Assembly: GCA_017428945.1 (NCBI GenBank)
Contig: JAFRPW010000006.1
Span: 122,136 to 186,135 of the forward strand
DNA: 64,000 nucleotides
Direction of reading: 5' to 3'
DNA from: Bacteroidales bacterium
Lineage (GTDB): Bacteria > Bacteroidota > Bacteroidia > Bacteroidales > UBA932
Part shown: one piece after another, positions 1 to 64,000 of the stretch
Layout: every line of letters begins with the position of its first letter
Position numbering within the stretch: the stretch's first letter is position 1
The notes under the pieces: model-generated
Databases searched by the model: none
What the model was told of the DNA's origin: nothing
The model's input: only the letters and a program-made list of their open reading frames with translations
Program-made: the position numbers and the translations under genes

Positions 1-500
1 TTGACAGGAATCATAAGGAACTTCTTATAGAGAGAGGCCTTCCCGTATATTTATCCTATGACAGGGCCGCATCCATCCTTGCCTCCCGCTATCTTTTCCG
101 CGGAAAAGGCTGTACCATAGTGGACTTCGGCACCACCATGAGCATAGATTTCACATCCGGAGAGGGCCAGTACCAGGGTGGAAACATATCCCTTGGCTGC
201 CGCACTCGTTTCAAGGCTATTAACAGATATTCCCGCGCCCTTCCCCTTGTGGATACGCCTCAGGATCCGGAGGTAACCGGTCACTCGGAAGTGTCGTCGA
301 TAGAGAGCGGAGTTGTTTCAGGCATTGTTTTTGAAATAGAGGGCTACCTGAATCTGCACCCGGAGAATATAACGGTGTTCACCGGCGGCGACGCAAATTA
401 TTTTGCAAAACGGATGAAAAGTTCCATCTTTGTAATTTGTAACCTCGTGCTCATGGGGTTGGCTTTAATAGCTGACGAGTATGTTCAGAAGATTGGTTAG
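1..500 (+). CDS. coaX: Type III pantothenate kinase, C-terminal part (5' end outside window)
   Basis: CoaX phosphorylates pantothenate, the first step of coenzyme A synthesis, in the cytoplasm. The reading frame is open from base 3 with no start codon of its own, so the N-terminal ATP-binding part lies upstream of the window. Visible are an ASRYLF segment, the ASKHA-type phosphate loop IVDFGTTMSIDF, a GGNISLGCRTRFKA stretch that matches the family's GG.I.PG....AL region, and the closing VFTGGDANYF motif. The last 20 nt overlap the start of the next gene, so the two are probably co-transcribed. The assignment rests on motif recognition. The SIDF/LGC variants are typical of Bacteroidota members. 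Confidence 0.88.
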   Translation, partial: DRNHKELLIERGLPVYLSYDRAASILASRYLFRGKGCTIVDFGTTMSIDFTSGEGQYQGGNISLGCRTRFKAINRYSRALPLVDTPQDPEVTGHSEVSSIESGVVSGIVFEIEGYLNLHPENITVFTGGDANYFAKRMKSSIFVICNLVLMGLALIADEYVQKIG

Positions 501-1764
501 CATAGTGTGTGTTCTGCTTTCCGGCTGGGCGGCAATGGCCCAGACGGACGGTACTTATGTAGGGTATTCCCCATATTCCGTTTATGGAGTAGGAAACCTC
601 CACCAAAACGGAACTGCGTGGAACAAGGGAATGGCCGGCGTAGGTATAGCAACCCGTAACAAGCGCTTTGTAAATACCGCAAACCCGGCATCCCTTACAG
701 CCAGGGACTCCCTTTCCTTCATGTCGGATTTCACCCTCAGCAGCAAGATTTCCGTTTTCAATGAAGGTGATAAAAAGGGTTTCAACACAACCTTCAACCT
801 GGAGAACTTCGTCCTTTCTTTCCCCTTGTGGAAAAACTCCGCAATGATGGTGGGCCTGTCCCCGTTCAGCGAGGTCGGCTACAGGATATCGGATACCAAG
901 ACGGACTATTATTCCACCACCAACAGTTTCTCCACCTACGGAAACGGAGGAATGTACCAGGTATTTGCCGCCGGTGCCGTAACGCTCTGGAACCGCCTCT
1001 CGCTGGGTGTGCAGGGCACTTATATCTTCGGCAGCATCAATAAGACATCTGCAAATTCCACCGGAGACAGCAGTTTCCTCAATTTCTTTACGGGAGACTC
1101 CCTGCAGGTAAACAACTTCAGCCTTAAGGCCGGTCTCCAGTACCAGCAGCCGCTGGGAACAAAGAACGCCGTCATCCTGGGAGCCACCTACAGGCTGTCA
1201 ACGCCTTTCGGTGGCCATCGCATCCACTATCTGGAAAGCGGCAGTTACGCCCGCACCAGGGAAGAGCACCTTATAAAGGAAGACAAGGTATATCTTGGAG
1301 ACGAGATCGGTGCCGGTATTTCCTTCCGGAACTCGGACGTGTGGTCCGCGGAGGTGAACTATATCCGCACAAACTGGAATAATTCCAATTTCGAGAGCGT
1401 TCCGGGCTTTTCCAACGTAGGCGTGGAATCGTCCTTCGCCTCCGGGGCCGGACAGTCCGTCCGGGCCGGATTCGAGATTACTCCCAACCGCAACGACATC
1501 CGCTATTTCTTCAAGCGGTGCACCTACCGGGCCGGGGCGTATTACGACAGTTCCTACTTCACGGTAAACGGAAAACACGTGGACGCCGTGGGTATAACCC
1601 TTGGAATGACCCTCCCCGTTTTCCGCTGGTACAACGGCCTTTCAATAGGAGTTGACATGGGACGCAGGGGCCTGGATTCCAGCCAGATAGGCCAGAACTA
1701 CGTAGGCTTCAGCCTTGGTCTCAACATGTTTGACATATGGTTCCAGAAACCACGGTACGAATAG
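481..1764 (+). CDS. Outer-membrane porin-like protein (OmpP1/FadL-like, Bacteroidota type)
   Basis: The 427-residue protein begins with a Sec signal peptide (MFRRLVSIVCVLLSGWAAMA, cleavage probably before QTDG). The mature part opens with YSPYSVYGVGN and AGVGIATRNKRFVNTANPASL, a signature I associate with Bacteroidota outer-membrane proteins resembling the OmpP1/FadL family. The remainder alternates short aromatic and polar strands (for example AVTLWNRLSLGVQGTYIFG), as expected for a beta-barrel. The transported substrate cannot be read from the sequence. The start overlaps coaX by 20 nt and the TPR gene follows after 45 nt, so it belongs to a cell-envelope operon with the TPR protein and LptC. 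Confidence 0.75.
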   Translation: MFRRLVSIVCVLLSGWAAMAQTDGTYVGYSPYSVYGVGNLHQNGTAWNKGMAGVGIATRNKRFVNTANPASLTARDSLSFMSDFTLSSKISVFNEGDKKGFNTTFNLENFVLSFPLWKNSAMMVGLSPFSEVGYRISDTKTDYYSTTNSFSTYGNGGMYQVFAAGAVTLWNRLSLGVQGTYIFGSINKTSANSTGDSSFLNFFTGDSLQVNNFSLKAGLQYQQPLGTKNAVILGATYRLSTPFGGHRIHYLESGSYARTREEHLIKEDKVYLGDEIGAGISFRNSDVWSAEVNYIRTNWNNSNFESVPGFSNVGVESSFASGAGQSVRAGFEITPNRNDIRYFFKRCTYRAGAYYDSSYFTVNGKHVDAVGITLGMTLPVFRWYNGLSIGVDMGRRGLDSSQIGQNYVGFSLGLNMFDIWFQKPRYE

Positions 1765-1809
1765 TTTAGCACGATAATTGTTTAATTGAAAGTTAAAACA
1801 TCTGACGAT

Positions 1810-3132
1810 ATGAAAAAGTTAACCTTCATTATCCTCGCCGCAGCTGCCCTGTTTGCAGGTCAGAACATAGCCTCCGCCCAGGGAAAATATGGTGCGGACA
1901 GCGCCGAGTGCCTCAAGTATCTCTCCTATTATCAGGAGTATTGGAAGCAGAAAAACTATGATTCCGCCCTTCCCAACTGGAGAAAGGCATATTCCATCTG
2001 CCCGGCTACCGCTTCGCAGAACATGTTCATCCACGGCACCCGCCTGATGACCCGTCAGCTGGACAAGATCAAGGATCCTGCAACCCGTTCCGCAATTATC
2101 GACACCATCATCACCCTTCAGGACCAGCGCATGGCCACCTATCCCAAGAAGCGCCAGGAAATCCTGAACAACAAGGGCCAGTACATGATCAACTACCGCG
2201 GTTCGGACAGCAAGTACATCTTCGAGAACCTTTCCGTCATCGTGGACGAGCTTGGCTCCAAGTCCAGCGGCTCCCTCCTGGTGAACCTTCTCCAGAGCGG
2301 CATAGCCCTTTATCGTGAGAACAAGCTCAGCGCCGACGACGTCATCGCCCTTTATGACAAGGTGAGCGGAAACATCGCCGCCGCAGAGGCCAAGAGCGAC
2401 GCCGAGGTAGAGGACAACGCCAAGGCAAAAGCCACCATCGAGTCCATTTTCGCAGACTCCAAGGTCGCTTCCTGCGAGAACCTCATCGCAATCTTCGGTC
2501 CCCGCTATGAGGCCGATCCCAACAACCTTGCACTGGTCTCCAACATCGTCAAGCTCATGAACAACGCCGACGACTGCGCCTCCAACGACCTTTATCTTAA
2601 GGCTGTCACCTCCATGTACAAGCTGGATCCTTCGTACCGCAGCGCATACGCCCTGTTCCGCCTGAACAGCGCCCGCGGCAATGTCGCCGATGCCGGCCGC
2701 TATATCGAGGAAGCCATCGCTTCTCCTGAGTCTGACGAGGCAACCGACGCCCAGTACTACTACGAGCTTGCCCTGTTCGCATACAAGAACAATCTCCGTT
2801 CAAAGGCTGCCGACGCCGCCCGCAAGGCAGTTGACCTGGACTACGGATTCGCCGGTAAGGCATACATGATCCTCGGTAACCTCTGGGCCGGAGCAACCTG
2901 CTCCGGTGACGTAGAGAAGTACGCTCGCTTCTGGGCTGCTACGGACTACTTCCAGAAGGCCCGTACCGCCGATCCTTCCCTCGCAGATGATGTAGCATCC
3001 TCCATCGCCGGAGTTGCCAGGTATTATCCCGAGGCCAGTGAGATCTTCATGTACGACCTCACTGCCGGCCAGAGCTACACCGTATCCTGCGGCGGTCTCA
3101 CCGCTACCACAACCGTACGTGTAAGCAGGTAG
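1810..3132 (+). CDS. Secreted tetratricopeptide-repeat protein
   Basis: The ATG at 1810 starts a clear signal peptide (MKKLTFIILAAAALFAG...ASAQ); an upstream TTG in frame would add eight charged residues before it and is unlikely. The 440-residue product is alpha-helical with TPR-like helical pairs, for example YYQEYWKQKNYDSALPNWRKA near the N-terminus and YYYELALFAYKNNLRSKAADAARKAV near residue 325. There is no catalytic motif. It is probably a periplasmic or outer-membrane-associated scaffold. The stop codon overlaps the GTG start of lptC by one base (TAGTG), which suggests translational coupling and a role linked to envelope biogenesis. The precise function is unknown. Confidence 0.75.
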   Translation: MKKLTFIILAAAALFAGQNIASAQGKYGADSAECLKYLSYYQEYWKQKNYDSALPNWRKAYSICPATASQNMFIHGTRLMTRQLDKIKDPATRSAIIDTIITLQDQRMATYPKKRQEILNNKGQYMINYRGSDSKYIFENLSVIVDELGSKSSGSLLVNLLQSGIALYRENKLSADDVIALYDKVSGNIAAAEAKSDAEVEDNAKAKATIESIFADSKVASCENLIAIFGPRYEADPNNLALVSNIVKLMNNADDCASNDLYLKAVTSMYKLDPSYRSAYALFRLNSARGNVADAGRYIEEAIASPESDEATDAQYYYELALFAYKNNLRSKAADAARKAVDLDYGFAGKAYMILGNLWAGATCSGDVEKYARFWAATDYFQKARTADPSLADDVASSIAGVARYYPEASEIFMYDLTAGQSYTVSCGGLTATTTVRVSR

Positions 3133-3752
3133 TGACTCCAAGAAACATATTTAAGATGATTGCAACCGCCGCGGCGGTTGCTTTCGTCGTTTATTCGTGC
3201 AAGGGAAACCTTTCCGAGGCAGAGAAGCTGGACCTTGACAGGATTCCGCTCCAGACGGTAGATTCCATGTTCTTCGTCCAGTCTGAAAACGGCCGCCTGA
3301 AAATGAGGGTGGAGGCCCCCAGGATGGAGGTTTACGAGCACGATACCGTCTCTTATGACCTTTTCCCGAAAGGGATAAAGGTTTTCGCATATGGTGAAAC
3401 CGGCCTTCTGGAAACAACCATAGTGTCGGACCAGGCAAAACATCGTAAAACCGGGGGAGAACTGTGGTCGGCTTTCGGAAACGTGGTCGTAAAGAATATC
3501 GTCAAGAATGAGACCATGGAGACGGACACCCTGTACTGGGACAGCGTGAAACATGAAATCTGGACGGACTGCTACGTCAGGATGCACTCTCCGTCCGGCC
3601 TCATGCAGGGTTACGGGATGCGCTCTGACGAGATGGCCCGCAACGCTATTCTCATGCATCCCTTCGACACGGAATTCCTCATCGAAGATGAAGACAACGC
3701 CCCCGTGCAGATAGATTCGGTCAATTTTATCGGGCCGATGTTAAAAAAATAG
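3132..3752 (+). CDS. lptC: LPS export periplasmic protein LptC (lipoprotein form)
   Basis: LptC forms part of the Lpt bridge that carries lipopolysaccharide from the inner membrane towards the outer membrane. The 206-residue product has a short lipoprotein-type leader (TAAAVAFVVYSC, Cys23) and then the beta-jellyroll pattern of the family: FFVQSENGRLKMRVEAPRM, FPKGIKVF, GNVVVKN and TDTLYWD. Bacteroidota LptC proteins are often lipid-anchored in place of the single TM segment of E. coli LptC. The GTG start is chosen because it overlaps the preceding stop and gives R and K residues before the hydrophobic core; an ATG at 3156 is a weaker alternative. A promoter-like box follows the gene. Confidence 0.85.
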   Translation: MTPRNIFKMIATAAAVAFVVYSCKGNLSEAEKLDLDRIPLQTVDSMFFVQSENGRLKMRVEAPRMEVYEHDTVSYDLFPKGIKVFAYGETGLLETTIVSDQAKHRKTGGELWSAFGNVVVKNIVKNETMETDTLYWDSVKHEIWTDCYVRMHSPSGLMQGYGMRSDEMARNAILMHPFDTEFLIEDEDNAPVQIDSVNFIGPMLKK

Positions 3753-3774
3753 TGGTTATTTGGAAGAAAATCAC

Positions 3775-3782
3775 TACCTTTG
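3775..3782 (+). promoter_or_regulatory. Bacteroides-type -7 box before the PpiD-like gene
   Basis: TACCTTTG matches the Bacteroidota -7 consensus TAnnTTTG. It lies 46 nt before the ATG of the foldase gene, in the only sizeable gap of the envelope cluster. A TTTG at 3759 is present but only 12 bp upstream, not the usual 19-21, so the -33 element is unclear. Confidence 0.5.
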
Positions 3783-3828
3783 CAGCCCTTATGCGAAAAA
3801 AATAGAATAAAATTAAAAATATAACACA

Positions 3829-5916
3829 ATGGCAGCTCTTGAGACCATCAGAACCAAATTCGGCATTGGTGCATCAATCATCATTGCCTTCGGTCTGTTA
3901 CTCTTCCTTGTAAACCCGTCCGACATCATCCAGACCATCCAGTCAACTTCCACCAAGTACGATGTCGGCAAAATCAATGGCAAACGCATCACATACACGG
4001 ACTTCGAGCAGGAAACCAAAGAGATGGCAAGTGTACGCGAACTCATGACCGGCACTTCCGCATCTTCGGAGCAGGCTCAGAAGCAGAACAGGGAAATAGC
4101 CTGGCAGAACCTCGTCCAGGAACACCTTGTAATTCCCACCGTCCGCAATGCCGGTATCCATGTCGGCAAGCAGGAAGAGGTAGACCTCTTCGTCGGCGAG
4201 AACCCTTCACCCGTCGTGGCCTCCTCCGGTCTTTTCTTCGACCAGGAAGGCAATTTCTCCCCGGAGCTTGTGCGTGATTTCATGGAGCAGGCAAGTGCCG
4301 ATGAAAGCGGCCGCATGCTCATTATCCGCAACTACCTCCAGAACAGCGTACGCAACAACCGCTACTCCGAGAAGTATGGAAACCTCTTCACTGCCGCATC
4401 TCTGGTGAACAGCCTCCAGCAGAAGAAGGCCGTTGAGGAGAACAACACCACCGCAAGCGTGAGCTTCGTGATGGCTCCCAACTCATACTTCCCCCAGGAT
4501 TCCTCCATCGTCATTTCTTCCGCAGACATCAAGAAGTTCTACAACGCCCACAAGGACAACTTCCGCCAGCAGGCCACCAGGGATATCGAATACGCAGTGT
4601 TCGAGGTCGTCCCTTCCGCCGCTGACATTGAGGCCCAGAACGTAGACTTTGTTTCTGCTTATGACGAGTTCTCAACCACTGAAAACGTCCGTGCATTCCT
4701 TCAGCGCAACTCTGACCGCCAGTGGCAGGACACCTGGTACAAGGATGGTGAGCTCCGCAGCGTAAACCGTGACGTAGACGCCTTTGTGACCGCAAACAAG
4801 TCCGGCGTTTCTCCCGTGTACCGCTCCGGAAACAACTTCTACGCAGCCCGTATCATGGAGGTCAAGAACATTCCGGATTCCGTATACGTCCGCCACATCA
4901 TGTTCCAGGGAGCAGCTGCCCGCCACAATGCAGACAGCCTTCTGAAGCTTGTCAACAGCAAGAACTTTGCAGCCATGGCAGAGGAGAACTCCGCAGACCG
5001 CAACAACCAGTTTGACGGCAGTTTCGGTACCCTTGGCTGGATGACCCAGAACTCCATGATCCCCGGCTTCGAGTCCGTCCTTACCGCCGCTACCGGCAAG
5101 CCCTACATCGTCACAAGCCAGTACGGCTCACACATCGTAGAGGTTGTAAAGACCACCAAGCCCGTTGCCAAGAAGAAGGTCGCCATCTTCGAGAAGGCCA
5201 CCCTTCCCAGCAAGGAAACTTATTCCACCATTTACAACAAGGCCAACCTCCTTGCAGTTCGCGCAGCCGGCAAGTATGCCAACTACAAGGCAGCATGCGA
5301 CACCACCGGAACCTACTCCCGCAGCATGACCATCAACGAGGGTACGGACACTTACGGTGCAATCAGCCACGCCAAGGAAGTTACCCGCTGGGCCTTTGAC
5401 AACAAGCCCGGAAAGGCTTCCGGCATCATCACCGTAGACAACAACTACTTCTTCGTAGCAGCCGTCAAGGGCGCTCACAAGGAAGGTTTCGCTACGGTAG
5501 AGGAAGTCAAGGACCAGATTCAGAACCAGCTCTATCGTGAGAAGTACAGCGCCAAGCGCTGCGAAGAGGTTGCAGCTCAGATTGCAGGCCTCACCTCCAT
5601 GGAGGAAGTAGCAGAAAAGCTTGGAACCACCGTCAGTGAACTCACCGACGTCACCTTCTCCACCAACTCTGCAGCAACCACGGAGCCCGCTTTCGTAGGC
5701 GCAGTCGCATCTGCCGCCGAAGGCCAGATTTCCGGCCCCGTTGCAGGTATCATGGGTACCTATGTGTTCAAGGTGAACGGCCGTGAGACCGGCTCCTACT
5801 ACACAGAGGACGACGCCCTCTCCGCACAGGCCCGCATAGACCAGTATCATCAGCAGATGCTGCTTCCCGTCATGACGGACAAGGCCGTTACAGACAGGCG
5901 TGCAAAGTTTTATTAA
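3829..5916 (+). CDS. SurA/PpiD-like periplasmic peptidyl-prolyl isomerase
   Basis: This is a membrane-anchored periplasmic chaperone/foldase. The 695-residue protein starts with one TM segment (about residues 12-28, GIGASIIIAFGLLLFL) followed by a SurA-N-like helical region (GKINGKRITYTDFEQE). A PPIC-type parvulin domain is recognisable from about residue 350 (VRHIMFQG, then SFGTLGWMTQNSMIPGFE and YGSHIVEV). This matches the PpiD layout, which in E. coli helps newly exported outer-membrane proteins. A second, degenerate parvulin-like region may lie near residues 490-620. The gene has its own -7 box and is followed after 12 nt by ychF. Its position next to lptC fits an envelope-assembly role. 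Confidence 0.85.
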   Translation: MAALETIRTKFGIGASIIIAFGLLLFLVNPSDIIQTIQSTSTKYDVGKINGKRITYTDFEQETKEMASVRELMTGTSASSEQAQKQNREIAWQNLVQEHLVIPTVRNAGIHVGKQEEVDLFVGENPSPVVASSGLFFDQEGNFSPELVRDFMEQASADESGRMLIIRNYLQNSVRNNRYSEKYGNLFTAASLVNSLQQKKAVEENNTTASVSFVMAPNSYFPQDSSIVISSADIKKFYNAHKDNFRQQATRDIEYAVFEVVPSAADIEAQNVDFVSAYDEFSTTENVRAFLQRNSDRQWQDTWYKDGELRSVNRDVDAFVTANKSGVSPVYRSGNNFYAARIMEVKNIPDSVYVRHIMFQGAAARHNADSLLKLVNSKNFAAMAEENSADRNNQFDGSFGTLGWMTQNSMIPGFESVLTAATGKPYIVTSQYGSHIVEVVKTTKPVAKKKVAIFEKATLPSKETYSTIYNKANLLAVRAAGKYANYKAACDTTGTYSRSMTINEGTDTYGAISHAKEVTRWAFDNKPGKASGIITVDNNYFFVAAVKGAHKEGFATVEEVKDQIQNQLYREKYSAKRCEEVAAQIAGLTSMEEVAEKLGTTVSELTDVTFSTNSAATTEPAFVGAVASAAEGQISGPVAGIMGTYVFKVNGRETGSYYTEDDALSAQARIDQYHQQMLLPVMTDKAVTDRRAKFY

Positions 5917-5928
5917 TAGGTAGAGATT

Positions 5929-7026
5929 ATGTCTCTGAAATGTGGAATAGTAGGCTTGCCCAACGTGGGCAAGTCTACTTTATTTAACTGCATCAGCAGC
6001 GGAAAGGCCCAGAGTGCCAATTTTCCCTTCTGTACAATAGACCCCAACGTTGGCTCCACCAACGTTCCGGACAAGCGCCTGGAGGTGCTTACTCAGATTT
6101 GCCAGCCCAAGCGCACCATTCCCGCCACGGTAGAGATAGTGGACATTGCCGGTCTGGTGAAAGGCGCGTCAAAAGGCGAGGGCCTGGGAAACCAGTTCCT
6201 TGCAAACATACGTGAGTGTGACGCCATCCTGCACGTTCTGCGCTGCTTTGACGACGGTAATATTGTCCACGTTGACGGTTCCGTAGACCCTGTCCGGGAC
6301 AAGGAAGTGGTTGAGACGGAACTCCAGATCAAGGACCTTGAAACCGTAGAGAACCGCATCAAGAAGGTGGAGAAAATGGCCACCACCGGCGGTGACAAGG
6401 AAGCAAAAAAGCTTCTTAACCTTCTCCAGCGCTACCGTGAGGTTCTTCTGCAGGGAAAAAGCTGCCGTGAGGTTGTTCCGGAAAACGCAGAGGAAGAGCA
6501 GATGGCAAAGGATTTGTACCTTCTCACCAACAAGCCGGTAATGTACGTGTGCAACGTAGACGAGGCATCGGCAGCAGGCGGCAATGCATATGTGGACGCC
6601 GTCCGTGCTGCGGTCGGGGAGGACAATATTCTTGTCATCGCCGCCAAGACAGAGGCGGAAATTGCAGAGATAGAGGAGTATGAAGACCGCCAGATGTTCC
6701 TTGAGGAAATGGGTCTGGAAGAGTCCGGCGTCGTGCGCCTTATCCAGAGTGCATACCGCCTCCTCGGTCTCCGAACCTTCTTCACCGCCGGTGCCGATGA
6801 GTGCCGTGCCTGGACCATCGTCGCAGGAGACAAGGCCCCCCGCGCCGCCGGTGTAATCCACACTGATTTTGAACGTGGTTTCATCCGTGCAGAGGTCATC
6901 AAGTACGATGACTTTGTGCAGTACAGGACAGAGGCGGCAGTCCGCGCCGCCGGCAAGATGGGCATCGAAGGCAAGGACTATGTGGTGCAGGACGGTGACA
7001 TAATGCACTTCCTGTTTAACGTGTAG
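5929..7026 (+). CDS. ychF: Ribosome-associated ATPase YchF (Obg family)
   Basis: YchF is a conserved cytoplasmic P-loop ATPase that binds ribosomes and is linked to stress and redox responses. The 365-residue length is typical. The P-loop is GLPNVGKST (residues 9-17), the Walker B/G3 is DIAGLVKGASKGEG, and the G4 position reads CNVDE, not NKxD; this NxxE form is known to switch specificity from GTP to ATP in YchF. The C-terminal TGS-like domain (FFTAGADECRAWT, AAGVIHTDFERGFIRAEV) is intact. It follows the foldase gene by 12 nt. A 37-nt palindrome that looks like a terminator begins 4 nt after the stop. Confidence 0.96.
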   Translation: MSLKCGIVGLPNVGKSTLFNCISSGKAQSANFPFCTIDPNVGSTNVPDKRLEVLTQICQPKRTIPATVEIVDIAGLVKGASKGEGLGNQFLANIRECDAILHVLRCFDDGNIVHVDGSVDPVRDKEVVETELQIKDLETVENRIKKVEKMATTGGDKEAKKLLNLLQRYREVLLQGKSCREVVPENAEEEQMAKDLYLLTNKPVMYVCNVDEASAAGGNAYVDAVRAAVGEDNILVIAAKTEAEIAEIEEYEDRQMFLEEMGLEESGVVRLIQSAYRLLGLRTFFTAGADECRAWTIVAGDKAPRAAGVIHTDFERGFIRAEVIKYDDFVQYRTEAAVRAAGKMGIEGKDYVVQDGDIMHFLFNV

Positions 7027-7030
7027 ATTT

Positions 7031-7067
7031 TGTAAAAGGTTCGGTTTTTTATGCCGAACCTTTTACA
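7031..7067 (+). terminator. Family C palindrome, copy 1 (likely terminator of ychF)
   Basis: Perfect 14-bp inverted arms, TGTAAAAGGTTCGG and CCGAACCTTTTACA, enclose a 9-nt loop starting with six T. The A-rich outer left arm and T-rich outer right arm make it usable as a terminator in both directions. It starts four bases after the ychF stop. The same palindrome recurs at 9889-9925. Confidence 0.75.
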
Positions 7068-7099
7068 TTCTACGGCCTGTAATGCCGTTTTGCGTGAAT

Positions 7100-7129
7100 G
7101 GTTCGGTCACTTTTACCGAACCTTTTACA
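7100..7129. terminator. Family C palindrome, shortened copy 2
   Basis: Eight-base arms GGTTCGGT and ACCGAACC enclose 7 nt, followed by TTTTACA. The right half is identical to copy 1, while the left outer TGTAAAA part is lost. It lies four bases beyond the stop of the convergent CpXC gene, so copies 1 and 2 stand back to back between two convergent genes. Confidence 0.6.
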
Positions 7130-7133
7130 TTTT

Positions 7134-7745
7134 CTACCGGAAAATGCTGTTTGCCCAGCCGGCGTCAATCTCGGAAAAACCGGGGGCGGGGGCGATGCCT
7201 GGATTGCGGGAAAGGATGCCGCGGGCGTCTTCATAGACATTGAAACCAACGTTGATTACGTTCATGGCTCCGTTAAGGGGGAAAGCCATCACAAGGTCGT
7301 GGTCCGCGCCCTCCAGGCGGAGGAACTTGAGCGGCGCATCTGCGGATTCGGGGTTCTTGGCGGCCAGTTCATGACGGGATACCCACTTGCACACTTCCAT
7401 AACCGTGTCCTCCAGACCGGCATCGGAAATGCATACCTTTTCTATGAGTTCCCCGGCCTCGCGGACGCGGCGGAGCGTGTAGCCTGGAAGATCTTTCACT
7501 GCCTCTGCCACGGCGGCCGGCGGCTCATAACCTTCCGGAAGCAGCCAAACCATGAGCTTCGCCGCAGGGTCATGGTACAAAGTGTTGTACCTCAAAAGAT
7601 TGCGCGTGCCGCAGTAGGGGCATTCCGCCACGAATAAAGAGCCGTCTCTGACCCGCTCCTTAAGCTGCGGATCAGAGGCGACGTTTATACTTTGATAACT
7701 TGCGGCCTCAAATGAGGAGCCGCATTTTGAACACTTTACCTGCAT
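7134..7745 (-). CDS. CpXC-domain zinc-ribbon protein
   Basis: The 203-residue protein carries two Cys pairs near its N-terminus, CSKC (5-8) and CPYC (42-45), spaced as in the CpXC domain, a family of unknown function thought to bind zinc. The rest is a mixed alpha/beta domain with no catalytic motif that I recognise. No signal peptide is present, so it is probably cytoplasmic. Its ATG overlaps the galK stop by one base (TAATG), so the two are translationally coupled. That link suggests, but does not show, a role connected with galactose metabolism. Downstream lie the family C palindromes. Confidence 0.75.
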   Translation of the reverse strand: MQVKCSKCGSSFEAASYQSINVASDPQLKERVRDGSLFVAECPYCGTRNLLRYNTLYHDPAAKLMVWLLPEGYEPPAAVAEAVKDLPGYTLRRVREAGELIEKVCISDAGLEDTVMEVCKWVSRHELAAKNPESADAPLKFLRLEGADHDLVMAFPLNGAMNVINVGFNVYEDARGILSRNPGIAPAPGFSEIDAGWANSIFR

Positions 7746-8887
7746 TAAAGTTTGCGGGCGCCGTCGCTGATGACAACGTCATAAATCTTGGGAGCATGAC
7801 CGAACTTGGCCTGGAACTGCTCCTTGGCTGCGGCGATGAAGCCGTCGTAGAGTTCTTCCTTCACAAGGTTGATTGTGCAGCCGCCAAAGCCGCCGCCCAT
7901 TACGCGGGAGCCGGTGACGTCCATCTTACGGGCAAGCTTGTTAAGGAAGTCAAGTTCCTCGCAGGAGACCTCGTACAGGCGGCTAAGGCCAAAGTGGGTC
8001 TGGTACATCATTTCGCCGACGGTCTCGTAGTCGTCTCTTTCAAGGGCGTCGCAGACGTCAAGGACCCTCTGGACCTCTCCAATAACATACTCTGCACGAA
8101 GGAAGTCTTCCTGGGGGATTTCTTCGCGGACCTCGTCCAGCCAGAGGCGCTTGGCATCCGAGAGGAACTCTACCTCCGGATGCTTCTTGCGGATGGCTGC
8201 GGCTGCGTTCTCGCAGGAGGCGCGGCGCTTGTTGTAGGCGCTGGAAGCCAGCTCGTGCTTTACGCAGGAGTCTATAAGAACCAGCTTGTATCCCTTGGGG
8301 TGGAAGGGGAAATATTTGTATTCCAGGGTTTTGCAGTTGAGGCGGATAAGTGCGCCCTCCTTTCCGAAGACCGATGCGAACTGGTCCATGATGCCGCACT
8401 TTACGCCGCAGTAGTTATGCTCTGTGCTCTGGCCAATCTTTGCAAGTTCGAACTTGTCGATATTGTTCTTGAAGATATCGTTCAGGGCAAAGGCAAAGCA
8501 GCTTTCCAGGGCCGCGGAAGAGCTGAGGCCGGCACCAAGGGGAACGTCTCCGGCAAACACGGCATTGAAGCCTTCAACCTTGCCGCCGCGCTTGATGGTT
8601 TCGCGGCATACGCCAAAGATATATCTTGCCCAGGCCTTCTCAGGAGCGTCTTTTTCCTCCAGGCCGAACTCGCAGAGTTCGTTGTAGTCCAGAGAGAAAA
8701 CTTTTACCTTTGGGGTCCCGTTAACCTTGATTGCGGCCATGATGCCACAGTCAATTGCACCGGGGAATACGTAACCACCGTTGTAGTCTGTGTGCTCGCC
8801 GATCAGGTTGATACGGCCGGCAGATGCATAAAGAACGCCCTCTTCTCCGAACAGGGATTTGAACTTTTCCTGGATTTTCTGTTTCAT
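7745..8887 (-). CDS. galK: Galactokinase
   Basis: GalK phosphorylates alpha-D-galactose at C1 in the Leloir pathway. All three GHMP-kinase motifs are present: GRINLIGEHTDYNGG (residues 24-38), the ATP-binding PLGAGLSSSAALE (116-128) and a C-terminal GGGFGGCTINLV. The ATG at 8887 (MKQKIQEKF) is chosen; a longer frame reaching 8917 has no usable start. It has a well-formed promoter whose -33 element lies inside the end of the neighbouring gene. It is coupled to the CpXC gene. galM lies at 16.6 kb, not adjacent, and no galT is visible in the window. Confidence 0.95.
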   Translation of the reverse strand: MKQKIQEKFKSLFGEEGVLYASAGRINLIGEHTDYNGGYVFPGAIDCGIMAAIKVNGTPKVKVFSLDYNELCEFGLEEKDAPEKAWARYIFGVCRETIKRGGKVEGFNAVFAGDVPLGAGLSSSAALESCFAFALNDIFKNNIDKFELAKIGQSTEHNYCGVKCGIMDQFASVFGKEGALIRLNCKTLEYKYFPFHPKGYKLVLIDSCVKHELASSAYNKRRASCENAAAAIRKKHPEVEFLSDAKRLWLDEVREEIPQEDFLRAEYVIGEVQRVLDVCDALERDDYETVGEMMYQTHFGLSRLYEVSCEELDFLNKLARKMDVTGSRVMGGGFGGCTINLVKEELYDGFIAAAKEQFQAKFGHAPKIYDVVISDGARKL

Positions 8888-8914
8888 ATTAAAGGTTATT
8901 AGTTTTCTATCATA

Positions 8915-8946
8915 CAAATATAATAATTATTTCACGTCCAGCCAAA
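8915..8946 (-). promoter_or_regulatory. galK promoter, TTTG-N20-TATATTTG
   Basis: On the minus strand, TTTG (8946-8943) and TATATTTG (8922-8915) are separated by 20 bp, matching the Bacteroides sigma-ABfr consensus closely. The -7 box ends 27 nt before the galK ATG. The -33 element overlaps the last codons of the upstream endonuclease-like gene. Confidence 0.7.
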
Positions 8947-9853
8947 CCGGGCAGTGGTCCGACACTCCGCCAAGATAGCGTGGGCCGGAATAGGTTCTGA
9001 GAGGTTTCTGCCCGGCGCCGTCGGCCTTCAGGAGAAACGGCACCTGAAGTATGTGCATTCGGGATTGCGCCAGCGCCCCGGACACAAAGAACAGGTCTAT
9101 GAGTTCCCATTTTCCATCATACTTGATGGTTCCGTAACCTTGTTCAAAAAGCGGCAAAGCAAGGTTTTCAAGCGGAAGCCCCGAATACATGGGGTTATCC
9201 GGTGTATCATTGAAATCTCCCATTGCAACTATGCGTTCTACTCCCACAAATGCAAGTGAGTCCGCCAGGGCCGCCAGCCGCGCCACCGCACGTGCTCTTC
9301 GCGGTTCAGAGGCCACACCCCCATACTTTGACGGGTGATGGTTTACCAAGACGGCCACGTCTCCTCCGGGGCCGATGAAATGTGCCATCAGAATATCCCT
9401 GGTGGCCATGACTGAGGAGTCTGCATCATATATGTGACACGGTTTTGAATCTAGAAGCCGCAGCCTTGATTGTCTGTAAATAAGAGCCACGTCTATTCCT
9501 CTTGGGTCCGGAGAATCATAGTGCACAATTGCATAATCTGTCTTGCGGAGCGCCGTTCCCTGGAGCAGCCGGCGAAGCACGAACGCGTTCTCAACTTCCG
9601 CAAAACCCACAATATCCGGAAGTCCGCCCATGCTGTCTCCCGCCCAAAGTATTGTCTTGGCTATGGCATTGCATTTGGTGCCAAAGCGTCTCTTTGTCCA
9701 GCGGCGCTCGCCAAAGGAAGAAAACTCCGCATCCGAGACGCTTGTGGTGTCGTTCCGGAAGTCAAAGAAGTTCTCCAGGTTCCAGAACATTACCCTTTCC
9801 TGCGCCGCCGCAACGGAGCCGTAAAGCAAAAACAAAAGCACCCACCTTTTCAT
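8927..9853 (-). CDS. Secreted endonuclease/exonuclease/phosphatase-family protein
   Basis: The ATG at 9853 begins a signal peptide (MKRWVLLFLLYGSVAAAQ), so the 308-residue protein is exported. The EEP fold is shown by RVMFWNLENFFD at the start, FAEVENAFVLRRLL (the metal-binding Glu), VLVNHHPSKYGG, VAMGDFNDTPDN and the closing GVSDHCPVWLDV (SDH catalytic pair). Members hydrolyse phosphodiesters or phosphate monoesters with Mg2+; the substrate here could be DNA, inositol phosphates or lipids and cannot be decided. An in-frame TTG further upstream would start inside the family C palindrome and is rejected. galK's promoter sits in its 3' end. Confidence 0.85.
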   Translation of the reverse strand: MKRWVLLFLLYGSVAAAQERVMFWNLENFFDFRNDTTSVSDAEFSSFGERRWTKRRFGTKCNAIAKTILWAGDSMGGLPDIVGFAEVENAFVLRRLLQGTALRKTDYAIVHYDSPDPRGIDVALIYRQSRLRLLDSKPCHIYDADSSVMATRDILMAHFIGPGGDVAVLVNHHPSKYGGVASEPRRARAVARLAALADSLAFVGVERIVAMGDFNDTPDNPMYSGLPLENLALPLFEQGYGTIKYDGKWELIDLFFVSGALAQSRMHILQVPFLLKADGAGQKPLRTYSGPRYLGGVSDHCPVWLDVK

Positions 9854-9888
9854 GACGGGCGCAAGATATGAAGGTTTTCCGATACATC

Positions 9889-9925
9889 TGTAAAAGGTTC
9901 GGCACAAAAAACCGAACCTTTTACA
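9889..9925 (-). terminator. Family C palindrome, copy 3
   Basis: The 14-bp arms TGTAAAAGGTTCGG and CCGAACCTTTTACA are identical to copy 1, again with a 9-nt loop. Read on the minus strand the loop is TTTTTTGTG, versus TTTTTTATG in copy 1. It begins three bases after the stop of the peptidase/barrel gene, so its position relative to the upstream gene matches copy 1. Confidence 0.75.
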
Positions 9926-9928
9926 TGT

Positions 9929-12919
9929 TTAGAACGACATGTCGAACACCGGCCCCACGAACCAGGGTTTTCTCTGGTCGGTCTGGCCGAACCAGGTGCC
10001 GCCAAGGAAGCAGGCAGTAACGCCCAGTTCAATGTCCGCGGCAAGGCCAAGGGCGCAGCCAAGCTTGGCCGACAGGTCAAGACCCGCGCTCCAGAGGTTG
10101 CCTTCTGCAAAACCGGTGTAGTCGAAGTGCGGTGTTGCAACAAAGTTGAGGATATAGGCTACAGGCATCAGGGAAATGTCTCCGCCTATGGTGAATGGCA
10201 TGGCGTAGTCGGCGGTTATGCGCCACTGCCGGTGGTTGTTCTCCGCCACCAGAGAGGCCGCAGCGCCGTCGAATCCCCTTGGCAGCGTGCTTACGGAACT
10301 GTCCTGGAAAATGGATCCGTCTTTTTGCTGCTGAATCATTCCGGTCAGCTTGATGCCATGGGTCTGATACAGACCGGGGATGTAGCCGTACAGGTAGGCG
10401 TATGTAGTGGGCGAGAACGTGTCCGTGAGACCTGGCCGCAGGATACCGCCCAGTTCCGCTCCTATGCCCAGTTTGGGATAAACCCTGTTCTGAGGCCTTG
10501 GAAGCATGAAATAGCCCCTTAGTGAGGCCGAAGCACTGTGAAGGAACGCGTCGCGGCCATCGGTCTTGAAACCGTTGAAGCCAAAGTGTGCGGGATAGTC
10601 CTTGAATATGCCGGAAGGGGTTTTGAAGAGTATGGCGGAAGTGCTGTAGATGTTATTGGAAATGGTATACCGGACCTGCGGGGTAATGCCGTAAAGGAGC
10701 CCGCCCTTGCTGAAGCTAAGCGGAACATAGGCCTTTACGGACGCCACCAGGGACGGGACATCCCTGAGCCCGCCGACCGAGCCCCGGGAGACCTCTCCCA
10801 GAACATCGTATTCGCCAAGCCGGTACCGCCTTGCGGCCTCGTCTCCAAAGTCCAGGGAGGCCTCAAACACCGGGAACAGTCCCGAGTATGTGAGTTTGGC
10901 ATGAAGGGCGTTGCGCCATGCCCCGCTGCGGTCCGGGTCCGGGTGCAGGGAGTAGCCAAGGGCGCCAGAGAGCGTTCCCAGATCGTTCTGGAAAAAGGCT
11001 GTGAGGCCGGCGGCTATATTGTCGTAGCCAAAGTCAAAGCTGGCGTCCATTATGGCCTCGTGATTGACGTACAGCGGCAGCCAGGTGTGGAATTTAAGGG
11101 GATGAAGCAACTTTCTGTACCGGACCGCCTCCGTAAATTGGACCGGCGTGCTCAGGTCTACTCCGCCCATGGCGTTCTCCTGCGCCGTAAGGGCATCCTC
11201 TACCGCATATCGGTGGCTGTCCGTAACCGATGCCGCGGCCATGGGAAGCATGTCTACGGGGGTGCGGACCACGGGCTCCCCGTCCAAGGCATTTACAGTA
11301 TAATAAAGATGGTCTTCCTCAAGGCAGAACTCCTTGGCGCCATAACGGGTATTGGTTACCTTCACAAGGCGTTTTTCCCCCGGATAGTACTGATAGAACT
11401 CGTTAACGCCGGAGGCATCGGAAATCCATTCCAGGCAGCCATCCCCTCCGGCGAGGTCCACGACCTTCGCATTCATCGGCTCCACTATCCTTGTCCAGGA
11501 ACCGTCCGGCCCGACATTATAGACAGCGCATCCGCCGTCCTCTACGGAGAGGCAATAGAGATCCCCGTCCAGCCAGGCTGGAAATGTTGCCTGTACGCCT
11601 GCCGGGGCAGCAAAGCGTGCGGTTTCTGAACCGTCCAGCGTACTCAGGAGAACCACGGCAGAGCCCCCTTCCACGGGGTATTCCACCACCGCCAGAAGCC
11701 GGCTGTCTTCAGATATGCTTGGATTGAAATACCTTCCGCCGGTGGTGAGGTCCCCCGTTTTCTGGCCCCTGAGGTCATAGTAACGGATAATAGACTTTCC
11801 GTCCAGCTCCCAGCGGGGATGGGGGATAGTCTCGCTCCAGTAAAAGCGCATCCTGAGGTTGTCCGGGACCAGGGAGGAAGTGTGTGAGGAGAAGGGGATT
11901 ACCTTTTCCCAGCCATCGCCCGTGAAGCGTACCAGCTCCGTGTTATAGGTGTAGCCGCTTCTAAGCGCGTAAAGAGACCCGTCAAGGGATGCGACAGATG
12001 CGTAAGTGACGGGGAAGGCCTCTTTGCGGCTAACCCTTTCCTCCGGCATGAAAGGAGCCCTGGCGGCATCTTCTTCCTGCCAGATTTCGTTGAACTTTCC
12101 GGCATACTCCCGGAACTTCTTTTTTGCATTGAAATTGAAAGGAGCTATGGACCAGGGGGCCTTGCGGCTGCGGTCAAGGGCCTTTCTTACAGCCAGGGGA
12201 TTGTTCCCGAACACGCGCTCTCCGGCAATGGTCATGTACCCTATTGTGTAATGGTCCGGAGTGTAGTGCCTGAAGGAGCCGTAGCGCCAGCGGTTCCACG
12301 TGCGGAAGTCTCCCTGGTCGTACGCCACGCGGTAGTAGTTGAGGAAATCGGCGGTACGGGCCCTTGTGCCGGCGGCAAGGCCGGTCTCTGCGGCAACGGC
12401 GTCGCCTTCACCCATTGCGTTGTCAAGATAAAGCGCCCACAGAACGGGGTTGAAGCCCTCTCCAAAGAGCCAGGTGCCTATGCGGAAGCCTTTCTCGTAA
12501 CCGTACTGAAGCTGCGCCTGGTGACGGGGCTCGTGGGAAACAAGCTGAACTTCCCAGGGTGCGGGGTCCGATCCGTATGCCTCCGGGATTGTATACAGGT
12601 CCATCCTCCTTGGCGCCCAGGCCACGGATCCGTTGGAGTAGACGTTATGGGTATGAAGCACCACCGGCATCTTTGCCCTCTGGCCGTCTCCCGGCGTTAT
12701 GCCGATGGAATGCCCCGTGGGCTCCCTGAACTGCTCCAGGAGGCGTCCGTACGTGCGGGCAAGGGAATCGGCCCCCTGGGGGTAGATAATCTTGTAATTG
12801 GGGGTTTCCGTGGTGTACCACTTAATGTATGCCGGGTCTGAGCCGTTGGTGTAGAACTGGGCTCTGGCATTAAGGGTGGCAAGCAGGACAAGTGCCGCCA
12901 ATAGTGCGGTTTTTCTCAT
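9929..12919 (-). CDS. Gluzincin peptidase / beta-propeller / putative outer-membrane barrel protein
   Basis: The 996-residue protein has a signal peptide (MRKTALLAALVLLATLNARAQ; ATG 12919 preferred over GTG 12928). Residues 129-133 read HEPRH, fitting the zinc motif HExxH, and WLFGEGF places a Glu at residue 154, the spacing expected for the third zinc ligand in peptidase MA-like gluzincins. A middle region (about 310-600) has TolB/WD-type propeller strands such as GSLYALRSG, RLLAVVEYPVEGG and DGDLYCLSVEDGG. The last third has alternating amphipathic strands and ends in a terminal Phe (VFDMSF), as outer-membrane barrels do. I infer a barrel-anchored peptidase; its substrate is unknown. A divergent promoter pair separates it from the thioredoxin-like gene. 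Confidence 0.65.
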   Translation of the reverse strand: MRKTALLAALVLLATLNARAQFYTNGSDPAYIKWYTTETPNYKIIYPQGADSLARTYGRLLEQFREPTGHSIGITPGDGQRAKMPVVLHTHNVYSNGSVAWAPRRMDLYTIPEAYGSDPAPWEVQLVSHEPRHQAQLQYGYEKGFRIGTWLFGEGFNPVLWALYLDNAMGEGDAVAAETGLAAGTRARTADFLNYYRVAYDQGDFRTWNRWRYGSFRHYTPDHYTIGYMTIAGERVFGNNPLAVRKALDRSRKAPWSIAPFNFNAKKKFREYAGKFNEIWQEEDAARAPFMPEERVSRKEAFPVTYASVASLDGSLYALRSGYTYNTELVRFTGDGWEKVIPFSSHTSSLVPDNLRMRFYWSETIPHPRWELDGKSIIRYYDLRGQKTGDLTTGGRYFNPSISEDSRLLAVVEYPVEGGSAVVLLSTLDGSETARFAAPAGVQATFPAWLDGDLYCLSVEDGGCAVYNVGPDGSWTRIVEPMNAKVVDLAGGDGCLEWISDASGVNEFYQYYPGEKRLVKVTNTRYGAKEFCLEEDHLYYTVNALDGEPVVRTPVDMLPMAAASVTDSHRYAVEDALTAQENAMGGVDLSTPVQFTEAVRYRKLLHPLKFHTWLPLYVNHEAIMDASFDFGYDNIAAGLTAFFQNDLGTLSGALGYSLHPDPDRSGAWRNALHAKLTYSGLFPVFEASLDFGDEAARRYRLGEYDVLGEVSRGSVGGLRDVPSLVASVKAYVPLSFSKGGLLYGITPQVRYTISNNIYSTSAILFKTPSGIFKDYPAHFGFNGFKTDGRDAFLHSASASLRGYFMLPRPQNRVYPKLGIGAELGGILRPGLTDTFSPTTYAYLYGYIPGLYQTHGIKLTGMIQQQKDGSIFQDSSVSTLPRGFDGAAASLVAENNHRQWRITADYAMPFTIGGDISLMPVAYILNFVATPHFDYTGFAEGNLWSAGLDLSAKLGCALGLAADIELGVTACFLGGTWFGQTDQRKPWFVGPVFDMSF

Positions 12920-12927
12920 ATCAGTCA

Positions 12928-12955
12928 CAAATTTAGCTTTTTTTCCCTAACTTTG
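12928..12955. promoter_or_regulatory. Divergent -7 boxes for the peptidase/barrel and thioredoxin-like genes
   Basis: TAAATTTG on the minus strand (12935-12928) ends 8 nt before the ATG at 12919; TAACTTTG on the plus strand (12948-12955) ends 7 nt before the ATG at 12963. Only 12 bp separate the two boxes. Neither has a clear TTTG at -33. The short distances imply leaderless or nearly leaderless transcripts. Confidence 0.6.
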
Positions 12956-12962
12956 GAATTGT

Positions 12963-13895
12963 ATGAAAAAGTATATTGTTGCACTTGTTGCAGTTATGGC
13001 CCTTGCCGCCTGCGGACCCCGTCCCGCCAAAAAGGCCGATGTTCCCAAAAACCGCTCCTTCCCCCGGGTAGAGGCCCCCGCAATGATTGACAATCCCCAG
13101 GAAAGGCTGGAGTACATTGTCATGCACTTCTGGGACGCTTTCGCCAAGGTTGACCAGCCCACCGACTCCCTTACCGTCGGCGGCGTTCCCAGGGCCGACG
13201 TGGAGGGCCAGATGGGCGTTTTCGCCACCCTTCTGCAGCAGGTTCCGGAATCCGTCGGGCAGAAGGCCATGCAGGCGCTTTACGCCAATCTGGAAAAGGC
13301 CCCGGGCATGTTCACCCCCATGACGGAGCTCGTCCGTCAGTATTTCTTCGACCCCAACTCCCCCGTCCGTAACGAGGCTCTGTACCTTCCCTTCGTGAAG
13401 GCCCTGTCATCGTCCCCCCTTGTTGAGGAAGGTCTCAAACCCGGATACGCATGGGACGCCCGTCTATGCGCCCTGAACCTCCCCGGCACCAAGGCTGCCG
13501 ATTTCCGCTTCATCGACACCTCCGGCCGCGCCCGCACGCTGCACTCCGTGAAGGCGGAGTACGTGCTTCTTGTGTTTGGCAACCCGGACTGCACCGCCTG
13601 CCGGGAACTTGTGGAAAACATGTCTTCCGTGCCGGAAATATCGGCCCTGGAGGCCTCCGGACGGCTTAAGGTGGTGGATATCTACATAGACCAGGAGATA
13701 GACCTCTGGAAAGAGCGCATGGCTTCATATCCAAAGAGCTGGATAAACGGATACGACCCGGATTACGTGATCCGGCAGGACCTCATATACGATGTCCGCG
13801 CCGTCCCGTCCATCTATCTTCTGGACAGGGACAAGACTGTGCTTCTGAAAGACGCCCCGGAAAATGTGGCGCTGGAAGTGCTGGCAGGGCTATAG
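12963..13895 (+). CDS. Thioredoxin-like lipoprotein with DUF5106-type N-terminal region
   Basis: The 310-residue protein has a lipobox (ALAACG, Cys17). The N-terminal half resembles the DUF5106 helical region that often precedes thioredoxin domains in Bacteroidota (YIVMHFWDAFAKVD, LEKAPGMFTPMTELV). The C-terminal half is thioredoxin-like: KAADFRFIDTSGRARTLHS, LVFGNPDCTACREL with CxxC at 210-213, and AVPSIYLLD with the cis-Pro loop. It probably works as a periplasmic thiol-disulfide reductase on an unknown partner. The CTAC active site is less common than CGPC or CPHC. The gene ends convergently with the NSS transporter, sharing the CTATAG hexamer as both stop codons. Confidence 0.8.
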   Translation: MKKYIVALVAVMALAACGPRPAKKADVPKNRSFPRVEAPAMIDNPQERLEYIVMHFWDAFAKVDQPTDSLTVGGVPRADVEGQMGVFATLLQQVPESVGQKAMQALYANLEKAPGMFTPMTELVRQYFFDPNSPVRNEALYLPFVKALSSSPLVEEGLKPGYAWDARLCALNLPGTKAADFRFIDTSGRARTLHSVKAEYVLLVFGNPDCTACRELVENMSSVPEISALEASGRLKVVDIYIDQEIDLWKERMASYPKSWINGYDPDYVIRQDLIYDVRAVPSIYLLDRDKTVLLKDAPENVALEVLAGL

Positions 13896-15224
13896 TACCA
13901 GGTTGGTTATGAAAACCACCACAATTCCCACCGGCGCTATATAGCGCATGAGGAAGTAGATTACACTGAACACGCCCACGTTTGCGGTGCCGTGGTTGGT
14001 GAACTCGTCGCGGACATCGGCCTTGGACATGTACCAGCCCACAAAGAGGGTGAACAGCAGGCCGCCAAGGGGAAGGAGCCAGTCGGAGCACAACTTGTCT
14101 ATGCAGTCGAAGATGGAAAGGCCAAAGATCTTTACCCCGGCAAGCGGGCCGAACGACAGCGAGCAGAATATGCCCAGGACCCAGGCTATGAGCGTAATGA
14201 TTATTGTACCCTTTACGCGCCCTATGCCCTTTTCCTCCTGAAGATAGGCTACGCCCACCTCAAGCATGGAAATGGAAGAGGTAAGGGCAGCCATGAGAAT
14301 TGTAAGGAAAAAGACTATTCCCAATATGGCGCCAATCCACGATGGCATCTGGCTGAAGATGTACGGAAGGGTGTCAAAAACCAGCCCCGGGCCTTCTCCG
14401 GGCTGTATTCCGGCAGAGAACACAGCAGGCATAATGGCAAAACCGGCCAGCAGGGCAAAACCAAGGTCTGCCAGGGTGGTGCCAACTCCGGAAGAGAGGA
14501 TATTCTCATTCTCGGGAGCGTATGATGCGTATGTGAGGATTGCTCCCATGCCGAGGGACATTGAGAAAAACGCCTGACCCATGGCGGCGGCAACAACCCC
14601 CGCGTCAATCTTGGAAAAGTCCGGCTTTACCAGATAAATTACGCCTTCCATAGATCCGGGCAGGGTGAGGCCGTAGATGACTATGCCCACAATGAGTACA
14701 AACAGCGCGGGCATGCATATCTTGGTGAATTTCTCGATGCCGTTCTTTACGCCAAGAAGGATAATGACAGCGGTAGCCACAAGGAAGATGGTAAAGGCGA
14801 TGAGGGGCTCCCAGACGGAGCTTATGAAGCCCGGGAAAAGTCCTGCTGTATTGTGCGTAAGGCGCAGCGTGCAGGCCTTCCACAGGTAGTCTACGGACCA
14901 GCCGCCAACCACGCTGTAATAGCCCAGGATGAGAAGAGGGGTGATTACGGTGAGCAGCCCAATCCATTTCCAGGGGGAGCCGGGCGCCAGTTTTTTTATG
15001 GCCCCGAAGGTGCTCAGGCGGGTGCGCCGGCCAATTATGCTCTCTGCCATGAAAATGGGCAGCACCAGCACAAAGCATGAGACGATATAGATTATAACGA
15101 AGGCCGCTCCTCCGTTCTGGCCCACCAGGTAAGGGAATCTCCAGATGTTTCCAAGGCCGATGGCACTCCCGGCCATTGCCAGCACCAGGGCAAGGCGGCT
15201 GCCGAAATTCTCCCGTTTATTCAT
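13890..15224 (-). CDS. Sodium-dependent NSS/SNF-family transporter
   Basis: This is a 444-residue inner-membrane symporter with about 11-12 TM helices. The start [33 protein letters not shown] contains the NSS signature (SAIGLGNIWRFPY) of unwound TM1, where Na+ and substrate bind. Bacterial relatives such as LeuT and MhsT carry amino acids, often hydrophobic ones; specificity is not readable here. The start at 15224 overlaps the end of folA by 8 nt, so it lies third in a thyA-folA-transporter operon. The link to folate metabolism may only be co-expression. Its stop shares six bases with the stop of the convergent gene. Confidence 0.9.
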   Translation of the reverse strand: MNKRENFGSRLALVLAMAGSAIGLGNIWRFPYLVGQNGGAAFVIIYIVSCFVLVLPIFMAESIIGRRTRLSTFGAIKKLAPGSPWKWIGLLTVITPLLILGYYSVVGGWSVDYLWKACTLRLTHNTAGLFPGFISSVWEPLIAFTIFLVATAVIILLGVKNGIEKFTKICMPALFVLIVGIVIYGLTLPGSMEGVIYLVKPDFSKIDAGVVAAAMGQAFFSMSLGMGAILTYASYAPENENILSSGVGTTLADLGFALLAGFAIMPAVFSAGIQPGEGPGLVFDTLPYIFSQMPSWIGAILGIVFFLTILMAALTSSISMLEVGVAYLQEEKGIGRVKGTIIITLIAWVLGIFCSLSFGPLAGVKIFGLSIFDCIDKLCSDWLLPLGGLLFTLFVGWYMSKADVRDEFTNHGTANVGVFSVIYFLMRYIAPVGIVVVFITNLVL

Positions 15225-15720
15225 CTTTTCTCTTGTACACTGCAAATTCAAACTCGAATCCGGTTTCCGGGTCCGTATGGGTTTCCGACACGCTTTCCCT
15301 TTCCCAGAGGGCGGGGTCTATCTCCGGGAAGAAGGCATCGGCATCCTTCACCTCCGTATGGACGTGGGTGATGTACAGGCGGTCCATCCAGGGAAGGGCG
15401 GCCCTGTAGACCGATGCTCCGCCGATGATGAAGCATTTGTCGGCCCCGGTGAGTTCCGCCTCGGAGAAAGCCTCCGCGAAGGAATAGACGCTCACCACAT
15501 CTGCATCGATGGGCTCCCAGCCAAGGTTCAGGACGATGTTCTTGCGCCCGGGAAGGGGCCTCCCTATTGAGAAATACGTTGCCCGGCCCATGATTACCGG
15601 GTAACCGCGGGTGGTCTTTTTAAAGTACTTCAGATCCTCTGAGATATGCCAGGGCAGGGAATTCTTTACGCCTATTCCGTAATTGTCGGCGACTGCCACG
15701 ATGAGACACTTTTGCATCAT
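15217..15720 (-). CDS. folA: Dihydrofolate reductase
   Basis: DHFR reduces dihydrofolate to tetrahydrofolate with NADPH, regenerating the cofactor oxidised by thymidylate synthase. The 167-residue length is normal. Motifs: [28 protein letters not shown] (with the W..S/D active site), [26 protein letters not shown] and [15 protein letters not shown]. The start ATG overlaps the thyA stop (ATGA), and its own end overlaps the transporter gene, so translation is probably coupled through all three. A second Met follows directly and could also serve as start. Confidence 0.96.
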
Positions 15721-16511
15721 ACGGCAACTGGGGCTTTGATTGCGGGCCAGGGGTCGTATCCCTCAAGGGTGAAGTCTTCGTACTTGAAGTCGAAAACGGA
15801 CTTGACGGCGGGGTTGAGCTTCATAACCGGGAGCTTTCTGGGCTCGCGGGAGAGCTGGAGGGCCACCTGCTCGAAATGGTTCTTGTAAATATGGGTGTCA
15901 CCAGTGGTGTGCACGAACTCTCCGGGCCTGAGGCCGCACTCCTGGGCAATCATCATGGTGAGAAGGGCGTAGGAAGCAATGTTGAAAGGAACGCCAAGGA
16001 AGACGTCCGCGCTGCGCTGGTACAGCTGGCAGGACAGCCGGCCGTCTGCCACGTAGAACTGGAAAAGGCAGTGGCAGGGCGGAAGGGCCATGCTGTCCAC
16101 CTCTCCGGGATTCCAGGCCGTGACAAGCATGCGGCGGGAGTCCGGGTTGTGCTTTATGGTGTCTATAACCTGCGACAGCTGGTCTATGGTGCGGCCGTCC
16201 GGAGCGGGCCATGAGCGCCACTGGTGGCCGTAGACCGGGCCCAGGTTGCCATCGGCGTCCGCCCACTCGTCCCAGATGGTGACTCCGTGGTCCTTGAGAT
16301 ACTTGATGTTGGTATCCCCGGCGATGAACCACAGGAGTTCGTAGATTATGGACTTGAGGTGGACCTTCTTGGTGGTGAGAAGGGGGAAACCGTCTTCAAG
16401 GTTGAAGCGCATCTGGTAGCCGAAAACGCTCTGCGTACCGGTGCCCGTGCGGTCTTCTTTCATGACGCCGTTTTCCCTTATGTGTCTTAACAGATCCAAA
16501 TATTGCTTCAT
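15717..16511 (-). CDS. thyA: Thymidylate synthase
   Basis: ThyA methylates dUMP to dTMP using methylene-tetrahydrofolate. The 264-residue length is that of the compact class. Visible are [54 protein letters not shown], the nucleophile context [31 protein letters not shown] and the C-terminal [14 protein letters not shown]. The start at 16511 is chosen over an in-frame GTG two codons upstream. It leads the thyA-folA-transporter operon, with a -7 box only 5 nt upstream of the ATG. Confidence 0.97.
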
Positions 16512-16516
16512 AGGCA

Positions 16517-16543
16517 CAAATTTAGGAATTTTAATTAACTTTG
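16517..16543. promoter_or_regulatory. Divergent -7 boxes for thyA and galM
   Basis: TAAATTTG on the minus strand (16524-16517) ends 5 nt before the thyA ATG. TAACTTTG on the plus strand (16536-16543) ends 24 nt before the galM ATG. The boxes are 11 bp apart and lack obvious TTTG -33 elements. Confidence 0.6.
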
Positions 16544-16567
16544 TAAAGAACTATAACCATTCACGCC

Positions 16568-17611
16568 ATGATAGAAAAGAAACTTTGGGGCACCGCGCCC
16601 GACGGAAAGGAAATCTACCTCTATACTCTTACAAATGCCTCCGGTGCCTATGTACAGCTTTGCAGCGTTGGAGCCGCCATCGTTTCAATTGTAGTGCCGG
16701 ACAAAAACGGCAAGCTTGGCGATGTGGTTATGGGCTTTAACAGTGCCAGTGACTATGTGAACGAAAAGCCCTGCGCCGGAAAGATTCCAGGTCGCTATGC
16801 CAACCGTATTGCCAAGGGCAAGTTCACACTGGACGGAGTTGAATACACCCTGCCCATCAATAACGGCCCTAATCATTTGCATGGCGGCCCTGCCGGCTTC
16901 CACAAGCAGGTCTGGGACAGCCGCATAGATGGAGATGCCGTAGAGTTCATGTACTTTGCAGCTGACGGAGAGGCCGGCTATCCGGGTAATTTGAAAGTAG
17001 TTGCACATTACACCTGGGGAGAGGACAATTCCTTGAAACTTGTCATGACCGCGGAAACGGACAAGCCCACGGTTGTCAACCTCACCAACCACGTCTATTT
17101 CAACCTTGACGGAGAGGGCTCCGGAAGCGTTTTGGACCACAAACTGGAACTGAATGCTTCCCAGTATCTTCCTACAGACGAGACCCTTATCCCCCTTGGA
17201 GAGCCGGAAGACGTTGCCGGAACGCCCATGGACTTTGTTGAGGCAAAGCCCCTTGGACAGGATATCAAGGCAGACTTCCCGGCGCTCAAATACGGCAAGG
17301 GATATGACAACTGCTATCTGATTGACGGCTATATTCCCGGCCAGCTTTCTACTGCAGCCGATTTGTGGGGTGCCGTTTCCGGCCGCCACCTTGAGATTCT
17401 CACCACCCAGCCAGCCGTGCAGGTGTATACCGGCAACTGGCTCAGCGGCGGCCTCACCGGCAAATGCGGCCGCCCGTATGAGGACTACGACGCCGTAGCC
17501 ATCGAGTGCCAGCACGCCCCGGATTCTCCCAACCACCCGGAATACCCCACAACCGTGTTAAGGCCTGGCGAGGTCTTCGAAGAGGCCATTATCTTTGCTT
17601 TTGACGCGTAA
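16568..17611 (+). CDS. galM: Aldose 1-epimerase (mutarotase)
   Basis: GalM interconverts alpha and beta anomers of galactose or glucose, supplying alpha-galactose to GalK. The 347-residue protein has no signal peptide, so it is cytoplasmic. Family motifs: GKIPGRYANRIAKGKFTLDG, NNGPNHLHGGPAGFHKQVW (active-site His), VVNLTNHVYFNLDG, and AVAIECQHAPDSPNHPEYP with the catalytic Glu near the end. The gene stands alone, with a -7 box upstream and a family A repeat 24 nt downstream. Together with galK at 7.7 kb it could process galactose from galactomannan. Confidence 0.95.
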   Translation: MIEKKLWGTAPDGKEIYLYTLTNASGAYVQLCSVGAAIVSIVVPDKNGKLGDVVMGFNSASDYVNEKPCAGKIPGRYANRIAKGKFTLDGVEYTLPINNGPNHLHGGPAGFHKQVWDSRIDGDAVEFMYFAADGEAGYPGNLKVVAHYTWGEDNSLKLVMTAETDKPTVVNLTNHVYFNLDGEGSGSVLDHKLELNASQYLPTDETLIPLGEPEDVAGTPMDFVEAKPLGQDIKADFPALKYGKGYDNCYLIDGYIPGQLSTAADLWGAVSGRHLEILTTQPAVQVYTGNWLSGGLTGKCGRPYEDYDAVAIECQHAPDSPNHPEYPTTVLRPGEVFEEAIIFAFDA

Positions 17612-17635
17612 AGCGGCCACTCCGTTCTCCTCCAC

Positions 17636-17758
17636 CGAACACGCTCGCGAGCACTTTTCCCCGTTTTGCCGCCTATTTTGCACTTGAGGCACCATTTAAA
17701 CAACGGCTCAAGTGCATTTTGGGTCGTTTAAAGCCATTATTGCACTCGAGCGTGTTTG
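17636..17758 (+). repeat. Family A structured repeat, copy A1
   Basis: A 123-bp element starts CGAACACGCTCGCGAGC and ends GCACTCGAGCGTGTTTG, giving terminal inverted repeats around AACACGCTCG. Inside, TGCACTTGAG (17679-17688) pairs perfectly with CTCAAGTGCA (17707-17716), and a third arm TGCACTCGAG (17741-17750) can pair with the same middle arm at 9 of 10 positions. TTTAAACAACGG fills the inner loop. It lies between galM and mutS. Two further copies are at 20465 and 27161. Confidence 0.85.
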
Positions 17759-17788
17759 GGCAAAGGGGTTAAAGCGGAGAAAAAGTGT

Positions 17789-17796
17789 TATATTTG
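17789..17796 (+). promoter_or_regulatory. mutS -7 box
   Basis: TATATTTG fits TAnnTTTG and ends 7 nt before the chosen mutS ATG at 17804, implying a leader of at most a few bases. It begins 31 nt after the end of repeat A1. No well-spaced TTTG is present. Confidence 0.6.
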
Positions 17797-17803
17797 TATT
17801 CCT

Positions 17804-20431
17804 ATGGCAAAGCCCCTGCAAGATACGCCTCTCATTAAGCAATTCTTTGAGGTAAAGGCACAACATCCTGAAGCATTGTTGCTTTACAGGGTGGGTGACT
17901 TCTATGAAAGTTACTCGGACGACGCCGTCACGGCATCCCGCGTGCTGGGGCTTGTGCTTACCAAGAAATCCAACGGGGACAAGGGCCATGTGGCCATGGC
18001 AGGATTCCCGCACCACGCTCTTGAGACATATCTCACCAAGCTTGTGCGCGCCGGCTACAAGGTTGCCGTGTGCGACCAACTGGAAGACCCTAAGTTTGCC
18101 AAGAAACTGGTAAAGAGGGGGATAACTGAGATCGTTACCCCCGGCATTTCTTTCGGAGAAGGTATGCTGGAGCAGAAGGAAAACAACTTCCTCTGCGGCA
18201 TCACCGTGGAGAAGGATGTCTTTGGCGCTGCATTCCTTGACGTTTCCACGGGCCAGTTTCAGGTGGCCCAGGGCTCGCTGGACTTTGTAAACACCCTGGT
18301 GGGCTCTCTTTCTCCGAGGGAGATAGTTGTCCAGAGAGGCTATGAAAAAGGCTTCAAGGAGCGCCTGGGAGATTTTTTCTTCACTTCAATAGACGAGTGG
18401 GCCTTTGTCTACGAGGCCGCCGTGGAGCGCCTCAAAAAGCAGCTTGGCGTAGATTCCCTGAAAGGTTACGGCATAGACGGCTGTCCGCTGGGCGTATGCT
18501 CTGCCGGTGCCATCCTGGTGTATCTGGAGCAGACTTGCCATACCGGACTAAAGAACATATCGTCCATCGGCAGGCTGGACCAGTCCAAGTACGTGTGGAT
18601 GGACAAATTCACCCTCAGGAACCTGGAGGTATTTGCCTCCGCCGGCGGTCCGGAGGGAGTGTCGCTTATACAGACCATAGACAGGACATCGTCCCCCATG
18701 GGCGCGAGGCTCTTGAGAAACTGGCTTGCCCTGCCCATTCTTGATTTGAAGGAACTCAATGCCCGCTACGATATCGTCCAGTTCCTCATGGATAACCAGG
18801 AGGCCCTGGAGGAGACCGCCCGTGACCTTGGAACCATGGGAGACATTGAGCGCATCCTGGGCCGCATTGCCAACGGAAAAGCGCTTCCCAGGGAAGTTGT
18901 GCAGCTTGGCAGGGCGCTGGAGCTCACCGGTCCCGTGCGTCAGAGGCTGGAAGGGGCATCGGCACCTCTGGACAAACTCCTGAAAGGCCTCAAGGGCTGC
19001 GAAAGGCTCCTTGCCGATATCCGCAAAACCCTGGCCCCGGAACCCGCCACTCAGCTTGGGAAAGGCCCCGTGATTGGCGCGGGCGTGGACCCGGAGCTTG
19101 ACCGCCTCCGCGAAATCTCCGGCGGCGGAAAGGATTACCTCCTTGCCATGCAGCAGAGGGAGGCGGAGAGGACAGGGATATCGTCCCTCAAGATAGCCTA
19201 CAATAATGTTTTCGGGTACTACATCGAGGTTCGCAATACCTTTAAGGACAAGGTTCCGCCGGAGTGGATCAGAAAGCAGACGCTGGTTAACGCGGAGCGC
19301 TACATAACCGAGGAGCTCAAGCAGTACGAGGAGCAGATCCTTACGGCCGAGGACACCATCTACGCCATAGAGACGCGCATTTATGCAGAGCTCATCGGCA
19401 AGATACAGGCGCAGATTCCGGACATACAGGCCAACTGCCGCATCCTTGCAAAACTGGACGTGCTGTGCTCTTTTGCCGCACAGGCGCTGGAACGCTCCTA
19501 CTGCCGCCCGGTGCTGGAGGAGGGAAAGGCCATAGACATACGCCAGGGCCGCCATCCCGTCATAGAAACGCTCATGGCTCCCGGAGAAGAATACGTTCCC
19601 AACGATGTCTACCTGGATGCGGACAAACAGCAGATAATCATCCTCACCGGTCCCAACATGGCCGGTAAGAGTGCCCTGCTGCGCCAGACCGCACTGATTG
19701 TCCTCATGGCCCAGGCGGGCTCTTTTGTGCCGGCCTCTTCCGCGCACATCGGCTGGGTGGACAAGATTTTCACCCGCGTTGGCGCCACGGACAACATCTC
19801 CCGCGGGGAGTCCACCTTCATGGTGGAAATGCTGGAGACGGCCATGATTCTTAACAACCTCAGCGGCCGTTCCCTGGTGCTTCTGGACGAGATTGGCCGC
19901 GGCACGTCCACCTACGACGGCATGTCCATAGCCCGCGGTATAGTGGAGTACATTCACGAATACGGAAAAGGCGCAAAGACCTTATTTGCAACGCATTATC
20001 ACGAGCTCAACGACCTCGAGGGCATCTTCCCGCGAGTTAAGAACTATCATGTGGCGGTGAAGGAAGTTGGTAAGGAGGTTATATTCCTTCGTACACTGAA
20101 GGAAGGCGGTACGGCCCACAGTTTCGGTATCCATGTGGCCCGCATGGCCGGCATGCCAAAGCAGGTTTTGGACAGTGCAGAACGCACTCTGAAGGCCCTC
20201 GAGAACAGCCAGACGCTTGAGCGCGTTGGCGCCCTCACCCCCGTGAAGCCCCACACTGTAAAGGAGGGCCGCATAGAAAGCGACGGCTCCCTCCAGCTCT
20301 CCATGTTCCAGCTTGACGATCCCCTTCTGGAATCTCTCCGCGACCGCCTCAAGGGAGCCGACCTCAACAACATGACTCCGCTTCAGGCCTTTGACCTGCT
20401 GAGGGCAATGAAGGAAGAGCTGGGGCTGTAG
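17804..20431 (+). CDS. mutS: DNA mismatch repair ATPase MutS
   Basis: MutS recognises mismatches and small loops and starts mismatch repair. The 875-residue length matches MutS1. The mismatch-reading Phe-x-Glu is present in YRVGDFYESYSDDA; the ATPase domain has Walker A GPNMAGKSALLRQ near residue 616, RGESTFMVEM, Walker B LVLLDEIGRGTSTYDG and the ATHYHEL switch. The ATG at 17804 is chosen because it directly follows a -7 box and matches the usual N-terminus; a longer frame from 17756 would begin inside the repeat region. The gene is bracketed by family A repeats in direct orientation. Confidence 0.98.
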   Translation: MAKPLQDTPLIKQFFEVKAQHPEALLLYRVGDFYESYSDDAVTASRVLGLVLTKKSNGDKGHVAMAGFPHHALETYLTKLVRAGYKVAVCDQLEDPKFAKKLVKRGITEIVTPGISFGEGMLEQKENNFLCGITVEKDVFGAAFLDVSTGQFQVAQGSLDFVNTLVGSLSPREIVVQRGYEKGFKERLGDFFFTSIDEWAFVYEAAVERLKKQLGVDSLKGYGIDGCPLGVCSAGAILVYLEQTCHTGLKNISSIGRLDQSKYVWMDKFTLRNLEVFASAGGPEGVSLIQTIDRTSSPMGARLLRNWLALPILDLKELNARYDIVQFLMDNQEALEETARDLGTMGDIERILGRIANGKALPREVVQLGRALELTGPVRQRLEGASAPLDKLLKGLKGCERLLADIRKTLAPEPATQLGKGPVIGAGVDPELDRLREISGGGKDYLLAMQQREAERTGISSLKIAYNNVFGYYIEVRNTFKDKVPPEWIRKQTLVNAERYITEELKQYEEQILTAEDTIYAIETRIYAELIGKIQAQIPDIQANCRILAKLDVLCSFAAQALERSYCRPVLEEGKAIDIRQGRHPVIETLMAPGEEYVPNDVYLDADKQQIIILTGPNMAGKSALLRQTALIVLMAQAGSFVPASSAHIGWVDKIFTRVGATDNISRGESTFMVEMLETAMILNNLSGRSLVLLDEIGRGTSTYDGMSIARGIVEYIHEYGKGAKTLFATHYHELNDLEGIFPRVKNYHVAVKEVGKEVIFLRTLKEGGTAHSFGIHVARMAGMPKQVLDSAERTLKALENSQTLERVGALTPVKPHTVKEGRIESDGSLQLSMFQLDDPLLESLRDRLKGADLNNMTPLQAFDLLRAMKEELGL

Positions 20432-20464
20432 CCGTGCCCCTTTGCCCGAACACGCATCTATACC

Positions 20465-20587
20465 CGAACACGCTCGCGAGCACTTCTCCCCGTTTTACCC
20501 CCGTTTTTGCTCTTAATGCGCCTTTTAAACAACGGCTCGAGTGCATTTTTGGCCGTTTTTAGCCTTTTTTGCACTCGAGCGTGTTCG
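20465..20587 (+). repeat. Family A structured repeat, copy A2
   Basis: This 123-bp copy has the same orientation as A1 and the same ends (CGAACACGCTCGCGAGC, GCACTCGAGCGTGTTCG). Here the middle arm CTCGAGTGCA (20536-20545) pairs perfectly with the right arm TGCACTCGAG (20570-20579), while the left arm is decayed (TGCTCTTAATG). A stray CCCGAACACGC at 20445 repeats its first bases. It lies between the convergent ends of mutS and a lipoprotein gene. Confidence 0.85.
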
Positions 20588-20612
20588 GAAAGGCTAGCCG
20601 CCAACCGGGCTG

Positions 20613-21083
20613 TCAGTCTTTCTGGAGTTCTGCTACGACATCAAGCTTGAAGGGTTTGCCATTACCATCCGTCATGTCCATTTTGATGGAATAATGGGTG
20701 TCGTCAATCTTCTTTGTTGTCTGCGTGCCCTTTTGGGGTTCCATGAAGTAATCATACCCGTCTCCATAGAAGGACATGGCAATTACGTCGCCATATCCGA
20801 CACCTTCCAATGTTTCTGCGTTGAAAGTAACGGTGCGGCCTTTCATGTCTTCTCCAAAGGCTGCAGGTGTGTCTACCTGGCCAGCGCCATGGATTTCGAT
20901 GTCCGCATGGACTTCCACGAGGAGAAAGAACATGTGCCAGCCTTCGATTCTGTAATGGACATCTATGTCCGTGTAGGTCTTGCCGTCAAATGTTATGGAA
21001 TTCTTGGGTTCGTCGTCCTTCTTGCAGCCGGCGAAAAGGAGCGCGGCCAGAGAGATGGCCAGGAGTGCTTTCAATGCTTTCAT
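20613..21083 (-). CDS. Small uncharacterised lipoprotein
   Basis: A 156-residue product from ATG 21083 begins with a lipoprotein leader (MKALKALLAISLAALLFAGCKK, Cys20). The mature part is a small beta-rich domain (NSITFDGKTYTDIDVHYRI, KGRTVTFNAETLEGVGYGD, YFMEPQKGTQTTKKI). I do not recognise a family or an active site. It starts four bases after the stop of the next lipoprotein gene upstream on the same strand, so the two form a pair that is probably expressed together. They share a similar size and layout and may be distant paralogues. Confidence 0.6.
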   Translation of the reverse strand: MKALKALLAISLAALLFAGCKKDDEPKNSITFDGKTYTDIDVHYRIEGWHMFFLLVEVHADIEIHGAGQVDTPAAFGEDMKGRTVTFNAETLEGVGYGDVIAMSFYGDGYDYFMEPQKGTQTTKKIDDTHYSIKMDMTDGNGKPFKLDVVAELQKD

Positions 21084-21087
21084 GGTA

Positions 21088-21609
21088 TTAGAAATTCTTA
21101 GGATCAACATAATCGGCAGTTACGTGCCAGATGTAGACTCGGCCATCGGTGAGCGTGCCGTCAATGTCTATTGTGTAGTTTCCGCTCTTTTCCTTGGTGA
21201 GCTTGAGGGTGCCTTTTTTGAAGCAGGTGCCTTCTCCGTAGCGCTGGGTTTCTGTCCAGCAGGCCTGGTTGCCCTGTTCCTTGAGGTTGTACAGACCCGG
21301 CCAAGTGCCGTCCATGGTATTAATTTCCAGAGTGTAGTTTACGGAGGAGTCAAACTTTGAAAGGTCTATTTTCTTGCCTACACATTCGGGGGCAAGGCGG
21401 GGGAAACCATGGATATTAAAACCGTCGGCCTCGCCGTCAAAGTCCATGACAACGGCCTCGAAGCCGCCGTGATCGGCGACCGTGCACATGGCATGGGTTA
21501 CCGGAACGGTAATGTCTCCCAGCTTTACGTAGTTTCCTTCGAGGTTGTCTTTTCCGCAGCTGCAGACAAGCAGCGCTGCAAAAGATACAAGGAGAATGAG
21601 TTTTTTCAT
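21088..21609 (-). CDS. Small uncharacterised lipoprotein, first of a pair
   Basis: A 173-residue product with leader MKKLILLVSFAALLVCSCGK and a lipid-anchored Cys at about position 18. The mature domain is beta-rich with paired segments (NYVKLGDITVPVTHAM, FKKGTLKLTKEKSGNYTIDIDGTLTDGR), and closes with YIWHVTADYVDPKNF. No known motif is seen. It has a -7 box 33 nt upstream and leads a two-gene operon with the 20613-21083 lipoprotein. It lies between mutS and a kelch/AraC regulator transcribed in the same direction. Confidence 0.6.
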   Translation of the reverse strand: MKKLILLVSFAALLVCSCGKDNLEGNYVKLGDITVPVTHAMCTVADHGGFEAVVMDFDGEADGFNIHGFPRLAPECVGKKIDLSKFDSSVNYTLEINTMDGTWPGLYNLKEQGNQACWTETQRYGEGTCFKKGTLKLTKEKSGNYTIDIDGTLTDGRVYIWHVTADYVDPKNF

Positions 21610-21642
21610 TGTATGTGTTTTTTAAGATATTGCCATTCATTG

Positions 21643-21650
21643 CAAATATA
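21643..21650 (-). promoter_or_regulatory. -7 box for the lipoprotein pair
   Basis: TATATTTG on the minus strand ends 33 nt before the ATG at 21609. The nearest upstream TTTG is 26 bp away, longer than usual. Confidence 0.5.
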
Positions 21651-21721
21651 TGTGACCTGCAGGCGCGTGGGCCTTACAAATCACATAAAAGAGACTAACA
21701 AAACAATAAATGTTTGGCGTT

Positions 21722-23374
21722 TTACGCCTTTTTAGCCGCTTCTTTCCACTCCTGGGGGGTCATCCCCGTCATCGACTTGAATGTGCGGAAGAAGGACTGC
21801 TCCGACGAGAAGCCTGATTCTTCCGCTACGTCGGAAAGGCGCATCTGGGGCTTGGTGCGCATAAGGTTCTGTGCGTACCGCACTCTGTAGCCCGCTATGA
21901 ATTCCGGGAAAGACATGCCTCGCTGCGTGTTGATGCAGGCAGAGATATAAGTGACATTTGTGCCCAGGGTTTCGGCAACATCGGCCTTACGGAGGCCCGG
22001 CCGGCGGAAGGCTTCTTTATCCTCGACGAGGGTTATGATGCGGCTCATGAGGTCTTCCGGGGCGGCAGGAGGGACTATATCGCCAGGCTCTTTCTTCCGG
22101 CCAAAACCAGACAGGAGAAGCGTCAGAACAGCTGCCAGCAGGATGCCGGCAATAATCCATGCCCAAGGGGCCGCCATCCTTTCCCTGGCTATTCCGGGAG
22201 AGAAGGCAAACACTGCCCTGCTCGGGGAGAAATTGTTCTCCACGATGCCTCCGGCGCAGGCGATGCGGCCATCGGGCAATAAAGCGAAGGCCGGTCCGGT
22301 TTTGGGAAATTCCGGCAGCGGCTCTTTGGTGTAGTACATGGACCACGAGGCCTTGTCGCCGACGAGCGAGGCGTCATAGTTCAGCTTTAGAACATATACC
22401 CGGGAAACGCTGTCGCAACCTGACATATATGCCGTCCGGGCAGCCTTGTCCACAATAAACTGTGTATACAGGGTCAGGCTGTCTCCGTCGACGCCTTTAA
22501 GCGGTATTTCTCCATCTGTTTCCAGCAGGGAAAAGCGTCCGTCTTCCAGTTTCAGGAAACCTATCCTGTCGTCGGATATGTTCCTGGCAGGCATAAGGTA
22601 CCGGTATTCGCCGATGAGGTAGTCGGCGGGCGAGAAGAAAGGATTGTAGGCGAGGGGGCGCCATTCGTTAAATATCTCAGGAACAAAGGAATCGCCCTTC
22701 AGGCAGTCTGTGACGGAGGTTGTGAATTCCTCCCCGTAATTGTCCATGCTCCCCAGGATATAGGCGTCACTGGCGGAGACGGGAAGGATCAGCGGCGATG
22801 CACGGTGTGCCGATACCTTTTTTTCCAGGGTTATGCCTTTTTGGGGATCCAGGACGGCAATGGCGTCGTCATCGTACCAGTTGCCGGAAAAGACCACCTC
22901 TCCTCCGGAAAGAAGGGCGGCAGAGGCAAAGGCGCGTTTTTTGTCCAGGATGTATGGCAGGGCGGTAAACTCATGGGTTTCAGGGTTATATGATTCCACG
23001 CCGAAGGTCCGGCCAACGCCGAAACTTTCCGAGCTGCCGCCCCCGACTATCAGCCGTCCGTCCGGAAGCCTTACGGAATAACCGCCGTCGTGGGGGTAGA
23101 CGCTGTTGATGAGGTGCCACCGTCCGCCGCTTAAATACTCGGCCGTGTTGACAGGGATGAATCCGTCCGTGTGTCCTCCGATGACTGTGAGTTCGCCTCC
23201 CGCGACGGTAATCACGTGCGTGCCCCTGGCCTGGTTCAGGTTAGGAAGGCGCTCCTTCCCAAGCTCATAGAAAGGCACGCCGTCCACAACGCTGACAGGT
23301 TCCTGCGGGCCGGAACCGCCACCGCAGGATACCGCCATTATAATAAGAGCCGCATATGTGGAAACAGTGCGCAT
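21722..23374 (-). CDS. One-component regulator: kelch-type propeller, TM helix, AraC DNA-binding domain
   Basis: The 550-residue protein has an N-terminal export signal with a lipobox-like end (IIMAVSCGG), then about 350 residues of kelch/galactose-oxidase-type propeller repeats (VITVAGGELTVIGGHTDG, YSVRLPDGRLIVGGGSSE, FALLPDGRIACAGG). A single TM helix lies at about 400-423 (AWIIAGILLAAVLTLLLSG). The C-terminal ~105 residues are a two-helix-turn-helix AraC domain (KADVAETLGTNVTYISACIN, MRLSDVAEESGFSSEQSFFRTFK). The topology suggests direct signalling from periplasm to DNA without a kinase. The ligand and targets are unknown; the neighbouring lipoprotein pair and the divergent glycosyltransferase are candidates. 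Confidence 0.75.
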   Translation of the reverse strand: MRTVSTYAALIIMAVSCGGGSGPQEPVSVVDGVPFYELGKERLPNLNQARGTHVITVAGGELTVIGGHTDGFIPVNTAEYLSGGRWHLINSVYPHDGGYSVRLPDGRLIVGGGSSESFGVGRTFGVESYNPETHEFTALPYILDKKRAFASAALLSGGEVVFSGNWYDDDAIAVLDPQKGITLEKKVSAHRASPLILPVSASDAYILGSMDNYGEEFTTSVTDCLKGDSFVPEIFNEWRPLAYNPFFSPADYLIGEYRYLMPARNISDDRIGFLKLEDGRFSLLETDGEIPLKGVDGDSLTLYTQFIVDKAARTAYMSGCDSVSRVYVLKLNYDASLVGDKASWSMYYTKEPLPEFPKTGPAFALLPDGRIACAGGIVENNFSPSRAVFAFSPGIARERMAAPWAWIIAGILLAAVLTLLLSGFGRKKEPGDIVPPAAPEDLMSRIITLVEDKEAFRRPGLRKADVAETLGTNVTYISACINTQRGMSFPEFIAGYRVRYAQNLMRTKPQMRLSDVAEESGFSSEQSFFRTFKSMTGMTPQEWKEAAKKA

Positions 23375-23377
23375 ACG

Positions 23378-23405
23378 CAAATATAAGGATAATTTGCTAA
23401 CTTTG
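23378..23405. promoter_or_regulatory. Divergent -7 boxes for the AraC-type regulator and the glycosyltransferase
   Basis: TATATTTG on the minus strand (23385-23378) ends only 3 nt before the ATG at 23374. TAACTTTG on the plus strand (23398-23405) ends 6 nt before the ATG at 23412. The whole intergenic region is 37 bp, so the regulator could control both directions. Confidence 0.6.
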
Positions 23406-23411
23406 TAATCT

Positions 23412-24668
23412 ATGAAGCGAGTGCTGGTAATAACGTACTATTGGCCGCCGTCCGGTGGCTCCGGCGTGCAGAGGTGGGTGAAGTTTGCAAAGTACCTGCC
23501 CCAGGAGGGCTGGGAGCCCGTCATCTACGCCCCGGAGAACGCAGACTATCCATCAACTGACCTCACTATGGGAAGCGATCTTCCTGATACACTGGAGGTT
23601 ATCCGCCGTCCCATCCGTGAGCCGTACGCCATTTACCGCAGGCTCATGGGAAAGAGTGCAAAAAGGGAGGTCACGGAAATATCGTCCGGAAAAAAGACCT
23701 GGAAGCAGCGGCTGTCGCTGTGGATTCGGGCTAATATTTTTGTGCCGGACCCGCGCGTGTGGTGGGTGGGGCCAAGCGTCAAGTTCCTGAAAAAATACCT
23801 CAGGGAGCACCCTGTGGAGGCTATTGTGACTACCGGGCCGCCGCACTCGGTGCATCTTATCGGCCTAAAGCTGCACAAGGCGCTGGGAACGCCCTGGGTG
23901 CCGGATTTCAGGGACCCTTGGAGCCGGATGTACTACCTTAAGCACCTGCCCATGACCGCCGCCACCTGGAGGCAGCTCAGGAATCAGGAGCAGGCGGTGC
24001 TGGATGGCTGTTCCACGGTCCTGGCGGTAACTCCAATCGTCCAGGAAGAGTTCCGGGCGCAGACAAATACGCCCGTGGCCATGATTACAAACGGGTACGA
24101 TGCCTCCGACTTCGCCGGTCCCGCCCCTGAGCCGGACGGCTTTTTCAACATAACCCACACCGGCCTGTTTGCAAAGGACGGCAACCCCGTCACGCTCTGG
24201 AAAGTGCTGGGAGAGATGCCTGAGAGCTTCCGCGCAAAGCTGCGCATCCGCCTTGCCGGAACGGTGGACAGGGAGATCCTGGAGGCGATATCGGCCCAGG
24301 GCCTTGGCGGGAACGTGGTGAGCCTTGGATATCTGGACCACGCCGGAGCGGTGCGGGAGCAGAGAGCGGCCACCATCCTGCTTCTCCCCTTGAGGAACGA
24401 CCCCCAGTACAGGCCCATCCTTCCGGGAAAGCTGTTCGAGTACCTGGCATCCAGAAGGCCGATCCTTGGAATAGGCCAGACAGACGGGGCCATGGCGCGC
24501 GTCATTTCGGAGGCGCAGGCGGGGGAAACCTTTGCCTGGGACGATGAAGCCGGCATCCGCAGCTTCCTGGAAAAGGAGCCTCGCGCCACGGAAGGAAACA
24601 TAGAAAAATACACCCGGGAAAACCTCACCGCAGAGCTTGCCCGGCTGCTTGAAAGCATATCGGAATGA
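23412..24668 (+). CDS. Glycosyltransferase, GT4-like
   Basis: The 418-residue cytoplasmic protein shows a GT-B fold: RVLVITYYWPPSGGSGVQRWVKFAKYL with a Gly-rich N-terminal loop, VPDFRDPWSRMYYL, DGCSTVLAVTPIVQEEF, and a C-terminal donor-binding region (NPVTLWKVLGEM, LPGKLFEYLASRRPILGI) ending in the family's E-rich helix. It would transfer a sugar from a nucleotide donor to a glycan or lipid; donor and acceptor are not evident. The stop overlaps the next ATG (ATGA), so it is coupled to the YfhO-family membrane protein, a pairing that fits surface glycan modification. Confidence 0.85.
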   Translation: MKRVLVITYYWPPSGGSGVQRWVKFAKYLPQEGWEPVIYAPENADYPSTDLTMGSDLPDTLEVIRRPIREPYAIYRRLMGKSAKREVTEISSGKKTWKQRLSLWIRANIFVPDPRVWWVGPSVKFLKKYLREHPVEAIVTTGPPHSVHLIGLKLHKALGTPWVPDFRDPWSRMYYLKHLPMTAATWRQLRNQEQAVLDGCSTVLAVTPIVQEEFRAQTNTPVAMITNGYDASDFAGPAPEPDGFFNITHTGLFAKDGNPVTLWKVLGEMPESFRAKLRIRLAGTVDREILEAISAQGLGGNVVSLGYLDHAGAVREQRAATILLLPLRNDPQYRPILPGKLFEYLASRRPILGIGQTDGAMARVISEAQAGETFAWDDEAGIRSFLEKEPRATEGNIEKYTRENLTAELARLLESISE

Positions 24669-27190
24669 AAGAGATTTGGAAAAAGATAGCCATAGGGGCG
24701 GGCGTTGTGCTTGTGCTCCTTGGTATCAGCTACGGCTTTGTGCCTCAGGTGCTTCAGGGAAAGATTGTTAACCAGAGCGACATCTCCGGCTACGTGGGCA
24801 TGTCCCACGAGATGAACACCTGGAACAAGGAGCATCCGGACGATCCCACGTACTGGACAGACTCCATGTTCGGCGGCATGCCCACGACGGCCATTTCCAC
24901 GCAGAACGGCGGAGACTACACGCAGGTGCTGTACGATCTGCTTTTTGCCGGCAAGCGTCCGGCTACATACCTGTTTGTGGCGCTTCTGGGGGCGTTTTTG
25001 CTGTTTCTTGCGCTTGGCGTAAGCTGGCCGCTTGCCCTTGGAGGCGCGGTGGCCATTGCCTTCTGCAGCTACAATTTCCAGATAATCCAGGTTGGCCACA
25101 ACACCAAGATGCAGGCCATCGCCCTCATGCCGTGGGTGCTGGCCGCGCTGGTGTATACCTATAAGTCCAAACGCCCGTGGCAAATGCTCCTGGGCTCCGT
25201 CCTCTTTGCACTTGCCCTGAGCATGCAGATTAAGGCAAACCACCAGCAGATTACGTATTATCTTGCCATAATGGTGCTGCTGTATGCCCTTGTGGAGCTT
25301 ATTGGAACCATACGGGACAAGTGCTGGAAGGGCTTTATCAAGGCAAGTCTCCTGCTGCTGCTCGTTGGCGGGGCCGGCATTGCAACCAACGTGAACAAGC
25401 TGCTTCCGCTGGCAAAATACACCCCGAACACCATGCGCGGCGGCTCCGAGCTTTCCGGCAGCGGCAACAACGCCAAGGGGCTTGACCTGGACTACGCCAC
25501 AGCCTGGAGCTATGGCTGGGAAGAACTTCCCAACCTCATGATTCCGGATTTCAACGGCGGCGCCTCGGCCGGGGCCGTGAATCCGGACAAGTCGGAAACC
25601 ATAAAGCTCCTCAAGCGCGCCGGACAGAGAAACCTCAAGGAAACGGCTAAGAGCCTTCCGCTGTATTGGGGCCCGCAGCCGTTTACCGCGGGGCCTATGT
25701 ATATGGGTGCAATAACCGTCTTCCTCTTTGTGCTTGGCCTATTCCTGTACAGGAAGCGGGAAAAATGGTGGCTCGTGGCGGCGTGTGTCATTGCCATTTT
25801 TATGGCGCTTGGCAGCCACTTCATGCCGTTTACGGCGTTCTGTTTCAAGTATTTGCCGCTTTATAACAAGTTCCGCACGGTGTCCATGGCGCTGGTGGTC
25901 CTGCAAGTGGCGCTGCCGGTGCTGGGAATACTTACCCTGGACGGAATAGTGAAGGAAAAGTATAACAGGAAAGACGTCCTGAAGGCCAACTGGTGGGCTT
26001 TGGGTATTACAGGAGGTTTCAGCCTTCTTTGCTGCCTGTTCCCCGGCCTGTTCGGCAGTTTTTCCGGCGCATCGGACGCCCAGATGCAGGACGTTCTTGT
26101 GGACGCCCTGGTCAAAGACCGCGTGATGCTGTTCAGGCACGATGCCTTTGTGTCCCTGGCCTATATCCTCGCTTCTTCGCTGCTTATCCTCTGGGGCTTC
26201 ACCAAGAATGGCCGCAAACAGGCATCGGCAATAGGGATCTGTGCGCTTGTGCTTGTGAACATGTTTTTAGTGGGTAAGCGCTACCTCAACGCGGACCATT
26301 TCACCACCCCCAAGGACTTCAACAAGCCCTTCACGGAGCGCCCCGTAGACAAGATTATCCTTGCCGATGAAGACCCCCAGTACCGCGTCCTTGACCTCAC
26401 GGTGAACGTCTTCAATTCCTCCGTGCCCAGCTACCATCACAAGAACGTTGGCGGCTACTCCCCGGCCAAGCTCCAGCGCTACCAGGACCTCATAGAGAAG
26501 TACCTATCCGCAGAAATCAACGGCTTGTACAAAGCCATGGGAGAGGTAGAGACGATGGAAGATTTTGCCGCCCACATGGCAGCCCAAACCCCGGTCCTCA
26601 ACGCCCTCAATACGCGATATGTAGTAGTAGACCCCAATTTCCCGCCGGTGGTGAACGATGCCGCTTACGGCCCGGCGTGGTTTGTAACTGACTACGTAAC
26701 CGCCTCCACCCCGGACGAGGAAATAGCCCTTATTGGCAGAGTGGATCTGAAGACCACGGCGGTGCTGTCAAGGGAGATCCCCGATCAGGTCGGGGATGAC
26801 GAAGCCAGGACCGTCGGGGATGACGAAGCTGCGTCATTGCCGGCCACGACCGGCAATCTCATTGACATGGTATCCTATGCTCCCAACAGACTCAAATACC
26901 ATTACACAGCACCGTCTGAGGCCCTTGCCGTATTCAGTGAGATCTACTACCCCGACGGCTGGCACGCAACGGTTGACGGCGAGCCACTGGAACTGCTAAG
27001 GGCAGACTGGACACTCCGTGCAGCCCTGCTGCCCGCAGGAGAACATGACGTGGAGATGTACTTCCTTCCGTATAGCTATAGCCTTGGCGCCGACATCTCC
27101 CGCGCCTCGTCAATACTGCTGATACTATTGCTGCTGGGCGCCATTGCCGGAGCGGTTATGCGAACACGCTCGAGTGCAAAAAAGGCTTAA
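24665..27190 (+). CDS. YfhO-family membrane protein with repeat-derived insertion and C-terminus
   Basis: The 841-residue protein has a TM segment near residues 10-27 and many more between about 95 and 540, plus a C-terminal extracytoplasmic beta-domain (VSYAPNRLKYHYTAPSEALAVFSEIYYPDGWHATVDGEPLEL). This is the YfhO/GT-C-like layout; family members in Firmicutes act in lipoteichoic acid glycosylation, but the Bacteroidota role is unknown. Residues about 704-731 (including IPDQVGDDE and VGDDEAASLPA) are encoded by a palindromic repeat inserted in frame. The last residues MRTRSSAKKA and the stop come from family A repeat A3. It is translationally coupled to the glycosyltransferase. Confidence 0.8.
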   Translation: MKEIWKKIAIGAGVVLVLLGISYGFVPQVLQGKIVNQSDISGYVGMSHEMNTWNKEHPDDPTYWTDSMFGGMPTTAISTQNGGDYTQVLYDLLFAGKRPATYLFVALLGAFLLFLALGVSWPLALGGAVAIAFCSYNFQIIQVGHNTKMQAIALMPWVLAALVYTYKSKRPWQMLLGSVLFALALSMQIKANHQQITYYLAIMVLLYALVELIGTIRDKCWKGFIKASLLLLLVGGAGIATNVNKLLPLAKYTPNTMRGGSELSGSGNNAKGLDLDYATAWSYGWEELPNLMIPDFNGGASAGAVNPDKSETIKLLKRAGQRNLKETAKSLPLYWGPQPFTAGPMYMGAITVFLFVLGLFLYRKREKWWLVAACVIAIFMALGSHFMPFTAFCFKYLPLYNKFRTVSMALVVLQVALPVLGILTLDGIVKEKYNRKDVLKANWWALGITGGFSLLCCLFPGLFGSFSGASDAQMQDVLVDALVKDRVMLFRHDAFVSLAYILASSLLILWGFTKNGRKQASAIGICALVLVNMFLVGKRYLNADHFTTPKDFNKPFTERPVDKIILADEDPQYRVLDLTVNVFNSSVPSYHHKNVGGYSPAKLQRYQDLIEKYLSAEINGLYKAMGEVETMEDFAAHMAAQTPVLNALNTRYVVVDPNFPPVVNDAAYGPAWFVTDYVTASTPDEEIALIGRVDLKTTAVLSREIPDQVGDDEARTVGDDEAASLPATTGNLIDMVSYAPNRLKYHYTAPSEALAVFSEIYYPDGWHATVDGEPLELLRADWTLRAALLPAGEHDVEMYFLPYSYSLGADISRASSILLILLLLGAIAGAVMRTRSSAKKA
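26774..26860. repeat. Composite palindromic repeat inserted in frame in the YfhO gene
   Basis: The stretch holds GAGAT followed by CCCCGATCAGGTCGGGG and ATGACG, a near palindrome also found at the edges of family B repeats at 46309 and 48904. GTCGGGGATGACGAAGC then recurs with a 24-bp period (26789, 26813). A second palindrome, ATTGCCGG..CCGGCAAT (26836-26857), closes it. The total preserves the reading frame of the surrounding gene. Confidence 0.8.
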
Positions 27191-27282
27191 AATGCCCCAA
27201 AATGCTCTCGAGCCGTTGTTTAAAAGGTGGCTCAAGAGCAAAAATGGCGAAATAGAAGCAAAAACGCTCGCGAGCGTGTTCG
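27161..27282 (-). repeat. Family A structured repeat, copy A3 (inverted)
   Basis: The 122-bp copy is in the opposite orientation to A1 and A2. On the minus strand the left arm TGCTCTTGAGC and middle arm GCTCGAGAGCA pair over 11 positions with one G-U. Compared with A1 the pair A-T has become T-A, a compensatory change. The first 30 bp encode the end of YfhO and its stop. It lies between convergent YfhO and rnhB genes; no other feature is seen in the gap. Confidence 0.85.
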
Positions 27283-27325
27283 CGAGGGACGCCTCAACGT
27301 GGGAACAGCGCAGGATGCCGTCCTG

Positions 27326-27940
27326 TCAGAACAGCGAGGGTTCCAGCTCCTTGACATGAAAGCTTTTCCGGTGCCAGGGCGTGAGGCCGTGGAGCCGGAT
27401 TGCTTCTATGTGCTCCGGGGTGGGGTAGCCCATGTTGCGGTCCCAGCCGTACTGGGGGTACTCCAGGGCAATGCTGCGCATGAAATCGTCCCTGTAGGTC
27501 TTGGCAAGAACCGACGCGGCGGCTATGGAGGCGTAGGTGGCGTCGCCGTGGACTACGGTCTGGTAATCCTTGAAGCCGTAGCGGTCAAAGGGGCGGAACT
27601 TGTTGCCGTCAATAAGGAGAAATGACGGCGCCGGAGAAAGCCTCAAAACAGCCCTCTGCATGCCTGTGACCGATGCCCAGAGTATATTCAGCTTGTCTAT
27701 TTCCTCTGCGCTCACGGCCTCTACGGCCCATGCAATTGCTTCCTTTTCAATGATAGGCCGGAGCTCCTCGCGGGCCCGCTCCGTCATCTGCTTGGAGTCG
27801 TTAAGAAGCGGATGGAAAAAGTCGTCAGGCAGTATCACCGCAGCAACATATACCGGCCCGGCAAGGGGACCGCGGCCGGCCTCGTCGCAGCCGGCCTCCA
27901 GCCTTCCGGGCTCAAGGTATTGCTTAAGATGCGGTGTCAA
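27326..27940 (-). CDS. rnhB: Ribonuclease HII
   Basis: RNase HII cuts RNA in RNA-DNA hybrids and removes single ribonucleotides from DNA. The 204-residue protein has GCDEAGRGPLAGPVY with catalytic D19 and E20, DSKQMTERARE, FLLIDGNKF with a third Asp, VVHGDATYASIAAASVLAKTYRD and the C-terminal HGLTPWHRKSF. The start is a TTG overlapping the mrp stop as TTGA; the next Met is after the active site, so the TTG must be used or the enzyme would be dead. Such a four-base overlap suggests coupled translation. Confidence 0.93.
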   Translation of the reverse strand: MTPHLKQYLEPGRLEAGCDEAGRGPLAGPVYVAAVILPDDFFHPLLNDSKQMTERAREELRPIIEKEAIAWAVEAVSAEEIDKLNILWASVTGMQRAVLRLSPAPSFLLIDGNKFRPFDRYGFKDYQTVVHGDATYASIAAASVLAKTYRDDFMRSIALEYPQYGWDRNMGYPTPEHIEAIRLHGLTPWHRKSFHVKELEPSLF

Positions 27941-29001
27941 ACGGACTCTGCAAGTTTGCGTGCAAGGTCAAGGAAAGCCATGGAGTCCGGGCGGGTGCCA
28001 AGGGCGACGGGTTCGCCGTCGTCACCGCCTTCACGGATGCTCTGGACAAGGGGAATCTGCCCCAGAAGGGGGATGTCCAGCTTCTTTGCCATGGACACGC
28101 CGCCGTCTTTTCCAAAGAGATAGTATTTCTCCTCGGGGTGCTCTGCGGGAGTGAACCAGGACATGTTCTCCACAAGGCCGTAGATGGGCTTGTTCACCTG
28201 CGGGGCGCGGAACATGTTTGCGCCGCGGAGAACATCGGCAAGGGCCACTTCCTGAGGGGTTGTGACAAGCACTGCGCCCGTCATGGGAACGTCGCTTATC
28301 AGGGAAATCTGTATGTCTCCCGTTCCCGGAGGCATGTCTATGAGAAGGTAGTCCAGAACGCCCCACTGGGTCTGGAGGACAATCTGCTTGAGGGCGGTGG
28401 AAGCCATGGGGCCGCGCCAGATGAGGGCCTGGCCGGGAGGCGTCACGTGGCCCACGGAGAGCCACTTTACGCCGTACTTCTCTACCGGGACAAAGAGGTT
28501 GTGGTCCTCATCGGCCCCAACCATCTCTATGTCAATTTCTTCCGTGCCGGTCATGGTGGGGACGGAGGGGCCGTAGACATCTGCATCGGCAAGGCCAACC
28601 TTATATCCCAGACGGGCAAGCGCTACGGCAAGGTTCACGGCCACGGTGCTCTTTCCCACGCCGCCCTTTCCGGAGGCTATGCCGATGATATGGGCTACGT
28701 TCCGGAGCTGTTCCAGATTGAATTCCAGAGGCTTGGGGGCTGTGGAGGCGGGCTCTTTGACAACAGACTCAACCTCAACTTCCACTCCCCCGGGGGCGTT
28801 ACGGTAAATGGCAGCGCGCGCCGCTCCAACCAGGTACTGCTTAAGCGGATCCGGCTTCTTGGGGAAAGCCAGAACCACTTTGACCGATTTGTCGGTAATC
28901 TCTATATCCTGAACAAGACCCAGGGAGACAATGCTCTTGTCTCCCTGGCCAGGATGCTGAACGCTGGAAAGCCAGCCTAATACATCACTTTTTCTTATCA
29001 T
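27937..29001 (-). CDS. mrp: Mrp/ApbC-family Fe-S cluster carrier ATPase lacking the CxxC
   Basis: Mrp/ApbC proteins bind and deliver Fe-S clusters in the cytoplasm. The 354-residue product has an N-terminal MIP18-like domain (residues 1-95), then the P-loop ATPase: GIASGKGGVGKSTVAVNLA, GLADADVYGPSVPTM, DMPPGTGDIQISL and VTTPQEVALADV. At the place where ApbC homologues carry CxxC after ENMS(W/Y)F, this protein reads TPAEHPEEKYYLFG with no Cys. The variant occurs in Bacteroides relatives as I remember them. Start ATG 29001 overlaps the S46 peptidase gene by 17 nt; its stop overlaps rnhB. Confidence 0.9.
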   Translation of the reverse strand: MIRKSDVLGWLSSVQHPGQGDKSIVSLGLVQDIEITDKSVKVVLAFPKKPDPLKQYLVGAARAAIYRNAPGGVEVEVESVVKEPASTAPKPLEFNLEQLRNVAHIIGIASGKGGVGKSTVAVNLAVALARLGYKVGLADADVYGPSVPTMTGTEEIDIEMVGADEDHNLFVPVEKYGVKWLSVGHVTPPGQALIWRGPMASTALKQIVLQTQWGVLDYLLIDMPPGTGDIQISLISDVPMTGAVLVTTPQEVALADVLRGANMFRAPQVNKPIYGLVENMSWFTPAEHPEEKYYLFGKDGGVSMAKKLDIPLLGQIPLVQSIREGGDDGEPVALGTRPDSMAFLDLARKLAESV

Positions 29002-31135
29002 TTCCCACAAGTGTGAGTTCGTTGATTATGTTGCTTGCACCACCCATTTTCTCTACGGTCCAGAGCACGTAGCGGATGTCTACGCAGATGCACCTCTGGA
29101 GGTCCGGCTCGAACATCACGTCCGAGCTCATGCTTTCCCAGTTGCCGTCAAATGCAAGGCCGATGAGCTCTCCCCTGGCGTTGAGGACGGGGGATCCGGA
29201 GTTGCCGCCGGTGATGTCGTTGTTGGTGAGGAAGCAGGTGTGCAGGGTGCCGTCCTTGTCGGCCCACTGGCCGTAGTCCTTGTTCTGAAGGAGGCTGCGC
29301 TGCCTGTCCGGAATCTCGAACTCGGGGTTGTCGGCAAACTCTTTTGCCTTTTCCAGAACGCCCTTGTCAGTTGTGAAATACTGGTAAATGACGGCGTCCT
29401 TGGGGGAATACGGCAGTACGTTGCCGTAGGTGAGACGCATGGTGAAGTTTGCGTCAGGATACATCGGCTCGCCGTTTTTCCACTCCATGAGGGCTGCGGT
29501 GAAGGCTTTGCGGGCATCGATGTATTTCTGGTCCGGGGTGCCAACCTTGCCGTAGTATTTCATGAGCGGAGTCATGACAGACACAAACAGGGCGTAAGCC
29601 GGGTCTGCGAAGATGCGTCCGGCGCTTGCCTCCTGCACTTTCTGGTACGATGTGAACACGCTCTCCGCGAAGAGTCTGTCTACATATGCAGGGATGTCCA
29701 TGTTGGCAAAATTGTAGCCGGGGATTGCAGGATAGTCCTCCGCCTTGGCGTTCTTGCGGTAGAAGTCCAGGAGCGCGACGGCTTCCTTCTTGTCCAGTTC
29801 CGGGACATAGTCCCTGTACTGGCGGGCAATTGCCTTCTTTGCATTGGCAAGGGCGGTTACAGAGTCTGTTCCGGCGGCAAGTGCGCGGCCGTAATTGTTG
29901 GTGAGTCCGCCGCAGAGGGTGATTATCTCTATATTGTAGGGAGCTTCCGTGAGGAGGGTCATGGCGCGGCCGTCGGCCTCCCTGGTTTCTATATAGCTCT
30001 CAATATCGGCTATGGCGCGGCCATATTCCGCCATCCTTTCCGGTTTCTGCCTTATCCAGTTGGTGAGGCCGGCTTCCTTCTGCTTTTCGCGGGCGATGAT
30101 TCCCAGGTTCTCGAAGGCCAGTTCCTCTCCCTGCCACTTCTTCCATCCGTTTGCGGACGATGCATACTTGTTGGCATACTTGAGGCGGACGTCGGGGTTC
30201 TCGCACATGGCTTCCCACATGATGTCCTGACGGACGGTGCGGGCGTCTATGCGAATCCTGTTGGTCTTTATCATCTGCTCCAGCTGGGCGGCGGTCTGGT
30301 AGCGCTGGGTCCTGCCGGGGTAACCCATGATCATGGCGTAGTCGTTCTCCTTGACGCCGGCAACGGAAACCTTGAGGAAGTTGTTGCTCTGAAGGGGGAC
30401 GTTGCTCTCTGCATAATCTGCGGGAGCGCCGTCCTGGGTGGCGTAGATGCGGAACATGGAGAAGTCGCAGGTGTGGCGTGGCCACATCCAGTTGTCCGTT
30501 TCTCCGCCGAACTTGCCCATACTTGCCGGAGGTGCGCCAACAAAGCGGATGTCCCTGTAGGTCTTGTAGACCATGAGGTAGAGGACGTTGTCGTCATAGA
30601 AATCCTGGAACTCGGCGTCGCAGCCGGGGTTGTCTGCCTTGGCGGCTGCAATCATCTTGTCCTTTTCTGCCTCCAGGGCATCTTCCAGCTGCTTGCCGAA
30701 GTTCTTCTTGGAGAGCTTCTTCTCGAGCTTTGCAAGGTCTGCGGTGACGTCCTTCATGGACACCAGGAAGGTGACGGTGAGGCCCGGAACGGGAAGTTCC
30801 TCGCCGATGTTCTTTGCCCAGAAGCCGTCAAAGAGGTAGTTGTGCTCCGGGGTGGAGAGCCTCTGGATGCTGGAGTAGCCGCAGTGGTGGTTTGTTACCA
30901 CAAGGCCGCGGGACGATATCACCTCTCCCGTGCACCCGCCGCCAAACTGGACGATGGCGTCCTTCAGGGACGGTCCGTTTATGTTATAGATGTCTTTGGG
31001 AGAAAGCTTGAGGCCGGCCTCTTTCATGGCCTTTCCGTTCATTTTCTGGATAAGCGGGAGAAGCCACATGCCCTCGTCCGCAAAGGCGCTTACCGCCACG
31101 GTAAGTCCAAGTACAAATGCAAGAATCTTTTTCAT
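28985..31135 (-). CDS. S46-family dipeptidyl peptidase (DPP7/DPP11 type)
   Basis: S46 peptidases remove dipeptides from peptide N-termini in the periplasm of asaccharolytic and gut Bacteroidota. The 716-residue length is typical. A signal peptide (MKKILAFVLGLTVAVSAFA) leads into the conserved DEGMWLLP. The chymotrypsin-like triad is visible as VTNHHCGYSSIQ (His), PRHTCDFSMFR (Asp) and TGGNSGSPVLNARGELIG (Ser). The C-terminal segment FDGNWESMSSDVMFEPDLQRCICVDIRYVLW is well conserved, but I cannot assign DPP7 or DPP11 specificity with certainty. ATG 31135 is used, 23 nt after a -7 box; it heads an operon with mrp and rnhB. Confidence 0.92.
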   Translation of the reverse strand: MKKILAFVLGLTVAVSAFADEGMWLLPLIQKMNGKAMKEAGLKLSPKDIYNINGPSLKDAIVQFGGGCTGEVISSRGLVVTNHHCGYSSIQRLSTPEHNYLFDGFWAKNIGEELPVPGLTVTFLVSMKDVTADLAKLEKKLSKKNFGKQLEDALEAEKDKMIAAAKADNPGCDAEFQDFYDDNVLYLMVYKTYRDIRFVGAPPASMGKFGGETDNWMWPRHTCDFSMFRIYATQDGAPADYAESNVPLQSNNFLKVSVAGVKENDYAMIMGYPGRTQRYQTAAQLEQMIKTNRIRIDARTVRQDIMWEAMCENPDVRLKYANKYASSANGWKKWQGEELAFENLGIIAREKQKEAGLTNWIRQKPERMAEYGRAIADIESYIETREADGRAMTLLTEAPYNIEIITLCGGLTNNYGRALAAGTDSVTALANAKKAIARQYRDYVPELDKKEAVALLDFYRKNAKAEDYPAIPGYNFANMDIPAYVDRLFAESVFTSYQKVQEASAGRIFADPAYALFVSVMTPLMKYYGKVGTPDQKYIDARKAFTAALMEWKNGEPMYPDANFTMRLTYGNVLPYSPKDAVIYQYFTTDKGVLEKAKEFADNPEFEIPDRQRSLLQNKDYGQWADKDGTLHTCFLTNNDITGGNSGSPVLNARGELIGLAFDGNWESMSSDVMFEPDLQRCICVDIRYVLWTVEKMGGASNIINELTLVGNDKKK

Positions 31136-31158
31136 TATTAAAATAGCGCTATTTCCTA

Positions 31159-31166
31159 CAAATTTA
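31159..31166 (-). promoter_or_regulatory. -7 box for the S46 peptidase-mrp-rnhB operon
   Basis: TAAATTTG on the minus strand ends 23 nt before the ATG at 31135. It overlaps the last codons of the upstream GH2 gene (stop at 31164). A CTTG at about 18 bp upstream may stand in for the -33 TTTG. Confidence 0.5.
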
Positions 31167-34100
31167 ATCAAAAAGTCCGATATTCAAGCCATCGGCAAGG
31201 AAAACGGGCTTGCCCTGGATGCTCTCGAAGCAGACGTTGATGCTCCTGCTCTCTCCAGGCATGAGGAACAGGTAGTTGTCCGAGTACCACACCGGCAGCA
31301 CGAGGTCCCCGGTGGCGCTGTCCTTTACCTTGAGGCGGATCATCAGCGCAGGCACGGAGCCCTTGTTCTCCAGCGTCACGGTATATTTGAAGGCCGATTC
31401 TTTGGTGGCCGAGAGCTTAACCTCAGCCTTGCCAAGTCTTCGCAGAGCCTGTAAGTTTCCTTCCTCGCGGCCCTGCCAGTAGAAGTTGTGGGAAAGGACC
31501 CTGCCTGTGCTGTCCGCAAGGGTAAGTTTCACGAAATATGCGTCGCTGATGCCTTCCGGAACCTCCAGCGGGAAGCAGGTAATGGTCTGGTCCTCAGATA
31601 TTCCCAGCAGGCAGCTCTTGCTCCACGCCTCAGTGCCGTCCATGTTCAGGATCTGGGCCGATGCGGTGAGCCCGCCGCAAACGCCGGCGTGGTAGTTCAC
31701 CACCTCTACGGTGCCATGGAGGGCGTTCATCTGTATGTGCAGCGGCTCGCAGGCCTTCTTGCAGCCGAAGAAAGCGGCCGTGGGCTCGAAATAGTAGTCG
31801 TAGGTCTGCCATACCATGGAGGGCCACGCCGGGTGGCTCATCCACAGGAGCAGGCCGCGGCGGTACTCGCTCCGGCTCTCGAACATGGCGCGGTAGCCGT
31901 CGTAGTTGATCCACTGGGCAAGGTATGCGAACTCACGGGCATCGGCGGGCTCACCGAAGGCCTTTTCCAGCATCTCGTTGAAGGTCTCCGTCTCCTGCGC
32001 GGTGCCGGCAAGGCGGCCAAGCGTGTAGTCGTGGATGCCGTACATGAGGTTGGGATGGGCAATTGTGCTCACGGGTTCCACGTTCTCTTTCCCGAATGCG
32101 CGGACCATGTTCTCATGGTTCATGACGGCTGGCATGCCTCGCTCTGAGTGCATCTTGTCGTGCCCGAACATGGTGTAGTATTGCTTGACAGGATGTGCTT
32201 TGTAGGGGCCGCCGCCGCTCACGCCGTCGGCTGCGGAGTGGGGAATGTAGAACATGCCCGGATGCTCCCTGGGGATCATCGTCTCAAGATAAGAGTCTAT
32301 TTCTGCCGGAGGGTAGCCCTCGTTCCGGCCGACGTAAAGGGCGATGGAAGGGTGATTCCTGATGCGCCGCACGTAGCGGGTGGCAACCTGGTTGAAGCGC
32401 TCCGGGTCTGACGGGTCCGGGCCGTCCCAGGGATTGGCCAGCCAGAAGTCCTGCCAGACCATGATTCCATAGCGGTCGCAGGCCTCGTAGAAGGCCTTGT
32501 TGTCCGTCATTCCCACCCAGTTGCGGATCATGGTGAAATTCATCAGGGCGTGGTTCCGGACGGCAATGTCGTACTCGCGGTCCGTATACTCCAGAAGGTG
32601 CTCAGGATAGCCCCAGTTTCCGCCAAAGCCTATGAATCGGCGCCCGTTCACGTACATGCAGAGGCGCTGGTTGGGGTTCCTGGCCTCAAAGGAGCCGGTG
32701 CTGAGGGGCTTATACGGTTCCAGGTAGCAGTCCATCTGGCGGATGCCGGTAAGGAAGGAGACGGAATCGGACACCTCATCGCCTTCCTTGAAGGCAAACT
32801 TTACGGGATAAAGTTCCTGCTTTCCGTAGCCGTTGGGCCACCACAGGCGGGGGTTCTCAACGGCAATGGGGTCAAACTCCACCGTGCGGCTTTCGCCGGG
32901 CGCCAGGGTCTCTTCTTTTTGGAAGGAGAACTCTCCAAAACTGCCCTCCAGTATGCCTGAAACCGGTTTTTCTCCGCGGTTAGTGATCTTTGCGCTGGCA
33001 AAGACTGTAGCCTTTGTGGTGTCCGGCAGCGGGAGGGTGCTGCGGACAAACGGCTCTTCTATGGAGATATTGCCCTTCTGGGTGATGTAGACCTTGTCGT
33101 AAATGCCGATGTTGCGGCCCCTGACGGTGGGAATCCAGTCCCAGCCTATGGTGGCGTGCATGGTGGGGTTGTCGGCCCCCAGGACGCCTCCGTTCTTGTC
33201 CGGAGTGTAGGGCGTGTGCTTTTTGGCGATGCCGTAGCTGGGGTTGTGTATAATCTTCACGTCCAGCTGGTTGGCGCCTTCCCGGAGGATGCCGGTGACG
33301 TCGAAGCTGGCGGCGTCGAATGCGCTGCCGATAAAGCCTACTTCCTTCCCGTTGAGGGAGACCTCCGCCTGGTAATTGACACCGTCAAAGTTAAGGAACT
33401 GGCGCGGGGAGGCGATATGTGCCTCAAATGTACCCCGGTACAGGAAATCGCTCCTGAAGTAGGAGTCCGATATGAACAGCTGGTTGTCTGCATAGTTGGG
33501 GTGATGCACGGCGCCGGAGGCAATGTAGGAACTCAGGACGGTGCCGGGTACCTTGGCGTCTATCCAGGGGGACACATCGTCGTCCCGGCGGAGTTTCCAG
33601 GAGATTTCTCCGGAAGGGGCCGATGCCTTTGCCTTGGGGGCGTACCCCCAGAGCTCCCACTCGGAAAGCTCGAATGGCCGGCCGTCTGCGGTGCGGTCGA
33701 GTGCCAGTTTAAAGTAGCGGGCGCTGGTCTTTTTGAACCGTACCTCCCTCTCCCCGGCAATGTCTGCAACGGCCTTCCAGGCTTTGCCGTCTTTTGATGC
33801 AAGGAGCTTACCGGAAACGGGTGAGTTGAGCCAGGAAAATACGGCCTTATTCACCTTGCAGGCTGCTCCAAGGTCTATCTGGAGCCACTCGTCGGCCGCT
33901 CCGGCGCTTTTCCACAGGCTCGCGAACCGGCTGTTGGGCGTGAGCTCCAGAAGCTCATCGTCTTTGTAGAAGAAGAATTCAAACACTTCGAAACCGGTGG
34001 CGCCGGGAATGCGTATATCTACCTTGACGGCGGCAGGATTGACGGCACCGGAAAGGGGAATGTCCCACTCGCATGAGTACTTGAACAGGATGCCGTTGTT

Positions 34101-34547
34101 ATGTGGCTCTGTACATTTTGCGTGCCCCGCATCTGTCCAGGATATGCCGTCCGGAGATATCTCCGCTACTGCAGTGGAGGCCGTTGTATTGCCGCCAAGG
34201 TTTCTTGCAACCACCACAAGCCTGTCCGCCTGGAAAGGAATGCCGTGGAAATACAATTCGAAAACCCCTTCTTCACCGGCAACCTGCAACGAAGAGATAT
34301 TGAAATCCGTAAGGTAGTTCCGCTCTATTGCCGATACTTCCTTCCCGCACAGCCGGAGGTCCATCCACGGCGCTTCCACACCGGAGAGAATGCCGTCCGT
34401 AACCAGCTGCGCCGTCTGGTTCAGATCCCATGCCGACGACTGCGACGCCGCCTTCATAAGCGCCACATTCTGGTATTCAGATTTATTATTGCAGGAAATT
34501 GCCGCAAAAAGGGCTAACAAAAAGAAAAATAGAGGTTTTTTAATCAT
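31164..34547 (-). CDS. GH2 beta-mannosidase-like lipoprotein with F5/8-type domain
   Basis: The 1127-residue protein has a lipobox (FAAISCNN, Cys19). Residues about 30-310 contain a discoidin (F5/8 type C)-like module (NKAVFSWLNSPVSGKLLASKDGKAW, ARYFKLALDR). A GH2 core follows: sugar-binding domain (SYFRSDFLYRGTF, FDGVNYQAEVSLNGKEVG), Ig-like domain and TIM barrel. The acid/base Glu is E743 in YVGRNEGYP and the nucleophile is probably E802 in MHSERGMPA. The overall resemblance is to exo-beta-mannosidase and mannosylglycoprotein endo-beta-mannosidase relatives; exo-beta-glucosaminidase is an alternative. It is divergent from SusC and shares a candidate operator, so it belongs to the mannan locus. 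Confidence 0.85.
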   Translation of the reverse strand: MIKKPLFFFLLALFAAISCNNKSEYQNVALMKAASQSSAWDLNQTAQLVTDGILSGVEAPWMDLRLCGKEVSAIERNYLTDFNISSLQVAGEEGVFELYFHGIPFQADRLVVVARNLGGNTTASTAVAEISPDGISWTDAGHAKCTEPHNNGILFKYSCEWDIPLSGAVNPAAVKVDIRIPGATGFEVFEFFFYKDDELLELTPNSRFASLWKSAGAADEWLQIDLGAACKVNKAVFSWLNSPVSGKLLASKDGKAWKAVADIAGEREVRFKKTSARYFKLALDRTADGRPFELSEWELWGYAPKAKASAPSGEISWKLRRDDDVSPWIDAKVPGTVLSSYIASGAVHHPNYADNQLFISDSYFRSDFLYRGTFEAHIASPRQFLNFDGVNYQAEVSLNGKEVGFIGSAFDAASFDVTGILREGANQLDVKIIHNPSYGIAKKHTPYTPDKNGGVLGADNPTMHATIGWDWIPTVRGRNIGIYDKVYITQKGNISIEEPFVRSTLPLPDTTKATVFASAKITNRGEKPVSGILEGSFGEFSFQKEETLAPGESRTVEFDPIAVENPRLWWPNGYGKQELYPVKFAFKEGDEVSDSVSFLTGIRQMDCYLEPYKPLSTGSFEARNPNQRLCMYVNGRRFIGFGGNWGYPEHLLEYTDREYDIAVRNHALMNFTMIRNWVGMTDNKAFYEACDRYGIMVWQDFWLANPWDGPDPSDPERFNQVATRYVRRIRNHPSIALYVGRNEGYPPAEIDSYLETMIPREHPGMFYIPHSAADGVSGGGPYKAHPVKQYYTMFGHDKMHSERGMPAVMNHENMVRAFGKENVEPVSTIAHPNLMYGIHDYTLGRLAGTAQETETFNEMLEKAFGEPADAREFAYLAQWINYDGYRAMFESRSEYRRGLLLWMSHPAWPSMVWQTYDYYFEPTAAFFGCKKACEPLHIQMNALHGTVEVVNYHAGVCGGLTASAQILNMDGTEAWSKSCLLGISEDQTITCFPLEVPEGISDAYFVKLTLADSTGRVLSHNFYWQGREEGNLQALRRLGKAEVKLSATKESAFKYTVTLENKGSVPALMIRLKVKDSATGDLVLPVWYSDNYLFLMPGESRSINVCFESIQGKPVFLADGLNIGLFD

Positions 34548-34566
34548 AACAATACTTCTGCGTGTG

Positions 34567-34612
34567 CAAATGTAGCATAAAAAACAAAAAATGTATCAAT
34601 TATTTGATACAT
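34567..34612. promoter_or_regulatory. PUL divergent promoter region with a palindromic operator candidate
   Basis: A minus-strand -7 box TACATTTG (34574-34567) lies 19 nt before the GH2 ATG. Upstream, ATGTATCAA (34591-34599) and TTGATACAT (34604-34612) form a perfect 9-bp inverted repeat with a 4-nt spacer. On the plus side TAACTTTTG (34629-34637) is one base longer than the -7 consensus and lies before susC. The palindrome is placed to control both directions. Confidence 0.45.
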
Positions 34613-34670
34613 TATAAAAAATTATGTCTAACTTTTGGCCATATTATAAAAACACCAACTATTAACCATA

Positions 34671-37600
34671 ATGAGAAAGACACTGTTCAACCTATTTCTT
34701 GCAGCGGCAGCACTGCTGTTGAGCTGGCCGGGCTTTGCCCAGTCCAGGCTCAATGTCTCGGGAACGGTGACGGACCAGGGGGGATATCCCGTGGCCGGCG
34801 CCGCAGTGCTGGTTGACGGCACCGGAAAGTATGCCGTCAGCGCAGACAACGGAACGTGGTCCATTGACGGAGTGGCGTCAAATGCCACCCTCACGGTGAG
34901 CTGCCTTGGTTACGAGGACGCCTCCGTACCTGTAAACGGCAGGGCCATAGTAAACATCGTCCTCAGCGAGTCCTCCATCATGCTGGAAGAGACCGTGGCA
35001 ATTGGTTACGGCCGCATGAAAAAGAGCGACCTCACCGGCTCCGTGGCATCCGTGAATCCGGAAAACCTGGTTTCAAAGCCGGCAAACTCCATCGAGAACC
35101 TCATGCAGGGCCGCATAGCGGGCGTCCAGATTACCAACGCCTCGCAGGACCCGGGCGCATCGTCAACGGTGCGCGTCAGGGGTAACTCCTCCGTAAACGG
35201 TTCCAACGCACCTCTCCTGGTTGTTGACGGCTTCCCGTTCGGCGACGCGGGCAACCTGGCGCAGATCAATCCCCAGGATATCGTGTCCATGGAGGTTCTC
35301 AAGGATGCCAGCGCATCGGCAATCTACGGATCCCGCGGTGCAAACGGCGTTATCCTCATCACCACCACCAAGGCCCAGGCAAACCGCACCAGCATCAGCG
35401 TGCGCCAGCAGACCACCCTTTCACAGCTCACCTCCAGGCTCAACCTCTGGTACGATCCCGTTCTCATGGCCATCACCCAGAACGAGGCCAAGATCAATGC
35501 CGGCCTTACGCCCCAGTATGTGGGTGCTGTGAACGCCAACGGTATCTACTATCCTTCGGTTGAGGAACTCCAGACCACCTGGACCACCAACACCCGCTGG
35601 GAAGACATCGTCCTCAGGGACGTCCCGGTGTCCAACAACACCACCGTCCAGGTGCGCTCCTCCAACGACCGCACCAGCTTCATCGCCAGCGCCAACTACT
35701 TCAGGGACAACGGCGTATATGTGGCCGATTACTATGAGAAGTTTGGCGGCAAGTTCTCCGTGGACCACAAGATCTTCGACAACCTCATCCTCAAGATGGG
35801 CGCCAACATAGTGCACGGCTTCCGCAACTACAACCCCGGCCGCTCCTACAACCGCAACCCCATCTTCCCGGTTTATGACGACGAGGGCAACTACTGGCTA
35901 TACAGCGCCAGCGACTACTACCACCCCGTGGCCTTGAAGGAACTGTCCAAGAACACCACCGAAGGCTCCGACGTCATCGCAAATGCCGGCCTGGAGTGGA
36001 GGCTCTTCGACGGGTTCACACTCACCAGCCAGTTCAACTACAAGCACGGAGAGACCATCAAGGACATCTACAACCCCAACGTCTACTCCGAGTCCGGTAA
36101 CTTCAACAACGGTTACGGTCAGATAGAGAACTGGATGGACACCCACTCCACTTTCGATGTGTATGGCACGTACGACAAAGTCCTTGGCAAGGTGCACCAC
36201 GTCACCGCCATGGCGGGTTATTCCTACGAGCACTACCGTTCCCGTTCTTCCAGCCTCACCGGTGTGGACTTCGTGAACGAGGCCCTGGGGAACGAGAACC
36301 TGCAGGCCGGTAACCCGGAGCTGTACCGCATCTCCAACGGGCTCTCCGAGTCCAAACTCATATCGGGCCTCCTGCGCCTCAACTACGGCTTTGACAACCG
36401 CTACCTGGTAACCTTCACCTCCCGTGCCGACGGCTCCTCCAAGTTCGGCTCCGGCAACAAGTGGGCGGTGTTCCCTTCCGGCGCACTCAGCTGGAACGCC
36501 CATAACGAGAGTTTCCTCAAGGGCATCGAGCAGCTGGACGCCCTGAAGTTCCGCGCGTCGTACGGTATTTCCGGTAACCAGGGTATTTCCCCTTACCAGA
36601 CCCTGAGCCGCTTTGGCCAGCACAAGTACTATTACGACGGCTCCTGGCAGACGGCCATCGGCCCGGGCTACAAGTCCGGTACCACCGGTGAAGGCGGCAT
36701 CTACGCCCTCTGGAGCGGTATCGCCAACACCAACCTCAAGTGGGAAACCACCGCGCAGCTGGACCTTGGTGTAGACCTGAGCATGTTCGGAAACCGCCTC
36801 AACGTCACCGTTGACTGGTATAATAAGGTTACCGATGACCTTCTCCGCGAGCGCAACATCGCCCCGTCTTCCGGTTACGACCGCATGTGGGTCAACGACG
36901 GCAAGATCCAGAACCGCGGTATTGAAGCCACCGTTGATGGAATCATCTTCTCCAACAGGGACTGGAAAGTGGGCGCAACTGCCGTGTTCACCCACAACCG
37001 CAACAAGGTCCTGAGCCTTGGAAACGCAATCCAGGCAGGCCTCATGACCGACCCCAACACTGGCATGCAGTATGAGTACTATGGCAACAGCCTTGGCCAG
37101 TTCCGCGGCTACACCAACATCCTGGCGATAGACCAGCCCATGTACGTGTTCTACGGCTACAAGGTGGACGGCATAGTCCAGAGCCTTGAGGACGGTCTCA
37201 CCGCCGGACTTACCGGTGACGATGCCGAGCCCGGTGAATTCCGCTACGTTGATGTGGACGGAAGCGGCACGGTGGACGAGAGCGACCGCACCATAATTGG
37301 CGATCCCAACCCCGATTTCCTCGCTTCCCTGGCACTTGACGTCTCGTGGAAGAACCTGGACGCAAGCATCTTCTTCAACGGGGTGTTCGGCAACGATGTC
37401 ATCAACACCCAGCGCTTCGGCCAGCCTTCCAACATTCCTTTCCGCTGGACCAAGGACAATCCCAATAACGATTATCCCCGCCTTCGCGACGACCGCCAGA
37501 CCAAGTTCTCCGACTGGTGGATAGAGGACGGCTCGTTCGTGCGTATCCAGACTGTGTCCATCGGCTACACCCTTCCGCTGAGGAAGAACGTGAAGTTCAT

Positions 37601-37751
37601 GGACAGCGTCCGGTTCTACCTGAACATAGACAACCTGTACACTTTCACCAAGTTCACGGGATATGACCCCGAGGTAAGTGCCCTTGGCATTTACAGCGGC
37701 GGTTACCCGCGCCTGAGGAAGTGGACCTTCGGAATTGACGTTAACTTTTAA
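34671..37751 (+). CDS. SusC/RagA-family TonB-dependent outer-membrane transporter
   Basis: SusC proteins import oligosaccharides across the outer membrane using TonB energy. The 1026-residue protein has a signal peptide (about residues 1-24), a carboxypeptidase-regulatory-like domain (VSGTVTDQGGYPVAGAAVLVDGT, TLTVSCLGYEDASVPV), the SusC plug with the family signature around SIENLMQGRIAGVQITNASQDPG and PLLVVDGFPF, and a long 22-stranded barrel ending WTFGIDVNF with terminal Phe. No N-terminal anti-sigma interaction extension is seen. It is followed after 11 nt by susD, and both should form the mannan-oligosaccharide uptake complex. Confidence 0.97.
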   Translation: MRKTLFNLFLAAAALLLSWPGFAQSRLNVSGTVTDQGGYPVAGAAVLVDGTGKYAVSADNGTWSIDGVASNATLTVSCLGYEDASVPVNGRAIVNIVLSESSIMLEETVAIGYGRMKKSDLTGSVASVNPENLVSKPANSIENLMQGRIAGVQITNASQDPGASSTVRVRGNSSVNGSNAPLLVVDGFPFGDAGNLAQINPQDIVSMEVLKDASASAIYGSRGANGVILITTTKAQANRTSISVRQQTTLSQLTSRLNLWYDPVLMAITQNEAKINAGLTPQYVGAVNANGIYYPSVEELQTTWTTNTRWEDIVLRDVPVSNNTTVQVRSSNDRTSFIASANYFRDNGVYVADYYEKFGGKFSVDHKIFDNLILKMGANIVHGFRNYNPGRSYNRNPIFPVYDDEGNYWLYSASDYYHPVALKELSKNTTEGSDVIANAGLEWRLFDGFTLTSQFNYKHGETIKDIYNPNVYSESGNFNNGYGQIENWMDTHSTFDVYGTYDKVLGKVHHVTAMAGYSYEHYRSRSSSLTGVDFVNEALGNENLQAGNPELYRISNGLSESKLISGLLRLNYGFDNRYLVTFTSRADGSSKFGSGNKWAVFPSGALSWNAHNESFLKGIEQLDALKFRASYGISGNQGISPYQTLSRFGQHKYYYDGSWQTAIGPGYKSGTTGEGGIYALWSGIANTNLKWETTAQLDLGVDLSMFGNRLNVTVDWYNKVTDDLLRERNIAPSSGYDRMWVNDGKIQNRGIEATVDGIIFSNRDWKVGATAVFTHNRNKVLSLGNAIQAGLMTDPNTGMQYEYYGNSLGQFRGYTNILAIDQPMYVFYGYKVDGIVQSLEDGLTAGLTGDDAEPGEFRYVDVDGSGTVDESDRTIIGDPNPDFLASLALDVSWKNLDASIFFNGVFGNDVINTQRFGQPSNIPFRWTKDNPNNDYPRLRDDRQTKFSDWWIEDGSFVRIQTVSIGYTLPLRKNVKFMDSVRFYLNIDNLYTFTKFTGYDPEVSALGIYSGGYPRLRKWTFGIDVNF

Positions 37752-37762
37752 TATGTACAGCC

Positions 37763-39283
37763 ATGAAAAATAAGATATCGGCATTTGCACTTGCAGCTAT
37801 TCTGTTCACGGGCTGTTCCCTGGATGAATACCCGTACGGATTCTATTCGGAGCGTAACTACTACAAGACGGAGGCGGACGCGCAGTCGGCCACCATGTAT
37901 ATCTACGACGCCATAAACTACATCGAGTATTCCCGCGCCATAGTATTCCTGGGCGGCATGAACACCGACGAGCTCAACCCCAAGGGCGACGCCACCCAGT
38001 CTACCAAAGACCTTGATTCCTGGAGCCAGAACAACTTCCGGAGCAACGTCACCATGGGCAACTTCTTCAAGTATTCATACATCACCATCAACCGCGCCAA
38101 CGCAGTCATAAAGAACGTGCCGGGAATGAGCATCGACGAGGCTCTCCGCAACCGTTTCACCGGTGAGGCCTACTTCATGAGGGGATATTCCTACTTCAAC
38201 CTGGCCCGTAACTTCGGCCGCGTTCCCATCCACCTTGACGTGGTGCAGACCCTGGACGACACCCAGGCCGGCCTTCCCGCCTCCCTGGACGAGATGTGGG
38301 GCTATATCATAGAAGACTTCAAGAAGGCCGCAGAGCTGCTTCCCTACTATGCAAAGCCGGAAACCGGCCGCGTGGACAGGGCTGCCGCAGAGGGCTTCCT
38401 TGCAAAGACCTATCTCTACCTTGCATCGGCAAAGGAATATGGCGTTCCGCAGTACAAGGACATGAGCCTGAACGTGGACGACTACTATGCCAAGGCCGCC
38501 GAGGCCGCCGGCAAGGTTGTTGACAACCCCGCCCAGACCACCTATCACTTTGACGACGACCTCATGCACATTTACGATGTGAACTATCCGGACGGCCCGG
38601 AGCACATATTCATAATGAGCATGGACCGCACCGGAGAAGCGGAGGGACAGTACTCCAAGATATCCAAGATGTACATTCCCTACATCTCCGGCGGTACCGT
38701 CTACCTGAAGCAGGGCGCCACCGACGTGATGATTCCCTCTCACGACGGCTGGTCCGAGTACCAGACCAACATAGACTTCTACAACTCTTATGAAACCGGC
38801 GACCTCCGCAAGGACTGGCTCATCTGTAAGGAAGTCTACGATGCCGGCGGCGCGGTAACCGCATCCTATCCCGGAGGCGGCCTGTCCTACCCGTTCTGCC
38901 GCAAGTTCATCGACCCCGGCTTCAACGGCGACAAGACCTCCACCAAGCCCTACCTCTTCCGTTATTCCGACGCCGCCCTCATCTATGCAGAGGCCGCAGG
39001 TCCTACGGACAAGGCTTATGCGCTTGTGAACCATATCCGGAACAGGGCCGGTCTGGGAGACCTTACTCCCGGTCTCTCCAAGGCCGATTTCAGAAAAGCG
39101 GTCATCAAAGAGCGCGTCTACGAGCTTGCCTTCGAGGGCAACATCACCTATGACCTCCGCCGTACCGGCCAGCTGCACACCGTGGCAGCCGTTGTTGGCC
39201 AGGGCATAACCAACGAGGAGGATATCCTCTTCTATCCCATTCCGTCCATCGAGACAGACCTTAATCCTAACATCCAGCAGTAA
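37763..39283 (+). CDS. SusD/RagB-family surface glycan-binding lipoprotein
   Basis: SusD caps SusC at the cell surface and delivers glycan to it. The 506-residue protein has lipobox FTGCS (Cys18) and the typical SusD start LDEYPYGFYSERNYYKTEADAQSATMYIYD. TPR-like helices include GEAYFMRGYSYFNLARNFGRVPIHL, RAAAEGFLAKTYLYLASAKEYG, YSDAALIYAEAAG and RVYELAFEGNITYDLRR near the C-terminus. Gene order and spacing (11 nt after susC, 2 nt before the next gene) place it second in the PUL operon. Confidence 0.96.
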   Translation: MKNKISAFALAAILFTGCSLDEYPYGFYSERNYYKTEADAQSATMYIYDAINYIEYSRAIVFLGGMNTDELNPKGDATQSTKDLDSWSQNNFRSNVTMGNFFKYSYITINRANAVIKNVPGMSIDEALRNRFTGEAYFMRGYSYFNLARNFGRVPIHLDVVQTLDDTQAGLPASLDEMWGYIIEDFKKAAELLPYYAKPETGRVDRAAAEGFLAKTYLYLASAKEYGVPQYKDMSLNVDDYYAKAAEAAGKVVDNPAQTTYHFDDDLMHIYDVNYPDGPEHIFIMSMDRTGEAEGQYSKISKMYIPYISGGTVYLKQGATDVMIPSHDGWSEYQTNIDFYNSYETGDLRKDWLICKEVYDAGGAVTASYPGGGLSYPFCRKFIDPGFNGDKTSTKPYLFRYSDAALIYAEAAGPTDKAYALVNHIRNRAGLGDLTPGLSKADFRKAVIKERVYELAFEGNITYDLRRTGQLHTVAAVVGQGITNEEDILFYPIPSIETDLNPNIQQ

Positions 39284-39285
39284 TC

Positions 39286-40908
39286 ATGAAAACCAAGTAT
39301 TTATTCATAGCGCTTGGCGCCCTTTCTGTTCTGGGCGCCTGCCAGAAGGATCCATGGGCAGCCGTGGAGGAGGGCAGCTGGAACAGCGACCACAGGATTC
39401 TGGACATCAAATTTGCCGGTCAGGCCGGCAAGGCAGTGGTAAAGGATATAGATGAATCCACCGGCACCGTAACGCTCCAGCTGGCTACGGACCTTGTGAC
39501 AGACATGTCAAAGGTTACTGTGGAGACCCTTGAACTCTCATACAAGGCAACTTCCAGCGTAGAGCGCGGCGGAACCATAGACTTTACAGCAGCGTCACCT
39601 TCCATAACAGTTACGGCATCTACCGGACAGTCCCGTACTTATGCGCTGAACATGACCGAGTTCACGGAAACCATCATCGGCAAATACAGGATAACGGACT
39701 CAAAGGTATGGGGCGGAACCGGACCCGAGTGGGGCGGCGGAGCTCTCATGTCTCCGGAGAACAAGCCCTGGTGCTGGTACGTTGACGAGGGTTTCGGCCC
39801 GGCGGCTGAGTACGACGACTATCTTGAGTTTACCCTTGACGAGATTATGGCCGACGGCAACACCACCGGCAAGTGCATACACTACGGCGGCGTGGACGGC
39901 AAGCACTGGAACTGCCTGTTCAAGGCGGCGGTGAACAAGGAGGGCACGACCGACATCGACCTTCACAAATTCTACCGCCAGATTCCCGTGGGAACCAGCA
40001 CTTGGGTGCGCAACTACACCGACGACACCATCACCTTCACGGACGAGAGGGGCACCGTAACCATCGGCCGCATCCTCCCCTCCGGCACCTATAATCTGTA
40101 CAAGGACGATTCCCGCGATGTGAACCTCACCGTAGAGAAGATGGCCTTCGCCTTCCAGCTCAGCGGCGTGGACGACTGGACCAACATCTACTCCGACTAC
40201 GACAAGTTCGCAAAGAGGCCCCGCCTGTATTTCATCCTCTCCGAGCCCGTGGACAACATTCCGGCCGAATCGGCCACCCAGGGCACCGAGGGCAAGAATA
40301 CTGTTGAACCTCCGGCACCCGCACCGGTCTTCGACCTTCCCGGAAGCTGGATGGTGAAGGAACTGTGGGTTTACGGCGGATCCGTAGACCGCGTTACCAA
40401 GGACCAGGCCCCTGCCAAGAGCTGGTGCTGGAACAACTGCAACGCGGAGATGGACAATGTCCTTACCTTCACTCCCACCGAGGAAGGCGGCCTCAGCGGC
40501 ACCCTTAATTATACTGCAGGTGCCGACGGCGCGTACTGGGACTACATGTATGTGGGCAATAAGGCCGGCGTGAAGCAGAACATAGACTGCAGCGAGTGGT
40601 ACGGCTGGCTGCCCCATACGGAGACCTCCTACAAGTACAATCCCGACGACACGGAGTTCTCGGAAGGCGGTTCCGTGACCATAAAGAAGACATCGGTCCT
40701 GTCCTACAGCGTCCCGCTGCTTCTTCCCGGCAACTACGACCTCCTGGGCAAGTCTACGCTCACCATAGCCGATGGTTGCATGGCCCTTGCCCTGCCGCTT
40801 GCGGACGCCCCTTCACAGGATACCAGTTTCGAGTGGACAGACTACGACAGGTTTATCAACAGTCCTCTTCTGTACGTGATGGTGTTCCAGAAGCAGGTCC
40901 TGGAATAA
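39286..40908 (+). CDS. Putative surface glycan-binding lipoprotein with duplicated module
   Basis: The 540-residue lipoprotein (LSVLGACQKD, Cys19) sits where SusE/SGBP genes usually lie. An N-terminal domain of about 100 residues resembles the DUF5018-type fold (ILDIKFAGQAGKAVVKDID, ASTGQSRTYALNMTEF). Two related modules follow, about residues 128-320 and 350-538: each opens with a KYRI/SWMV strand and an aromatic motif (KPWCWYVDEGF, KSWCWNNCNAEMD), has GKHWNCLF or GAYWDYMYV in the middle, and closes with YDKFAKRPRLYFIL or YDRFINSPLLYVMV. Exposed Trp residues suggest carbohydrate binding. No catalytic motif is seen. Confidence 0.7.
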   Translation: MKTKYLFIALGALSVLGACQKDPWAAVEEGSWNSDHRILDIKFAGQAGKAVVKDIDESTGTVTLQLATDLVTDMSKVTVETLELSYKATSSVERGGTIDFTAASPSITVTASTGQSRTYALNMTEFTETIIGKYRITDSKVWGGTGPEWGGGALMSPENKPWCWYVDEGFGPAAEYDDYLEFTLDEIMADGNTTGKCIHYGGVDGKHWNCLFKAAVNKEGTTDIDLHKFYRQIPVGTSTWVRNYTDDTITFTDERGTVTIGRILPSGTYNLYKDDSRDVNLTVEKMAFAFQLSGVDDWTNIYSDYDKFAKRPRLYFILSEPVDNIPAESATQGTEGKNTVEPPAPAPVFDLPGSWMVKELWVYGGSVDRVTKDQAPAKSWCWNNCNAEMDNVLTFTPTEEGGLSGTLNYTAGADGAYWDYMYVGNKAGVKQNIDCSEWYGWLPHTETSYKYNPDDTEFSEGGSVTIKKTSVLSYSVPLLLPGNYDLLGKSTLTIADGCMALALPLADAPSQDTSFEWTDYDRFINSPLLYVMVFQKQVLE

Positions 40909-40912
40909 CGTG

Positions 40913-42082
40913 ATGAAACGCATACTTTTCATACTTCTCGCGGCTGTCCCCCTCTGCTATTCGTGCAAGGGGGACAAGCCCGCGGATGAGGGAAAGGAAA
41001 CGCAGCCTGTTGTCCTTCGCCTTGCGGATCCGGACGCCACTCCTGCAACAAAAGCCCTGTACTCGAATCTCTGGGCAATCAGGGAGAAGGGCTGGATGTT
41101 CGGCCACCAGAACGACCTTGTAAACGGCCGAAGCTGGCAGTGGGAAGAAGGACGATCGGACACCAAAGAGGTGTGCGGGGACTATCCGGCAGTATTTGCG
41201 GTGGACGTGGCGTCGTTCATGGACGGCCGCACGGTGCCGCTGCAGTCCAAAGAGGACAACCCCGTAAAGCTCCGCTGCATGAAGGAAGCCTACGACCGCG
41301 GTATGGTGGTCATGGCCTGCATGCACCTAAACAACCCCCTCACGGGAGGGGATTCGTGGGATAACTCCAGCAGTAAGGTTGCTGCGGAAATCCTCACGGA
41401 AGGTAGCGAGACCAATACTCTCTTCAACCAGTGGCTGGACAACCTTGCAGCCCTTGCCGGGCAGCTTGTGGGCAGTGATGGGGTGCAGATTCCCGTTATC
41501 CTCCGCCCTTTCCACGAGCACATGCACGAGTGGAGCTGGTGGGGAAGCCGCTGCACCACGGAACAGGAATACATATCCCTCTGGCGCTATCTTGTGGACG
41601 GCATGAAGGCGCGTGGCGTACATACTTTCATATATGCCATCTCTCCCGCAATGAACTCCAAGCAGATAGAGGCGGACTTCACCCGCCGCTGGCCGGGGGA
41701 TGAGTATGTGGATTTCATGGGCATGGATTGCTACCTGGGAATAAACAATACCGTCTTCGTCAATAACCTCAAGCTCCTTAAGGCAGTATCCGAGTCAAAG
41801 ATGAAGCCTGCCGGAGTGACGGAAATAGGCATCGAGGGTTTCCAGAACCCTGATTACTGGACCAATAACATCGCCGCTCCCATGGCCGGCCGCAAGATGA
41901 GCATGCTGGTCACCTGGAGCAACAAGTACGACCCCTTCGGACAGGGGAAAGTATACTATTCCGTCTATCCCGGCCATCCGTCGGAAGAGTCCTTCCGGGA
42001 GATGTACGGGCGCCCGGACACCTTCTTCTGCGGCGACCTCCCCAACATGTACAGGATGGCGGAAAACATTAGCGTAGAATGA
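40913..42082 (+). CDS. GH26 endo-beta-1,4-mannanase, lipoprotein (first copy)
   Basis: GH26 mannanases cut the mannan backbone. The 389-residue product has a lipobox (AVPLCYSC, Cys18). The GH26 TIM barrel shows KGWMFGHQNDLVNG, RGMVVMACMHLNNPLTGGD, the acid/base Glu202 in ILRPFHEHMHEWSWWG, MGMDCYLG and the nucleophile Glu304 in GVTEIGIEG. ATG 40913 is used; the in-frame GTG directly before it is an alternative. It overlaps the second copy by ATGA. A surface anchor suggests it trims polymer for SusC/D. A GH26 exo-mannobiohydrolase activity is also possible. Confidence 0.92.
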   Translation: MKRILFILLAAVPLCYSCKGDKPADEGKETQPVVLRLADPDATPATKALYSNLWAIREKGWMFGHQNDLVNGRSWQWEEGRSDTKEVCGDYPAVFAVDVASFMDGRTVPLQSKEDNPVKLRCMKEAYDRGMVVMACMHLNNPLTGGDSWDNSSSKVAAEILTEGSETNTLFNQWLDNLAALAGQLVGSDGVQIPVILRPFHEHMHEWSWWGSRCTTEQEYISLWRYLVDGMKARGVHTFIYAISPAMNSKQIEADFTRRWPGDEYVDFMGMDCYLGINNTVFVNNLKLLKAVSESKMKPAGVTEIGIEGFQNPDYWTNNIAAPMAGRKMSMLVTWSNKYDPFGQGKVYYSVYPGHPSEESFREMYGRPDTFFCGDLPNMYRMAENISVE

Positions 42083-43251
42083 TGAAACAAATACTTATAA
42101 CTATCCTTGCCCTGCTTCCGTTGATGAGCGGATGCAAGAAGCCGGACGGCCCCGGCAAAGAGCCGGAGAACAACCAGCCGGTTACCCTGACACTTGCCGA
42201 CCCGGAAGCCACTCCCGAGACCAAGGCCCTCTATTCCAACCTCTGGGCCCTCAGGGAAAAGGGCTGGATGTTCGGCCACCACGACGACCTCATGTACGGC
42301 CGAAAGTGGTACGGGGACCAGGGCGGATCGGACACCAAGGCCGTGTGCGGGGACTACCCCGGCGTCTACAGCCTTGACTTCTCCACCTTCATGGACGACA
42401 GGGCGGAGAGCAGTGCCGACGAGAACGCCCTCCGTCTCAAATGCATGAAGGAGGCCTACGACAGGGGCATGGTGATAATTGCCTGCATGCACCTCAACAA
42501 CCCCCTCACGGGCGGCGACGCGTGGGACAACTCTGACACCCATGTAGTAGAGGAGATCCTCAAGACAGGCAGCGACACCCAGGTTAAATTCAACCTCTGG
42601 CTGGACCGCCTTGCCTCCATGGCAAAGGGGCTCAAGGGCAGCGACGGCAAGAACATTCCCGTCATTATGCGTCCCTTCCACGAGCACACCCAGACCTGGA
42701 GCTGGTGGAGCACAAGATGCACTACGGAAAAGCAGTTCAAGGACCTCTGGCACTATTTCGTAGACTATCTGAAGGCCGCAGGCGTACACAACTTCATATA
42801 TGCCATATCGCCCCAGATGGACTCAAAGAAGGTAGAGAGCGACTTCCTCTTCCGCTGGCCCGGGGACGATTATGTGGACTTCATTGGCATGGACTGCTAC
42901 CAGGGCATAAACAACAACGTTTTCGTGAACAACCTCAAGGTCCTGTCAAAGCTTTCAGGGGACAAGAAAAAGCCCGCGGGGGTAACTGAAACGGGGGTTG
43001 AGGGGTTCAAGAACGAAGACTACTGGATAACCAACATCGCCGCCCCCATGGCAGGCCGCAAGATGAGCCTCCTGGTTACATGGCGCAATAAATACGTTGG
43101 CATGAACGAGCAGGACACCCACTTCTTCTCCGTGTTCCCCGGACATGTATCCGTGAACAGTTTCCTGGAGATGTACGGGCGCCCGGATACCTTCTTCTGT
43201 GCCGACCTCCCGGACATGTATAAAATGGCAGAAAACATAACTGTACTATAG
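42079..43251 (+). CDS. GH26 endo-beta-1,4-mannanase, lipoprotein (tandem paralogue)
   Basis: This 390-residue paralogue aligns along its full length with the preceding gene product: KGWMFGHHDDLMYGRKW, HLNNPLTGGDAWDNS, acid/base Glu202 in IMRPFHEHTQTWSWWS, MDCYQGINNNVFVNNLK and nucleophile Glu304 in GVTETGVEG, with the same C-terminal MYGRPDTFFCADLPDMYKMAENI. The lipobox is PLMSGC (Cys19). Its ATG overlaps the stop of the first copy. The loops around the active site differ (HQND against HHDD, HMHEWSWWG against HTQTWSWWS), consistent with different subsite preferences after duplication. The next gene starts one base after its stop. Confidence 0.92.
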   Translation: MMKQILITILALLPLMSGCKKPDGPGKEPENNQPVTLTLADPEATPETKALYSNLWALREKGWMFGHHDDLMYGRKWYGDQGGSDTKAVCGDYPGVYSLDFSTFMDDRAESSADENALRLKCMKEAYDRGMVIIACMHLNNPLTGGDAWDNSDTHVVEEILKTGSDTQVKFNLWLDRLASMAKGLKGSDGKNIPVIMRPFHEHTQTWSWWSTRCTTEKQFKDLWHYFVDYLKAAGVHNFIYAISPQMDSKKVESDFLFRWPGDDYVDFIGMDCYQGINNNVFVNNLKVLSKLSGDKKKPAGVTETGVEGFKNEDYWITNIAAPMAGRKMSLLVTWRNKYVGMNEQDTHFFSVFPGHVSVNSFLEMYGRPDTFFCADLPDMYKMAENITVL

Positions 43252-43252
43252 A

Positions 43253-44695
43253 ATGAAAAGAGCACTGATAATTCTTTCCGCATTGCTTCTGACGGCATCA
43301 GTGTATGCCCAGCACCTTCGTCTCCCCCACATTTTCTCCGACCACGCCGTGCTCCAGCGCGAGAGCACCGTGCCCGTCTGGGGCTGGGGAGAACCCGGTA
43401 AAATTGTTTACATTACCGCTACCTGGAACTTCAGGTCGGTCAAGACCACGGTTGCCGATGACGGTACCTGGCGTGTTGACCTTGAAACCGGCAAGGCCGG
43501 CGGACCCTACGTCGTCCGCGTAAGCTGCGGCAAGGAGTCCCTTGTCATGGAGGACGTGATGCTTGGCGAGGTGTGGGTATGCAGCGGCCAGTCCAACATG
43601 GACATGCCCGTCGGCGGCTACGGCTTCCAGCAGGTTGAGGGCTCACGTGACGCTATCCTGGACGCCCCGGAAACCGCATCGGCCATACGTGTTTTCAAGA
43701 TTACCACCCCTTGCTGCACAGAGCCTCAGGACGATGTTGACGCCCAGTGGAAGTACTCCGGCCCGGGCGTGACGGCCGGTGTGTCCGCCGTTGGCTATTT
43801 CTTTGCCAGGAGGCTCACAAAGGCGCTTGGCGTGCCCGTGGGCATCATAGTCAACGCATGGGGAGGCAGCCGCATAGAGCCCTGGATGACCAGGGAGGCC
43901 ATAGAGGGTTCCGGGATATCGGCACAGGAGCTGGCGGAAATAGATGCCCTGGAGGAACACCCCGAATGGCCCAGGAATCCGGAACTCATCTGGAACGGCC
44001 GCATGAAACCCATTGCCGGCTATGGTGCAAAGGGCTTCCTGTGGTATCAGGGCTGTGCCAACATAGGTCAGGGGTGCTACGACAAGCTACAGACCGCAAT
44101 GGTCAAGCTTTGGAGGGACCAGTGGGGCCGCGGAGACATGCCTTTCATCTATGCTCTCCTTGCCCCGTACAGCCACGGGGACTCCAACGGCCGCTGGCGT
44201 CCGCAGTTTGTGCGCACCCAGATCAGCGCCATGAAAACCACGCCTAACGCCTATGCTGTATGTCTTGAAACCCTTGGTGACGAGGGCACCATCCATCCGT
44301 CCAGAAAGCGCGAGGTGGCGGACATGATGTTCATGAGGGCATATACCTCTGCCTATGGGGAGTATGCCGGCATGCCGGTGGATTATCCGGAGCCACAGAC
44401 CATCGACTATCTGGACGACGGCCGGGTACGGATAACCTTTTCCAACGTCTGGTCCAACCTCATGTCCATAACCGCACGGGATATCGTGGGGTTTGAACTT
44501 GCCGGCAGCGACAAGGTTTTCCACCTTGCCAAGGCAGAGGTGGACTGGGACGGCCAGACCGTCTTCGTAAAGTGTGACGATGTTCCCAACCCCGTTGCCG
44601 TCCGCTATGCCTTCCGTAACTATATGGGCGCCAATTTACAGACCACCTACGGCCTTCCCGTGCCTCCTTTCCGTACCGACGATTGGCCGCTCTAA
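43253..44695 (+). CDS. SASA-family (sialate O-acetylesterase-like) carbohydrate acetylesterase
   Basis: The 480-residue exported protein (signal MKRALIILSALLLTASVYAQ) matches SASA-type SGNH hydrolases: IFSDHAVLQRESTVPVWGWGEPG near the N-terminus, the serine block VWVCSGQSNMDMPVGG, GVPVGIIVNAWGGSRIEPWM, and FLWYQGCANIGQ with the conserved WYQG. The partner His is less sure and may lie in LGDEGTIHPSRKREVADMMF. In a mannan locus its likely job is removing acetyl groups from mannose residues so that GH26 enzymes can act, as known for mannan esterases of related loci. It lies one base after GH26b and 12 nt before the next esterase. Confidence 0.85.
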   Translation: MKRALIILSALLLTASVYAQHLRLPHIFSDHAVLQRESTVPVWGWGEPGKIVYITATWNFRSVKTTVADDGTWRVDLETGKAGGPYVVRVSCGKESLVMEDVMLGEVWVCSGQSNMDMPVGGYGFQQVEGSRDAILDAPETASAIRVFKITTPCCTEPQDDVDAQWKYSGPGVTAGVSAVGYFFARRLTKALGVPVGIIVNAWGGSRIEPWMTREAIEGSGISAQELAEIDALEEHPEWPRNPELIWNGRMKPIAGYGAKGFLWYQGCANIGQGCYDKLQTAMVKLWRDQWGRGDMPFIYALLAPYSHGDSNGRWRPQFVRTQISAMKTTPNAYAVCLETLGDEGTIHPSRKREVADMMFMRAYTSAYGEYAGMPVDYPEPQTIDYLDDGRVRITFSNVWSNLMSITARDIVGFELAGSDKVFHLAKAEVDWDGQTVFVKCDDVPNPVAVRYAFRNYMGANLQTTYGLPVPPFRTDDWPL

Positions 44696-44707
44696 ACATA
44701 TCGTACC

Positions 44708-46282
44708 ATGAAAAGACTCACGCTGACCCTTCTTGCGGCCGTATTCGCCATCGGCCTTGATGCCCAGACTTACAGGACCGTCAGGGACATAAGCTACCTC
44801 CATGCTCCGGACACCCTGAAGATTCTGGCCATAGGCAACTCCTTCTCCGAGGACGCCATCGAGAATAACCTCTGGGAGCTCCTTGACGCCGCCGGCATCC
44901 CGGCCGTGGTGGCCAACCTCTACATTGGCGGATGCACCCTGGAAAGGCACTACAACAATATTGTGGCCGATGCCCCAGAGTACCGCTACCGCAAGGTGGT
45001 GGACGGCAAGACCGCCGAGCGCTGGGGCGTACGCATCTCCGATGCCCTCCGGGAGGAACAATGGACCCACGTGAGCCTGCAGCAGGCCAGCGGCGTTTCC
45101 GGCTTTTACGCCACGTACGATCCCTACCTGACGGAGCTTATCAAGTATGTGAAGGGCTTCTGCTCGCCGCAGTTTATCTTCCACCAGACCTGGGCCTATT
45201 CCAAGGACTCCGACCACGGCGCCTTCCCCATGTACGGAAAGGACCAGATGAATATGTACAATTTCATCATGAACGCCGTCCGGGAGGCCTTGAAGGACCA
45301 TCCGGAGATAAGCATCGTAGTGCCCAGCGGAACCGCCGTCCAGAACGCCAGGACCTCTTTCCTTGGGGACTCCATGAACCGCGACGGCTTCCATCTGGAT
45401 TTCTCTTATGGCCGATACACCGCCGCCTGCACCTGGTTTGCCGCCCTTACCGGCCTACGCGCATCGGACAACTCCTGGAAGCCGGAAAAGGTGGACCTGG
45501 AGACCGCCAGGGTATGCCGAAAAGCCGCAGACCTGGCTTTTGACCAGCCTTTCAAGGTGTCCGATATAAGCACGCCCCTGAAACTGCAGACCGCCGCACA
45601 GTACCGCCAGGAGCGCTGCAAGCTGGATATATATTATCCCAAGACGCGGAAGCCTTTCAAGACCCTTGTGTGGTTCCATGGAGGCGGCCTTACGGAAGGC
45701 AGCAAGTACTTCCCGGAGCAGCTCATGAAAAAGGGTATTGCCGTTGTTGCAGTCAATTACCGCCTGTCGCCTATGGCCAAGAGCCCAGCAGCCGTTCAGG
45801 ATGCCGCCACAGCCGTGGCCTGGGTGTTCAAGCATATAGCGGAGTATGGCGGAGACCCGTCGCAGGTATATGTCTCCGGCCATTCCGCCGGCGGCTACCA
45901 GGCCCTCATGCTTGCCCTTGACAAGCAGTGGCTGGCTGCGGAAGGAATTGACGCTGACGCAGTTGCGGCCTATTACCCAATAAGTGGCCAGACCGCCACG
46001 CACTTCTCCATCCGCTCGGAGCGCGGCATATCGTTCACCACGCCAGTAGTGGACTGCATGGCTCCGCTTGGGAACGTGCGCAAACTTGGCACCCGGCTCA
46101 TTCTTTTCACCGGCGAGCGCTCCCGAGAAATGATGGCCCGCTACGAGGAGAACCTCTATCTTAAATCCGTCCTTGAAGGCATCGGCAATCCGGAGATTCC
46201 CATCTACGAGTTCCCCGGCACGGACCACGGCACCGTCCTTACTCCGGCGTTTGAGGTGATTCTGAAGGATATGGGGCAGTAA
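44708..46282 (+). CDS. Two-domain esterase: DUF4886 SGNH-like domain fused to alpha/beta hydrolase
   Basis: The 524-residue exported protein (signal ending FAIGLDAQ) joins two hydrolase folds. Residues about 35-270 are DUF4886/SGNH-like: ILAIGNSFSEDA (Ser45), LYIGGCTLERHYNN, HVSLQQASGVSG and DGFHLDFSYGRYTAA with a likely catalytic D..H. Residues about 290-524 are a carboxylesterase-type domain: LVWFHGGGLTEG (oxyanion hole), YVSGHSAGGYQALML (nucleophile Ser near 393) and FPGTDHGTVL (His). Two separate Ser-His sites in one chain suggest removal of acyl groups at different positions of acetylated mannan. It is the last gene of the PUL operon. Confidence 0.8.
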   Translation: MKRLTLTLLAAVFAIGLDAQTYRTVRDISYLHAPDTLKILAIGNSFSEDAIENNLWELLDAAGIPAVVANLYIGGCTLERHYNNIVADAPEYRYRKVVDGKTAERWGVRISDALREEQWTHVSLQQASGVSGFYATYDPYLTELIKYVKGFCSPQFIFHQTWAYSKDSDHGAFPMYGKDQMNMYNFIMNAVREALKDHPEISIVVPSGTAVQNARTSFLGDSMNRDGFHLDFSYGRYTAACTWFAALTGLRASDNSWKPEKVDLETARVCRKAADLAFDQPFKVSDISTPLKLQTAAQYRQERCKLDIYYPKTRKPFKTLVWFHGGGLTEGSKYFPEQLMKKGIAVVAVNYRLSPMAKSPAAVQDAATAVAWVFKHIAEYGGDPSQVYVSGHSAGGYQALMLALDKQWLAAEGIDADAVAAYYPISGQTATHFSIRSERGISFTTPVVDCMAPLGNVRKLGTRLILFTGERSREMMARYEENLYLKSVLEGIGNPEIPIYEFPGTDHGTVLTPAFEVILKDMGQ

Positions 46283-46299
46283 CCACCCCTCTCCTCCGC

Positions 46300-46468
46300 C
46301 CTTTTCCCGTCATCCCCGACCCGATCGGGGATCTCATCCACCAAAATGGCGTTTTTGGTGGACAAGTTGCCGTTTTGACCAGTTTGTCCACGGATTTGGC
46401 GTTTTTGGTGGACAAGTTGGGGGTTTGGCCAGTTTGTCCACGGAAATGGGGTGTTTTGGTGGATGGGT
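46300..46468 (+). repeat. Family B multi-hairpin repeat, copy B1
   Basis: Units of about 50 bp repeat GTTTTTGGTGGACAAGTT (46351, 46401) and contain GTGGACAA..TTGTCCAC hairpins. The tandem part is bounded by CATCCACCAAAA (46335-46346) and TTTTGGTGGATG (46454-46465), a perfect 12-bp inverted repeat, and preceded by CCCCGACCCGATCGGGG. The reverse complement of copy B2 matches it along its length. It fills the gap between the PUL and the EF-G2 gene. Confidence 0.85.
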
Positions 46469-46472
46469 TAAC

Positions 46473-46508
46473 AAAAAAACCGGCACTCGTTGAAAGGGCG
46501 CCGGTTTT
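46473..46508 (-). terminator. Rho-independent terminator of the EF-G2-like gene
   Basis: On the minus strand, AAAACCGGC and GCCGGTTTT flank a 15-nt loop and the stem is followed by a run of T. It lies 18 nt beyond the stop at 46527. Confidence 0.8.
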
Positions 46509-46526
46509 GCGTTGCTGCAGGGTTGC

Positions 46527-48665
46527 TTAGTCCTCTTCCTGCTCCTGGGCGGCGTATTCCGCGAGGAGTTTGGTCTGGACTTCGGCGGGAACCTGGACGT
46601 ACTCTGCGAACTTCATCTGGAAGGTTGCGCTGCCACCGGTGAGGGAGCTCAGGATGGTGGAGTAGCGGTAGAGTTCTGCCAGAGGAACGCGGGCGTGAAG
46701 AACGGTGAAGCCCTTCTCCATATCCTGGTTCATGATCATGCCACGACGGGTGTTGAGGTCGGACATGCAGGGGCCTACATACTCGTTGGGGGTGAAGATG
46801 TCCACGTTGTAGATGGGCTCCAGGATCTTGGGACCTGCCTGGCGGAATGCTTCCTTGAAGGCGTTGCGGCCGGCGATGATGAAGGCGATTTCCTTGGAGT
46901 CTACCGGGTGCATCTTACCGTCGTAAACATAGACGCGGATGTCACGGGCGTAGGAACCGGTGAGAGGGCCTTCCTCCATTTTGCTCTTGATACCCTTGAG
47001 GATAGCGGGCATGAAGGAGAGGTCGATGGAACCGCCAACCACGCAGTTGTAGAATTCCAGCTTGCCACCCCATTCGAGGTCTGTGATGTCCTGGCTCTTG
47101 AAGTTGAAGATGACATCCTTGCCGTCGATCTTGAAGTTCTTGGGAGCTTCCTGACCTTCAACGTAAGGGCAAACCAGCAGATGTACCTCACCAAACTGGC
47201 CGGCGCCGCCGGACTGCTTCTTGTGACGGTACTGTGCTGTTGCAATCTTGGTGATGGTCTCACGGTAGGGAACCTTGGGAGCGTAGAGCTCGATGTTCTG
47301 CTTGAACTCGTTGTTCACTCTCCACTTCACGTAGTTGATGTGCTGCTCGCCCATACCGGAAAGGATGGTCTGGCGGAGTTCCTTGGAGTACTCTACGGTG
47401 ATGGTGGGATCCTGTGCCGCAATCTTGTTGAGGGCGTCGCCAACCTTGGCTTCGTCGTTCTTGTCAACTGCCTTGACGGCGGTGCGGTACTTGGCATCCG
47501 GGAATACCATGTGCTTGATGGCGTCTACACCGTTCTGGGCAAGGGTAACGTCCGTCTTACCGGCCTTGAGCTTCATGACGCAGCCGATGTCGCCGGCGCT
47601 GATGGAGGAAACCTTTTCCTTCTTGGCTCCTGCTACGGCGTAGATGGCGCTGAGGCGCTCTCCGTTGCCGGTTTCAGGGTTCACAAGGTCTGCACCTTCG
47701 TTGAGGGTGCCGCTCATAACCTTGAAGTAGGAAACGTCACCGAGGTGCTGCTCTACGCTGGTCTTGAAGATGAACAGGGCTGTGGGGCCGGCGGGGTCGC
47801 ACTTGAGGGTGCCGCCTTCCACGGTGGGTTCTTCCTTTCCTTCCGGTGAAGGAACCACGTTCACGATGAACTCCATGAGGCGCTTTACGCCAACGTTCTC
47901 CTTTGCCGCAGTGCAGAATACGGGGATGGTTTCTCCCTTTACCAGACCAGCACGGAGACCTTCACGGATTTCGTCGGTGGTGAGCTCCATGGTCTCGAAG
48001 AACTTCTCCATGAGTTCGTCGGAGCCTTCTGCAGCCTTTTCCATGAGTTCTGCGCGGAGTTCTTCGGCCTCGTCTGCGTATGCGGCGGGGATTTCAAGCT
48101 CCTCGTTCTTCTTGTTGTAGAACTTCATGGTTATGACATCCACAAAGCCTTCCAGGCCAACACCGGGGTTCACAGGGAACTGGCAGATAACAGCCTTCTT
48201 GCCGAACTCTTCTGCGATGGCGTTACGCACGCCGTCCCAGTTTGCCTTGTCGTGGTCCAGCTGGTTCACGGCGATGATCATGGGGACGCTGTACTGGTCT
48301 GCATAGCGGGCGAAAAGGGTGGTGCCCACCTCGATGCCGGCAGTACCGTTCATGACCATCACGGCAGCCTCAACCACCTTGAAAGCGGAGAGAGCGCCGC
48401 CGGAGAAATCGTCAGAACCGGGGGCGTCGATGAAGTTGATCTTGCAGCCGCCGAACTCTGCGTACAGAGGGGTTGCGTTGATGGACTTCTGGTTGGTCTG
48501 CTCGAATTCGGTGTTGTCGGAGACGGTGTTCTTGTCTTCTACGGAACCGCGGCGGTCGATGACCTTGCCTTCGAAAAGCATAGCCTCTGAAAGGGTGGTC
48601 TTACCGCTGCGGGGAGCGCCAATCAAGACAACATTGCGGATGTTTTTGGTTGTGTAAGTTTTCAT
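46527..48665 (-). CDS. EF-G paralogue (EF-G2-like translation factor, altered GTPase site)
   Basis: The 712-residue protein has all five EF-G domains, including VHLLVCPY and GSYARDIRVYVYDGKMHPVDS in domain IV and LNTRRGMIM in domain V. The GTPase motifs are non-canonical: P-loop GAPRSGKT (16-23), switch I reads SINATPLY, G3 is DAPGSDDF (80-87) with Ser84 where EF-G has the catalytic His of DTPGH, and G4 is NQLD. Bacteroides is known to carry an EF-G2 that supports translation without GTP hydrolysis during carbon starvation and gut colonisation; I infer this is its counterpart. A canonical fusA is not in the window. Inverted family B repeats flank the gene. Confidence 0.85.
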   Translation of the reverse strand: MKTYTTKNIRNVVLIGAPRSGKTTLSEAMLFEGKVIDRRGSVEDKNTVSDNTEFEQTNQKSINATPLYAEFGGCKINFIDAPGSDDFSGGALSAFKVVEAAVMVMNGTAGIEVGTTLFARYADQYSVPMIIAVNQLDHDKANWDGVRNAIAEEFGKKAVICQFPVNPGVGLEGFVDVITMKFYNKKNEELEIPAAYADEAEELRAELMEKAAEGSDELMEKFFETMELTTDEIREGLRAGLVKGETIPVFCTAAKENVGVKRLMEFIVNVVPSPEGKEEPTVEGGTLKCDPAGPTALFIFKTSVEQHLGDVSYFKVMSGTLNEGADLVNPETGNGERLSAIYAVAGAKKEKVSSISAGDIGCVMKLKAGKTDVTLAQNGVDAIKHMVFPDAKYRTAVKAVDKNDEAKVGDALNKIAAQDPTITVEYSKELRQTILSGMGEQHINYVKWRVNNEFKQNIELYAPKVPYRETITKIATAQYRHKKQSGGAGQFGEVHLLVCPYVEGQEAPKNFKIDGKDVIFNFKSQDITDLEWGGKLEFYNCVVGGSIDLSFMPAILKGIKSKMEEGPLTGSYARDIRVYVYDGKMHPVDSKEIAFIIAGRNAFKEAFRQAGPKILEPIYNVDIFTPNEYVGPCMSDLNTRRGMIMNQDMEKGFTVLHARVPLAELYRYSTILSSLTGGSATFQMKFAEYVQVPAEVQTKLLAEYAAQEQEED

Positions 48666-48705
48666 TGTAAATTATTGTGTTTTTGCGATTATATGCGTAA
48701 GTCCG

Positions 48706-48713
48706 CAAATATA
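48706..48713 (-). promoter_or_regulatory. -7 box of the EF-G2-like gene
   Basis: TATATTTG on the minus strand ends 40 nt before the ATG at 48665. An ATTG 19 bp upstream (48736-48733) is a near match to the -33 TTTG. Confidence 0.55.
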
Positions 48714-48750
48714 GTGATTTTTCGGGGAATTACAATGAATTAGCCTATGG

Positions 48751-48938
48751 CTATCCACCAAAAACGGCAACTTGTCCACCAAAACCCGGCATTTCCGTGG
48801 ACAAACTGGCCAAAACCCCAACTTATCCACCAAAAACGCCAAATCGGTGGACAAACCCGGCAAAACGGCAACTTGTCCACCAAAAACGCCATTTCGGTGG
48901 ATGAGATCCCAGATCAGGTCGGGGATGACGGGAAAAGG
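48751..48938 (-). repeat. Family B multi-hairpin repeat, copy B2 (inverted relative to B1)
   Basis: CAACTT(G/A)TCCACCAAAA recurs at 48768, 48819 and 48869, a period of 50-51 bp. Each unit carries TTGTCCACC paired with GGTGGACAA or a close variant. The right end carries CCCAGATCAGGTCGGGG, matching the B1 outer palindrome. Together B1 and B2 form an inverted pair around the EF-G2 gene. No gene is seen in 48666-48954. Confidence 0.85.
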
Positions 48939-48954
48939 ATGGAGGAGGGGGGGG

Positions 48955-50109
48955 CTACACCGTAGCGAAGCAGAGTTTGTGGCCCTCGAGGGCGGAGGAG
49001 AGGGTGGCCAGGGGTTCGCGGCCGGAGGAGATGGCGGCGAAGAAGTCTTCCACCAGGGTGCGGTCTGCGCCGGCGTGGAGGGGAAGGCCTCCGAGGTGGG
49101 AGTAGTCCTCGCGGATGAGCCCGGGAACCACGATGTGCCCGCCATCGGCCTCAAGCGTAGCTTTGGTGCCGCGGATGACGGTGGTGCGGCCTTCCTGCAT
49201 GGAGGTGCCCTCGAGGTGCATGTTCAGGCGAACCTCCGTGGAGAGGACGGCCTCTACGTCCTGGGTGTCGAAGACATTGTTGTCGCAGCGGTACACGCAG
49301 CGGCCGTAGCGGCCATGGGCAAGCTCAGAGTCAATCACTTCTTCAAATGTGCTTCCGGAAGGGATGTCAAAGCCGTCAACCCACTCACGACGCTCTTTAT
49401 AAAGCTTCACGGCAGAATACGGGCAGTCCGCAACTGGACACTCCACGCAGCGTGCCGTTGCGCCATAAGGGGCGCGGTCCGTGCGGAACTTGCGGATGAG
49501 GCCGGAGCTATGGCCCTCAACCACGGACCCGCCGGACAGCCACATCAGGAAATCTGCATCGTGGCAGCATTTGGAGAGAAAAATGGGGCCGGCATCCTCT
49601 ACCCTGGACCACAGCCCGCGCACAAAGGTATGCGCCATCCTGTCCGGGCCTATATGCTCCGTGTGGTCAATTTCCACGATGTCTCCCAGCAGGCCGCTTT
49701 CCACAATTTCCTTGATGCGCCGGAAGTATGGATGGAAGCGCATCTCCAGGCAGACGCCAACCTGCACTCCCTGGGAGAGCGAAGCTTCCAGAAGGGACAT
49801 ATATTCCGGAAGCGTCTGTGCCACAGGCTTTTCCAGAAGCACATGGCAGCCGTGGCGAACAGCCTCGAGAGCTACCGGAACATGAAGCTTGTCCGGCGTG
49901 GCAACAATTACCGCCTGTATGCCGCGCGGCTTGGAAAAGAACTCCTCTACGGAAGTAAAGCACCCCTGAGGAGGAACGCCGCAGGCGGCTGCGGCAGAAG
50001 AAAGCCTCAGAGGCTCAGGCTCCACTATATAAGCGACATGTACCTCTCCCGGAATACAGGAGAGGTACTTTCGTGCGCGGTTGCCTGCGCCTATGACGGC
50101 TATGTCCAT
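48955..50109 (-). CDS. Gfo/Idh/MocA-family oxidoreductase
   Basis: The 384-residue cytoplasmic protein has a Rossmann start (MDIAVIGAGNRARKYL), IVATPDKLHVPVALEAVRHGCHVLLEKPVA with the conserved EKP, and CLEMRFHPYFRRIKEIVESGLLGDIVEI leading to the C-terminal alpha/beta substrate domain (SKCCHDADFLMWL with the catalytic H..D). Residues around 240 hold CVECPVADCPYSA, a CX2CX4C cluster seen in a subset of the family, possibly structural metal binding. The substrate is probably a sugar or amino sugar. Its ATG overlaps the nagB stop (TGATG), so it is coupled to glucosamine-6-phosphate catabolism. Confidence 0.85.
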   Translation of the reverse strand: MDIAVIGAGNRARKYLSCIPGEVHVAYIVEPEPLRLSSAAAACGVPPQGCFTSVEEFFSKPRGIQAVIVATPDKLHVPVALEAVRHGCHVLLEKPVAQTLPEYMSLLEASLSQGVQVGVCLEMRFHPYFRRIKEIVESGLLGDIVEIDHTEHIGPDRMAHTFVRGLWSRVEDAGPIFLSKCCHDADFLMWLSGGSVVEGHSSGLIRKFRTDRAPYGATARCVECPVADCPYSAVKLYKERREWVDGFDIPSGSTFEEVIDSELAHGRYGRCVYRCDNNVFDTQDVEAVLSTEVRLNMHLEGTSMQEGRTTVIRGTKATLEADGGHIVVPGLIREDYSHLGGLPLHAGADRTLVEDFFAAISSGREPLATLSSALEGHKLCFATV

Positions 50110-50903
50110 CAGGCGTTTTCTGCCTCTTCAACTGCCTTGAAGTAGCGGTAGCTGTTCACCTTTACCTCGCCGATGGAACTTTCGTCACAGACGATTGTTC
50201 CGGCGGGATGTGCCTGCAGGCCGCTGAGGGTGCAGTAGTGGCTCATAGGGCCCTCGATGGCGTCCTTGAGGGCGCGGGCCTTCTTGGAACCGAAGGCAAG
50301 GATAACCACCTCCTTGGAGCTGAGCACGGTGGCTACGCCAACGGTGAGAGCCTGCTTGGGAACCTTGTTGAAGTCTCCGTCAAAGAAACGGGCATTGACC
50401 TCGCGGGTGTCCTGGGTGAGGGTTACCACGCGGGTGCGGCTCTCCAGGGAGGAGAAGGGCTCGTTGAAGGCAATGTGGCCGTCTTCGCCCACGCCGCCAA
50501 GGAACAGGTCAAATCCGCCTGCGTCCACGATGGCTTTCTCATATGCGGCGCATTCCGCCTCGATGTCCTTGGCGTTGCCGTTAAGGATGTGGATGTTCTC
50601 GGGTTTTTCGTCGATATGGTCGAACAGGTAGCGGTGCATGAAGCTGTGGTAGCTCTCCGGGTGTTCCACGGGAAGGCCTACGTACTCGTCCATGTTGAAG
50701 GAGATGACGTTCTTGAAGGATACCTCACCGGCCTTGACCATGCGGATGAGTTCTGCATAGGTTTCAATGGGGGTGGAACCGGTGCAGAGACCGATTACGA
50801 AGGGCTTGTCGCTAACTGCGGCTTTGGCGTTGATCTTTGCAGCGATGTAGTGTGCTGCCCACAGAGAACCCTCGGCGGAGTTCTGGCGAATAATAACTTT
50901 CAT
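50109..50903 (-). CDS. nagB: Glucosamine-6-phosphate deaminase
   Basis: NagB converts glucosamine-6-phosphate to fructose-6-phosphate and ammonia, feeding amino sugars to glycolysis. The 264-residue length is normal. Motifs: IGLCTGSTPIETYAELIRM (phosphate binding), VISFNMDEYVGLPVEHPESYHSFMHRYLFDHID with the catalytic Asp, FLGGVGEDGHIAFNEPFSSLESRTRVV with the active-site His, and AFGSKKARALKDAIEGPMSH. It begins downstream of a stable hairpin and its own -7 box, and is coupled to the oxidoreductase. A larger NagB-like fusion lies directly upstream. Confidence 0.95.
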   Translation of the reverse strand: MKVIIRQNSAEGSLWAAHYIAAKINAKAAVSDKPFVIGLCTGSTPIETYAELIRMVKAGEVSFKNVISFNMDEYVGLPVEHPESYHSFMHRYLFDHIDEKPENIHILNGNAKDIEAECAAYEKAIVDAGGFDLFLGGVGEDGHIAFNEPFSSLESRTRVVTLTQDTREVNARFFDGDFNKVPKQALTVGVATVLSSKEVVILAFGSKKARALKDAIEGPMSHYCTLSGLQAHPAGTIVCDESSIGEVKVNSYRYFKAVEEAENA

Positions 50904-50928
50904 ACTTTATTGATTAAGAAAATTAAAA

Positions 50929-50962
50929 CCGGAATCCCTCACAACGGCGGCGGGGATTCCGG
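50929..50962 (-). promoter_or_regulatory. Hairpin in the nagB leader or terminator of the upstream gene
   Basis: On the minus strand CCGGAATCCC and GGGATTCCGG form a perfect 10-bp stem with a 14-nt loop, followed by TTTTAATT. It lies between the nagB -7 box and its ATG, so it would begin almost at the predicted transcript 5' end; it could equally terminate the upstream NagB-LmbE gene (stop at 50993). Confidence 0.65.
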
Positions 50963-50966
50963 AATG

Positions 50967-50974
50967 CAAAGTTA
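50967..50974 (-). promoter_or_regulatory. nagB -7 box
   Basis: TAACTTTG on the minus strand ends 63 nt before the nagB ATG. No TTTG lies at the expected -33 distance. It separates nagB from the upstream NagB-LmbE gene as a possible independent unit. Confidence 0.5.
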
Positions 50975-50992
50975 TTAATAAATTGGAAATAA

Positions 50993-52918
50993 CTAGTACA
51001 ATTTTAAGAAAACTTCAATTGCCTGATACTCTGCCATTCCCAGCTGGTCGTAGAGCCGCGCAGTGTTCTGCGTGCGCTCCTCGGCCCTCTGCCAGAATTC
51101 GCGGGAATCCTCTCCCGGGAACGGGACGATATCCTTCTGCGACAGGTGGCGGTAGATGGCGTGGCGCTTCTTGATGACCTCGTCCGGGCTCAGCGGAACT
51201 GCCATGTCCACGCGGCCAAGCTCCCACTCCATCCATGCGCCGCGGTACAGCCAGACGTGGGTCTTGGCGGTCCATGCCGCACCTTCTTCCTTAAGCTGGT
51301 CAAGGGCCTCCAGGGCGGCCTCTGTGCATACGCGGTGCGTTCCGTGAGGGTCTGCCAGGTCTCCGGCCATGAAGATCATGTCCGGCTCAAGCTTGTTCAT
51401 GAGGGCCTTGATGATATCCACATCGGCCTGGGTCCTGGGGTTCTTCTTGATGCCGCCGCTCTCGTAGAACGGGAGGTTCAGGAAGTGGGCGTTGGTGTTG
51501 TCGTTGAGGCCGAAGGAACGCACGGCGCCGCGGGCCTCGGAACGCCTGATGGCGCCTTTCATCTCAAGCAGGGCGCGGGGTTCAGGCTCGCCGGGGACCT
51601 TGCTTTCAACCAGCTTTTTCACCTTGTCGAACTCGTCGGCAAAGCCAAGCTGGAAGGCGGCGTCCATGTGCTGGAGTACCACGTCGTCGTGTACGGCCAC
51701 GTTGCCGGAGGTCTCGTATGCCACGTGCACGTCGTGGCCCTGGGTTGCCAGGCGGATGAAGGTGCCGCCCATGGAGATAACGTCATCGTCCGGGTGCGGG
51801 GAGAAGATGAGGACGGTCTTGGGGAAAGGCTTTGCGCTTACCGGGCGGGTGCTGTCGTCGGCATTGGGCTTGCCGCCGGGCCAGCCGGTAATGGTGTGCT
51901 GAAGGTCGTTGAATACCTGGATGTTGATATCGTCAAACTTGCCTTTCTTTTCCAGGAGCTCGCTGAGGCCGTTGTTCAGATAATCCCTTTCAGAGAGCTT
52001 GAGGATGGGTTTTCCTACTGTCTGGCACAGCCATACCACTGCCTTGCGGACAAACTTGGGAGTCCAGTCGCAGGGGCCCACCAGCCAGGGGGCTTCGCTG
52101 CGGGTGAGAAGGCTTGCCGCGGTCTCGTCAACGTAGAAGCTGATGTGGTCGTGGGACTGGAGGAGGGACGCCGGGCAGGCGGGATCCTTTGGCCCTTCCG
52201 CGATGGCCTTCACTGCGTTTGCTTTGTCCTCGCCCCAGGCCATGAGGATAATCTTTTTGGCGCTGAGCATGGTGCCGATGCCGATGGTAATGGCCTTGTC
52301 CGGAGTGGCGGCGATGTCGTTGTTGAAGTTGCCGCTCTGGCGCTTGCGGGAAGAGTAGGAGAGGCGTACCACGCGGGTGCGGGTCTTCTCGTTGGAGCCG
52401 GCCTCGTTGAAGCCAACCTGTCCCTGCTCGCCCACGCCGATGACCAGAAGGTCCAGGCCCCGGGCAATCTCGTCATACTTGATACAGTATTTGGTGACCT
52501 CCGATGCTGCAACGGTACCGTCCGGGATATGCACGTTCTTCTTGTCGATGTCGATGTGGTCGATAAGGGCCTCGTGCAGGATGCGGTTGCGGCTCTGGGC
52601 GTCGCGGCCGGTGGAAGGGTAGTACTCGTCTATGGAGACGATTTCCACGTTCTTGAAGGAGAACTCGCCTTCCTTGCAGCGGCGAGCAAGCACGCGGTAC
52701 AGTGTGGCGGGGGTCACGCCCGTTGTGAGACCCAGGCGGAACAGGCCGTCCTTCTTTGCCTTGATGGCCTCGATGATGGTGTCAGCTATCTCATAGGTTG
52801 CGGGGTGGGAATCGGCGAAAACGTGAGTCCAGATTTTCTCATAATTGTGCAGGATGCCTGCAGGAAGGTCTTTCTCAATGAGACCGCCTTCGTAGGGAAG
52901 AGTAAAATGCTTTGCCAT
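50993..52918 (-). CDS. NagB-like / PIG-L (LmbE) deacetylase fusion protein
   Basis: The 641-residue protein joins a glucosamine-6-phosphate isomerase/deaminase-type domain (residues about 1-270: RLGLTTGVTPATLYRVLA, VSIDEYYPSTGRDAQSRNRILHEALID, VIGVGEQGQVGFNEAGS) to a PIG-L/LmbE domain (about 365-640: ILIFSPHPDDDVISMGG with the zinc-binding HPDD, MAGDLADPHGTHRVCTEAALEAL with the AHPDH-like partner). In the first domain the usual GEDGHIAFNE reads GEQGQVGFNE: the catalytic His is Gln, so deaminase activity is doubtful. The same fusion is common in Bacteroides. A role in deacetylating and sensing or processing amino-sugar phosphates is inferred. It follows the phosphodiesterase gene by 3 nt. Confidence 0.85.
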   Translation of the reverse strand: MAKHFTLPYEGGLIEKDLPAGILHNYEKIWTHVFADSHPATYEIADTIIEAIKAKKDGLFRLGLTTGVTPATLYRVLARRCKEGEFSFKNVEIVSIDEYYPSTGRDAQSRNRILHEALIDHIDIDKKNVHIPDGTVAASEVTKYCIKYDEIARGLDLLVIGVGEQGQVGFNEAGSNEKTRTRVVRLSYSSRKRQSGNFNNDIAATPDKAITIGIGTMLSAKKIILMAWGEDKANAVKAIAEGPKDPACPASLLQSHDHISFYVDETAASLLTRSEAPWLVGPCDWTPKFVRKAVVWLCQTVGKPILKLSERDYLNNGLSELLEKKGKFDDINIQVFNDLQHTITGWPGGKPNADDSTRPVSAKPFPKTVLIFSPHPDDDVISMGGTFIRLATQGHDVHVAYETSGNVAVHDDVVLQHMDAAFQLGFADEFDKVKKLVESKVPGEPEPRALLEMKGAIRRSEARGAVRSFGLNDNTNAHFLNLPFYESGGIKKNPRTQADVDIIKALMNKLEPDMIFMAGDLADPHGTHRVCTEAALEALDQLKEEGAAWTAKTHVWLYRGAWMEWELGRVDMAVPLSPDEVIKKRHAIYRHLSQKDIVPFPGEDSREFWQRAEERTQNTARLYDQLGMAEYQAIEVFLKLY

Positions 52919-52921
52919 GAC

Positions 52922-54139
52922 TTATTTTAATATTTTCTTGATTCTCTGAAGTTTACCGTCTACCTGAGCGGGCTTTATGCCAAGCAGGTAGCAAAGCATG
53001 GGATAGACGTCAACGTTTCGGAACGATGAAGGATCCCCTTCCGTATAAGGGGCGTCATACCCCTTCTTGAAGTCCGGGCCCACGGCGCGGAATGCAACCT
53101 GCATGTCCTTCTCTGTCCAGTCAAACCCGTGGGTGCCCTTGTTGCGTGAAGGCTGCCAGTTGAACTGCCATCCAAGGTCCGGGCTCACTATCACCTCTCC
53201 AAGGTGGTCCGATGTGCCGTAGTTCAGATACTCCGGCAGCTCTCCGTGCTTCCAGACGCTTATGTGTTCTATGCCCTGAAGGGCGTTGTAAAGGCTGTCT
53301 GCACAGCCGGGAGCTGCCCAGAGGCTGGTGGGTGTATTGCCGCTGGCGCGTACAAGCCACTCCTCCTTGATGACGTCCTTTATGCAGATGAACCTGTCCG
53401 GAGAAATGTCCGTCATTCCGTGGTCTCCGGTTATGATGAAGTTGAGTTTATCTCCTATGGGAAGGGCCTTGAGCCTGTTGTAGAAGCATCTCATGAGACT
53501 GTCCATACTGTGGGCCATGGCGGCGGTTTCCGGGGCTGTGGGGCCGTATACGTGGCCGTGGTGGTCCGGTTCGTCAAAATAGACCATGAGAAGACGGGGG
53601 CGCTCCTCCTTGGGCAGGGACATCAGGCGCACGGCCTCGTCCACCCTTTGGGAGAAGTCCCAGTGAGGGTCTTCGTCCCAGTGACGATAATAATCAGGAA
53701 GGACCCCGCCGATGGGAATGTCCGACCCCAGCCAGTAAATGGCGCCGGCCTTTTCTCCCTGGCGCTGGGCCGTTGCCCAGATGGGTTCTCCGCCGTAATA
53801 TTCCGGGTTGTAGCGGGATTCCGGATCTCGCATTGAGTAGCTGTGGTTAAGCGCCGGGTTCCAGAAATTGTTGCTCACAATGCCGTGGTGGTCCGGATAA
53901 AGTCCGGTGGCCAGGGTATAATGGTTGGGGAATGTAGACGAAGGAAAAGATGGCGACATATTTGCCTTTACGCCCACGGAGGCCAGTGAATCCATGAACG
54001 GCATGCTGTGAATCTGGGGGTAGTCCCAGCGGAATCCGTCAAGGGAGACGATAACCGTATAATTGGTTTTGTGGCAGTTGCACGAGGCCGCGGAAATGAC
54101 CACTGCGGTGATAAAGACAAGTTTCAGAATTTTTTTCAT
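52922..54139 (-). CDS. NPP-type nucleotide pyrophosphatase/phosphodiesterase, lipoprotein
   Basis: The 405-residue lipoprotein (ISAASCNCH, Cys20) is an alkaline-phosphatase-superfamily NPP. Metal ligands and nucleophile are visible: VSLDGFRWDY (Asp), SPSFPSSTFPNHYTLATGLYPDHHGI with Thr nucleophile, YFDEPDHHGHVYGP, ITGDHGMTD and GTHGFDW. Such enzymes hydrolyse nucleotide pyrophosphates, nucleotide sugars or phosphodiesters at the cell surface. ATG 54139 gives the signal peptide; a much longer frame upstream crosses the promoter and is rejected. It leads the - strand cluster NPP, NagB-LmbE, nagB, oxidoreductase. Confidence 0.9.
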   Translation of the reverse strand: MKKILKLVFITAVVISAASCNCHKTNYTVIVSLDGFRWDYPQIHSMPFMDSLASVGVKANMSPSFPSSTFPNHYTLATGLYPDHHGIVSNNFWNPALNHSYSMRDPESRYNPEYYGGEPIWATAQRQGEKAGAIYWLGSDIPIGGVLPDYYRHWDEDPHWDFSQRVDEAVRLMSLPKEERPRLLMVYFDEPDHHGHVYGPTAPETAAMAHSMDSLMRCFYNRLKALPIGDKLNFIITGDHGMTDISPDRFICIKDVIKEEWLVRASGNTPTSLWAAPGCADSLYNALQGIEHISVWKHGELPEYLNYGTSDHLGEVIVSPDLGWQFNWQPSRNKGTHGFDWTEKDMQVAFRAVGPDFKKGYDAPYTEGDPSSFRNVDVYPMLCYLLGIKPAQVDGKLQRIKKILK

Positions 54140-54160
54140 CTGATATTGTATTTTAGTTCC

Positions 54161-54192
54161 CAAAATTATTAAAAAAGAGGTAAATTTGCAAA
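54161..54192. promoter_or_regulatory. Overlapping divergent promoters for the NPP gene and the MMPL permease
   Basis: Minus strand: TTTG (54192-54189), 20 bp, TAATTTTG (54168-54161), then 21 nt to the ATG at 54139; this is a full consensus match. Plus strand: TAAATTTG (54181-54188) ends 29 nt before ATG 54218. The plus -7 box lies within the minus spacer, so the two promoters cannot be used at the same time on one DNA molecule. Confidence 0.65.
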
Positions 54193-54217
54193 CTGGAACT
54201 ATAACCTGAACCAAGTA

Positions 54218-57202
54218 ATGTCCCGTTTTTCGTCCCTGCTTGTAAGGTGGAGGAAGTGGCTCATGGCAGCAATGGCAATTGCGGCTGTGGTATGCGCCAT
54301 TTTCATTCCCAGGGTGAATGTAAACGCGGATATGACGCTCTACCTGCCGGACCAGTCCCAGATGAAGCGCGGCATGGACCGCATGGCCCAGACCCTTCCA
54401 AACCTTGACCAGCACATGCGTCTGATGGGTGTCATGCTCACGGACACAACCCTCGTTGCCGATGCCCCGGCAGTCCTGGATTCCCTTACCGGGCACCTCA
54501 CGCTGGATTCCGTAAGGCAGCTTGATTCCCTCACGCTGTTCCGCTTCAACATTACCAGTTCCACGGACACGGACGCCATCAAAGAAAAGGTTTCGGCTTA
54601 TTACGGTTCAAAGGCCGTGGTGGAAGTGGACGGGGACAATATGGTGATGACGGGTATCGGGGAAGTGGTTCTCATTGGCTTTGCCATACTCTTCGTGGTG
54701 CTCACAATAATGTGCCGCTCCTACATGGAGGTGGTGCTTTTCCTTGTGGCAACCGGCATTGCCGTAATGATGAATATGGGCACCAACGTGCTTCTGGGCA
54801 CGGTTTCCCTGGTTACTCATTCCCTGGCGGCAATCCTGCAGATGATCCTGTCCATGGACTACTCCGTAATCCTCATGAACCGGTTCAGGGAGGAAAAGGA
54901 CAAGGGCAAGGCTTCGCCGGAGGCCATGAGTGCGGCCATAGACGCATCGTCCCGGACCATCTTCTCCAGCGCCCTCACCACATTCGTGGGCCTGGTGATG
55001 CTCATCTTCATAAAGTTCAAGATAGGCGCCGATGTGGGTCTGGTGCTTTCCAAGGGCGTGGTGTTCAGCCTGCTTTGCAACTTCACCGTGCTCCCCGGCC
55101 TTATCCTCATGTTCGAGAAGGCCATCTGGAAGACGAACAAGCGCACCCCCTCCGTGCCGGTAGCTCCAGTAGCCAGGTTCGAAAGAGCCTTCCGCTGGCC
55201 CCTGCTGGTGCTTTTCGTGGCCTTCTTCGCTGCGGCGTTCATCCTGCAGAGGCGCACGGAAATCAACTTCTCCGCCTACTGGCCCACCCCCATCACGGAC
55301 GCCTTCCCTCCGGACAATCCCGTAATGCTTCTGTACGATACGGAAGAGGAAGCAAAGATTCCGGACCTTCTGGACAGCCTTTCCCAGGACCCCGACGTAA
55401 TCTCTACGCTAAGCTACCCTTCCCTTGCCCTCAAGCAGCTTACGGCAAAGGAAATGACGGAACGCTTCTCCTCCATCTCTCCGCTCATTACGGAAGATCT
55501 CCTGGACGTAGTATATTACGCCAAGGCCCATCCAAAGCGCACGGAACGCCTGAGGCTTTCCCAGCTTGAAGAATCGGCCAGCATCCTGGCGGAGGGCGGC
55601 CTTATTCCCGCGGGAATGGACATAGATTCACTCACCCTTCCTCCGGAGGAACCGGAAGAAGATCCTGCAGTAGAACCGGCAGTTGAAGCTCCCGTGGCGG
55701 TTGAGGAAACGCCTGTGGTTCAGGAGGTTCCCGACATCGAGGACACGCTGGTTACGGAAGAGCCTTCTGCGGCACCGGCAGACACCACCGCCCCCGGTCT
55801 TTCCTACGAGGACGTCACCACCCCGCTCACCGCAACGCAGGTGGCCGACCTTGTGGGAGCTGACCGCCGCCTCATTTCCATGGTATACCGCATGGCCGGA
55901 AAGAAAGGCAAGGAAGACACCATGGCCCCGTACCTGCTGGTGCGCTTTGTCCGTGAGGAAGTCCTCTCCGACAAGCGTTTTTCCCGCATGGTCCCCAAGG
56001 CCGATGCCGACCGCATCCACGAAACCGGCCGCCAGATGGATTCCGTCTATGCAGCCGGCCCCGTGGTGGCAATAACGGACCCCGCCGGCCTCATAGCCAA
56101 GGCCGATACCGTAGCAACAGTACATCCGCCGCTTCAGGACACATCGGCACTGGTGGCCGTGGTTCCGCCGGCGGTTCCCGTACAGGAGCCCGAGCCTGAA
56201 CCGGAATACGTCCCCACGCCGCTTGAGGTGCTGGCAGAGATGGCGTTCACGGACGCCCGCTACCCTGCCCGCGAGGTGTTCAAGGCGCTCAAGGGCGCAG
56301 GAATGGACGTGACGCAGGAAGAAATAGACCTTTTATACCTCTATACAGCCAGCAGACTCTATCCGGAGAAAGACTACAAGATGTCCGTGGGAGAGCTCCT
56401 GAGCTTTGTGGGAGACGACCTCTTTGCCGATCCTTCCCTGGCCAACCTGGTTCCGGAGGGGGCATCGGAAGAGATTGCCGAGGCGCGGGAGATGCTGTCT
56501 TCCGGCACGGACATTCTCCGTGGGGAGGAATGCTCCCTGGCGCTGGCGCTGACGTCGTATCCGGGAGAATCGGCCCGTACGCATGAGTTTGTGGGAAGGC
56601 TGCAGGAGATGGTGGACCGTAACCTTGAAGGAGAGCACTACCTCATTGGCGAATCCGTCATGTACAAGGAACTCAAGGACGGCTTCCCGCGGGAGCTCCT
56701 GATCCTTACCATACTTACGGTGGTGGCTATTTTCATTATTGTGGCGCTCACATTCAAGTCGCTGATAATACCGGTCATCCTCATCATGACCGTCATGTCC
56801 GGCGTATACGTGAACGTGTATGCCTGCGGTGCGGGCGGGAAATCCATGCTGTACCTGTCCTACCTTATCATACAGGGCCTTCTGATGGGCGCCACCATAG
56901 ACTACTCCATCCTCTTTACGGGGTACTACAGGAACTGCCGCAGGATAATGGGCATAAGGAAATCTCTTGCCGTAACTTATTACCGGACGGTGAACTCCAT
57001 TCTCACATCGGGCCTTATCATCACCATAGTGCCGTTTGTGATGTCGCACGTGGTTAAGGACCAGCTCACCGCATCAATCATGCACAGCCTCTCCATGGGT
57101 GCGCTTGCGGTTATACTGCTTATCCTGTTTGTGATGCCCGGTGTCCTGGCGGCGCTGGATTCCCTTGTGGTTCCAAAGAATCAGCGCTACCACTGCGAGT
57201 AA
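54218..57202 (+). CDS. MMPL/RND-family membrane exporter
   Basis: The 994-residue protein has the RND arrangement: TM1 (about 14-32), a TM bundle about 150-300 (GEVVLIGFAILFVVLTIMC, ILQMILSMDYSVILMNRFREEK with the MDY/DYS relay region), a TM near 325, a large periplasmic region, and a second bundle about 825-985 (LMGATIDYSILFTGYYRN). This matches the single-chain MMPL/SSD-type permeases that export lipids or hydrophobic compounds. The periplasmic region is enlarged by low-complexity acidic and Pro-rich stretches (about 474-527 and 655-665). The substrate is unknown. Its last 16 nt overlap the convergent PLD gene. Confidence 0.85.
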   Translation: MSRFSSLLVRWRKWLMAAMAIAAVVCAIFIPRVNVNADMTLYLPDQSQMKRGMDRMAQTLPNLDQHMRLMGVMLTDTTLVADAPAVLDSLTGHLTLDSVRQLDSLTLFRFNITSSTDTDAIKEKVSAYYGSKAVVEVDGDNMVMTGIGEVVLIGFAILFVVLTIMCRSYMEVVLFLVATGIAVMMNMGTNVLLGTVSLVTHSLAAILQMILSMDYSVILMNRFREEKDKGKASPEAMSAAIDASSRTIFSSALTTFVGLVMLIFIKFKIGADVGLVLSKGVVFSLLCNFTVLPGLILMFEKAIWKTNKRTPSVPVAPVARFERAFRWPLLVLFVAFFAAAFILQRRTEINFSAYWPTPITDAFPPDNPVMLLYDTEEEAKIPDLLDSLSQDPDVISTLSYPSLALKQLTAKEMTERFSSISPLITEDLLDVVYYAKAHPKRTERLRLSQLEESASILAEGGLIPAGMDIDSLTLPPEEPEEDPAVEPAVEAPVAVEETPVVQEVPDIEDTLVTEEPSAAPADTTAPGLSYEDVTTPLTATQVADLVGADRRLISMVYRMAGKKGKEDTMAPYLLVRFVREEVLSDKRFSRMVPKADADRIHETGRQMDSVYAAGPVVAITDPAGLIAKADTVATVHPPLQDTSALVAVVPPAVPVQEPEPEPEYVPTPLEVLAEMAFTDARYPAREVFKALKGAGMDVTQEEIDLLYLYTASRLYPEKDYKMSVGELLSFVGDDLFADPSLANLVPEGASEEIAEAREMLSSGTDILRGEECSLALALTSYPGESARTHEFVGRLQEMVDRNLEGEHYLIGESVMYKELKDGFPRELLILTILTVVAIFIIVALTFKSLIIPVILIMTVMSGVYVNVYACGAGGKSMLYLSYLIIQGLLMGATIDYSILFTGYYRNCRRIMGIRKSLAVTYYRTVNSILTSGLIITIVPFVMSHVVKDQLTASIMHSLSMGALAVILLILFVMPGVLAALDSLVVPKNQRYHCE

Positions 57203-58455
57203 CCTACCAGAATCAAAAACCCCTGCCATATGCGCTGGAAGATGTTCCAGCGTACGTCTTCACGTGTTATTTCCCGGCTGTGGGCAAGGTCTTCTTCAAA
57301 GACGCTCCGGCTCTGTCCGGCCACGTCTTTGTTGTAGATGTAGACATTGTTCTCGTAGTTGAGGAAGAAACTGCGGTTGTCAAGGTTTGCCGATCCGTAG
57401 CAGGAGACGTAGTCGTCCGTGACGTACATCTTGCTGTGGATGAAGGGGTCGTGCCTTTCGTAGAGTTTGACGCCGGCTTTCAGGAAGCGCCTGTAGAAAT
57501 AGCGGTTCACCCAAAGCATGATGGGGACGTCCTGATTCTCCGGGACCATGAGGCGGACGTCTACGCCGCGGTTTACGGCATCCCTCATGGCTTTAATTGT
57601 GGTCAACGGCGGGCAGAGATAAGGAGTCTGAATCCAGAAATAATCCCTGGATGCAGCCAGGGCCTGCTCTACGCCGTCCTTGATGGGTCTGTCAAGGGTG
57701 TATGGACCGCCTTGGGCAACCTGCATTATGGCGCCGCCGTCCTTCACGGTTTCCCTTATGGGCCTTACGGCAAAGGGCTTTCCGCCGAAGTATTCCCAGA
57801 AGGTGTCGAACATGTTCTCGAAGTCCTCCACAATGGGGCCTTCCAGCTTTACGTGGGTGTCGCGCCACTCGGTATGGTAAACGTCGGCAATGTTCATTCC
57901 TCCGGTGTAGCAGTATTTTCCGTCAATTACGGCTATCTTGCGGTGGTCCCGGAAGTCGATGTTTAGGATGTATCCAAATACGTCGCCCGGCGGCTGGACG
58001 TCAACGGTGAATATGCCTTCGGTCTTTCTTAGCTGCTTGTAGAAGGACGCCTTGGGGGAGTTGGAGCGGGATTCCAGGATCATTCTCACGGGGACGCCTT
58101 CCTCGGCCTTGTCCATGAGGATGTTTTTCACCACTCCGGCAATGGTGTCCGCGGCAAAGCGGTAGTACTCCATGTCGATGAAGCGTTCTGCGCTCTGGAG
58201 ATCCCGGTTGAAGGCCTCGAACTTGGTGCGGCCGTCGGTGAATATCTCTACTGAGTTACCGCCCACGGGATTCATCTTGCCCCTTAGCGCCAAAGTGCGC
58301 GCCAGCGGCCTCCAGTTGATGTCTATGCTGTCGTACACCGGGGCGCTGAGGTCCGGCGTGGGCGGGACTGGAATCTTCCTCATGCTCCGCGTCACGGAAC
58401 AGGAGGTAGAAACCAGCAGCACTGCCGCCGCTATTGCCGCATACTTTCTAAACAC
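57187..58455 (-). CDS. Cardiolipin synthase-like phospholipase D lipoprotein
   Basis: The 422-residue protein starts with GTG and a lipobox (LLVSTSCSV, Cys19). Two HKD motifs mark the PLD superfamily: HRKIAVIDGKYCYTGG starting at His171 and HSKMYVTDDYVSCYGSANLD starting at His340. The layout fits bacterial cardiolipin synthases and secreted PLD-type phosphatidyltransferases. Cardiolipin synthases usually have TM helices; here a lipid anchor replaces them. The -7 box ends 4 nt before the GTG. It ends convergently with the MMPL permease, both potentially acting on envelope lipids. Confidence 0.88.
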   Translation of the reverse strand: MFRKYAAIAAAVLLVSTSCSVTRSMRKIPVPPTPDLSAPVYDSIDINWRPLARTLALRGKMNPVGGNSVEIFTDGRTKFEAFNRDLQSAERFIDMEYYRFAADTIAGVVKNILMDKAEEGVPVRMILESRSNSPKASFYKQLRKTEGIFTVDVQPPGDVFGYILNIDFRDHRKIAVIDGKYCYTGGMNIADVYHTEWRDTHVKLEGPIVEDFENMFDTFWEYFGGKPFAVRPIRETVKDGGAIMQVAQGGPYTLDRPIKDGVEQALAASRDYFWIQTPYLCPPLTTIKAMRDAVNRGVDVRLMVPENQDVPIMLWVNRYFYRRFLKAGVKLYERHDPFIHSKMYVTDDYVSCYGSANLDNRSFFLNYENNVYIYNKDVAGQSRSVFEEDLAHSREITREDVRWNIFQRIWQGFLILVGYSQW

Positions 58456-58459
58456 GGCG

Positions 58460-58467
58460 CAAAGTTA
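58460..58467 (-). promoter_or_regulatory. -7 box of the PLD-like gene
   Basis: TAACTTTG on the minus strand ends 4 nt before the GTG at 58455. A TTTG (58494-58491) from repeat B3 lies 23 bp upstream, slightly beyond the normal spacing. Confidence 0.55.
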
Positions 58468-58473
58468 GCAAAA

Positions 58474-58570
58474 ATTGCCCATCCATCCACCAAAAACGCC
58501 CATTTCCGTGGACAAACCGGCCAAAATGCCAACTTATCCACCAAAAACGCCATTTTGGTGGATGGGCAAT
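58474..58570. repeat. Family B repeat, copy B3, bounded by perfect inverted repeats
   Basis: ATTGCCCATCCA (58474-58485) and TGGATGGGCAAT (58559-58570) bound the element. Inside are two CCACCAAAAACG units and GTGGACAAACCGGCCAAAA, as in B1 and B2. It fills the intergenic region between two divergent genes and contributes to their promoters. Confidence 0.85.
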
Positions 58571-58584
58571 TATTACTAACTTTG
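58554..58584 (+). promoter_or_regulatory. Promoter of the FecCD-like permease, TTTG-N19-TAACTTTG
   Basis: TTTG (58554-58557) lies within repeat B3; 19 bp later TAACTTTG (58577-58584) matches the -7 consensus. The ATG at 58590 is 5 nt further, implying a leaderless or nearly leaderless transcript. Confidence 0.7.
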
Positions 58585-58589
58585 TGAAC

Positions 58590-59384
58590 ATGTTACTGAG
58601 CCTTCTGTATGTAATACTTTCCGGCATTGCGCTTCCTGTGGGCGGAATCCAGATGCAGTATCTGTGGAGAAACCAGCTGGGGGACGTGTATTCCCTGGGC
58701 CTTGGTTCCGCCGCGTGCCTTGGCGCCGCTGCGGCCACCATGACTGGCTGGTGCTCGCTCACGGTAGGAAGTTTCATCTGCACGCTCATCTGCACCCTGG
58801 TGTGCTTTTTTGTGACGCTGAAAGTGAATACGCAGCAGCTCATCACCTTTGGAATCCTGTTTGGCACGTTCATCGGCAGTCTTGGCACCATAGTGGTAAC
58901 AAACGCGCCCACGGGAGACCTTCTCAAGCAGTATTACCTCTGGGGAGCGGCCAATTTCAGGCTGGAGGGAGTGACGACGGGTGATATCATCTTCTCGGTG
59001 TCGCTCTTTGCCATCGGCCTTGCGGCGGCTCTCACCCAGGCCGGGCGCCTCACAAGCCACTTCCGGGAGCAGACTGAAATCCCAAACAGCGGCAAAGCCC
59101 TCCTTCTTCTTGCCATAATGTGCCTTGTAACCAGCTCTGTAAGCATCTGCGGGCCCATCGGCTTCATTTCATTGGGCGTTCCAAACCTGAGCCGCCTCAT
59201 CTGCAAGAGCACAGATATCCGTAAGCACTATATCATCAGCAGCGCCATGGGCATCGGCCTTCTGCTGATAACATATCTGGTTGTCCAGTACGTCAATTTT
59301 GGCATCTACCTCCCCATCAGTGCCACCATGGCCATCCTTGCCCTGCCGCTTATGGCCATGATTTTCATAAAAGGGAAAAACTAG
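58590..59384 (+). CDS. FecCD-family ABC transporter permease, N-terminally short
   Basis: The 264-residue membrane protein matches FecCD/BtuC-type permeases: GIALPVGGIQMQYLWRNQLGDVYSLGLGSAACLGA corresponds to the family's SG...Q...RNPLA.P..LG...GA block, and CGPIGFISLGVPNLSRL to GPIGFIGL..PH..R. Family members are usually about 330 residues; the first TM helix and the RLPR motif that precede this block are missing here. ATG 58590 directly follows a promoter, and the region upstream is repeat B3, so the 5' end may have been lost. No ATPase or binding protein is adjacent. It is either a reduced permease or a decaying gene under a new promoter. Confidence 0.75.
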   Translation: MLLSLLYVILSGIALPVGGIQMQYLWRNQLGDVYSLGLGSAACLGAAAATMTGWCSLTVGSFICTLICTLVCFFVTLKVNTQQLITFGILFGTFIGSLGTIVVTNAPTGDLLKQYYLWGAANFRLEGVTTGDIIFSVSLFAIGLAAALTQAGRLTSHFREQTEIPNSGKALLLLAIMCLVTSSVSICGPIGFISLGVPNLSRLICKSTDIRKHYIISSAMGIGLLLITYLVVQYVNFGIYLPISATMAILALPLMAMIFIKGKN

Positions 59385-59388
59385 TATT

Positions 59389-60120
59389 ATGACAAGACAT
59401 ATCATTACTTGCATGGTTGCGGCCGTTCTCAGTTTGAGTGCCGCTTTTGCCCAGACCTTTGAACCATATATTCCGGAAAACGAGATGCCGGACGTCGTAC
59501 AGGTGCTCCCTGCCCCTCCGGCAGACCCCAGCCCGGAATTTGACCGCGACATCATGCGTTACATGTGGGGCAAGCAGCAGCGCCGCGACCCGGCCCGTCT
59601 GGAAATGGCGGTACGTGATGCCATCTGGAGCATGGATACCACGCTTGTGATCCTTGGAGAACCCTTCGGCCTCAAAATCTCAAAAGATGGGACTCCTGCA
59701 ATCTATGAGGTGCTTACAAGGGGCATTACTACCATAGAGAACATCCGTTTCCGCCCCAAGGCATACTATTTCCGCATGCGTCCCTTTGCCTATTTCCAGG
59801 AGCCGTCAATCTTCCCTCAGGACGATGAATGGCTGGCCACGGAGGGCTCCTATCCTTCTGGCCATACTATCCGCGCCTGGGCCTGCGCCCTCATTATGGC
59901 GCAGATAAACCCTGCTGCGGCAGAGGCGGTTTTTGCCCGCGCATGGCTCTCCGGAGAAAGCCGCGTCATCTCCGGCTGCCACTGGCAGAGCGACGTGGAT
60001 GCCAGCCGTCCCGTCGCCGGCATAGGCTATTCCCGCCTTCAGACCTCCGCTGAGTTCCAGCGTGCCATGTCCCGCGCCCAGATGGAGTTTCGCCTTCTCA
60101 CCGCCGGTAAGAGCCGGTAG
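59389..60120 (+). CDS. Class A non-specific acid phosphatase (PAP2 superfamily)
   Basis: The 243-residue exported protein (signal MTRHIITCMVAAVLSLSAAFAQ) has the full PAP2 signature: KAYYFRMRPF (KxxxxxxRP), GSYPSGHTIRAWA (PSGH) and SRVISGCHWQSDVDASR (SRxxxxxHxxxD). This is the class A bacterial acid phosphatase pattern, a periplasmic enzyme releasing phosphate from organic phosphomonoesters. It starts 4 nt after the permease gene and is probably co-transcribed with it. Confidence 0.92.
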   Translation: MTRHIITCMVAAVLSLSAAFAQTFEPYIPENEMPDVVQVLPAPPADPSPEFDRDIMRYMWGKQQRRDPARLEMAVRDAIWSMDTTLVILGEPFGLKISKDGTPAIYEVLTRGITTIENIRFRPKAYYFRMRPFAYFQEPSIFPQDDEWLATEGSYPSGHTIRAWACALIMAQINPAAAEAVFARAWLSGESRVISGCHWQSDVDASRPVAGIGYSRLQTSAEFQRAMSRAQMEFRLLTAGKSR

Positions 60121-60152
60121 AAGATATACATGGTGTTCTGATGTTTTTTTAT

Positions 60153-60160
60153 TATTTTTG
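60153..60160 (+). promoter_or_regulatory. -7 box before the DUF5674 gene
   Basis: TATTTTTG fits TAnnTTTG and ends 14 nt before the ATG at 60175. No TTTG is seen at -33. Confidence 0.45.
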
Positions 60161-60174
60161 TCAAAAAAGTACTC

Positions 60175-60516
60175 ATGCAGATTCTTCAGCAGCCCATATC
60201 AAGAGAAGAGCTCCGTACGCTGGCCCAAAACACATTCGGCGATATGATCAAATGCGTAGCCGATGTCCAGAAGGGTCTCCTGGCCCTCGATGCCGATTTG
60301 CATGCCGATCTGGAGCGTATGCTATTGGAGAATGGTTCTGTCCAGGAGAACCTATGGGGATTCAACCTTTGGGTGGAGGAAGAAGGTGAGGATTTCATCG
60401 AATACGATTCGCTCATCAATATACGGTCCTGGCAGGGCAATCCTTCAAGAGGTGTGGAGAATCCTGAGGTTCGGGCGGCCATTGAAAATATTGTCGACAA
60501 ATTCGTTACCGCATAA
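60175..60516 (+). CDS. DUF5674-family protein
   Basis: The 113-residue protein shows the conserved plan of DUF5674 as I know it: PISREELRTLAQNTFGDMIKCVADVQ, HADLERMLLENGS, QENLWGFNLW, EFIEYDSLINIRSWQGNPSRGVENPEVR. The best preserved residues cluster in the DSLINIR..QGN.SRGVE block, which suggests a conserved polar site. No signal peptide or TM segment is seen. The function is unknown. The stop codon is directly followed by the ATG of the next gene, so the two form a tight bicistronic pair; the Fic gene lies convergent beyond them. Confidence 0.75.
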   Translation: MQILQQPISREELRTLAQNTFGDMIKCVADVQKGLLALDADLHADLERMLLENGSVQENLWGFNLWVEEEGEDFIEYDSLINIRSWQGNPSRGVENPEVRAAIENIVDKFVTA

Positions 60517-60846
60517 ATGCAGCATTCCTCTCTGGAAAACGGCCGTTGGGCCGACCTGAGTTTTCCGCAGCAGATGGCAAACATCGGCAGCGAGACTTCC
60601 CGTGTACTTAAGGCATTGGAAGCTGGAAAAGAAAGCCGAGCCCAGAGCGCCTTTGCCCGTTTTCAGGAGCTCATGGACCTTACCATCCGATATGGCAGGA
60701 AGAATGAAGGTATAATTGCCCGCAGTGCCATGTGGGAAGAACTCTGCCGTCTGCGCGAGCTATACTGCGCTGCATTTCTGGAGCACAATTTGCCGGAACT
60801 TGCTGCCGCCAACCGGTATTTTGACCAATTTGCGGCCCGGCGCTAG
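60517..60846 (+). CDS. Small conserved helical protein paired with DUF5674
   Basis: The 109-residue, mostly helical protein opens with HSSLENGRWADLSFPQQMANIGSETSRVLKALEAG. The NG.W..LSF..QMANIGSE motif is one I associate with a widespread uncharacterised family of about 100-120 residues; it ends with ANRYFDQFAARR, again typical. No catalytic residues are evident. It starts immediately after the DUF5674 stop. Possible roles include a toxin-antitoxin or other two-protein regulatory module, but there is no direct evidence for this. Confidence 0.65.
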   Translation: MQHSSLENGRWADLSFPQQMANIGSETSRVLKALEAGKESRAQSAFARFQELMDLTIRYGRKNEGIIARSAMWEELCRLRELYCAAFLEHNLPELAAANRYFDQFAARR

Positions 60847-60910
60847 TGTTGCAATGACTCCAAAAGCATCAGGCAGGCGTCATAAAGCCTTAAATAGGGG
60901 GGCGATTATC

Positions 60911-62206
60911 TTATAGGGCGGACAGATAAGCCATATATTTGTGAACCAGGTCAGAGGAAGACAAACTGCCTGATTCAAAACGTTCATAGTCCAGGTCAGA
61001 TATCCGTTCCCTGATTTCAGTGCCGTCGTATGCGGCAGCTAGATAATGCCCCCTTTCTCCCGGTTCAACGCGAATGTCCCGGAAATGCATCAGGAATTCA
61101 TCGGCTTTCACATAATTGATGGCATATTCTACCTTTCGCGTCCTGCCGGGATAGGCCGATAAGATGCCCTTATTTACGAGGTCGGCAATATCCCTTAAAG
61201 CGGTATCAAGGGAGACGTCCCCCAGCCGGGACCAGTTCTGCGCGGTAAGCTTTGCCTCTTTGCCGTCCAGAAAGATGTTCAGCACTTTCCTTTGCCGCTG
61301 GGATAGTTCTACCCCGGAGAATTCACGCCAAAATACCGACTTATTCAGGATTCCGCTAAGCGTTTCCAGGGAGCTGTCCACGGCCCTGCCAAGACAGGCT
61401 GCATACCATTCCAACCATGGGGTTATATCCCCGTCATGGCAGAAGCGCTGCGTTTTCTCCAGGATGGCATAATAGTCTTTCTTCTCCTTCTCTATTTCCC
61501 GGGACATGCTGAAGAAACGTCCGTTTCCGCCGCCTATTGCTGCCAGGGCCATATCAGCAATGGCCCGCCCGATACGGCCGTTGCCATCATCAAAAGGATG
61601 TATGCTTACGAAGACAAGATGGGCAATGGCAGACCTGATGATATGTGAGATTCCCCTCTCGCTATTGAACCAGTACATGAATTCTTCCATATAGTCGTTC
61701 ACATCGGAGGCGGGCGGAGCCATATAATGGACTTTTTCACGCCCCATGGAGCCGGATATAACCTGAACGTCTCCATCCCGGTAGCGCCCTACGTTAATTG
61801 GATAGGATCCGCTCTTCCCGGTGGGGAACAGTGCGCAGTGCCATCCAAAGATGCGCTCCCTGTCAAGGGGAATGTCGCAATTGCGCGTCGCGTCCAGCAT
61901 CATATCCACTACGCCTTCCATAAAGTGGGTGGAAGTGCCGGTAGTTTCGATATTTGTGACCCCAAGGAGCCGGACAATGGAAGAACGAACGTCGTCTGTA
62001 TTGAGGTTGATTCCTTCAATTCGGAAAGAGGACACAATGTCTTGAGTGAGAATCTCTACGGAAGCGCCGGACCGGTCGTCTTCTGCAAGAGAGGCAATCC
62101 TGCCGTGCAAAAAGCCAATGCCCGCACTGACCTTTTCGACGAGAGCAGAAATCTTGTCTCTGTCCCAATTGAAGTGCATCCAGTCGTATCTTTCGTATAT
62201 CCACAT
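60911..62206 (-). CDS. Fic-domain protein with N-terminal inhibitory motif and C-terminal winged helix
   Basis: Fic proteins usually transfer AMP from ATP to target proteins. ATG 62206 gives 431 residues: a DUF4172-like N-terminus (YERYDWMHFNWDRDKI), the inhibitory helix S60FRIEG65 fitting (S/T)xxxE(G/N), the Fic core IHPFDDGNGRIGRA (near residue 203) with the full HPFx(D/E)GNGR motif, and a C-terminal winged-helix region (QRKVLNIFLDG, NWSRLGDVSLDTALRDIADLVNKGILSAYPGRTRKVEYAIN). A final acidic tail of about 50 residues is less common. The DNA-binding region and the operator-like repeats in the promoter suggest autoregulation. A longer frame upstream runs through the promoter and is rejected. 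Confidence 0.9.
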   Translation of the reverse strand: MWIYERYDWMHFNWDRDKISALVEKVSAGIGFLHGRIASLAEDDRSGASVEILTQDIVSSFRIEGINLNTDDVRSSIVRLLGVTNIETTGTSTHFMEGVVDMMLDATRNCDIPLDRERIFGWHCALFPTGKSGSYPINVGRYRDGDVQVISGSMGREKVHYMAPPASDVNDYMEEFMYWFNSERGISHIIRSAIAHLVFVSIHPFDDGNGRIGRAIADMALAAIGGGNGRFFSMSREIEKEKKDYYAILEKTQRFCHDGDITPWLEWYAACLGRAVDSSLETLSGILNKSVFWREFSGVELSQRQRKVLNIFLDGKEAKLTAQNWSRLGDVSLDTALRDIADLVNKGILSAYPGRTRKVEYAINYVKADEFLMHFRDIRVEPGERGHYLAAAYDGTEIRERISDLDYERFESGSLSSSDLVHKYMAYLSAL

Positions 62207-62223
62207 GCTGTTTCTGCATTTAA

Positions 62224-62283
62224 TTCGCAACAAATATATGTATTTGCGAATAAATAACAAAATTAATTTGCAGAAGTTGCGAA
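62224..62283 (-). promoter_or_regulatory. Fic promoter with three TTGCGAA half-sites
   Basis: Minus strand: TTTG (62261-62258), 19 bp, TATATTTG (62238-62231), 24 nt to the ATG. TTCGCAA (62224-62230) and TTGCGAA (62244-62250) form an inverted pair around the -7 box, with the second copy inside the spacer; a third TTGCGAA is at 62277-62283. The remaining bases of this gene-free stretch (up to 62297) show nothing else; from 62298 the IS begins. Confidence 0.65.
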
Positions 62284-62435
62284 TTATAACGCGCTGGTGA
62301 CCTTCCCTGAGAATGGTTGACACTTTGGGGGTGGTTAAACTAAGATTGTTTACGCATTCACTGGACCGGTTTACATCGGAGGGCCCATTCCCCTAAAGTA
62401 GTTGTCAAACGTACTGTTTCCGTTGACATTATGCT

Positions 62436-62459
62436 GGAAGACAAGAGTCTTCCTTTTTT
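62436..62459 (+). terminator. Inward-protecting terminator in the IS left end
   Basis: GGAAGAC and GTCTTCC enclose 4 nt and are followed by six T on the plus strand. It would stop transcription entering from the Fic side before it runs antisense through the transposase. Confidence 0.6.
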
Positions 62460-62460
62460 G

Positions 62461-62496
62461 TTGGTGGTTGCCGATCGTACGGCAGGCAACCACCAA
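62461..62496. repeat. 12-bp perfect inverted repeat in the IS left end
   Basis: TTGGTGGTTGCC and GGCAACCACCAA flank a 12-nt loop, directly after the terminator. It lies 27 nt beyond the OrfB stop and may stabilise the mRNA end or block read-through. Confidence 0.65.
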
Positions 62497-62523
62497 CCGC
62501 GCATCAAAGATATATACTTTTTC

Positions 62524-63528
62524 CTACACTGCCACCTCCTCTTCTAAAGTTTCTTCCGTAAGTCCTGATAATTCCGGAGCATATACACCCAGTTGCTGTG
62601 TGTTCTGAATGGCCGTCGGATGGTAATAGTTTTTCCAGCGGCGCTGCTGCTCACCATATTGACTATGAGCTTGTCCCGGCGTCTGCCAGCCAATACTCAT
62701 ATGCGGCCTTTGTGTGTTGTAGAAGTCTATAATGCGGGTAAGCTCCACCTTACAGTCCGCACGTGTAGGAATGGTCATTTTGTAGAGCCACTCGCCCTTG
62801 AGGATACCATTGGCCCGCTCTGCAATGGCATTTTCCAGCGGATCTCCGCTCTGGGTCATGCTGATACTTATGCCGTGGCTCTTGAGCTCGGACACATAGG
62901 CATCGCTACAATACTGACAGCCTCTGTCTGAGTGGTGGATGAGGCGGTGAGCCGTCTCTTCGTCAATGGTGGCCAGGGCCATTCTTAAGGCCTCCAGCGG
63001 GTATATTGTCTCCAAGGTGGGGCCCAGGGCCCACCCGACAATCTTGTGCGAATAGGCATCCGTTATCAGCGAAAGATAGCAGACGCCCTCTTCCGTTTCT
63101 ATGTACGTTATATCACTGACCCATATCTCATTGGGGCGGTGCGGAACCACATCCTTGATGAGGTTCGGGTACTTCCGGTAATGATGGTTCGAGTCTGTAG
63201 TCTTATAACGCCTTCGTCGACGGATATGGACCATCAGCCCATTCTTCCGGAGGATCTCAATGAATGCATCTCGGCCAGGCATACAGCCGGTCTCCTTGAA
63301 CAACGTGCTGATAATGATGTACAGCTTCACACAGCCAAGGCCTGGATTATCCTTGCGGTAATCCTTCGCTTTCTCAACAATCAGCGGCTCGATGGCATCC
63401 TCTGCGAAGTCGTTCTCCTTGTGCTTATAGAATGATTGCCTGCTATAACCAAACAGCCCGCAGAGAGCCCCCAGAGATGCTTCCGGGGTGCTCTCGCGTA
63501 GCAGGGCTACTGTTTGGTGCCAGATTTT
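62524..63528 (-). CDS. IS3-family transposase OrfB (DDE integrase core), expressed by frameshift
   Basis: The frame is open from the A7 slippery site (63531-63525) and reads ALLRESTPEASLGALCGLFGYSRQSFYKHK before reaching the GTG-initiated part at 63330. Downstream are the HTH-like region, RPNEIWVSDITYIETEEGVCYLSLITDAYSHKIVGW with the first catalytic Asp, IHHSDRGCQYCSDAYVSEL with the second, and SGDPLENAIAERANGILKGEW with the catalytic Glu: a complete DDE triad of the rve type. It should be made as an OrfAB fusion by -1 frameshifting. It appears intact. Confidence 0.9.
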   Translation of the reverse strand, partial: KIWHQTVALLRESTPEASLGALCGLFGYSRQSFYKHKENDFAEDAIEPLIVEKAKDYRKDNPGLGCVKLYIIISTLFKETGCMPGRDAFIEILRKNGLMVHIRRRRRYKTTDSNHHYRKYPNLIKDVVPHRPNEIWVSDITYIETEEGVCYLSLITDAYSHKIVGWALGPTLETIYPLEALRMALATIDEETAHRLIHHSDRGCQYCSDAYVSELKSHGISISMTQSGDPLENAIAERANGILKGEWLYKMTIPTRADCKVELTRIIDFYNTQRPHMSIGWQTPGQAHSQYGEQQRRWKNYYHPTAIQNTQQLGVYAPELSGLTEETLEEEVAV

Positions 63529-63947
63529 TTTCTGATCGGGATGTTGAAGGTCTCTTCGGCCACGTCGATCATCGTGTCATATGCCTTGGAACGTAACTTC
63601 TCCAATTCCAGGGCCTTCTGGAGCTGCTTGTTCTCAGCCTCCAGTTCCTTCACCCGATCTTCAGGACTTTTCTTTGCCATAGGATCAGAGGGATTGGTTT
63701 CGTCCTGCAAAGATACCAATTCCTTTTCATTCACGTACTTGTCCATCCAGTTGAATAGTATCTGCCGTGAACTCAGATGATACTTCTCCACAATCTGACT
63801 GGCTGGCACATGGCCGCTGACATACTCGGCAACTATGGCAATCCGGTCTTCCTCGTTAAACTTGAACTTACCTGTTGGAACCGTTTTCCATTCGCGGCGG
63901 AGGTGGTCTTCGTCCCATACCAATACTTCTTTCATTACTGCTTCCAT
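63507..63947 (-). CDS. IS3-family transposase OrfA (helix-turn-helix protein)
   Basis: From ATG 63947 the product has 146 residues: a HTH region FNEEDRIAIVAEYVSGHVPASQIVEKYHLSSRQILFNWMDKY and a leucine-zipper-like coiled coil (EDRVKELEAENKQLQKALELEKLRSKAYDTMI), as in IS3 OrfA proteins that bind the IS ends and dimerise. It ends IRKKSGTKQ at a TAG; the two Lys codons lie in AAAAAAA, where a -1 slip joins it to OrfB. A TTG at 63980 inside the terminal repeat is an unlikely start. Confidence 0.85.
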   Translation of the reverse strand: MEAVMKEVLVWDEDHLRREWKTVPTGKFKFNEEDRIAIVAEYVSGHVPASQIVEKYHLSSRQILFNWMDKYVNEKELVSLQDETNPSDPMAKKSPEDRVKELEAENKQLQKALELEKLRSKAYDTMIDVAEETFNIPIRKKSGTKQ

Positions 63948-64000
63948 TTCACTGTACTCTTTTTCCCCGTACAGTGTCAACTTTTTTCAGTTCAAGTCAT

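Follow-up and report, generated by a model that had tools for sequence, protein, structure and literature searches.

A dispersed 123-nt repeat of a Bacteroidales bacterium is very probably a mobile element of the REP/RAYT kind

In this work we followed up a structured repeat, here called family A, in a stretch of 64,000 nucleotides of DNA from a Bacteroidales bacterium (the window). We conclude that family A is very probably a mobile, non-autonomous DNA repeat of the REP/RAYT kind, with a Y1 (HUH) transposase encoded by locus L088 on contig C32 of the same genome as its cognate enzyme. The bracketing of the C32 gene by family A copies, the HUH fold predicted for its homologue, the repeats present at its relatives and the gutted RAYT of a related genome lead us to place family A as a RAYT-linked, REP-like repeat that lacks GTAG. 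A sequence-only reading of the window had raised the idea that the repeat is REP-like and is moved in trans by a transposase. This idea is well supported, as the C32 gene of Y1 type is flanked by family A and many of its relatives are flanked by elements of their own.

Results

Copies, layout and folding of family A

The three copies of the window (A1, A2 and A3; Table 1) lie where the sequence-only reading had found them, A3 being inverted, and A1 and A3 are respectively 85% and 83% identical to A2. The common ends CGAACACGCTCG and centre TTTAAACAACGGCTC described in that reading are exact in the three copies, save for one change at the far end of A1. Three is the count for the window; in the whole genome (2.6 Mb, 47 contigs) family A occurs at 10 places, eight of which are near full length. 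The element is about 123 nt long. Its four arms (a', a, a', a) are short and are separated by loops of about 24, 18 and 24 nt, and as single-stranded DNA it can fold into a pair of hairpins or into a single long one, the middle arm pairing either way as had been noticed from the sequence. The copy on contig C9 has similar arms, with loops that differ and are longer. Single-strand folding of each of A1, A2 and A3 beats 200 of 200 dinucleotide shuffles (z = -3.6, -4.7 and -6.3, respectively). The last codons and the stop of the yfhO-like gene are provided by A3.

Family A departs from canonical GTAG REPs, which are units of 20-40 nt with the tetranucleotide GTAG at the foot of the hairpin, present in more than 100 copies per genome. 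GTAG is absent from both strands of all nine family A copies looked at, while GGAG is found somewhere in three of the nine. The ERIC and BIME repeats of enterobacteria are imperfect palindromes located between genes, and ERIC is about as long as family A. By eye, no clear target duplication was seen in the family A flanks, and the corresponding site in G051 (a related genome, see below) is too diverged for the junction to be placed. An exact family A pattern scan of the named genomes, a set from which near relatives may be missing, gave no match. A loop motif, TTTTTGGCCGTTTTT, seems by eye to be common to several repeat families. Over all inverted repeats, loop lengths are in excess at 5-6 and 16-18 and more weakly at 24-26; because of this distribution, we do not claim a general rule of 24-nt loops.

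Table 1. Location of the repeats and of the genes linked to them (positions without contig name are those of the window)
Feature	Position	Strand	Remark
A1	17636-17758	+	Between aldose-1-epimerase gene and mutS
A1 arms	17636-17653, 17679-17688, 17707-17716, 17741-17758		
A2	20465-20587	+	Directly past mutS
A3	27161-27282	-	Overlaps 3' end of yfhO-like gene
Family A, near-full-length places	C1 (x3), C47, C32 (x2), C3, C9		
Family A, shorter places	C3:37905, C9:38742		
Family A, left copy at C32 RAYT	C32:113012-113135	+	
C32 RAYT (L088)	C32:114490-115344 (285 aa); profile match C32:114502-115347		
Family A, right copy at C32 RAYT	C32:115348-115470	-	
Family B repeat array (GTGGACAA arms)	46286..46463	+	Left of fusA-like gene
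fusA-like (elongation-factor-G-like) segment	46472..48742	-	Family B pair at both ends
Family B repeat array, inverted copy	48775..48952	-	Right of fusA-like gene; arms 92% complementary
Further family B copy	58486..58562	+	
L089	C18:52539		Probable cognate RAYT of family B
Family C palindromes (TGTAAAAGGTTCGG arms), two units	7031..7131	+	
Family C palindrome, inverted partner	9889..9925	-	
L079	C9:11992		Probable cognate RAYT of family C
L123-type element	C13:61718-61786		E 6e-13

A compensatory change is not sustained, and arms are conserved at an orthologous site

The arms of A1 and A3 read as described earlier, and the exchange of an A-T for a T-A pair between them is present. The sequence-only reading took this exchange as a sign of selection on a structure, a claim that does not hold in a larger alignment of nine copies (the three of the window, five from elsewhere in the genome and the orthologue of A3 in G051): the pair is T-A in three copies, A-T in one and broken in five, A2 being among the latter. 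In the same nine copies, 91.1% of cells pair in the long-hairpin fold, a value reached by 368 of 500 shuffles. The two-hairpin fold is slightly better, with 92.6% of cells paired (equalled or exceeded in 61 of 500 shuffles; 110 of 500 for the covariation score) and a varying pair, 89-132, that is kept in seven of the nine copies. Neither fold is set apart from the shuffles, and the compensatory change was dropped as evidence after this test. A stronger sign that the arms matter comes from the comparison of A3 with its G051 orthologue, in which 3 of 53 arm positions are changed compared with 19 of 63 loop positions (P = 7e-4), a count made without the six left-most nucleotides, which G051 has lost.

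A RAYT-like gene is bracketed by inverted family A copies

A search of the genome with PF01797 (Pfam Y1_Tnp) found eight genes resembling those of Y1 transposases, of which four score above the cut-off, and a profile made from these eight proteins found 13 RAYT-like genes (14 matches, one gene being split). The possibility that one of the eight Pfam-found genes serves family A was rejected, as GAACACGC is in none of their loci. The gene that we regard as cognate, L088, is one of the five found only by the profile; it is open throughout and encodes 285 amino acids. It is bracketed by two family A copies in inverted orientation, so that the gene lies between inverted copies of a dispersed repeat. 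The right copy begins directly past the transposase stop codon, and the 142-nt stretch with the two C32 copies is 97% identical.

The C32 protein carries the motifs THLH and YTFRN, and the HxH and the tyrosine are invariant in 17 and in 31 aligned members of its family. It matches neither Pfam Y1_Tnp nor NCBIfam (REP_Tyr_transpos included). Within its family, Y1_Tnp matches weakly 2 of 17 members; five of the eight other RAYT-like proteins of the genome match REP_Tyr_transpos, below its cut-off. The HUH fold was modelled on a homologue, L123, which is 60% identical to the C32 protein and whose motifs the C32 protein shares. In the PDB, the structure that best matches the AlphaFold model of L123 (mean pLDDT 85) is that of a RAYT in complex with a REP hairpin (4er8, E 8.1e-5), followed by the ISDra2 and IS608 transposases (E 1e-3 or weaker). 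The predicted HUH Y1 fold, together with the HxH and the catalytic tyrosine, suggests that the C32 protein is a RAYT.

Repeat families are largely particular to their transposase

Repeats in the flanks recur elsewhere for 9 of the 13 RAYTs of the genome (L079, L081, L083, L085, L086, L087, L088, L089 and L090), a raw count without control, from a comparison of the flanks with roughly 462 kb of genomic sequence that takes in the window. By such flank matches the three repeat families of the window are assigned to different RAYTs, family A to L088, and families B and C probably to L089 and L079, respectively. A repeat common to both flanks was detected at 26 of 38 named relatives of the C32 RAYT and, within 1.2 kb, at 6 of the 13 RAYTs of the genome studied here, compared with 12 of 300 placements chosen at random in this genome and with 4 of 65 when placements at the named loci were shifted. 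The Fisher values for 26 of 38 (9e-21 against random and 2e-11 against shifted placements) treat loci as independent, and four pairs among 31 aligned relatives are more than 90% identical. With the search windows used, no common repeat was found at 12 of the 38 relatives and 7 of the 13 RAYTs; that window does not reach the upstream copy of the C32 RAYT, L123 and L124. The DNA past RAYT genes also folds strongly, with z <= -3 in 14 of 37 cases compared with 3 of 60 for other genes (P = 6e-5).

Orthologues of the C32 transposase are present in G401 (UBA4360; L123, 60% identical) and G402 (RGIG3780; L124, 59% identical). Their element has the arm and loop layout of family A and its CTTTTAAACA centre, with arms that read differently, and occupies about 29 and about 18 distinct places, respectively (counted by hand). 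An element of L123 type is also found at one place in the genome studied here, and a family can therefore occur outside the genome that carries its transposase. With this one exception, each repeat family is particular to its transposase.

Distribution in the genus

The named relatives of the C32 RAYT come from uncultured Bacteroidales or Bacteroidia, and a chamber of the ruminant stomach is mentioned in 18 of 40 titles. A relative of the C32 transposase (E 1e-20) is encoded by 120 of 400 genomes of the genus. A covariance-model search gave family A matches in 17 of 300 genus genomes; 11 of the 15 matching genomes other than our own and G051 carry a relative of the C32 transposase, against the 120 of 400 overall. 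Close family A matches are nearly confined to our genome and G051. The latter (85% complete) is the nearest relative found and has one family A copy compared with 10 places here; it is equated with MAG RUI178 because the genome to which L161 belongs yields the same match. Its RAYT is gutted, 28 N-terminal codons being joined to the tail (by reading of the sequence). The single G051 copy is an orthologue of A3 at the same place, and at the A3 site family A is found only in these two genomes, being absent from 28 of the 30 loci examined. At the intergenic site of A2, the element is absent from G051. No transposition event was seen.

Close pairs of elements and gene inversions

Nine of the 10 family A places lie within 10 kb of another. 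With a limit of 3.6 kb, picked after the distances had been seen, a neighbour copy is found for 6 of 10 places in our genome (0.25 expected), 8 of 29 in G401 (2.2 expected, P = 0.016) and 10 of 18 in G402 (1.0 expected). Nine of 12 close pairs are inverted (strands read by hand), and three of these nine bracket the RAYT itself.

Two inversions involve genes flanked by such elements; they form a biased sample, because they were chosen for having elements. In G402 compared with G401, a GH3 gene (PF00933, PF01915) and both flanking elements are inverted as one 2.4-kb block, and the flanks are colinear on both sides. The fusA-like gene of the window, 92.7% identical in DNA to that of G051, has the opposite orientation there with respect to the gene on its left. 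The left junction in G051 is 5 bp, without elements, and the right breakpoint is not documented, as the G051 contig stops 0.7 kb further right and the gene on that side does not match. Flanking repeats were found at our own fusA locus only, 1 of the 15 tested. In addition, A1 and A3 each border a different block whose orientation is reversed in comparison with G051.

In 20 genus regions, several of which end at contig ends, mutS, GT, yfhO, mrp, rnhB and other genes tend to stay neighbours, and their orientation is often reversed. Inverted repeats flank mutS in 1 of 16 cases (our own; 19 nt, inside the direct pair A1/A2), mrp in 4 of 15 and rnhB in 1 of 14 (31 nt), and none were found around g290 (0/15), g139 (0/9), g157 (0/6), yfhO (0/20) and GT (0/19). 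Most of these genes lack such flanking elements today, and the proposal that inverted elements cause all the flips of the mutS-yfhO region was rejected.

Discussion

Comparison with known systems

The statement of the sequence-only reading that no such element is known was too strong, since repeats without GTAG at RAYT-like transposases are described (PMC3733652; PMC6006769); the comparisons that follow draw on parts of the papers cited. In RAYT/REP systems (REPtrons), a Y1 gene is bracketed by inverted copies of a palindrome of which further copies are dispersed. Each transposase has its own repeat family, repeat and transposase co-evolve, and in some genomes the repeats accumulate near rayt (PMC2817692). 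Family A resembles REPtrons in the bracketing by an inverted, dispersed repeat and in having one repeat family per transposase, and differs from them by its length of about 123 nt, four arms, long loops, lack of GTAG and presence at 10 places instead of more than 100; its transposase, of about 285 amino acids, falls outside Pfam Y1_Tnp and NCBIfam. In TIRtrons, a tyrosine transposase gene (TIRYT) is flanked by long inverted repeats without GTAG that belong to moderately abundant families (PMC3733652). The C32 locus shares this arrangement, with long inverted repeats unrelated to GTAG REPs, and a repeat family, at a tyrosine transposase gene; the part of that work considered here deals with other species and up to a few genes per genome, whereas we found 13 RAYT-like genes in 2.6 Mb. 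Finally, TnpA-REP subclass 2.6 (RAYT group 5) is mostly from Bacteroidetes, with a median length of 179 amino acids, NH[LIV]H and YIH[QN]NP motifs, and "atypical secondary structures" in its flanks that have copies elsewhere in the genome; subclass 2.3 has more than five genes per genome (PMC6006769). The flanking structures of subclass 2.6 and of the C32 gene are alike in having further copies in the genome, and the C32 protein differs in its 285 amino acids, THLH and YTFRN.

We counted against the assignment of family A to the REP/RAYT kind that there are only 10 places, most of them close to another, no GTAG, no Pfam or NCBIfam match of the transposase, and an L123-type copy in our genome. 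We also counted against it that neither a transposition event nor, by eye, a clear target duplication was seen, that part of the relatives and of the RAYTs of this genome showed no repeat common to both flanks, that the count of 9 of 13 has no control, and that the modelled protein is the homologue.

Other explanations

The alternative that fares best, which we nevertheless consider quite unlikely, is a host-maintained RNA or DNA structure under selection, such as a bidirectional terminator or an element of mRNA 3' ends, with an incidental or historical link to the RAYT. The position of A2 and A3 between convergent genes, that of A1 and of the C32 copies at gene ends, and the good folding of family A copies fit such a role, as does the G051 orthologue of A3, which keeps its arms over its loops despite the gutted RAYT. 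A host function is difficult to reconcile with the lack of a family A copy at 28 of 30 loci at the A3 site, with the near confinement of close matches to two genomes and with covariation not exceeding that of shuffles, and it leaves the RAYT-particular repeats unexplained. Termination of transcripts may nonetheless be a side effect of the element. A MITE of the classical type, for which a DDE transposase would act on the terminal inverted repeats CGAACACGCTCG, would fit the length and the ends of the element, and is made very improbable by the nature of the bracketed gene, of Y1 and not DDE type, and by a target duplication that is not clear by eye. Least credible of all is a structured RNA or riboswitch, the RNA switch suggested earlier: two alternative folds are possible on paper, and against it the copies occur in both orientations and bracket a transposase gene, and Rfam has no match up to E 0.5 in 17400-27500.

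A model for family A and for gene flipping

Under the preferred reading, a REP/RAYT-kind repeat served by the C32 enzyme, the transposase would recognise the element's hairpins in single-stranded form, in the manner of known RAYTs and IS200/IS605 enzymes. It would then cut the DNA and place new copies in trans at sites between genes. We infer these steps, from binding to transposition, by analogy with the known enzymes.

We also propose, as a tentative idea that we hold to be possible and on balance doubtful, that pairs of RAYT-linked elements, often inverted and a few kb apart around one gene or a few, act as switches by which single genes and small blocks, also of core genes, are turned round in place again and again. 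The genus would in this way keep neighbourhoods and scramble orientation. Two cases point in this direction: the GH3 gene (G401 compared with G402), which is clean, and the fusA-like gene (compared with G051), which is documented on one side only. Flipping could occur via recombination between inverted copies or via the transposase; both the mobility of the elements and their causal part in flipping are what we infer from these arrangements. In a limited search, mostly of titles, of the literature on RAYT/REP, inversion and gene order (PMC12863080 included), no tie of RAYT-linked repeats to single-gene inversion was found. If paired elements do drive inversion, this would help explain the scrambling of orientation in the genus and would give a handle on the evolution of gene orientation.

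The assignment of family A ties anonymous repeats to a transposase via a testable specificity, in a genome of 2.6 Mb that carries 13 RAYT-like genes. Orthologous transposases whose elements have unlike arms and the same layout form a natural set for learning how RAYTs read hairpins.

Other repeats and gene order

The separate short repeat GAGATCCCCGATCAGGTCGGGGATGACG has further copies elsewhere in the genome, outside its three sites in the window, and a loop-like motif resembling TTTTTGGCCGTTTTT, noticed by eye, seems common to repeat families whose arms differ. The tandem array adjoining the REP-associated Y1 transposase (RAYT) at locus L050 gives an open frame with NVTKxVTSPSK repeats, a frame that is probably a repeat array rather than a gene. 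Around the yfhO-like gene, individual genes of the core set, mutS and mrp among them, occur in either orientation between the same neighbours (L237–L256, regions from 20 genomes of the genus).

The probable family A transposase and its neighbour

The genome that contains the window has one copy of the L123-type element, yet its transposase orthologous to that of L123 has family A. In MAG RUI178 (L161), reading of the sequence shows 28 N-terminal codons of the transposase fused to its C-terminal tail. The small GcrA/Myb-like HTH gene is kept next to this gutted RAYT and next to the RAYT orthologues of L123 and L124; the remaining 37 named loci gave no match to it at E 1e-3. The HTH gene is a possible partner.

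Coordinates of the features discussed
Feature	Location	Remark
Small GcrA/Myb-like HTH gene	L088:1101-1493 = C32:114102-114494	overlaps RAYT start codon
Transposase gene with internal deletion	L161:4001-4120	MAG RUI178
L123-type element, single copy	G000:C13:61718-61786 (L199, L202)	own genome
Tandem array adjoining RAYT	L050:330-965	
Separate short repeat	window 26774-26801, 46309-46336, 48903-48930	
Loop-like motif	L038:3398-3515, L048:8105-8163, L042:12754-12847, family A loops
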